This document shows positions 1 through 24,866 of a stretch of 24,866 nucleotides of DNA, in pieces. The stretch is taken from IMG/VR virus record IMGVR_UViG_3300009420_000083, positions 1 through 24,866 of that record; one strand, given 5' to 3'. A program made the position numbers and the translations under genes. How positions within the stretch are numbered: position 1 is the stretch's first letter; each line of letters starts with the position of its first letter. Under the pieces are notes generated by a model, which did not search any database, had not been told where the DNA came from, and saw only the letters and a program-made list of their open reading frames with translations. The DNA comes from a virus.

Positions 1-1288
1 TGTCAGACTGTAATGTCTGAGCACGGACTTCAAAAGCTCCGAAGTCTTGATTAGCATCATTACCTGTCACACCACGCTTCATGGTGGTGAGATCTTGAGC
101 AGCACTAGTTGTTATTGTACCAAAACTAACGTCAAGCGTTTTGCCAGTTCCGACAGTTACATCAGATGTGGCTATTGTAGCACCATCGATTGTTCCACCA
201 TTGAGGTCAACAGTTGATACAGTACCAAGATTTGCGCACGTACCACCAGAGGCAGTCCAAGCACTATTTGAATCCCATGTCATTGTTTTACTCGCTTCAG
301 CAGTACCCAATGTAGTGATGTCATTGTAGTTGATCTCATCAGCAGATGCAGTTATAGCAGCCAACTTTGTGAGGTCATCACTGTCAACATTATTACCAGC
401 AAGATCATTGATCTCAGCAGCAGTTGCAGTTATAGCAGCTAACTTCGTGAAGTCATCACTGTCAACATTATTACCAGCAAGATCATTGATCTCAGCAGCA
501 GTTGCAGTTATAGCAGACAACTTTGTGAAGTCCGAACTGTCAACATCATTACCAGCAAGATCATTGATCTCAGCAGCAGTTGCAGTTATAGCAGACAACT
601 TTGTGAAGTCCGAACTGTCAACATCATTACCAGCAAGATCATTGATCTCAGTAGCAGTTGCAGTTACTTCAGACAACTTTGTGAGGTCAGCACTAGTAAC
701 AGCATTACCATCTAATTTATTGATCTCAGTAGAAGTTGCAGTTATTTCAGACAACTTTGTGAGGTCAGCACTGTCAACATCATGCCCAGCAAGATCATTG
801 ATCTCAGCAGCAGATGCAGTAACAGCAGCCAACTTCGTGAAGTCCGAACTATCTAGTCCGGTAGCACTCAAATAATTGAACTCTGTAGAACCTACAGTAA
901 CACCATCTAATTTATTGATCTCAGTAGAAGTTGCAGTTACTTCAGACAACTTTGTGAAGTCCGAACTGTCAACATCATTACCAGCAAGATCATTGATCTC
1001 AGCAGCAGTTGCAGTAACAGCAGCCAACTTCGTGAAGTCCGAACTGTCAACATCATTACCAGCAAGATCATTGATCTCAGCAGCAGTTGCAGTAACAGCA
1101 GCCAACTTGATGAAGTCCGAACTATCTAGTCCGACAGCACTCAACATGTTGAACTCTGTAGAACCTACAGTAACACCATCTAATTTATTTAACTCAGCTG
1201 CAGTAGAATCTACTTCTGTTCCTGCTAGCTCTAATTTACTTCCCTGAGGTATACTCAGGCCACCTTTTGTTACGAATTTTTCACTCAT
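1..1288 (-). CDS. Repetitive tail-fibre-like virion protein, 3' end outside window
   Basis: The reading frame starts at the ATG at 1288-1286 and stays open to the left edge, giving 429 visible codons. After a short N-terminus (MSEKFVTKGGLSIPQG) it becomes an array of 13-residue repeats of the form S-x-(E/D)-hydrophobic-x-x-L-(A/S/D)-x-x-x-x-x, with versions such as AAEINDLAGNDV and SSDFTKLAAVTA. The array is followed by a T/G/V-rich segment (TVSTVDLNGGTIDGATI) of the kind seen in marine phage fibres. Repeats with this spacing usually form elongated beta-structured shafts, so a tail fibre or other appendage is the best guess; the exact appendage is unknown. A T4-type late box (1303-1296) ends 7 nt before the ATG and no Shine-Dalgarno sequence is visible. 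Plus-strand ORFs opposite this gene are shadows of the repeat. Confidence 0.8.
   Translation of the reverse strand, partial: MSEKFVTKGGLSIPQGSKLELAGTEVDSTAAELNKLDGVTVGSTEFNMLSAVGLDSSDFIKLAAVTATAAEINDLAGNDVDSSDFTKLAAVTATAAEINDLAGNDVDSSDFTKLSEVTATSTEINKLDGVTVGSTEFNYLSATGLDSSDFTKLAAVTASAAEINDLAGHDVDSADLTKLSEITATSTEINKLDGNAVTSADLTKLSEVTATATEINDLAGNDVDSSDFTKLSAITATAAEINDLAGNDVDSSDFTKLSAITATAAEINDLAGNNVDSDDFTKLAAITATAAEINDLAGNNVDSDDLTKLAAITASADEINYNDITTLGTAEASKTMTWDSNSAWTASGGTCANLGTVSTVDLNGGTIDGATIATSDVTVGTGKTLDVSFGTITTSAAQDLTTMKRGVTGNDANQDFGAFEVRAQTLQSD
327..1225 (-). repeat. Tandem 39/78-bp repeats coding for 13/26-residue units
   Basis: The segment starting GATCATTGATCTCAG recurs at 403, 481, 559, 637 and 793, with a degenerate copy near 715, each 78 bp apart, and again at 988 and 1066. 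The step from 793 to 988 is 195 bp, or two and a half units, so the elementary unit is 39 bp (13 codons). The copies at 481-558 and 559-636 look identical base for base, which points to recent duplication. Confidence 0.9.
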
Positions 1289-1289
1289 A

Positions 1290-1303
1290 TATAAATATTT
1301 ATA
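1290..1303. promoter_or_regulatory. Palindromic divergent late promoter
   Basis: TATAAATATTTATA is a perfect 14-bp palindrome that holds a full T4 late box (TATAAATA) on each strand: 1290-1297 on plus for the J-domain gene and 1303-1296 on minus for the tail fibre. On the minus strand the box ends 7 nt before the ATG at 1288. On the plus strand the predicted transcription start is near 1303. Confidence 0.7.
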
Positions 1304-1340
1304 GCAACCAGAGGTGTTTTCTTCGGTTGCGCACCCGAAA

Positions 1341-1892
1341 ATGAAAAATAATATAAAGAAAATAGTTTTAAAGGCGCGATACATGGATCTCGAGCTAAAA
1401 GAAATTTCTGATGTATATGATGAATATACACTAGAATGGAATTTGTATATAGCGGAGCTCTATCACAGACTGAAGATAGACAAGGAGGAGGTTGCTGATT
1501 GTGATAGTTGTGATGTCAGAGACACAAGCCCTAAGATGACGAATCCAGCAGTGATCAAGAGAATGTATAGAGATATAGCGCATCATGTCCATCCAGATAA
1601 AAACGCAGATGATGAAGATATGGCTCGCTTGATGAGATATGCAACCAAAGCTAAAGAGTCTAACGACATGATTGCCTTGATGGATATGTGTGATGATCTA
1701 GGTATAGACACTCCTAAGTTGAGAGATAGTCATCTCAAGTATATAGAAGACGATATATCTAGCAAGCAACATCAAATAGATAATATGAAGAACTCAAATC
1801 AATGGGTGTGGAGCACCTCAGATGCAATGAAGAAGAAACTTATTGAGTCTAGTATAGTGAAGCAATTGACAGATCAGAATACATCAACTTAA
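1341..1892 (+). CDS. J-domain (DnaJ-like) protein
   Basis: The protein holds the J-domain signature H-P-D (in HHVHPDKN) after a basic helix (AVIKRMYRDIAHH), followed by a third-helix-like stretch (ARLMRYATKAKESNDMIALMDMCDDLGI, read here as its flanks ARLMRYATKAKES and MCDDLGI). J-domains stimulate the ATPase of Hsp70/DnaK, so it probably recruits host DnaK to phage substrates. There is no zinc-finger or substrate-binding domain of full DnaJ; the N-terminal 60 residues are acidic and helical and the C-terminus is charged. The start at 1341 is chosen as the first ATG; a GTG at 1314 in the same frame would add nine residues. A small hairpin (TTCGG/CCGAA) lies just before the ATG. The gene is the only plus-strand gene inside the structural block, and its 3' end overlaps the convergent neighbour by 9 bp. 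Confidence 0.75.
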   Translation: MKNNIKKIVLKARYMDLELKEISDVYDEYTLEWNLYIAELYHRLKIDKEEVADCDSCDVRDTSPKMTNPAVIKRMYRDIAHHVHPDKNADDEDMARLMRYATKAKESNDMIALMDMCDDLGIDTPKLRDSHLKYIEDDISSKQHQIDNMKNSNQWVWSTSDAMKKKLIESSIVKQLTDQNTST

Positions 1893-2426
1893 TGCGAATC
1901 GGTATAATGACACATCGAGCTCTATTGTTGTAATTCCAGATAATGACACTATATTATTCACCACACTAGCCTCTATTCGGATAGCGGATGAGTCTCCTAA
2001 TACACCGTATTGTGTCAACACCACTTCGTTGTCTGTAGCTAGTATCAACAATTCAGAGCAATGAAATGTATCACCACCAACTGCGTTTATTGTGTATTTC
2101 GCAGATCTGAAGTCATCTACGTTGAATGTATCTAGAATCTGTGTACCGCTGACTGATGGTATCTTCAGTGACGTTATCTCTGTTGTACCGGAGAATACGA
2201 TGGAATCAGTCTCAACACCACCTGTGGAGTTTGAAGTTGGGGTAGCACTCCAGTCTGTATTACCAGATCCTGTTTTTTCGTATCTCTTGAAGTTGTTGTC
2301 TGTATTGAGGTAATATGTACCTATTGCTGCGATGTATCCAGGTTCTGTAGATGGGTTACCGGATGCCTTCACCACGACCTGTCTTAATGGTAATTCATCT
2401 TGTATAAAATCTTCAAAAGCGCCCAT
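1884..2426 (-). CDS. Virion structural protein, 180 aa
   Basis: The start MGAFEDFIQDELPLR and a segment with S-A-K-Y-T-I-N-A...G-G-D-T-F-H-C-S-E-L-L-I-L (about residues 108-130) resemble a beta-rich domain common in virion proteins of marine T4-like phages, often near fibres. It starts 1 nt after the stop of the 834-aa structural gene, so the two are probably one transcript and act in the same particle part. No enzymatic motif is seen. The family likeness is from memory of such proteins and not verified. Confidence 0.65.
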   Translation of the reverse strand: MGAFEDFIQDELPLRQVVVKASGNPSTEPGYIAAIGTYYLNTDNNFKRYEKTGSGNTDWSATPTSNSTGGVETDSIVFSGTTEITSLKIPSVSGTQILDTFNVDDFRSAKYTINAVGGDTFHCSELLILATDNEVVLTQYGVLGDSSAIRIEASVVNNIVSLSGITTIELDVSLYRFALS

Positions 2427-2427
2427 A

Positions 2428-4932
2428 TTATATGATCTCCTCTACACTCATGATCGAGGTACCAGAAACATTATTGTTAACTGCTACCCTATCAAGGTAA
2501 AATATTGTATCACCATTGTAATCTACAACAGTTGGGTTTGACTGGTCTACAATTGTGAACATACTGTTGATATCAATACCGGTGCTTATATCAGGATCTA
2601 ATGTTGCTCCATTGGGTATACTGTCATCAAACGATATTGAACCTCTAAACGTCTCTGTAACACTTAGTTTGCTTGGATCTTCTATACTTGTCCCAATGGT
2701 TCGTGTACGAGATAATGCACTCACTTGTAAGTTTCGTTGAACAAAGCCTCCCAGAGTGTAGGTGTCTCCAGATATGATGCTATCTTGTATCATATGAGAC
2801 AGGTTACTACCAGAAATATTAACCCAATCAAACTCACCCTTGCTATCAGAATCAGATACTTGTAAATTCGCTCTCCAACTAGTGTCATTGCTGCTCACCC
2901 ATTGACCCAGCAGCACTCCAGCTGAAGGATAAGGACTCATGTTGAAGGTATGCAATCGTTGATTTGATGTGACGACTATTTGATACACCTGAGGTGATGT
3001 ATTCTCATCACCTCCGGATCGTAGAGAGTTGTATGGTGTTGATACTGATATAACTGGTAGTATGTCTGATATGAAAATGATACCTGAGGTGAACACTGAT
3101 GTATTATTGTTCTCTGACCTATTGACTGTCACCTTGAAATTGTTGTGTGTTATGTTGTATAATCCAGGGTTGGTGCATGTGACAGTCTTGGTCTGTGTGT
3201 ATGATGTACTGCCAGGGATTATGATGTCCGATCGTGGATCTATATACTCATATTGAGGTGAAGCACCAGTATTTGATATCGTTAGACTTACATCTGCAGA
3301 CTCTGTTCCTCTCAATGCGGATTGACCATCAGGATATGATACTGTAAAATTCGTGAATGTGGGTGATACATTGTTAACCTTCAGTGTATCCACACTGTTG
3401 ATGTAATTACCATAATTGTTAGATCCACCACGTGCTCTTATTCGGATCGGTTGATTTTGAGCAGATGTCACGGATGTGTCTATAGTTATTGTTGTCGATG
3501 CAGATAATGTATTAGGATTTACATTTTTTGTCTGCGAAGCACTAGCATAATTACCACCACTTTGCAGCTGCACTTGTGATACGTTGTTCGTATCAAATGT
3601 AACAGTCATTGAAATGATGTCGTTATCTTTCAACTCTGTTTGAATACCCGGGTAAGAACCAAACGTTACACCTGTAACTTCCGGACCTTGACGCACCGGG
3701 ATTGTGGCTGTTGATGTATGTTCATCACCCTCAGTACCAAAGCTATTTTTAGCAGATATCTTAACCGGTACATCAGTTGTGGTTGATAACGTAGTATCTA
3801 CTTTCTCTGTTAGTATAACACTGCTTGTACCATCACCGTTGTCTACAGCTGTAACTGCATGATCTGTCACACTTCTAGTCGATGTATCATTACCTCCATC
3901 TAGGGAAACAGATGTTACATCCACACTGTCAAATATTATTGTGATCTCTACATCATCTCCATCTAAAAACATCGCCTGTTGTGACCCACTGTGAGTTGGT
4001 GGCTCACTGAAAGATACATCTAATATTGAAGGACCAGCTCCAACTAACGTTACTGGTATAGAGTGTGAACCTCCATTACCGGTGACAGTTATAACATCAT
4101 CTCCATTTAAGTCTATATTCACATCAGCTGTGAACCTTCTAGACAAACCAATACGAGATATATCAGAGTTCTCCACTATCACATCATTAATATAAACCTC
4201 ACCCATCCATTCAACTGCTGGACCATCCCACTCTAACACGATATTTAAATCACTATCATTATCAATAGTCACGTCATTCACTATTAAATCTTCAGGCACT
4301 GTACCAGATACATAGTTTATATCAACCAACCCAGAGTTGTTAACAATATCGGTTACAAATACCAATGAGACTAAGTCTGGCTGTGTTGTGCTTAAATCTA
4401 CTTGATTACCATTTGATATCATCAATGTATTACCAGATAAGCTTAGTGTTTGATTGTCTAGTTCATCAGCTAAAAATCCTAGATCTACCGTATTACCGGA
4501 TGTGATTGTTAGTTCAGTTCCTGATATGGTTAGATCCTGCTGCATAGAGCTAAGATCTATTGTGTTACCTGATGAGATAATTAAAGAGTTACCAGATAAT
4601 GATAGTGTTTGCTTGTGATCACTCAGGTCTATCGTATTACCTCTGCTGATTGAAACTATATCATCAGTTAGAGTTAGCGTCTGTATATCTAGTTCTGGTA
4701 GCGCTAAGGCTAAATCAATATCATTACCGTCTGATAACGTTAACATCGACCCGGACAGACTCAAAGTTTGAGATGGTATGGTTATATTCTCTCCAGACAA
4801 CATCAAACCACCAGGAATGGTGACTGTTCTTACCGGTGGTAGTAATCCTATAGGCTCAAAGTATGTTGTTACTGAAGCTCCAGATAATATTAAATCACCT
4901 ACAACCTCAAACTGATTCCTAACTAACGCCAT
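2428..4932 (-). CDS. Large virion protein with fibre repeats and Ig-like domains, 834 aa
   Basis: Residues about 40-185 hold five to six copies of a 25-30-residue repeat with the core Q-T-L-S-L-S-G-N-x-L-x-I-S-x-G-N-x-I-D-L. The rest is Ser/Thr/Val/Asn-rich and looks like successive Ig-like beta-sandwiches, with repeated boundary phrases such as GPSILDVSF, GPEVTGVTFGSYPG and SPTFTNFTVSYPDG about 100 residues apart. This layout fits a surface-exposed head or tail decoration or fibre. I choose the ATG at 4932 (MALVRNQFEV) because the upstream TTG at 4938 lies between it and a late box (4946-4939). It lies directly upstream of the 180-aa structural gene and downstream of the portal gene. Confidence 0.75.
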   Translation of the reverse strand: MALVRNQFEVVGDLILSGASVTTYFEPIGLLPPVRTVTIPGGLMLSGENITIPSQTLSLSGSMLTLSDGNDIDLALALPELDIQTLTLTDDIVSISRGNTIDLSDHKQTLSLSGNSLIISSGNTIDLSSMQQDLTISGTELTITSGNTVDLGFLADELDNQTLSLSGNTLMISNGNQVDLSTTQPDLVSLVFVTDIVNNSGLVDINYVSGTVPEDLIVNDVTIDNDSDLNIVLEWDGPAVEWMGEVYINDVIVENSDISRIGLSRRFTADVNIDLNGDDVITVTGNGGSHSIPVTLVGAGPSILDVSFSEPPTHSGSQQAMFLDGDDVEITIIFDSVDVTSVSLDGGNDTSTRSVTDHAVTAVDNGDGTSSVILTEKVDTTLSTTTDVPVKISAKNSFGTEGDEHTSTATIPVRQGPEVTGVTFGSYPGIQTELKDNDIISMTVTFDTNNVSQVQLQSGGNYASASQTKNVNPNTLSASTTITIDTSVTSAQNQPIRIRARGGSNNYGNYINSVDTLKVNNVSPTFTNFTVSYPDGQSALRGTESADVSLTISNTGASPQYEYIDPRSDIIIPGSTSYTQTKTVTCTNPGLYNITHNNFKVTVNRSENNNTSVFTSGIIFISDILPVISVSTPYNSLRSGGDENTSPQVYQIVVTSNQRLHTFNMSPYPSAGVLLGQWVSSNDTSWRANLQVSDSDSKGEFDWVNISGSNLSHMIQDSIISGDTYTLGGFVQRNLQVSALSRTRTIGTSIEDPSKLSVTETFRGSISFDDSIPNGATLDPDISTGIDINSMFTIVDQSNPTVVDYNGDTIFYLDRVAVNNNVSGTSIMSVEEII
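4366..4806 (-). repeat. Degenerate fibre repeats inside the 834-aa gene
   Basis: The encoded pattern L-S-x-S-G-x-x-L-x-I-S-x-G-N-x-(I/V)-D-L recurs about every 25-30 residues, for example LTLSDGNDIDL, VSISRGNTIDL, LIISSGNTIDL, LTITSGNTVDL and LMISNGNQVDL. The DNA copies have diverged, unlike the repeats at 327-1225. Confidence 0.75.
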
Positions 4933-4938
4933 ATCCAA

Positions 4939-4946
4939 TATTTATG
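4939..4946 (-). promoter_or_regulatory. Late promoter box CATAAATA
   Basis: One mismatch from the T4 late consensus TATAAATA. Six bases separate it from the ATG at 4932, so the transcript should begin at or very near the start codon. Confidence 0.6.
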
Positions 4947-4984
4947 GTGCGCAGAGGATGTTTTTGATGATTCAGTGTTACATC

Positions 4985-6769
4985 TTAGGATGGTAGTGCA
5001 GAGTCATCTGCAGATGAGGTGTTATCCATACCATCTCCATCAGAGCTAACTTCCGGTGCCGCACCAAAGTCTGGTGGTGTGTCAGACGGTAACGCTGTAT
5101 CACCCATACCTCCCATGCCTCCTAATCCACCCATGTCTGCAGGCGCTGGTTCTCCACCCATTCCTTGCTGAGATATAATATCCCTCCAATTCGGTCCTAG
5201 TGTCTCTATCTGAGCCAGCTCAAAGGCTAACTCCTTGTCCTTGCGGAGCCATTCACGGTTTCGCCTGACTTCTTCATCATCCCACTTGAGATATTTCTTT
5301 TGTGAAAATGTATTAGATATCAGCTCATTAGCGGACATGTTGTTAAAATTATTTGACTTTAAATCGAATATCTGTTGCTCACGTAGTGCATGAAAAGATG
5401 ATGGTGGGTTAAACTCGACGTCAAAATCGTTCTCTTTGAGATTATAAGAAGTCCATAGCTTTCTCAGCTTGAGATGTGTTACAAATGCATGTTTTAATCC
5501 TCTAGCAAACTGTCTCTGAAGCCTCATGATAAACTTAGCAAACTTCAATTCCTCTCTCAGAACACTTGAATCGTCTTGAAATGATGATTCAGGTTCAAGA
5601 CGATTGGTTGGAACTCGGAGAGATTTATATAATTTCTTGACGAAGTACATTAAGTCTGCCAATTCACCTAAATTTGCTCCTCCTGGTAACTGATTAACTG
5701 TTGTACCCTCGCTACCGTTTCGCTTTGCGAACCAGAATGCATCTAACATACTCTGAGGATCAAACGCGTTCACTGTAGTTCCTTGTGATGCATCATATGT
5801 TTTTCTACTCCAATATGAATGCATTAACTTCTTTAAGTATGCTTCAGCTTTCGGTGGAGACATATTACCTACATCAACATTAAACACCAGTCTTTCAGGA
5901 GCTCGGACTAACCTATAAATAACTATTGAGTCTTCGACTAGTGATAACTGTCGGTATGATCTACGGCAATTCTCAATAAAAGGTAATCTTACATCCTGAT
6001 CTTCATTCCATGAACCAGAATGTATATACGTCACCTGTGCTTGATCAAACGGTATATATTCTATCTTATCTGCTTGTTTTGTTTGTTGATTCATGACCGG
6101 TTTCCGGAGGATAAATCCTTTCATCAACCCATTCTGAACGTTATCATACACTGGATCTATAACTTCAGATGGTATATCGATTACACCTAGGATGCCTTGC
6201 TCGGTGTGTGATTCGTGTATGATATGCTCAAAGAATAACTCTCCATCTATTAACAACCGTCTAGCATACTCCCAACCTTTGTTTTCTAGATCAAAGTGAG
6301 ATATAAATTTGTCAAACTCTTTTTCTATCTCACCTCTCTTGGTATTAGATATCTCATTATTTCTGCATGCTATACGAACAACCTTGTCATCCTCATCAGT
6401 CACGATAAAGTCATCACATATCTCATCTAATGCATCACCAACCTCAGAGTACATAGACATCACTCGATAATCTCTCAATCGTTTAGACTTATCATGATCT
6501 ATATTAGCATACATGAAGTTATGATAGTTCTTATCGATGCTGAGTGATCCTATAGGCTCATCCTCACTTACTTGCTGAGATACTGAATGTTTTTGCAGTA
6601 CATGATCTCTCTTGGAACCAGTCTTGTAAAATAGTCCATATTTCGGGTTCACATCACCTACATTACTCAATGTTTCTGCTGACGAATACGGTAGCTTATT
6701 ACCTATATATTTCATCAGCGATCTACCGAATGTTGTACCTCTACCTGACTTTGGTTGATTTGTTGCCAT
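4985..6769 (-). CDS. 20: Portal vertex protein, T4 gp20-like
   Basis: This 594-residue protein resembles the T4 gp20 portal over its length: an N-terminal segment with the DYRVMSMYSEVGDALDEICDD-type stretch (residues about 104-124), a central beta region with a Y-I-P-F-D-Q-A-Q-V-T-Y-I-H-S-G motif, the VEDSIVIYRLVRAPERLVF helix-strand region, and the LPGGANLGE and VPTNRLE motifs. Portals form the dodecameric ring through which DNA is packaged and to which the neck attaches. It is longer than T4 gp20 (524 aa) because of a C-terminal tail rich in G/M and then D/S (from about residue 540). It sits next to gp15 and structural genes, as expected in a late structural cluster. Confidence 0.95.
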   Translation of the reverse strand: MATNQPKSGRGTTFGRSLMKYIGNKLPYSSAETLSNVGDVNPKYGLFYKTGSKRDHVLQKHSVSQQVSEDEPIGSLSIDKNYHNFMYANIDHDKSKRLRDYRVMSMYSEVGDALDEICDDFIVTDEDDKVVRIACRNNEISNTKRGEIEKEFDKFISHFDLENKGWEYARRLLIDGELFFEHIIHESHTEQGILGVIDIPSEVIDPVYDNVQNGLMKGFILRKPVMNQQTKQADKIEYIPFDQAQVTYIHSGSWNEDQDVRLPFIENCRRSYRQLSLVEDSIVIYRLVRAPERLVFNVDVGNMSPPKAEAYLKKLMHSYWSRKTYDASQGTTVNAFDPQSMLDAFWFAKRNGSEGTTVNQLPGGANLGELADLMYFVKKLYKSLRVPTNRLEPESSFQDDSSVLREELKFAKFIMRLQRQFARGLKHAFVTHLKLRKLWTSYNLKENDFDVEFNPPSSFHALREQQIFDLKSNNFNNMSANELISNTFSQKKYLKWDDEEVRRNREWLRKDKELAFELAQIETLGPNWRDIISQQGMGGEPAPADMGGLGGMGGMGDTALPSDTPPDFGAAPEVSSDGDGMDNTSSADDSALPS

Positions 6770-6779
6770 CTATAATATA

Positions 6780-6787
6780 TATTTAAT
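6780..6787 (-). promoter_or_regulatory. Possible late box ATTAAATA before portal
   Basis: Two mismatches from TATAAATA, 10 nt before the portal ATG, within an AT-rich 53-bp gap. It is weaker than the other boxes. Confidence 0.35.
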
Positions 6788-6822
6788 GAGCGAATCGTTT
6801 AATTCAACATGCTGTATATACA

Positions 6823-7665
6823 CTACACAGATCTGATTAGTGTGGGTTGAAGATTAAATTCAGTCCACTCAGTAGATTTATTGATATACCCAGGTGACAA
6901 CTTACCATAACCTGCTGTATTGGATATGATTATATCCAATTCACATATCTCATTCACTGCCGGTATACTCACTATGATCTCATTCTCAGATAATATTTCA
7001 AAATTTATCTTAAATCCATAGAGTGGTTCATAATCTACCCAGTCGTCATATAACCGCGATCCAGATAGATCTGCAGACGAACTTAAGAATACACTGTTGG
7101 TGTACTGCATACTATAACCGGTTATCAATACGTTGTATGGTAGGTGTGACTTGATGGTATTGTGTGATATATGAGTTATTGTTGGTCTTGCGAATATTAC
7201 CACTGATTCAGTTAATTCATTATGTGGCATAACAGATGTAGCAGATAGTATGTATGTGTCAGAATCATTCAATGTAACAGTAGGTGTCATTGTTACGGTT
7301 GGTGTTACTGTTATTGTTGGTGTTGAGGTGGTATATGTAGATGATACGACGGGGGTAGATATTATAGGTGCGTTATTTATCTCAATAACACCATCAAATT
7401 CAGTTGATGATATATCAATCCATCCAGATAGAGGTATGTTAGCATCATTAGATGCGTTTGCATAGTACAATGTGTAAGGTGACTTGTTATTAGATATTCT
7501 CCACGAGCCTCCCACGAAGTTAGATACATTATTACTGCGTGTAATCTTAACGTCAACAGTTGTACTCGTGTACTTAACACCGGCATCAGATTGATGTGTT
7601 AAATTATATGTATCATTTATATAATCCTTACTTGATTGAGTTATATTAAGATTGTTGGTGGTCAT
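6823..7665 (-). CDS. Probable virion structural protein, 280 aa
   Basis: I do not recognise a specific family. The protein is rich in Ser, Thr, Asn and beta-branched residues with no catalytic motif. Residues about 115-140 form a low-complexity T-P-T-(I/V)-T-(V/M) repeat, followed by a probable IPT/Ig-like beta-sandwich (PTITHISHNTIKSHLPYNVLITG region). The start codon overlaps the stop of gp15 as ATGA, so it is translationally coupled to a neck gene and lies before the portal. Both facts suggest a head-tail or neck decoration role. A CATAAATA box also lies 4 nt before its ATG, inside the end of gp15. Confidence 0.6.
   Translation of the reverse strand: MTTNNLNITQSSKDYINDTYNLTHQSDAGVKYTSTTVDVKITRSNNVSNFVGGSWRISNNKSPYTLYYANASNDANIPLSGWIDISSTEFDGVIEINNAPIISTPVVSSTYTTSTPTITVTPTVTMTPTVTLNDSDTYILSATSVMPHNELTESVVIFARPTITHISHNTIKSHLPYNVLITGYSMQYTNSVFLSSSADLSGSRLYDDWVDYEPLYGFKINFEILSENEIIVSIPAVNEICELDIIISNTAGYGKLSPGYINKSTEWTEFNLQPTLIRSV
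7250..7345 (-). repeat. Short Thr-Pro repeat tract in 280-aa gene
   Basis: Near-repeats of a GTTACTGTTATTGTTGGTGT-like unit encode alternating T-P-T-V-T. It probably forms a flexible linker between two domains. Confidence 0.6.
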
Positions 7666-8339
7666 TCAATATTTATGATAGGGGTGAAATTTGAAGTTAT
7701 CTTGTATATATTACCAGCTGGATCTTCTCTAGATTTAAACAACCATGTCTTGATAGTGAAGCTAGTGTCTGCAGATACTCTATACGGTGTTGACCCATTA
7801 ATATCACTCGGATAGTTCATAGACATCGAACCGTCCCACAATACAGGTGATCTTATCTCTTGTTGTTTTTGAAGAAGATCTTCTGGTAATTTCCACGATA
7901 TTATGATGTATGGGTTGTTATGAGGTATAAAGTTACTTAAAATCTGATCCATATCTGTCTGATATCTAGTCATTATACTCATCGATAATTTAACGTCTAT
8001 CGGAACAGGAGTCATCAAGTGATCAGTCTTAGTGCTTATGACTTCACCAGCAAACGTCTCACTTCTTGTGTGATATGAACCGTATATTTTATTGAATACT
8101 CTTGAATCATCTCTACTAACACCAGTGATATTGACCGCGATTACAGGTAGTGTTAGATGTTTAGACTTATTTGTTAGATCGTGTATAACTCTCTGCTTGG
8201 GTGAGTATACATATCTAACAGCTAGTTTCTTCTGCTCCTGTCTCTGCTTGTTATACCTAGATATAACTACATCATCAAACGCGCTGATGAATTGTGTGAC
8301 TGAGTCTTTAATCTCAAAGTGAAACGATTGATTCTTCAT
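7662..8339 (-). CDS. 15: Tail sheath stabiliser/completion protein, T4 gp15-like
   Basis: The 225-residue protein matches the T4 gp15 pattern: an N-terminal segment with F-x-x-V-V-I-S-R-Y, a V-R-Y-V-Y-S-P-K-Q-R strand, a P-V-P-I-D-V-K-L-S-M-S-I-M-T-R-Y-Q-T-D-M-D-Q-I-L motif (about residues 119-142; in T4 the same place reads P-S-P-I-K-M-I-Y-E-L-S-I-F-T-R-Y-x-D-D-M), then N-P-Y-I and a final W-L-F strand. gp15 caps the tail and joins it to the neck. It is somewhat shorter than T4 gp15 (272 aa). Its ATG overlaps the TGA of a 25-codon upstream ORF (ATGA), which is itself preceded by a late promoter. Confidence 0.75.
   Translation of the reverse strand: MKNQSFHFEIKDSVTQFISAFDDVVISRYNKQRQEQKKLAVRYVYSPKQRVIHDLTNKSKHLTLPVIAVNITGVSRDDSRVFNKIYGSYHTRSETFAGEVISTKTDHLMTPVPIDVKLSMSIMTRYQTDMDQILSNFIPHNNPYIIISWKLPEDLLQKQQEIRSPVLWDGSMSMNYPSDINGSTPYRVSADTSFTIKTWLFKSREDPAGNIYKITSNFTPIINIE
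7670..7677 (-). promoter_or_regulatory. Late promoter box CATAAATA inside gp15 end
   Basis: The box lies 4 nt before the ATG of the 280-aa gene and within the last codons of the gp15-like gene (NIE stop region). It would allow separate late expression of the downstream gene. Confidence 0.45.
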
Positions 8340-8413
8340 GTGTATAATTTTATGGTAATATTAATCTCACTCCACTTATAATCTCTAAAGATTCTTCTGT
8401 CACTTATATTCAT
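8336..8413 (-). CDS. 25-aa small ORF coupled to gp15
   Basis: The frame reads MNISDRRIFRDYKWSEINIT then IKLYT and a TGA that overlaps the gp15 ATG (ATGA). A perfect late box TATAAATA with a 5-nt spacer stands before its ATG, and the 20 bases from box to start are the same as those in front of the 66-aa gene at 15458. That makes a real start site here likely; whether the peptide itself has a job is unknown. It may serve only to couple translation into gp15. Confidence 0.5.
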   Translation of the reverse strand: MNISDRRIFRDYKWSEINITIKLYT

Positions 8414-8418
8414 AATAT

Positions 8419-8426
8419 TATTTATA
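8419..8426 (-). promoter_or_regulatory. Late promoter box TATAAATA
   Basis: A perfect T4 late consensus, followed by ATATT and then the ATG at 8413. The same box, spacer and start recur at 15471-15456. Confidence 0.7.
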
Positions 8427-8429
8427 CAG

Positions 8430-8457
8430 TTGACTTCTCATTATCATGATATAATAT
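8430..8457 (+). promoter_or_regulatory. Sigma70-like promoter facing the non-coding region
   Basis: The -35 TTGACT is at 8430-8435. With a 16-bp spacer the -10 is TAATAT (8452-8457); a perfect TATAAT at 8450-8455 would need a 14-bp spacer and a second one at 8455-8460 a 19-bp spacer. The stretch TTGACTT-CTCATTAT is almost the same as in the DUF366 promoter at 11142. Transcription would start near 8464. Confidence 0.6.
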
Positions 8458-8463
8458 AATGTA

Positions 8464-8975
8464 TGATGCAAAAGTGTGTAACAGCGCTATAGTATCGCCT
8501 ACCAGCATTTTCGGTACACGAGTGTGAGCAGCGGTCAGCTCAAGAGGTAGGATTTGACTTGGCAGAGAGAACTGCTAGAAATGACAAAGCTAAGTTAAAC
8601 ACACCTGCAAGGCGGCAGATGAAAAACGGCAGATTAAGAACCTGCGCAGCACCGAACCGTGATTATTAAAACCAATCAGCGTATATTAGCGGTTTACACA
8701 AACCGGAGTTTATAGGTCGGGATTCTCCATAAAGTTAATATCTTAAACGAGTGCGCCTTATGTAAGTACTTCACACTGGAAATAACTACTAGCTCAATGT
8801 ATCCTATGTCGTTTCATAGGTGCATTGTGTCTGTAAACCATCGACTGGAGATTACTACTTATAATCATTGTATATCATTGTACTTAAGTCCTAGGAAGTT
8901 AGGGTTTTCGACTGAGTGTAATATCAATCTGTATTATATAGGAGAACTAACGGATGGTTAGTTTGTACTTGTTTG
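8464..8975 (+). ncRNA. Candidate large structured non-coding RNA
   Basis: About 520 bases carry no open frame of useful size, lie behind a strong plus-strand promoter, look GC-richer than their neighbours in the first half, and fold by eye into nested helices. P1 pairs 8474-8485 with 8589-8604: 12 bp with two AA bulges on the 3' side. Inside P1 are P2 (CCTACC 8498-8503 / GGTAGG 8546-8551), which encloses P3 (TGAGC 8525 / GCTCA 8538), and P4 (TTGGCAG 8559 / CTGCTAG 8572, loop AGAGAA). Further on are GCGCA 8644 / TGCGC 8752 enclosing CGGTTT-ACAC-AAACCG (8690-8705), TAAGTAC 8763 / GTACTTA 8880 enclosing a 13-bp hairpin with one bulged T (8795-8827), and AACTAAC-GGATG-GTTAGTT (8945-8963). G-U pairs in P4 and in the 8795 hairpin favour the plus strand. 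I do not recognise tRNA, tmRNA, RNase P RNA or a group I intron core. The 3' end is a guess. Confidence 0.55.
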
Positions 8976-8983
8976 CTTAGACG

Positions 8984-9328
8984 CTATGCGTCGTAGTATA
9001 TATAAACAACGCTATCGTGAAAGACGTGGTTGTTGTCTTTTGATGAATCTCTGATAGCTTGTATTAGCTCCTTGTCGGTGCATAAATCGTCGAGTTTGTA
9101 ACTGAATTCGATTCTCCGGAGCAGTTTGTCGTGTGTACAATTGTACGGATAGAAAATCTCGTAATTCTTCTTGACGTTCTTGTTCGTTTTGATGGTGAAG
9201 TTTATATAATAGTCATTGACATTGAACAACAGTAACTTACCTCTTCGGAGGATCTTACGATCATTCAAAACAAACCGTACATTTCTTTGTAGTACGTGCT
9301 TGCAACATGTCTCAATTTGTTCGATCAT
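8984..9328 (-). CDS. Unknown 114-aa phage protein
   Basis: Not recognised. It is basic in the first half (VLNDRKILRRGKLLLFN) and rich in Tyr, Asn and Lys, with an alternating beta-strand look in the middle and an acidic helix near the end (DKELIQAIRDSSKD). Its ATG overlaps the TGA of the upstream gene by 4 nt (ATGA), so it is the last gene of the operon that runs from QueD. Its stop codon lies in the loop of a small palindrome, GACGC-TAT-GCGTC. It faces the 3' end of the non-coding RNA candidate. Confidence 0.7.
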   Translation of the reverse strand: MIEQIETCCKHVLQRNVRFVLNDRKILRRGKLLLFNVNDYYINFTIKTNKNVKKNYEIFYPYNCTHDKLLRRIEFSYKLDDLCTDKELIQAIRDSSKDNNHVFHDSVVYIYYDA

Positions 9329-9702
9329 ATGCTCATGAACGTTACTTTTTGATCAGCTGACATTTTGTATAAAGTTTCATTGAAGTATTTCCAGAATTCA
9401 TCATTTGCTGGGATTTGAGACACTATATTGCATTGATCAACGTTGATTGTTCTATACCCTTGCATGAAGATGTCCCATGTGATTATCAAATTACGACTCG
9501 TGGGATTGTAACGAGGCGATTGCCTAGTAGGTTTGTAGTGCAAAGCTTCTCGGCCTTCACGCGAATCCAGCAACATACTACTGTTGGTACATAGCATTCT
9601 TCGGGTGGGGGATGCACCAGGCTTAGGACGTCTTCTGACGTACTTAAGCTCCAGTACATTGTCTCGAAGAAGTGCGCTTAGTGTCGGTAGTGCTACTCTC
9701 AT
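9325..9702 (-). CDS. Small phage protein, SH3-barrel (DUF2693-like) candidate
   Basis: Residues about 15-110 have the order seen in a small phage SH3-like barrel family: a basic strand with MLCTNS, then a segment ending in N-L-I-I-T-W-D-I-F-M-Q-G-Y-R-T-I-N-V-D-Q. The likeness to DUF2693-type proteins is from memory and moderate. The first 59 bp overlap the end of the GroES-like gene in another frame; no other ATG precedes the conserved part, so 9702 is kept. It is coupled by ATGA to the 114-aa gene. Confidence 0.6.
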   Translation of the reverse strand: MRVALPTLSALLRDNVLELKYVRRRPKPGASPTRRMLCTNSSMLLDSREGREALHYKPTRQSPRYNPTSRNLIITWDIFMQGYRTINVDQCNIVSQIPANDEFWKYFNETLYKMSADQKVTFMSI

Positions 9703-10105
9703 CTTGAGCTAGGTTACATGTACCAAAAATTCTCTCTTCATTCAAGAATACAGATTTGCTTATCTTACCCTTACCGGCTACAGATATGTTGCTAGCTCTC
9801 ATTCCGAATTCGTTGGGAAATATCACGGTGTCACCTGGTTTGACTTGAGTGCAGTTTGGACCCACCAACACCACTTCAGCCAAGCGCCAAGCGCGTTCGG
9901 CAGCGTTTCCAGGTATCACTATACCACCTCGAACTATATTATCTCCACCTTCATCTAGATCAGAGTAAGTCGCGAGGATGATGTCATCAAACAGTTGGTT
10001 AATTTCATATCCAACTAGCAAGGGTCCTTCTCTACTTGAATGATCTTTCAGGTCTATTAACCCAGATGATGGTTTTAATTGATTGATATCAGCGTGTTCT
10101 GTCAT
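9644..10105 (-). CDS. GroES-like co-chaperonin (T4 gp31 type)
   Basis: Residues about 35-130 match the cpn10 fold: D-D-I-I-L-A-T-Y-S-D-L-D-E-G (first strand), a flexible segment ending V-R-G-G-I-V-I-P-G-N-A that fits the mobile loop which binds GroEL, then A-E-V-V-L-V-G-P-N-C-x-x-V-K-P-G-D-T-V-I-F-P-N-E-F-G, and a final strand with F-L-N-E-E-R-I-F-G. In T4, gp31 replaces host GroES for folding of the major capsid protein; a similar job is inferred. The start at 10105 (MTEHAD) is chosen because the in-frame upstream ATG (10126) would translate a late-like box. The last 20 or so residues after FGTC are unlike cpn10 and overlap the next gene. Confidence 0.8.
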   Translation of the reverse strand: MTEHADINQLKPSSGLIDLKDHSSREGPLLVGYEINQLFDDIILATYSDLDEGGDNIVRGGIVIPGNAAERAWRLAEVVLVGPNCTQVKPGDTVIFPNEFGMRASNISVAGKGKISKSVFLNEERIFGTCNLAQDESSTTDTKRTSSRQCTGA

Positions 10106-10113
10106 GTTACTAA

Positions 10114-10121
10114 TATTTAGT
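10114..10121 (-). promoter_or_regulatory. Possible late box ACTAAATA before GroES-like gene
   Basis: Two mismatches from TATAAATA, ending 8 nt before the ATG at 10105. It lies in the short gap after the gp62-like gene. Confidence 0.4.
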
Positions 10122-10142
10122 GACATGTCTCCAGAAAGCCAG

Positions 10143-10520
10143 CTACTTCATCACGTCATTCATCTGTGATAGTTGAGTGACCTCACTGACAGATAGTTCT
10201 AATTTCTTCGCGAGTCTGACCAACCGCTCTGCAGATTCATCATCAGTGTCACTCTTAACCTTTTTAATATAATTAACTCTCATCCACTTGTGTCTAGCCA
10301 CTACATTATGCAACAACTTGTAATGCATTCTCTTGTCATCAAGCAGCACAGGATGTAACCAATTAGCGGTACTATTAACCACTTCAGCGTGTCGAGGTGA
10401 TATCATGCTGATCCATCTGTTGATCATGAAAGGTACATACTCCGACTCGTTATCTGTGTTCTCCAGAAACTTACGCTTCTTGGAGAACACAATATCGTTG
10501 AGATGGTCAAATATATTCAC
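10143..10520 (-). CDS. 62: Clamp-loader small subunit, T4 gp62-like
   Basis: The 125-residue protein has the N-terminal layout of marine T4-like gp62: M-N-I-F-D-H-L-N-D-I, then Y-V-P-F-M-I-N-R-W-I-S-M (residues 28-39), a helical centre, and a basic stretch (WMRVNYIKKVKSD). gp62 works with gp44 to load the sliding clamp gp45 on DNA. It is shorter than T4 gp62 (187 aa), as is usual in marine relatives. Its start overlaps the DUF366 stop, so both come from the promoter at 11142. gp44 is not in this window. Confidence 0.6.
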   Translation of the reverse strand: MNIFDHLNDIVFSKKRKFLENTDNESEYVPFMINRWISMISPRHAEVVNSTANWLHPVLLDDKRMHYKLLHNVVARHKWMRVNYIKKVKSDTDDESAERLVRLAKKLELSVSEVTQLSQMNDVMK

Positions 10521-11107
10521 TTAGATATGATCTTGGTAGTCGCGATGAATATGTCATCATTCATGGTGTAGAACATACTGATGACATCGTTCATGAAACC
10601 CCTTGCATCCTCATCACTTAGATTAGTAGAGAACGCATGACTCGGTGCTTTCCTACCAGCTGTTATGTTGATGCCAGTATGACCTAGAGCAGCTCCACAC
10701 TTGACATGTGTTATGCTGACACTACATTTACCCTTGGGTTGTATGATTCCATGTTGCTCGTGCTCGGCATGCACAATCAAGTCATCACCATCCAACTCTA
10801 TAGGTTTCTTGAGATACTTAGATCCAAGTATATTGGCGATACCAGTGTTCAGCAAGCGTTGAAATGCTATAGCTCCGAATGGCTCTAATCCTGGAATCTC
10901 CCATAAAAAGTTAACAGCATCATCACTATAAATAAATTCATTTTTTAAAACATCCTCTTGATCGATCATTCCTTCTGTCTCTACTAGCATAGGAGATCTA
11001 AAAGCAATTATATTGCCTATAGGTAGCACTTTGTTCCGGAAAAATTGATAAGCGAACCGGTTGTGCAGCAAGTTACCATCATACATGTTTATATCTTCAA
11101 CTATCAT
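10517..11107 (-). CDS. DUF366-family protein
   Basis: The protein follows the DUF366 family known mainly from archaea: Y-D-G-x-x-L-x-x-x-x-A-Y-x-F-F near the start, I-I-A-F-R-S-P-M-x-V-x-x-E-x-M-I-D-x-E-D (residues about 33-53), I-Y-S-D-D-A-x-x-F, and a C-terminal K-C-S-V-S-I-T-H-V-K-C-G-A-A-L-G-H-T-G-I-N-I-T. The biochemical role of the family is not something I can state with certainty. Its place downstream of QueD and QueE genes suggests a step in 7-deazaguanine metabolism, which is inference. A strong sigma70-like promoter stands 7 nt before its ATG, so it heads its own early unit with the gp62-like gene behind it. Confidence 0.75.
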   Translation of the reverse strand: MIVEDINMYDGNLLHNRFAYQFFRNKVLPIGNIIAFRSPMLVETEGMIDQEDVLKNEFIYSDDAVNFLWEIPGLEPFGAIAFQRLLNTGIANILGSKYLKKPIELDGDDLIVHAEHEQHGIIQPKGKCSVSITHVKCGAALGHTGINITAGRKAPSHAFSTNLSDEDARGFMNDVISMFYTMNDDIFIATTKIISK

Positions 11108-11114
11108 AAGATAT

Positions 11115-11142
11115 ATTATATATTATATAATGAGAAAGTCAA
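11115..11142 (-). promoter_or_regulatory. Sigma70-like early promoter for DUF366 gene
   Basis: TTGACT (11142-11137), a 16-bp spacer, and a perfect TATAAT (11120-11115), then 7 nt to the ATG at 11107. The transcript would start at or next to the AUG. Confidence 0.75.
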
Positions 11143-11161
11143 CGTATGACAATCGTGTATA

Positions 11162-11968
11162 TTACACGAAAGATAATATCAATTGCTTGGTGTCTAGATT
11201 AAGACTATTGAAGAATGGCGTGAGTGTATTCACGTGATCTCTTCGTGATTGGATATTTTTCTCACTACTCTTATTCCTAGTCAAGCTCTCATGATGAAAG
11301 CACGTCAGCCAGTCTGCATAATAATTATCATAACCTTCACTTAGCAATCTCATATTAAATTCAACATCCTCAAAGCACTCATTGTAGCTCTCATTGAGCA
11401 TGCCTATCTCATGAAATCTATCTCTACTCACCATACAAAAACCTGCTGTATTACCCATAACTTTCTCCCAGGTGGAATTGTATTTATTATTAGTTCTTAG
11501 ACCTCTATGAGTAACAGCTAAAAATGGTCTACCGGCACGATCTCTAACTACTTTTGCTATCTGACCAGCATGCTGTACAGAGCCATTCTGAGGATATAAC
11601 AACCTACATCCCACACTGCCTATATTTTTTTTAGTGTTGAACAGCTCAACCATCTCATCGACGCAATTATCAATAACCTCTATATCATTGTTACACATCA
11701 ACACCAGATCCTCAGTCACATAATCTCGTATGATGGTATTATTACAGTATGCAAATCCATATCTATTGAATTGTATCAACTTAACTCTACTCAAGCATAT
11801 ATTACAATTCTTGAGATACCTTTTAAGAGCATCAATCTCATCTTGCGTCGACCCGGTGTCTCCAATGTATATAGTATAATCCTGAGAGGTGGTGTTTATA
11901 ATAGAGTCTATACACTTAGTTAAGATTGGTATATTACCTTTAGTTATTATGACAATACCAAGTGTCAT
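11162..11968 (-). CDS. Family 2 glycosyltransferase
   Basis: The 268-residue protein has the GT-A fold order of family 2: an N-terminal strand L-G-I-V-I-I-T-K-G-N, a nucleotide-binding segment Y-I-G-D-T-G-S, the metal-binding DxD equivalent N-N-D at residues 93-95 (MCNNDIEV), V-Q-H-A-G at 131-135, G-N-T-A-G-F at 172-177 and the catalytic-base region C-F-E-D-V-E-F (E200-D201). It would transfer a sugar from a nucleotide-sugar to an acceptor that cannot be told from sequence. No membrane segment is present. It lies in the same operon as nucleotide-type enzymes, so DNA-base glycosylation or virion glycosylation are both possible. Confidence 0.85.
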   Translation of the reverse strand: MTLGIVIITKGNIPILTKCIDSIINTTSQDYTIYIGDTGSTQDEIDALKRYLKNCNICLSRVKLIQFNRYGFAYCNNTIIRDYVTEDLVLMCNNDIEVIDNCVDEMVELFNTKKNIGSVGCRLLYPQNGSVQHAGQIAKVVRDRAGRPFLAVTHRGLRTNNKYNSTWEKVMGNTAGFCMVSRDRFHEIGMLNESYNECFEDVEFNMRLLSEGYDNYYADWLTCFHHESLTRNKSSEKNIQSRRDHVNTLTPFFNSLNLDTKQLILSFV

Positions 11969-11974
11969 AATACA

Positions 11975-12238
11975 TTACAAACCTTTAGATAAAAACTTGA
12001 TAGCTTTTTGAAACTCTCTAATAACAGTCTGCTTGTTTCTACCTTCACCTTTTGTCTGATTACCTTGTTCGTCTTCAGTTATAGTAGGTGCTGTTTGCCG
12101 TTTAAATTCTTCTCTATAAACCTTAATAAAATCCTCACTCAACCTCAACTTAGACGGAAATCTCTCTCTCACAATAGTCCTAAGTAAACCATACTTCTCC
12201 ATTATTGTCTCAAAACTATCTTTATATTTTTTCATCAT
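11975..12238 (-). CDS. Unknown 87-aa charged protein
   Basis: Not recognised. It is mostly helical and strongly basic (SFETIMEKYGLLRTIVRERF, later FIKVYREEFKR) with an acidic Gly-rich linker in the middle. Two ATG codons stand side by side at the start. It lies 6 nt downstream of the kinase gene and 6 nt upstream of the glycosyltransferase, so it belongs to the operon. Confidence 0.65.
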   Translation of the reverse strand: MMKKYKDSFETIMEKYGLLRTIVRERFPSKLRLSEDFIKVYREEFKRQTAPTITEDEQGNQTKGEGRNKQTVIREFQKAIKFLSKGL

Positions 12239-12244
12239 TAATAC

Positions 12245-12901
12245 TTAAGATAAACCGAATAGTTTTTCTAACTCTTCAATCTCTTGAGGGTTGATGATAC
12301 CACCCTCTTTCATAGCATCTCCATCACTATCTAAATACAACTTAACCATCTCAATCCGTTGTACTGGGTCACCGAATATTTCAATCATTGCTGGTTTATC
12401 ATCTTTAATAAAGAATGGAGTGTCATCAGATTTCCATTGCTGAAACAAGTTTTTAAGAATAGCGTCAACTTCTTTTATATATAATGAATCAGTCTCCCTA
12501 GTATCATTATCTTCTATCTTAACCGGAGCGACTTTAGTGATAGGCGTAAAGAATATAATATCTATAGCTCTAATACTCTCTCTAACTATCGGTATACACT
12601 TTTCAACAAATTCATCACTAACTTTACCGTGAAAATTACCCCACATACTATATGCGATATTATCTAATGGACATCTATCGTATATAACACTATCACCTTT
12701 TCGATACTGCTGTTGTAAATCACACATACTATTCAGTATACTCCACTGTGTGTCCTCTGTAGTATACTTACTATGACTATCACTCTTTAGTTCATCTCTA
12801 TATGTTTTTTCCGGGGTGGTGAATCCAGGCCACTCTTTGATTATATCTTGTATCAAGGTGCTCTTACCTTGGCATGCTGAACCTGTGATTGCTATCCTCA
12901 T
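12245..12901 (-). CDS. P-loop nucleotide/nucleoside kinase (AAA_28/NadR-like)
   Basis: The Walker A motif G-S-A-C-Q-G-K-S-T is at residues 7-15. A Y-D-R-C-P-L-D-N-I-A-Y motif (74-84) corresponds to the D-R-x-P-L-D signature of NadR-like and deoxynucleoside-type kinases, and an I-I-F-F-T-P strand follows at about 115. Such enzymes phosphorylate small nucleosides or nucleotides with ATP; the substrate is unknown. It starts 4 nt after the phosphoribosyltransferase gene, which makes a salvage pathway with that enzyme plausible. C-terminal about 25 residues are acidic and helical. Confidence 0.75.
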   Translation of the reverse strand: MRIAITGSACQGKSTLIQDIIKEWPGFTTPEKTYRDELKSDSHSKYTTEDTQWSILNSMCDLQQQYRKGDSVIYDRCPLDNIAYSMWGNFHGKVSDEFVEKCIPIVRESIRAIDIIFFTPITKVAPVKIEDNDTRETDSLYIKEVDAILKNLFQQWKSDDTPFFIKDDKPAMIEIFGDPVQRIEMVKLYLDSDGDAMKEGGIINPQEIEELEKLFGLS

Positions 12902-12905
12902 ATAA

Positions 12906-13394
12906 TTATATATTAATCTCCCATGGAAACTCCAGCCACTCCTTACCGCAATGTTCGCCTACATAGTCTGGTTTGAATGAACTATGATCCTTACAATATA
13001 GAGTAGCTGTCTTGAACTCCACTACACCTCTATGAAACTTACCAGATAGTCGATTCACTAACCCGCTCATGGTCACTCCTTCATCACACAGATCATCCAC
13101 AATTAAGATATTCTTACCTGATATACCTTTCATCAGATCATATAACACATCTTGATACATAACCCCATGATAATTTTCCGGGTCTCTTATACGTTGATCT
13201 TCATCATAGCTATGATATCCATGCACAAGAACTTCGCGTATGCTTAAGTTGTGTGACAGTATGGTAGCTGGAACAAGACCACCTCTACTCAATCCTATAA
13301 TAGTGTCTATCTGTATCTCATCATGAGATAATTGCTGCACGATGATATCGCATTGAGATTGAACATCAGACCAACTGATAGATCTCTTCGTCAT
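12906..13394 (-). CDS. Purine-type phosphoribosyltransferase
   Basis: The PRPP-binding loop is N-I-L-I-V-D-D-L-C-D-E-G-V-T-M-S at residues 95-110, and the N-terminal G-L-S-R-G-G-L-V-P-A (34-43) is the phosphate-contacting loop of xanthine/guanine/hypoxanthine-type enzymes. It would join a free base to PRPP to give a nucleotide. The length (162 aa) is close to bacterial Gpt. I choose the ATG at 13394, which overlaps the QueE stop (ATGA), over an ATG at 13415 that would lengthen the overlap. The coupling to QueE suggests that its base could be a 7-deazaguanine; that is inference. Confidence 0.85.
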   Translation of the reverse strand: MTKRSISWSDVQSQCDIIVQQLSHDEIQIDTIIGLSRGGLVPATILSHNLSIREVLVHGYHSYDEDQRIRDPENYHGVMYQDVLYDLMKGISGKNILIVDDLCDEGVTMSGLVNRLSGKFHRGVVEFKTATLYCKDHSSFKPDYVGEHCGKEWLEFPWEINI

Positions 13395-14149
13395 ACACCA
13401 GTTGTCTGATCCCATGCACTGACGTGAAGTCTCGTGAGTCCAGTATAACCATGCTTCTTACCCATCTCCATACAAAACTTTGTTCGTTCGTGATAATTCT
13501 CTTGCTTATCTAAGCCAGGCATCATTAACACTTTCTTCGCAGGTATATTGAATGGCTCTACGAAATCATTAATTATTTCCTGTACACACTCCTCTGTACT
13601 GATGACAAACTTAAACCAGTAGTTAGGGTGAGACATGATTCGATTTAAAGCTTCTGGTTTGATCCTACGATCTTTGCTCATCCCACTGTTAGCTAACTTA
13701 ACACTGCAGTTGATTTGATCTAATTGATCAAACATATCATCTTCAATATAAATAGTACCATTGGTCTCAATCTCGTTGTATAAGTTAGCACTATTAAACT
13801 GATGATAAAACCAGTTGATAAAGCTTGAGATGGATCGCTGATTCTTAGGTATGGTCGGCTCACCACCTGTCCATATAAGATTAACTCTACCTTGACATAT
13901 CCACTCGAATATACCCTCATCCATCCATTTATCTACAAGATATTGAAAAGGTTTTTCTAAACCCTTTCTCCATACTGCTTCTGTATCACACCACCATGTA
14001 GCCTTACCCTCCTTCATGAGGCTACCATCCGGCCCACCGCACATTAGATTACACGCTTTTAGTCTGATGAAGTACGCTGGCACTCCGCTAGTGTTACCTT
14101 CACCCTGAACAGAGTAGAAGTCTTCTGATATATTAAGTGTTTCAGTCAT
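13391..14149 (-). CDS. queE: 7-carboxy-7-deazaguanine synthase, QueE-like radical SAM
   Basis: The N-terminus S-E-D-F-Y-S-V-Q-G-E-G-x-x-x-G-V-P-A-Y-F-I-R-L (8-30) is the QueE signature. QueE converts 6-carboxytetrahydropterin to 7-carboxy-7-deazaguanine with an iron-sulphur cluster and SAM. The cluster cysteines are C33, C37 and C54: C-N-L-M-C, then 16 residues, then C-D-T, so the usual C-x3-C-x2-C is opened by an insertion of 14 residues. The W-T-G-G-E-P motif (SAM binding) and I-E-T-N-G-T follow. It stands 7 nt after the 87-aa gene and is coupled to the phosphoribosyltransferase. Confidence 0.9.
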   Translation of the reverse strand: MTETLNISEDFYSVQGEGNTSGVPAYFIRLKACNLMCGGPDGSLMKEGKATWWCDTEAVWRKGLEKPFQYLVDKWMDEGIFEWICQGRVNLIWTGGEPTIPKNQRSISSFINWFYHQFNSANLYNEIETNGTIYIEDDMFDQLDQINCSVKLANSGMSKDRRIKPEALNRIMSHPNYWFKFVISTEECVQEIINDFVEPFNIPAKKVLMMPGLDKQENYHERTKFCMEMGKKHGYTGLTRLHVSAWDQTTGV

Positions 14150-14156
14150 ATATTAA

Positions 14157-14420
14157 TTAATCTGATGTATCTGATGTACTAGATTCATCTGTGATAGGCT
14201 CTCCTGTAATAGACTCTTCTTTAGTGAAGTACTTCTGAATAGTCTTGATCACATCATCGCAATCCTTGATCACGTTAATCTTCTTCTCTATCTCAACACC
14301 TATATCAGAGTGGTCTCCTACTCCGACTGGATTGTTAAGGTATACAGAGAGATCTGCAACAGCAATATCTCTGATACCAGCATACTTGTTTAATAGTCCT
14401 GTTATATATTTTTCTTTCAT
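14157..14420 (-). CDS. Unknown 87-aa protein between QueD and QueE
   Basis: No function known to me. Residues 1-65 look helical with a loop V-Y-L-N-N-P-V-G-V-G-D-H-S-D-I that I have seen in small proteins of other marine T4-like phages; the end (from residue 70) is Ser/Thr/Asp-rich and disordered. An AGGA sequence lies 8 nt before its ATG, one of the few Shine-Dalgarno sequences in this window. It starts 2 nt after the QueD-like gene. Confidence 0.7.
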   Translation of the reverse strand: MKEKYITGLLNKYAGIRDIAVADLSVYLNNPVGVGDHSDIGVEIEKKINVIKDCDDVIKTIQKYFTKEESITGEPITDESSTSDTSD

Positions 14421-14422
14421 AA

Positions 14423-14962
14423 TTAAATTCCTAAATGTGAGGTTTTCTCAATCCATGTACCTTCAGATTCTACATCAACTGATTTTTCTACATTACTAGA
14501 TTTTTCTACATTACTAGATTTACTCTTATCACACTTATAAATCGCAGAGTTATCCTGATGTTCAAATACCTCAACCTTGACGCATCTGCATCTCAACTGC
14601 GTTATTATCTGTACAAAGTTATCAGCTGCACTATGGCACCACTCAGCAAACTTCTCTATACCGACTCCATTCATAACTCGAAGATCACATATACCATCCC
14701 TTGCCAGACTCTTAAATTTATCAAGATGAGGATCTTTCTCTGAGATACACATGGTATGATCGAATTGATTCTTCAACAGCTTTTTTAGCTCCTTAAGTCC
14801 TCCGAAATCAACAACCCAATCATTTGAATCTAGTTCTTTAGCTTGAAACCAAAATTTAGCTTTTAATTGATATCCGTGTATATATTTACAGTGGCTGGTT
14901 GCGTTGGGTTGTCTGAACGCACAACTACCTAGCTCGATTAATTTAGTACTGATGAATGCCAT
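14423..14962 (-). CDS. queD: 6-carboxytetrahydropterin synthase-like (QueD/PTPS family)
   Basis: The order S-C-A-F-R-Q-P-x-A-T-S-H-C-x-Y-I-H-G-Y-x-L (13-33), W-V-V-D-F-G-G-L-K (49-57), F-D-H-T (67-70) and V-E-V-F-E (130-134) matches the PTPS/QueD fold. QueD turns dihydroneopterin triphosphate into 6-carboxytetrahydropterin, the substrate of QueE. The usual H-G-H zinc motif is H-G-Y here, and the catalytic Cys is at C25. The C-terminus (from about 146) has a low-complexity tail with K-S-S-N-V-E-K repeated twice. It is the first gene of the operon; a sigma70-like promoter ends 6 nt before its ATG. Confidence 0.8.
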   Translation of the reverse strand: MAFISTKLIELGSCAFRQPNATSHCKYIHGYQLKAKFWFQAKELDSNDWVVDFGGLKELKKLLKNQFDHTMCISEKDPHLDKFKSLARDGICDLRVMNGVGIEKFAEWCHSAADNFVQIITQLRCRCVKVEVFEHQDNSAIYKCDKSKSSNVEKSSNVEKSVDVESEGTWIEKTSHLGI

Positions 14963-14968
14963 ATGTAT

Positions 14969-14996
14969 ATTATAGTATACATCTGTCAGATATCAA
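14969..14996 (-). promoter_or_regulatory. Sigma70-like early promoter for QueD operon
   Basis: TTGATA (14996-14991), 16-bp spacer, perfect TATAAT (14974-14969), then 6 nt to the ATG at 14962. The same spacing occurs in front of the DUF366 gene. The -35 lies in the last codons of the upstream membrane protein gene. Confidence 0.75.
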
Positions 14997-15207
14997 GGTC
15001 TTTGTCTATTTTTATTTCAATAGATTGAACTAAATTGTTTATATTGTCAGCCAGCCAGCAAGCTCCTGCACTAGCGAGCGGTAGTAATATATACGATTGT
15101 GTTGCTGCATACACTAAAACTCCAGACCAAAAACCTAGACATAGGCTGCACTTGAATAATTGATCTATAAGATCGATCTTACATAATACACTTCTCGGTA
15201 TATTCAA
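14986..15207 (-). CDS. Small membrane protein, DUF1360-like
   Basis: The motif F-K-C-S-L-C-L-G-F-W-S-G (about residues 18-29) is typical of DUF1360-type phage and bacterial membrane proteins. Two hydrophobic segments follow the motif: FWSGVLVYAA and YILLPLASAGACWLA. Only a TTG (15207) serves as a standard start, but the frame stays open upstream to 15275 and encodes another hydrophobic segment (ILACIGLTFILKYGTIL). That extension has no ATG, GTG or TTG; an ATA at 15261 follows a GAGGA sequence and overlaps the TAG of the upstream gene. The real protein is therefore probably longer (to 15261). Confidence 0.65.
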   Translation of the reverse strand: MNIPRSVLCKIDLIDQLFKCSLCLGFWSGVLVYAATQSYILLPLASAGACWLADNINNLVQSIEIKIDKDLDI

Positions 15208-15257
15208 TATAGTACCGTATTTGAGTATAAATGTGAGACCTATACAAGCTAGTATAT

Positions 15258-15458
15258 CTATCTTTCTTCCTCTAACTTATCTATTGCTTTATTAATAAGT
15301 CTAGCTTGATCCGTTGACATTACTACTGTATTACCATGATCATCCTTAATACTAACCTCATCATCATTGATAACAAGCTCAGGGCAACAAGCTTTTCCGC
15401 CACATAACACGACCGCTCTACCGTTCATTCTTAAATCGTCATTTTGCATTTTCTTCAT
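15258..15458 (-). CDS. Unknown 66-aa phage protein
   Basis: No known function. It has V-V-L-C-G-G-K-A-C-C-P-E-L-V-I (17-31), so three cysteines in a tight cluster, followed by a basic/acidic beta segment and a helical end (DQARLINKAIDKLEEER). I have seen similar small Cys-bearing proteins in marine T4-like phages, but no job is known. A perfect late box (15471-15464) sits 5 nt before its ATG. Confidence 0.7.
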   Translation of the reverse strand: MKKMQNDDLRMNGRAVVLCGGKACCPELVINDDEVSIKDDHGNTVVMSTDQARLINKAIDKLEEER

Positions 15459-15463
15459 AATAT

Positions 15464-15471
15464 TATTTATA
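15464..15471 (-). promoter_or_regulatory. Late promoter box TATAAATA
   Basis: Perfect consensus, 5-nt spacer (ATATT) to the ATG at 15458. The TAA of the upstream nucleotidyltransferase gene (15469-15467) lies inside the box. Confidence 0.7.
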
Positions 15472-16207
15472 CATCTCTAAAATTTTTCAACAACTTCATG
15501 AAGTCAATTACATTTACACCAGCTGGTATAAACTTCTCTAATGTCTGCGTGTCATATTGATCTACTGCTACACGTAATATACTGCTTCTCGCGTCAGTTG
15601 CACTACCTAGTCTGTCTATCATGTTATTAACAACATTGATATTGTTGATGTCAACTCCTTTATTATCTGAGATTTTTTGTTTGAACCTATCACTAATAAA
15701 GTATGAATAACGAGCTTGATCTTCACTGCCTGCATACAAGTGTATATTGTTAGACTTTATTTCATCATTATCTAAATTCAATATCTCTTGCTCCATGCCT
15801 ATAACTGGACTAGCGTGAGATGATATACTCACATTAACCTTATCTCTCAACCCGGGATCCCCTTGGGATATATATAATTCCCATATATCTCTAGACATCT
15901 CTTTAGTGATCATAGTACTCTGCAGTGACTCTCTTGACTCCGGTGGATCATTCTTCTTCAATCTCTTCCAGCTGGTATTCTGTTGCTCTGATCCACGTGG
16001 TGAGTGACCTATTATTATATGAACAAAATCTGAGGTTTTAGATCCTGGTAGTAATATACTGTTACCAGTCTCAGGATTTCTTACAGAGTAACCAAGCATG
16101 GCTTGAACAGCAGCAAAGTGACCAGCATGAGGTGGTTTGAACCCACCTGGAAAAAATCCTATACTTGTCGCTCTACTCTTGGTATAGAAATCTGAAAACT
16201 TTTCCAT
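15467..16207 (-). CDS. Cytidylyltransferase/NMNAT-like nucleotidyltransferase
   Basis: The N-terminal G-F-F-P-G-G-F-K-P-P-H-A-G-H (residues 17-30) is the HxGH active-site motif of the cytidylyltransferase/nicotinamide-nucleotide adenylyltransferase superfamily, and S-A-T-D-A-R-S-S (about 208-215) fits the C-terminal S-x-T-x-x-R motif. These enzymes move a nucleotide to a phosphorylated small molecule; the substrate is unknown (NMN or a cytidyl acceptor are possible). The first residues, M-E-K-F-S-D-F-Y, resemble the capsid-targeting N-terminus of T4 internal proteins. It overlaps the upstream 88-aa gene by one base (TAATG). Confidence 0.8.
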   Translation of the reverse strand: MEKFSDFYTKSRATSIGFFPGGFKPPHAGHFAAVQAMLGYSVRNPETGNSILLPGSKTSDFVHIIIGHSPRGSEQQNTSWKRLKKNDPPESRESLQSTMITKEMSRDIWELYISQGDPGLRDKVNVSISSHASPVIGMEQEILNLDNDEIKSNNIHLYAGSEDQARYSYFISDRFKQKISDNKGVDINNINVVNNMIDRLGSATDARSSILRVAVDQYDTQTLEKFIPAGVNVIDFMKLLKNFRDV

Positions 16208-16473
16208 TAACTTAAAGCTCCTCTGTATATATCCAGCAACTGACCATCTGATACTGCAAATTGCTGTAAGTATAACTCTACTTGATCGATACTAGTGAGA
16301 CATTTAATCTTATTAATATCACATGCAGACGATACCATCTTATTTTGTATCATAAACTTAACCGTAGAACACTTAAACCTACACAATGAATCATCACCCA
16401 GACTGACATCCTCGGTACTTCCACTCATTATAGATACTAACTGATCTGACACCATCTCTGATAACCTACTCAT
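16207..16473 (-). CDS. Unknown 88-aa protein
   Basis: Not recognised. It is helical, with four cysteines (L-C-R-F-K-C, A-C-D, K-C-L) spread over residues 31-58. It lies directly upstream of the nucleotidyltransferase gene with a TAATG junction. A late box TATAAGTA is 6 nt before its ATG. Confidence 0.65.
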   Translation of the reverse strand: MSRLSEMVSDQLVSIMSGSTEDVSLGDDSLCRFKCSTVKFMIQNKMVSSACDINKIKCLTSIDQVELYLQQFAVSDGQLLDIYRGALS

Positions 16474-16479
16474 ACTATA

Positions 16480-16487
16480 TACTTATA
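16480..16487 (-). promoter_or_regulatory. Late promoter box TATAAGTA
   Basis: One mismatch from consensus; 6 nt to the ATG at 16473. Confidence 0.55.
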
Positions 16488-16513
16488 AGCTGTAGCATTC
16501 ATTTTCCTATCAT

Positions 16514-16521
16514 GATAAATA
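16514..16521 (+). promoter_or_regulatory. Late promoter box GATAAATA
   Basis: One mismatch from consensus, 5 nt before the ATG at 16527. It fixes that ATG as the start instead of the ATG at 16512, which overlaps the box. Confidence 0.55.
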
Positions 16522-16526
16522 AAGTT

Positions 16527-16730
16527 ATGGCCACTAAGACAGTTAAAGAAATAAAAATAGAAGCAGAACCTGATCTCAATACACATGAGGATCGGTATAA
16601 TGAGTTACGAGATGAGGTTGTATCGTTCATCGGAGCGGTGGATGGTTTATTCAAGAGCAAACCGACAAATCAAGAGTTAGGTAAGACATTAGCTGCTTTC
16701 ATAGCCAAGCTAGAACTCAAGTTACTGTAA
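16527..16730 (+). CDS. Unknown 67-aa protein
   Basis: Not recognised. MATKTVKEIKIEAEPDLNTH is followed by a helical, charged region and a helical end (ELGKTLAAFIAKLELKLL). It heads a two-gene plus-strand unit and is separated from the next gene by 13 nt. It diverges from the 88-aa gene across a 53-bp gap holding two late boxes. Confidence 0.6.
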   Translation: MATKTVKEIKIEAEPDLNTHEDRYNELRDEVVSFIGAVDGLFKSKPTNQELGKTLAAFIAKLELKLL

Positions 16731-16743
16731 TCAATCTCGTAGC

Positions 16744-17238
16744 ATGTTAGAAGAAAAGATCATATCTCAATGTGCTAACAGACACCGGATGCTCGAGCGA
16801 CCAGCTCAAGTTGCAGCTACGTCCCCAGATACACAGGTTAAGATATACAACAAGAGTGCATATTATGTTATAAAGGATTGCGCAAATATAACATTGAAGT
16901 ACCTACCACACTTCGTTTATAGTGAGTTTGAGAATGCTAAGCACACGCTAAAAGGTAAGTTGTCTGAAGACGATATAATTGACTTCGTTCAAAGATCATC
17001 TTCAGATATACACACTCGTCAATTACTACAAATAATATTGAGTGATATAGTACCTAACAATACACCATCTGTACGGGAACCTATTATAGATTTCTCAATA
17101 CAGGACGGGGAGGATGTATATGGTGATTATGATTTTGGAGATGAGATTGATATTATAGATGATAAACCACAGAGTCAGATCATCGACTTGTCAGACTCTA
17201 CAGCTATTATAGATAACCTCAAGAGTGCATTCTTATAA
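16744..17238 (+). CDS. Unknown 164-aa protein
   Basis: Not recognised. Residues 1-110 look helical and mixed in charge; from about 115 the protein is very acidic (D-G-E-D-V-Y-G-D-Y-D-F-G-D-E-I-D) and disordered, ending in a hydrophobic segment. No Shine-Dalgarno sequence is seen before the ATG. It converges on the Hc1-like gene with a single base between the two ORFs. Confidence 0.65.
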   Translation: MLEEKIISQCANRHRMLERPAQVAATSPDTQVKIYNKSAYYVIKDCANITLKYLPHFVYSEFENAKHTLKGKLSEDDIIDFVQRSSSDIHTRQLLQIILSDIVPNNTPSVREPIIDFSIQDGEDVYGDYDFGDEIDIIDDKPQSQIIDLSDSTAIIDNLKSAFL

Positions 17239-17239
17239 G

Positions 17240-17431
17240 CTATACACTTGTATCATTCTTCTTATCTTGAATCTCTCTCCGTCTAATTCGTGAGAGTTTC
17301 ACAATATCATTCAACGCTTTCCTAGCTCGAGTGCCAGCGGCTTTATTAAACTTTTCAGAGAACTTTTCGTTATTTTGATGATATATATCAATCTGCTCTA
17401 AAATTTGATCATGAGTACTTATATCTGTCAT
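17240..17431 (-). CDS. Small histone H1/Hc1-like basic protein
   Basis: The C-terminal half, N-K-A-A-G-T-R-A-R-K-A-L-N-D-I-V-K-L-S-R-I-R-R-R-E-I (residues 29-54), follows the pattern of Hc1-type H1-like proteins of bacteria and phages. Such proteins bind DNA and may compact it. At 63 residues it lacks the long Lys/Ala tail of chlamydial Hc1. The assignment rests on the short motif. A late box lies 5 nt before the ATG. Confidence 0.6.
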   Translation of the reverse strand: MTDISTHDQILEQIDIYHQNNEKFSEKFNKAAGTRARKALNDIVKLSRIRRREIQDKKNDTSV

Positions 17432-17436
17432 ATGTA

Positions 17437-17448
17437 TATTTATTTATG
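17437..17448 (-). promoter_or_regulatory. Overlapping late boxes AATAAATA and CATAAATA
   Basis: AATAAATA (17444-17437) is 5 nt and CATAAATA (17448-17441) is 9 nt from the ATG at 17431. The TAA of the upstream 72-aa gene (17442-17440) is inside. Confidence 0.55.
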
Positions 17449-17658
17449 TTTATATCGCCTAGATTTTATCTCTTTTTCTAAATCCTTAATCTTTTTAGAT
17501 ATATCACTTCTAAAACTATCTGGTGCTTGACTCTTAAGATCCTTAAGCTCGTCTTGTAGCTCTGAGTCTGTTCTATTAGAGTAGTTTTCAAAATTAAGAC
17601 TAGAACTCACGAAACACTCGCTCATTATCCTGTTAAATGTTGTATTATAGTTATCCAT
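17440..17658 (-). CDS. Unknown 72-aa protein
   Basis: Not recognised. It is hydrophilic; the second half is a likely coiled coil (ELQDELKDLKSQ, later ISKKIKDLEKEIKSRR). AGGA lies directly before the ATG, too close for a good Shine-Dalgarno. A late box TATAAGTA stands 9 nt upstream. Confidence 0.6.
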   Translation of the reverse strand: MDNYNTTFNRIMSECFVSSSLNFENYSNRTDSELQDELKDLKSQAPDSFRSDISKKIKDLEKEIKSRRYKHK

Positions 17659-17667
17659 TCCTAGAAA

Positions 17668-17675
17668 TACTTATA
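17668..17675 (-). promoter_or_regulatory. Late promoter box TATAAGTA
   Basis: One mismatch from consensus; 9 nt to the ATG at 17658. It is back to back with the plus-strand box at 17682. Confidence 0.45.
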
Positions 17676-17681
17676 CGTTTA

Positions 17682-17689
17682 CTTAAATA
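17682..17689 (+). promoter_or_regulatory. Possible late box CTTAAATA
   Basis: Two mismatches from TATAAATA, with the usual 5-nt spacer to the ATG at 17695. Confidence 0.4.
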
Positions 17690-17694
17690 TTTAC

Positions 17695-18381
17695 ATGAGA
17701 AATTTTCACAGAGACTTTCATGATTTAAATTCCGCTTATGAGAATCATATACAACCACATAACAATGACAATGTAATACAAGAGTCTGTATCAGATGATA
17801 TTGACGGTGTGTATCGTGAATCTAGCAAGAAGCAACTTCGCGAAGCTTTAAGTAAAATTGCTCAGACACACGCTGACGACTCTTCGAGTTTAAGTTTTGA
17901 GGACGTCTGCGCAGAAATGACTTCGTTCGCTAAAGAAAATATGTCTGTTAGTGTGATACAACCCGCTCTTGCTTCAGATGCACCTGCGCATGGTGTAGCG
18001 ATAGAGAGTGATGATGTAGATAGTCCATGTCCAAGTGGTCAGTTTTGGTGTGCAGAGGATAATATGTGTAAGGTTGACGTATCAGAAATGACATTCGATG
18101 AGCAGCTGGATATGGTTAAGAAGCTTGAAGATCATGGAGGTGACTCTGAAGAGGATGAAGTTGAAGAAAATTTTGAAGTCGATTCAAAGGCTATAGAGAA
18201 AGGGTTAGATAACGCTATATCAATCACTAATAAGTATAATGATAAAGGTATGTTGAGTAAGCTAGGTAGTAGTGTTACCAAATCTGGGATGAAGAAGGTT
18301 GCCGATTCAACAAACAATTACATGGCAGCTGTAACTACTAAGCTTGATAATATGACAAGCCAGATGACCGCTAAGGGTTGA
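17695..18381 (+). CDS. Acidic protein with capsid-targeting-like N-terminus, 228 aa
   Basis: Not recognised as an enzyme. The N-terminus M-R-N-F-H-R-D-F resembles those of the neighbours at 15467, 18384 and 20084. Residues about 110-125 hold a cysteine motif C-P-S-G-Q-F-W-C-A-E-D-N-M-C-K that I have seen in virion-associated proteins of marine phages. The middle is acidic (EDHGGDSEEDEVEENF) and the last 60 residues look helical and amphipathic. It ends 2 bp before the convergent ligase-like gene. A structural or internal head protein is the best guess. Confidence 0.65.
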   Translation: MRNFHRDFHDLNSAYENHIQPHNNDNVIQESVSDDIDGVYRESSKKQLREALSKIAQTHADDSSSLSFEDVCAEMTSFAKENMSVSVIQPALASDAPAHGVAIESDDVDSPCPSGQFWCAEDNMCKVDVSEMTFDEQLDMVKKLEDHGGDSEEDEVEENFEVDSKAIEKGLDNAISITNKYNDKGMLSKLGSSVTKSGMKKVADSTNNYMAAVTTKLDNMTSQMTAKG

Positions 18382-18383
18382 TA

Positions 18384-19724
18384 CTATTTCTGGAATTGAC
18401 CGTGTGTTAGATTTTTAGCTGAAAAGTCGAGCCTGTCGACAATCTTCACTTGATTGTCACCTACGAACAGTACAAATCCCTCTCCTCTAGATAATTGAAA
18501 CGATCCGTCTGATTGAGGTATAAATGACTTACCTATCTTACCACCAGTCTTCTTAATCTGTTCCTCTATTTGATTGAACAGCCCTAGTATTAAATTCTTA
18601 ATTCTAATCATATAATGTGTTGAGATGATGAAGTGTTGAAAGTTGTCATCTGCAAACATAGATTTATAGCTCTCCATTCTTTCTTTAGCATTCAGCACCC
18701 CTCTGTCACCTTTACCTTCAATCTCTTTATCATAATTTTTTCCGAGAAAACTCTTAAACCTATCACTAAACACTACCTCATCAAAACTATCACCATTAAA
18801 GGCTAATGTGTATATGTTATTTTTAGTTCTATCTGACTTCTTTACTTCATCATTAAGAAACCGCTGAACTAATCCCATAAATTTATTATTACTCACGTAA
18901 GCTGTATTAAATGTCTCACTAACCTCGCTCATGTGCCCTTGAGCCTTAGACAACAGATTGTCTAACTCTACCTTCACTTGTCTTGGTAGATTAAGATCAA
19001 TTTGCTTCTGATTGTATGTACTACTCTCAATAAATACATTATGTTGTTTACCTGCATCAACTAAAGGTTGTACATTTTTATTTGACGATGTAAATCTAAC
19101 ACCAATATCATCATCAGTCACTGGTTTGAAGCTATCATGTATGGCTATACCAAACGTAGATTGGTTTATCCTATTATAGAGCTCACTCTGATCATCCACT
19201 GGAACAGCGTACTTAATCAACTGAGGTTGAAATGTAATATGATCTTGATTATCGATAACCTCACTCTGCTTGAGCTCTTGTGTATATATTATATCTCCTT
19301 GATATACTCTATTAGAATTGATCGACTCATAAACCGGCTTCAACGCGTTGAACGCTTGTGTTAACTTCTCTGCTAATCCTGGAGCATGACCATGATTAGA
19401 GTTGATCTCATCTACACTATGATTTAGTTTCGGTTGCTTGTTGAATCCACTCTTACTAGCCACGAAGAATTGTCCTTTGTGATCTGCCCTTGGATCTAAT
19501 CCAAAATACAAAGCTGGTGCTCCATCCACTTTTAAATTGATAACTGTCTCAGAATCTAGACCGTAAATATAACTCTTAAGCTCTACTATATGCTCTACAA
19601 AGCCTGTGAAACCTTCTTTACCTTTTTCAATTACTAGATCTTCTAGATGCGATAAATGAAGCTTGACACCTGGGTTTACCCGACTCTCGATGATCAGGTT
19701 ATAATAATCCCTGAATGACCTCAT
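18384..19724 (-). CDS. Ligase-like nucleotidyltransferase-fold protein (DUF6267-like)
   Basis: The 446-residue protein matches a family common in marine T4-like phages: H-L-S-H-L-E-D near the start (24-30), then L-K-V-D-G-A-P-A-L-Y-F-G (64-75), which has the K-x-D-G of motif I in DNA/RNA ligases and capping enzymes, F-V-A-S-K-S-G-F-N (87-95), Y-Q-G-D-I-I-Y-T, E-G-F-V (415-418, motif IV-like) and V-K-I-V (426-429, motif V-like). A covalent nucleotidyl-transfer role is possible, but the substrate is unknown. Its N-terminus M-R-S-F-R-D-Y-Y...I-I-E suits capsid targeting with a cleavage site. ATGA overlap with the upstream gene. Confidence 0.75.
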   Translation of the reverse strand: MRSFRDYYNLIIESRVNPGVKLHLSHLEDLVIEKGKEGFTGFVEHIVELKSYIYGLDSETVINLKVDGAPALYFGLDPRADHKGQFFVASKSGFNKQPKLNHSVDEINSNHGHAPGLAEKLTQAFNALKPVYESINSNRVYQGDIIYTQELKQSEVIDNQDHITFQPQLIKYAVPVDDQSELYNRINQSTFGIAIHDSFKPVTDDDIGVRFTSSNKNVQPLVDAGKQHNVFIESSTYNQKQIDLNLPRQVKVELDNLLSKAQGHMSEVSETFNTAYVSNNKFMGLVQRFLNDEVKKSDRTKNNIYTLAFNGDSFDEVVFSDRFKSFLGKNYDKEIEGKGDRGVLNAKERMESYKSMFADDNFQHFIISTHYMIRIKNLILGLFNQIEEQIKKTGGKIGKSFIPQSDGSFQLSRGEGFVLFVGDNQVKIVDRLDFSAKNLTHGQFQK

Positions 19725-20071
19725 AAACCGGTATCTGGATAATAATTTTTAACCAACTCCTTTACTGTGGTTTCCATGTCTTCAAGATTCTCGAGTGTTG
19801 TTGTGTTGGTGAGTTTACTATACAAAGACTGATCTACATCATTTGGATTTATGATCAAAGCCTTTCTAATTGACTCAACCATATCCAACCTAACCTTACT
19901 AATATCATCCGGAGCATCATCTATAGTATCCACCACACTACTCGGATCAACCGGATCCTCTGATGCAGGTTCAATTTCATCAACTGGAGGTGGAGGGGGT
20001 AGCTCATCTCCTTCTGCTTCTGACATCAAGCTCTTAGTTGCGTCATATATCTTATGTTCAAACTTATACAT
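19721..20071 (-). CDS. Acidic 116-aa protein, probable head-associated
   Basis: Not recognised. M-Y-K-F-E-H-K-I-Y-D starts it, followed by L-M-S-E-A-E-G, an acidic Pro-rich part (D-E-L-P-P-P-P-P-V-D-E-I-E), and a helical C-terminus. The N-terminus and the M-S-E site resemble T4 internal-protein leaders. It lies upstream of and is coupled (ATGA) to the ligase-like gene, so it may act with it. Confidence 0.6.
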   Translation of the reverse strand: MYKFEHKIYDATKSLMSEAEGDELPPPPPVDEIEPASEDPVDPSSVVDTIDDAPDDISKVRLDMVESIRKALIINPNDVDQSLYSKLTNTTTLENLEDMETTVKELVKNYYPDTGL

Positions 20072-20080
20072 TATACAATA

Positions 20081-20088
20081 TATTTATA
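20081..20088 (-). promoter_or_regulatory. Late promoter box TATAAATA
   Basis: Perfect consensus; 9 nt to the ATG at 20071. The TAA of the 347-aa gene (20086-20084) is inside the box. Confidence 0.6.
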
Positions 20089-21127
20089 CTTTATTACTCA
20101 AATTCCTATTCAATTGCCTTGCCCCGGGGGATATACCAGTATGCTTCTCTAATTGACCTAACTGACTATTTACATATCCCATCCATTGCCGATTGGCTGT
20201 TGGGTTAGATATTATAGCGGTCTTAACTCTTATCCACTCATCTCTCAACTTACTGTATGCGCTGTTTATAGTGTCAATCATACTAGGGTCTACATTGTTC
20301 ATTCTAGATTGCACATTCTTTAATCTTGACTCTACTTCTTTAGAGAATATCTTACCCTTATTAGGTGGTGATTTAGACTTACTGAAGGCACCTTTAAATG
20401 GATCTCTGTTGCTATTAGGATTATATGGATCTTGATTCTTGATTGACCCAGCTATTCTACCTCCTGCATCCTTTAACTTCCTACCAGCGAATTCAACTCC
20501 TCTGGAAAACATACCCTTCTTCACTGGATCTATTGGTGAATCTATTGGTGATTTTGTATCTGATACTCTCGGTGTGACTTCTTTCGGTTCAACTGGCTTG
20601 CGGTATTTTATACCATAATCCCACCCAAGCTCATCCTTTATAGCATTGATAAATTCCGGCCATCTCTTCGCGGCGTCTCGAGCGGCTTGATCTGATATTC
20701 TACCCAACCCGATACTCATAGCAAAATTTACAACCTTAGATTGATCGACACTCTCTACAAATACACTCTCGTTGCTAGTTATACCAGCAACCATAGACTT
20801 ATTGATACCATCACCTGGTAATGACAGCTTTCTAGCAGAACTATCATAAGAGAAGTCATCATCTATACCCTGAATCTTCTTCAGTAGATAATCTCTAGGG
20901 TTCTTTGACATTTGACCTGCTTTAATCCCTGGTAGCTCCTTAAGAAAAAACCTCTTCATCACTGATTGTAATACCTGAATCTTAGTAGATCTATTAACTT
21001 TATTATCCCTGGTATTCCCAGATCTACTCGACTTATTATTTGGTGCTCGATTATGATTACCTAGAACATCACTACCATTTGTCACGTCCGCTCCTGCTTC
21101 ATTTAAGATATCAATAAACTTTCTCAT
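20084..21127 (-). CDS. Basic low-complexity protein with capsid-targeting-like leader, 347 aa
   Basis: No family recognised. The start M-R-K-F-I-D-I-L-N-E-A-G fits T4 internal head protein leaders, in which the prohead protease cuts after (L/I)-x-E; L-N-E would be the site. The rest is rich in Lys, Arg, Asn, Ser and Pro with few hydrophobic stretches, apart from a helical part at about 45-170. The basic, partly disordered character would suit a protein packed with DNA in the head. A late box lies 5 nt before the ATG. Confidence 0.65.
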   Translation of the reverse strand: MRKFIDILNEAGADVTNGSDVLGNHNRAPNNKSSRSGNTRDNKVNRSTKIQVLQSVMKRFFLKELPGIKAGQMSKNPRDYLLKKIQGIDDDFSYDSSARKLSLPGDGINKSMVAGITSNESVFVESVDQSKVVNFAMSIGLGRISDQAARDAAKRWPEFINAIKDELGWDYGIKYRKPVEPKEVTPRVSDTKSPIDSPIDPVKKGMFSRGVEFAGRKLKDAGGRIAGSIKNQDPYNPNSNRDPFKGAFSKSKSPPNKGKIFSKEVESRLKNVQSRMNNVDPSMIDTINSAYSKLRDEWIRVKTAIISNPTANRQWMGYVNSQLGQLEKHTGISPGARQLNRNLSNKV

Positions 21128-21132
21128 AATAA

Positions 21133-21140
21133 TACTTATA
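21133..21140 (-). promoter_or_regulatory. Late promoter box TATAAGTA
   Basis: One mismatch; 5 nt (TTATT) to the ATG at 21127. The TAA of the upstream gene (21138-21136) is inside. Confidence 0.6.
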
Positions 21141-21714
21141 CAAACATCAGACTCTTTTCCTTTATACTATTAAAATACACCTCTGATAAGTAATTCAGAT
21201 TATATTGCTTAGAGAATTTTTTAATCCTAGAGAAGTTAAAACTTGAAACACTATGATCTAGCAACCTCTGATTTATTAACATCAATTCATCCTGCAGATT
21301 GTATCTCGCTCTGCTACGCTCAAACTCAGCAAATGATATATCAGTCTTATATACAAATGTAGGTATCAACAATCTGACTCGGTCGATTATACACTTAATA
21401 AAACTTCTCATATTATCATTGTCTATCATCTCCTGAAACCAGTCTACATCCAAATCATACACATTAAAGAATATCACCGCCTTACTAGAGCTCTCTCTGT
21501 TGAGAATACAATCACACATACTCTTTATTATATGATGATAAAATACACGCTTAGTGTCAGCTGATCTGACATTCAAACCATTATCCAGCAAGCCAAACAT
21601 GTGTAACTCATCAATTATACGCACTCTATTCTGCTTGACTATATCCGCAAAATTAATCAAACAAAATGAGCTAACCGGTAATTCGAAACACCTAACAGCT
21701 GATATATTTTTCAT
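21136..21714 (-). CDS. Conserved-looking 192-aa phage protein, unknown function
   Basis: Not assigned. The segment V-K-Q-N-R-V-R-I-I-D-E-L-H-M-F-G-L-L (26-43) and K-A-V-I-F-F-N-V-Y-D-L-D (78-89) give a strand-helix layout like a nucleotide-binding or nuclease core, but no Walker motif is present. Its first 23 bases overlap the end of the nuclease gene. Its place between a nuclease and UvsY/UvsW hints at DNA metabolism; that is context only. Confidence 0.65.
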   Translation of the reverse strand: MKNISAVRCFELPVSSFCLINFADIVKQNRVRIIDELHMFGLLDNGLNVRSADTKRVFYHHIIKSMCDCILNRESSSKAVIFFNVYDLDVDWFQEMIDNDNMRSFIKCIIDRVRLLIPTFVYKTDISFAEFERSRARYNLQDELMLINQRLLDHSVSSFNFSRIKKFSKQYNLNYLSEVYFNSIKEKSLMFV

Positions 21715-22195
21715 TCATTCTGAGTAGTACGCTCTTATTATTCTCAAAGAAGTTGTTCATTGGCACCACATAATAACTATTATAATTACAATAGCAACCT
21801 GAATGACTTACAGATTTCCACATACTTTTGTTAAATACGACGTATGAACCTTTATTATTAATCTTGAATATCAGGAACCATAATCTAAAGTCTACCTCAG
21901 CCTGTGAGATCCAATCATCTAGCTGCTTATTACTACTGAACAGTCCATGAAATGAAAACGACTTATAGCACTTACATTCAATCTTAAAATTAGATAGCTC
22001 ATCTGGTACAATTATATCTCCATCATATAATAACTTCTGCGAATCAGATAACTTATTATATCTATATGCATTTTTTCCTCCAGTGAATGCTCCGGATGTA
22101 GGAACTCTCTCGAAGTTCAAATCGAATACTAGTGATAAGTGATCAGCTACCTGTCTTTCATAACCATTACCTTTTGACTTTTGTCTAGATGTCAT
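21692..22195 (-). CDS. PD-(D/E)XK nuclease, Holliday-junction-resolvase-like
   Basis: The N-terminus K-G-N-G-Y-E-R-Q-V-A-D-H-L supplies the first acidic residue, followed by V-P-T-S-G-A-F-T-G-G-K-N, then D-G-D-I-I-V-P (catalytic D) and K-I-E-C-K-C-Y-K (E-x-K). This order fits PD-(D/E)XK nucleases such as archaeal-type resolvases. It probably cuts branched DNA during recombination or packaging. I choose the ATG at 22195 (MTSRQKSKGNG) because a TATAAT stands 7 nt upstream and the longer ORF (from 22240) has no family match and overlaps the upstream gene. Confidence 0.75.
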   Translation of the reverse strand: MTSRQKSKGNGYERQVADHLSLVFDLNFERVPTSGAFTGGKNAYRYNKLSDSQKLLYDGDIIVPDELSNFKIECKCYKSFSFHGLFSSNKQLDDWISQAEVDFRLWFLIFKINNKGSYVVFNKSMWKSVSHSGCYCNYNSYYVVPMNNFFENNKSVLLRMNEKYISC

Positions 22196-22202
22196 ATTAT
22201 CT

Positions 22203-22208
22203 ATTATA
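22203..22208 (-). promoter_or_regulatory. TATAAT -10 element before nuclease gene
   Basis: A perfect TATAAT with 7 nt to the ATG, the same as in the early promoters at 11115 and 14969, but the -35 at 16 bp spacing (TGCAAT) is poor. Confidence 0.4.
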
Positions 22209-22211
22209 ACA

Positions 22212-22562
22212 TTACATCGTTCCAATTGCACTTCTATCACTAGGCCCGGTCATTCCAGTCTCTCTAGTGTGTAGCATTGGAAACGCCTCATTAGGGATTC
22301 TAGGCTTAACCTTCCTGTTACTCTTTTTCTTATCTTTATCTTTATCCTTTTTAGATCTCTTATCACGTCTAACCTCAACTGAACCTAATGCATGCGGAAC
22401 TCGAGCGTCGCCAGTAGCATATGTATCAGTATTTTGAAAGCTACCTCCTTGACCTCCAGTAGCCGCTTGACTACCTGCAAACACACTAGATGCCATCATA
22501 TCTTCTTCTAGCATACTGTTGAATAAAAATTTAAATCGATTTAGACCTTGACTTCTTGACAT
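22212..22562 (-). CDS. Small basic phage protein, possibly virion-associated
   Basis: The 116-residue protein has a Gly/Ala/Ser-rich centre with D-T-Y-A-T-G-D-A-R-V-P-H-A-L-G (46-60), then a Lys-rich run (SKKDKDKDKKKSNRKVK). The T-G-D-A-R-V-P type motif with a following basic stretch appears in small proteins of marine T4-like phages. Function unknown; a DNA- or head-linked role is a guess. Lies 16 bp upstream of the nuclease ATG. Confidence 0.6.
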   Translation of the reverse strand: MSRSQGLNRFKFLFNSMLEEDMMASSVFAGSQAATGGQGGSFQNTDTYATGDARVPHALGSVEVRRDKRSKKDKDKDKKKSNRKVKPRIPNEAFPMLHTRETGMTGPSDRSAIGTM

Positions 22563-22575
22563 AATATATTATTAT
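22548..22575 (+). promoter_or_regulatory. Possible sigma70-like promoter for uvsY-uvsW
   Basis: TTGACT (22548-22553), 16-bp spacer, TATTAT (22570-22575), 11 nt to the ATG at 22587. A TTGACA also lies at 22556-22561 without a good -10. The element overlaps the start of the minus-strand gene at 22562. Confidence 0.45.
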
Positions 22576-22580
22576 TTATG
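22573..22580 (-). promoter_or_regulatory. Late promoter box CATAAATA
   Basis: One mismatch; 10 nt to the ATG at 22562. Confidence 0.4.
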
Positions 22581-22586
22581 TATCGT

Positions 22587-22982
22587 ATGTCACTATTAGA
22601 ACAATATATAGAAGAGATGTCAGTAGATGTTAACCTTGATGAGTTTATTCTCAAAGACTGTCAAATGAAATTACCAGGTGTTAAGCATAAGTGGGTTGGT
22701 AGGTTAATGCGTACCAAGATGAAGTTAAATTCATTATATGATGAGAAGAGACAGATACTAGACACATTAGTAGTTAAGATAAAGGCGAATTCAGAATACG
22801 CTATGACAATACCCGCTGTAGAGAAGCTAGCTTCTAAACATGAATCAATTGTCAATATAAATAAGAGTATACAAGAGACATTATTAGCTATTGAATTCTT
22901 AGACAAATGCGAGAAGATATTCCATGGTATGAGTTTTGATATTAAGAACTTAGTAGAAATCATCAAGTTAGAAACATTATAA
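22587..22982 (+). CDS. uvsY: UvsY-like recombination mediator
   Basis: The 131-residue helical protein matches T4 UvsY (137 aa) in size and pattern: an N-terminal acidic stretch, then H-K-W-V-G-R-L-M-R-T-K-M-K (basic, near residue 35), V-E-K-L-A-S-K-H in the centre and a C-terminal helix F-L-D-K-C-E-K-I-F-H-G-M-S-F-D-I-K-N-L-V-E. UvsY loads UvsX recombinase on gp32-coated ssDNA. The gene stands directly before uvsW, as in T4. The ATG at 22587 fits the family better than that at 22578. The stop shares one base with the uvsW start (TAATG). Confidence 0.8.
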   Translation: MSLLEQYIEEMSVDVNLDEFILKDCQMKLPGVKHKWVGRLMRTKMKLNSLYDEKRQILDTLVVKIKANSEYAMTIPAVEKLASKHESIVNINKSIQETLLAIEFLDKCEKIFHGMSFDIKNLVEIIKLETL

Positions 22983-24421
22983 TGTCACAGGAACTAACAT
23001 TCAGTTTAGATAAAAAGAAGCTCCATGGTATTATCAAGGGAGCATTCTTCGATGAAATCCGAGAGCATTTCTCTGTATCTAACGATGCAGCTAAGTTCTC
23101 AAGATATAAGAACCGATTCGCCCCCTCTAGAAAGTATGTGATAACACCCACCGGTAAGTTTGACCTCGGACTCTACTTTGAGATCAAGAACTATATATAC
23201 AAGAATCAGTTACCTGCGAGAGTCACCATGTCTGATGAATTTAAATCTATGTTGTACCCTTCTATTAGAGTATCAAAGAGACAAGATTTAAATTTAAAGT
23301 TGAGAGATTATCAAACAGAGATTGTAACCATGTGCCTCAAGATAGGCCGCGGAGTTACTGTCCTAGCGACAGCTGGTGGTAAGACACTCACCATGGCATC
23401 ATTGCTTCAGAATATATGGAGCACTAACAATACATTTAAATGTTTATTGATAGTACCAAATATAAGTCTTGTAACACAGACTTATAATGACTTTAGAGAA
23501 TATGGTGTATCATTCTTGCATTCAAAGTGGTCTGGAGATAATAAGATCAACATGTCATCTAATGTAATTATAGCCAATACTTCTATACTTCAAAGTAGCA
23601 AGAGTGATATATCCTGGTTAGCACACATCGACACGTTAGTGATTGATGAAGTTCATGGTCTTCGTAAGAGTAATAAAATTAACAGTGTATTGAAGGGAAT
23701 TAAGACACAGAATAGATTTGGATTTACTGGGACTTTACCGGAAGATAATATAGATCAATGGAATATAATAGGTAAGATTGGACCCATTATATATGAGAAG
23801 AATAGTCATCAATTGAGATCAGATAATTATATTTCAAACGCGATGATTCAAGTATTGAAGCTCAAGTATAAAGATGAACCTAAGTCTGGCAAGAAGGGAA
23901 ACCCACTAGATAGATTCTCAAAAGAGATGGATTTTCTAGTCGAATCTAAATTTAGAAATTCTACAATCTCTAAATTGTGTATGAACACTGATAACAACTG
24001 TCTCATACTGCTTGACTACATCAAGCATGGTGATATATTGTATAGAGTTATAAAAGAGCAATGTAAGGATAAGAAGGTATTCTTTATTCAAGGTGATGTT
24101 GAAGTATCTCAACGTGAAACAATCCGGAATCTAATGGAAGAAAGATCAGATATTATATGTATAGCTATATCTAAGATATTCTCCACCGGTATCAACATCA
24201 AAAACCTACACTACATCATGTTCGCTGGTAGTGGTAAGGCGAAGATAAAAACTCTACAATCAATCGGTCGTGGCTTACGGAAGCATGACAGTAAGGATCG
24301 ATTAATAATATTCGATATAGCTGATCAACTACATTACGGTCGTAAGCATATGCTCAAGAGATTGTCTCTATATTCTAAAGAGAAGATTCAATATGGTATC
24401 AAATCCCTAGAAGAGAAATAA
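22982..24421 (+). CDS. uvsW: UvsW-like DNA/RNA helicase
   Basis: A 479-residue superfamily 2 helicase with all key motifs: Q-motif L-R-D-Y-Q (107-111), Walker A A-T-A-G-G-K-T (129-135), D-E-V-H (222-225), F-T-G-T-L-P (248-253), and motif VI Q-S-I-G-R-G-L-R-K (426-434). The N-terminal 100 residues correspond to the UvsW N-domain. UvsW unwinds R-loops and branched DNA and drives the switch from origin- to recombination-dependent replication. It is translationally joined to uvsY and followed after 10 nt by gp55. Confidence 0.95.
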   Translation: MSQELTFSLDKKKLHGIIKGAFFDEIREHFSVSNDAAKFSRYKNRFAPSRKYVITPTGKFDLGLYFEIKNYIYKNQLPARVTMSDEFKSMLYPSIRVSKRQDLNLKLRDYQTEIVTMCLKIGRGVTVLATAGGKTLTMASLLQNIWSTNNTFKCLLIVPNISLVTQTYNDFREYGVSFLHSKWSGDNKINMSSNVIIANTSILQSSKSDISWLAHIDTLVIDEVHGLRKSNKINSVLKGIKTQNRFGFTGTLPEDNIDQWNIIGKIGPIIYEKNSHQLRSDNYISNAMIQVLKLKYKDEPKSGKKGNPLDRFSKEMDFLVESKFRNSTISKLCMNTDNNCLILLDYIKHGDILYRVIKEQCKDKKVFFIQGDVEVSQRETIRNLMEERSDIICIAISKIFSTGINIKNLHYIMFAGSGKAKIKTLQSIGRGLRKHDSKDRLIIFDIADQLHYGRKHMLKRLSLYSKEKIQYGIKSLEEK

Positions 24422-24431
24422 AATTTTTAAT

Positions 24432-24866
24432 ATGACAACTAAACAAAAACTAAAAAACGTCAAGATTGATTCTAAGGGTAAGGTTGATAAGGTTAAGGCA
24501 CCTAAAAAACTAACGCTTAAGAAATCAACTAAACCTAAAAAGCCGCATTATGTCAACGCTAAAGAGTTGTTGCAACAGATTCGTGACTACTATGCGAGAC
24601 CAGAGGGTGAAGAGATGATTCCTGAACTCGCGATCAACGTGTCTAAAATTGCCAAAGGTCTTTCATTCGCGCCTAACTTCATAAACTACTCATATAAGGA
24701 TGATATGATTGGTGATGCTGTAGTTAAGATGTTCACAGCTCTTCAGAACCAAAAATTTAATTGCGATGCTGGTAATAATCCATTCTCATATTTTACTACG
24801 ATTGCATTCCACGCCTTTATTAACAGAATTAAGAGAGAGAAGAAATATAAAGAAGTAGTGACACAA
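24432..24866 (+). CDS. 55: Late sigma factor, T4 gp55-like (partial)
   Basis: The visible 145 residues have a Lys-rich N-terminal 40 residues and then the gp55 core: F-I-N-Y-S-Y-K-D-D-M-I-G-D-A-V-V-K-M (sigma region 2-like), F-N-C-D-A-G-N-N-P-F-S-Y-F-T-T-I-A-F-H-A-F-I-N-R-I-K-R-E. gp55 directs host RNA polymerase to TATAAATA-type late promoters, which are seen in front of many genes here. The right edge cuts the gene. It starts 10 nt after uvsW with no own promoter visible. Confidence 0.9.
   Translation, partial: MTTKQKLKNVKIDSKGKVDKVKAPKKLTLKKSTKPKKPHYVNAKELLQQIRDYYARPEGEEMIPELAINVSKIAKGLSFAPNFINYSYKDDMIGDAVVKMFTALQNQKFNCDAGNNPFSYFTTIAFHAFINRIKREKKYKEVVTQ

Follow-up and report, generated by a model that had tools for sequence, protein, structure and literature searches.

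The 24.9 kb virus record analyzed here is that of a T4-like phage; the window, meaning the whole stretch of DNA under analysis, is 24,866 nt long. Between its genes for the tail sheath stabilizer (gp15) and a small protein designated c1 lies a region (8340-8983) with no credible gene, and the question raised by this locus is what it encodes. The original prediction had noted about 570 bases lacking a credible gene, a reading upheld by the stop codons in every frame of the homologues, and had proposed that they encode, on the plus strand, a large structured RNA of a new kind with a promoter of its own. Homologues, covariation and the absence of an Rfam match support that central claim, and sequence comparison identifies 8461-8860 (+) as a conserved RNA gene without coding capacity, shared by a clade of marine T4-like phages that have not been cultured. 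The main features of the locus are:

7662..8339 (-): gp15, tail sheath stabilizer (phrog_227, E 2.9e-19)
8419..8426 (-): T4-type late promoter motif TATAAATA, facing gp15 and outside the RNA, part of the 16-mer TATAAATAATATTATG
8430..8460 (+): putative promoter, with TTGACT at 8430-8435 and overlapping TATAAT copies at 8450-8455 and 8455-8460
8461..8860 (+): structured non-coding RNA, about 400 nt, from homologue searches (nhmmer), alignment and pair counts
8984..9328 (-): c1, 114 aa, convergent with the RNA; its relatives adjoin the RNA in most homologous loci

The phage and its genes

Other products of the window are a portal protein (phrog_213, E 1.5e-108), a helicase of the UvsW type and a GroES-like co-chaperonin. 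Cyanophages make up most of the nearest isolates by gp15, portal and helicase (Kyanoviridae), which also include Methylophilales and Pelagibacter phages. Protein identity between the window and these isolates is about 26–33%, so the phage is far from any cultured one. The c1 protein gave no match in Pfam and PHROG searches. The co-chaperonin gene lies at 9644-10126 (-) (Cpn10, E 4e-5), and its relatives (cluster c3) occur near the RNA in most homologous loci.

Several other genes were observed in the window. A putative phage PDDEXK endonuclease (21692-22240, -; PF24608, E 7.3e-25) adjoins the region of the UvsW-like helicase gene. A gene of the QueD type, like 6-pyruvoyl tetrahydropterin synthase (14423-14962, -), a DUF366 gene (10517-11107, -) and a 252-aa ORF (13391-14149, -) that is QueE-like by reading, with no match in Pfam, together suggest a 7-deazaguanine (preQ0) pathway. 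A tandem array at 330-1197 has a 78 bp unit, with about 6.6 copies at 88% in its first block, and its plus strand has an open frame for a repetitive protein.

Extent, coding capacity and known families

The scans yielded 39 distinct cores, and after removal of L110 (a chance match) and L120 (incomplete) there remained 37 distinct RNA sequences, including that of the window, all from IMG/VR contigs of uncultured T4-like phages. The homologues were matched by nhmmer with E-values of 1e-70 to 1e-108, and mean pairwise identity among the RNA sequences is 66%. The conserved core covers 8464-8854 (about 390 nt), and conservation ends near 8860 without continuing to 8975. The RNA is large, as predicted, but its extent was overestimated, the conserved molecule being about 400 nt and not about 550. 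A coding region was rejected on two grounds: stops occur in all six frames of every homologue (at least two per frame), and of the 243 alignment gaps relative to the window, 204 have lengths not divisible by three.

No match to Rfam 15 was found in the window at gathering score, and searching the RNA region at E-values up to 10 gave only two chance snoRNA matches; nine homologue loci gave none at E up to 1. ARAGORN predicted no tRNA or tmRNA in the window. No earlier description of the RNA was found in the open-licence literature; a 2017 survey of 224 motifs lies outside that scope and may already list it.

Secondary structure and covariation

A mutual-information scan of the alignment, which assumed no fold, ranked helix pairs at the top and also revealed pairs that cannot be nested. 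The resulting model consists of P1 to P13, P15 and the pseudoknots PK1, PK2 and PK3, with 91 pairs. The fold has about 17 helices, three of them pseudoknots, and the single-stranded joiners between them are nearly invariant. Its parts, in order along the RNA, are:

8465..8496 (+): P1, 8465-8469/8492-8496, enclosing P2; double changes in 5/5 pairs, 90.9% paired
8473-8477/8484-8488 (+): P2 hairpin; 94.6% paired
8498-8503/8546-8551 (+): P3, spanning 8498..8551 and enclosing P4 and P5; 96.8% paired, compensatory changes
8505-8513/8519-8525 (+): P4; 94.1% paired, compensatory changes
8526-8529/8538-8541 (+): P5; 98.6% paired, compensatory changes
8534..8558 (+): PK1, P5 loop 8534-8536 with 8556-8558, the strand before P6; 3/3 double changes, 96.4% paired
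8559..8578 (+): P6, 8559-8565/8572-8578; 97.7% paired, one pair C-G/U-A
8604..8619 (+): P7 hairpin, 8605-8607/8616-8618 (8604-8619 in some members); 4/4 double changes
8609..8759 (+): PK2, P7 loop 8609-8614 with 8754-8759; 6/6 double changes
8629..8645 (+): P8 hairpin, 8629-8632/8642-8645; 93.2% paired, 3/4 double changes
8657..8720 (+): PK3, 8657-8659 with P12 loop 8718-8720; 98.2% paired, UA/CG and GC/AU/UA exchanges
8660..8678 (+): P9 hairpin, 8660-8664/8674-8678; 5/5 double changes
8683..8741 (+): three-way junction of P10, P11 and P12; invariant GUUUA...AGGU and AUAAA
8683-8690/8734-8741 (+): P10; 99.7% paired, seven pairs with double changes
8691-8694/8701-8704 (+): P11; 99.3% paired, two pairs with double changes
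8705-8708/8725-8728 (+): P12; 100% paired, three pairs with double changes
8742..8751 (+): P13 hairpin, 8742-8744/8749-8751; 96.3% paired
8795..8827 (+): P15 hairpin, 8795-8801/8821-8827 and 8803-8808/8815-8820; 7/13 double changes

The joiner AAGCUAAAUUAAAC, 3' of P6, is nearly invariant, and GCACCGAA, 3' of P8, is invariant. The apical pairs of P15 vary in length. Two further elements are probable: a P14 hairpin (z 4.4) and a lengthened P15 (z 3.4).

Cells with double changes number 466 in the alignment, as against 131 in shuffles (0/500 shuffles as high), and double changes are found in 64 of the 91 pairs, compared with 40 in shuffles. Standard pairs fill 91.9% of cells (alignment A2), against 37–39% with slid partners, a control in which the model has an advantage because it was derived from these very sequences. 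For this reason an own-versus-other test was added, in which the pairing of a strand with the partner from its own genome is compared with its pairing with partners from other genomes. The z values were 11.2 for P3, 9.0 for PK2, 5.9 for PK3 and 3.4 for PK1, with a control at -0.7, and are optimistic since the permutations ignore sequence relatedness. The range of matched pairs in the alignment is the stronger argument for the fold. It is well illustrated by PK2, where AAGGCG/CGCCUU in the window is replaced by GAGUGA/UCACUC (L101), GGGACG/CGUCCC (L089) or GAAGUGA/UCACUUC (L095); all six of its pairs have double changes despite some misaligned rows, and none of 2000 permutations matched the own-versus-other result.

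Among the paired cells there are 373 G-U but only 51 A-C, and this asymmetry identifies the plus-strand RNA as the constrained molecule, in agreement with the strand first assigned from G-U pairs. By contrast, 8464-8975 folds with a minimum free energy of -124.2, compared with -124.9 for shuffles (z 0.12, plus strand), and single-sequence folding of the minus strand gave no signal (z -0.61). A folding energy no better than that of shuffled sequence is an outcome the original prediction had itself named as counting against the structure. Single-sequence energy is a weak test, however, and is outweighed by the covariation: the structure is not above chance by energy alone but clearly is by evolution.

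Much of the fold that had been drawn by eye is recovered. CCTACC/GGTAGG (P3), TGAGC/GCTCA (P5) and TTGGCAG/CTGCTAG (P6) are all present with compensatory changes, as is the stem at 8795-8827 (P15), where some pairs have them. The outer architecture, made of two enclosing helices, is wrong. The window sequence allows the 12 bp helix 8474-8485/8589-8604, but this helix lacks covariation (own 3.54, other 3.55, z -0.1), and its 5' strand forms the local hairpin P2 instead. A 7 bp closure at 8763/8880 is not general, its 3' strand lying beyond the conserved region. Neither the pseudoknots, three in number, nor the 3' direct repeats had been noticed.

Direct repeats near the 3' end

Two direct repeats, R1 and R2, flank P15 near the 3' end of the RNA:

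8775..8790 (+): R1, ACUGGAAAUAACUACU, partly within the probable P14; co-varies with R2
8844..8859 (+): R2, ACUGGAGAUUACUACU; co-varies with R1

Within genomes the two agree at 10.6 of 14 positions, compared with 7.7 between genomes (z 12.5, 0/5000). In L129, for example, CUAGA is found in both R1 and R2, where most members have CUGGA. Pairing of R1 with R2, or of both with one common internal strand, was not supported, and neither, overall, were mini-hairpins 3' of each repeat. No further good copies were found in four contigs. The agreement may reflect either a shared, co-evolving partner or recombination that keeps the copies alike.

Promoter and transcript ends

A TTGACT/TATAAT-type promoter facing into the RNA was predicted and is present as a motif, with TTGACT starting at 8430, where 8429 had been implied. 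In the window the spacer between the hexamers is 14 or 19 nt, depending on the TATAAT copy, which is off the sigma-70 optimum. In most homologues, RTTGAYT and TATAAT-like motifs are found at a near-constant distance upstream of P1, so the transcript probably starts at P1. Elsewhere the strict promoter motif is infrequent: each of seven contigs had between 0 and 2 matches. The promoter type suggests synthesis of the RNA early in infection. No conserved terminator was seen across the homologues. The exact 16-mer that contains the late promoter motif occurs at 8411-8426 and at 15456-15471 (-), ahead of two minus-strand genes; with up to three mismatches there are nine matches in the window, compared with 1.6 expected.

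Distribution and genomic position

About two dozen of the best 80 gp15 relatives in IMG/VR have an RNA homologue beside gp15. These RNA homologues mostly show 67–79% nucleotide identity, and the gp15 proteins next door about 53–68%. Two extra IMG/VR pattern scans added L128, L129 and L130, while two further scans returned only known members and chance matches, so the family looks well sampled in IMG/VR. A pattern scan of GTDB species genomes gave three matches, none of them a homologue by nhmmer, and DNA similarity searches of phage and plasmid records gave either nothing or chance matches of at most 48 nt. A covariance model of a 128 nt core detected six RNA-bearing contigs, each with a single copy, and gave no match in five RNA-less contigs with gp15 (68–230 kb) or in the complete isolates Melnitz-3, S-PRM1 and P-TIM68. 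A match in another complete isolate, HTVC008M (E 0.74), was rejected as it falls inside a coding gene.

On the gp15 tree, the RNA is present in most deep lineages of the group and absent from two clades, and the starred branches require at least three changes in its presence or absence. Other genes occupy its place in the RNA-less gp15 loci that were mapped. In L048 (1-828), gp15 falls inside an RNA-bearing clade (support 100/99), an ORF fills the site and the RNA was not found, which is likely to represent loss or displacement.

Wherever the contig of a homologue also holds gp15, the RNA lies 31–1667 bp from it, and it is divergent from gp15 in all cases but one. The exception, L136 (3602-3991, on the same contig as L055), has the RNA alone inverted, with the order c3, c2, c1, gp15 unchanged and a recognizable promoter motif kept in the inverted copy. 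Inserted genes separate the RNA from gp15 in some genomes and from c1 in others. In the usual arrangement no gene on the same strand follows the RNA, and, contrary to what is expected of a cis-regulatory leader, the neighboring genes share the strand of the RNA only in L136.

Possible function

Fold and promoter motif are kept despite inversion and inserted genes, which argues for action in trans, and the RNA is probably an independently transcribed, trans-acting structured molecule. Counting against this, its fixed place beside gp15 would also fit a local role, the promoter spacer is off the sigma-70 optimum, and a conserved terminator was not seen. In the proposed scheme the RNA would have a TTGAYT/TATAAT-type promoter of its own, used by a host-type RNA polymerase, probably at an early stage of infection; gp15 would be served by the divergent late promoter, and the RNA would act in trans as a folded molecule. 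Its pseudoknotted core and the paired R1/R2 sites may bind a protein machine of host or phage, redirecting or titrating it. Such a role as RNP ligand or decoy is the most likely mechanism, a weaker inference than trans action itself and one put forward tentatively. A share of the probability goes to mechanisms other than those considered here. The co-variation of R1 and R2 suggests two sites for one partner, but their agreement could also stem from recombination. More speculatively, the RNA may be the first representative of a new class of RNA machines in phages, with a mechanism new to phage RNAs, in which a compact triple-pseudoknot RNA would either dock a host or phage complex through twin co-evolving 3' sites or catalyze a reaction.

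Invariant unpaired joiners could instead be tertiary contacts through which RNA copies assemble into a particle that would hold or sequester some content of the infected cell, by analogy with GOLLD and ROOL, which share the same broad setting (PMC12286853). This RNA-only assembly is unlikely, given a size below that of ROOL (659 nt in one example) and GOLLD (over 800 nt), the lack of an Rfam relation, and the absence of any conserved self-complementary loop among the features seen. Rather less probable is a base-pairing regulator or sponge, with joiners or R1/R2 pairing to host or phage RNAs. The two co-varying repeats and long conserved unpaired stretches such as AAGCUAAAUUAAAC would suit this role, but the elaborate conserved tertiary fold exceeds the needs of an sRNA, R1 and R2 vary much between genomes, and no partner strand inside the RNA and no target were found.

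A cis element for gp15 or the flanking late operon, acting as antisense to readthrough mRNA, as a terminator or as a leader, would account for the fixed distance from gp15 (31–1667 bp), and the RNA would be antisense to any c1-gp15 readthrough transcript. A cis role is nonetheless improbable: the G-U excess means that the plus-strand fold is under selection, L136 carries the RNA in inverted orientation, several genomes have genes inserted between the RNA and gp15, and gp15 relatives without the RNA exist. Also quite improbable is a ribozyme or packaging RNA, whose core would cleave or ligate RNA or serve the packaging motor like phi29 pRNA; three pseudoknots and invariant joiners do resemble catalytic cores, and the site lies among structural genes, yet there is no Rfam ribozyme or pRNA match, and the RNA does not adjoin terminase genes in the loci seen. 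That there is no RNA gene at all, and that the region is a degraded coding sequence or an intergenic spacer whose structure arose by chance, fits the ordinary folding energy but is scarcely tenable, being contradicted by the covariation, with strand-specific compensatory changes, pseudoknots, stops in all frames and out-of-frame gaps.

The locus adds a covariation-backed family with three pseudoknots to the large structured phage RNAs, which are few and poorly understood. The family is marked by a fixed genomic address beside gp15 and by its own promoter motif, and has been kept across deep marine T4-like lineages despite little spare DNA, with some relatives lacking it. A length of about 400 nt brings in vitro folding, pull-downs and cryo-EM of the RNA within reach, and a search for its partner has a specific starting point in the co-varying R1/R2.

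Comparison with known structured RNAs

The 6S RNA, about 180 nt in length, forms an extended irregular hairpin. It resembles the present RNA by analogy only, as a folded molecule whose mode of action is to occupy a host machine; the RNA described here differs in being multi-domain, with three pseudoknots and no Rfam match. Closer in length are tmRNA and RNase P RNA, which at 350–400 nt also have several pseudoknots. The present RNA differs from both in lacking 5'-3' end pairing in the covariation model and an Rfam match, and it is not recognized as a tmRNA by either ARAGORN or Rfam.

The manA and wcaG motifs are structured RNAs of marine metagenomes that also occur in T4-like cyanophages, and are thought to be cis-regulatory and tied to metabolic genes (PMC2864571). 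Compared with these, the RNA of the window is larger, is usually without a downstream gene on the same strand, and has no Rfam match.

GOLLD and ROOL are large, ornate, pseudoknotted RNAs of phages and prophages whose function is not known; a ROOL example is 659 nt long, and many GOLLD exceed 800 nt (PMC12286853). The present RNA resembles them as a large, stand-alone, highly structured phage RNA with pseudoknots. It differs in its size of about 400 nt, under a size criterion of about 600 nt, and in always lying beside a T4-like gp15 in contigs that hold this gene; GOLLD and ROOL often lie near tRNA islands, and no tRNA was found in the window. That it would be unlike either was foreseen, and neither Rfam model matches the window, the RNA region or the homologue loci. 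With a covarying structure on one strand and no coding capacity, it falls within the broad kind of large structured phage ncRNA, and it is filed there as a new family, a member of neither GOLLD nor ROOL.
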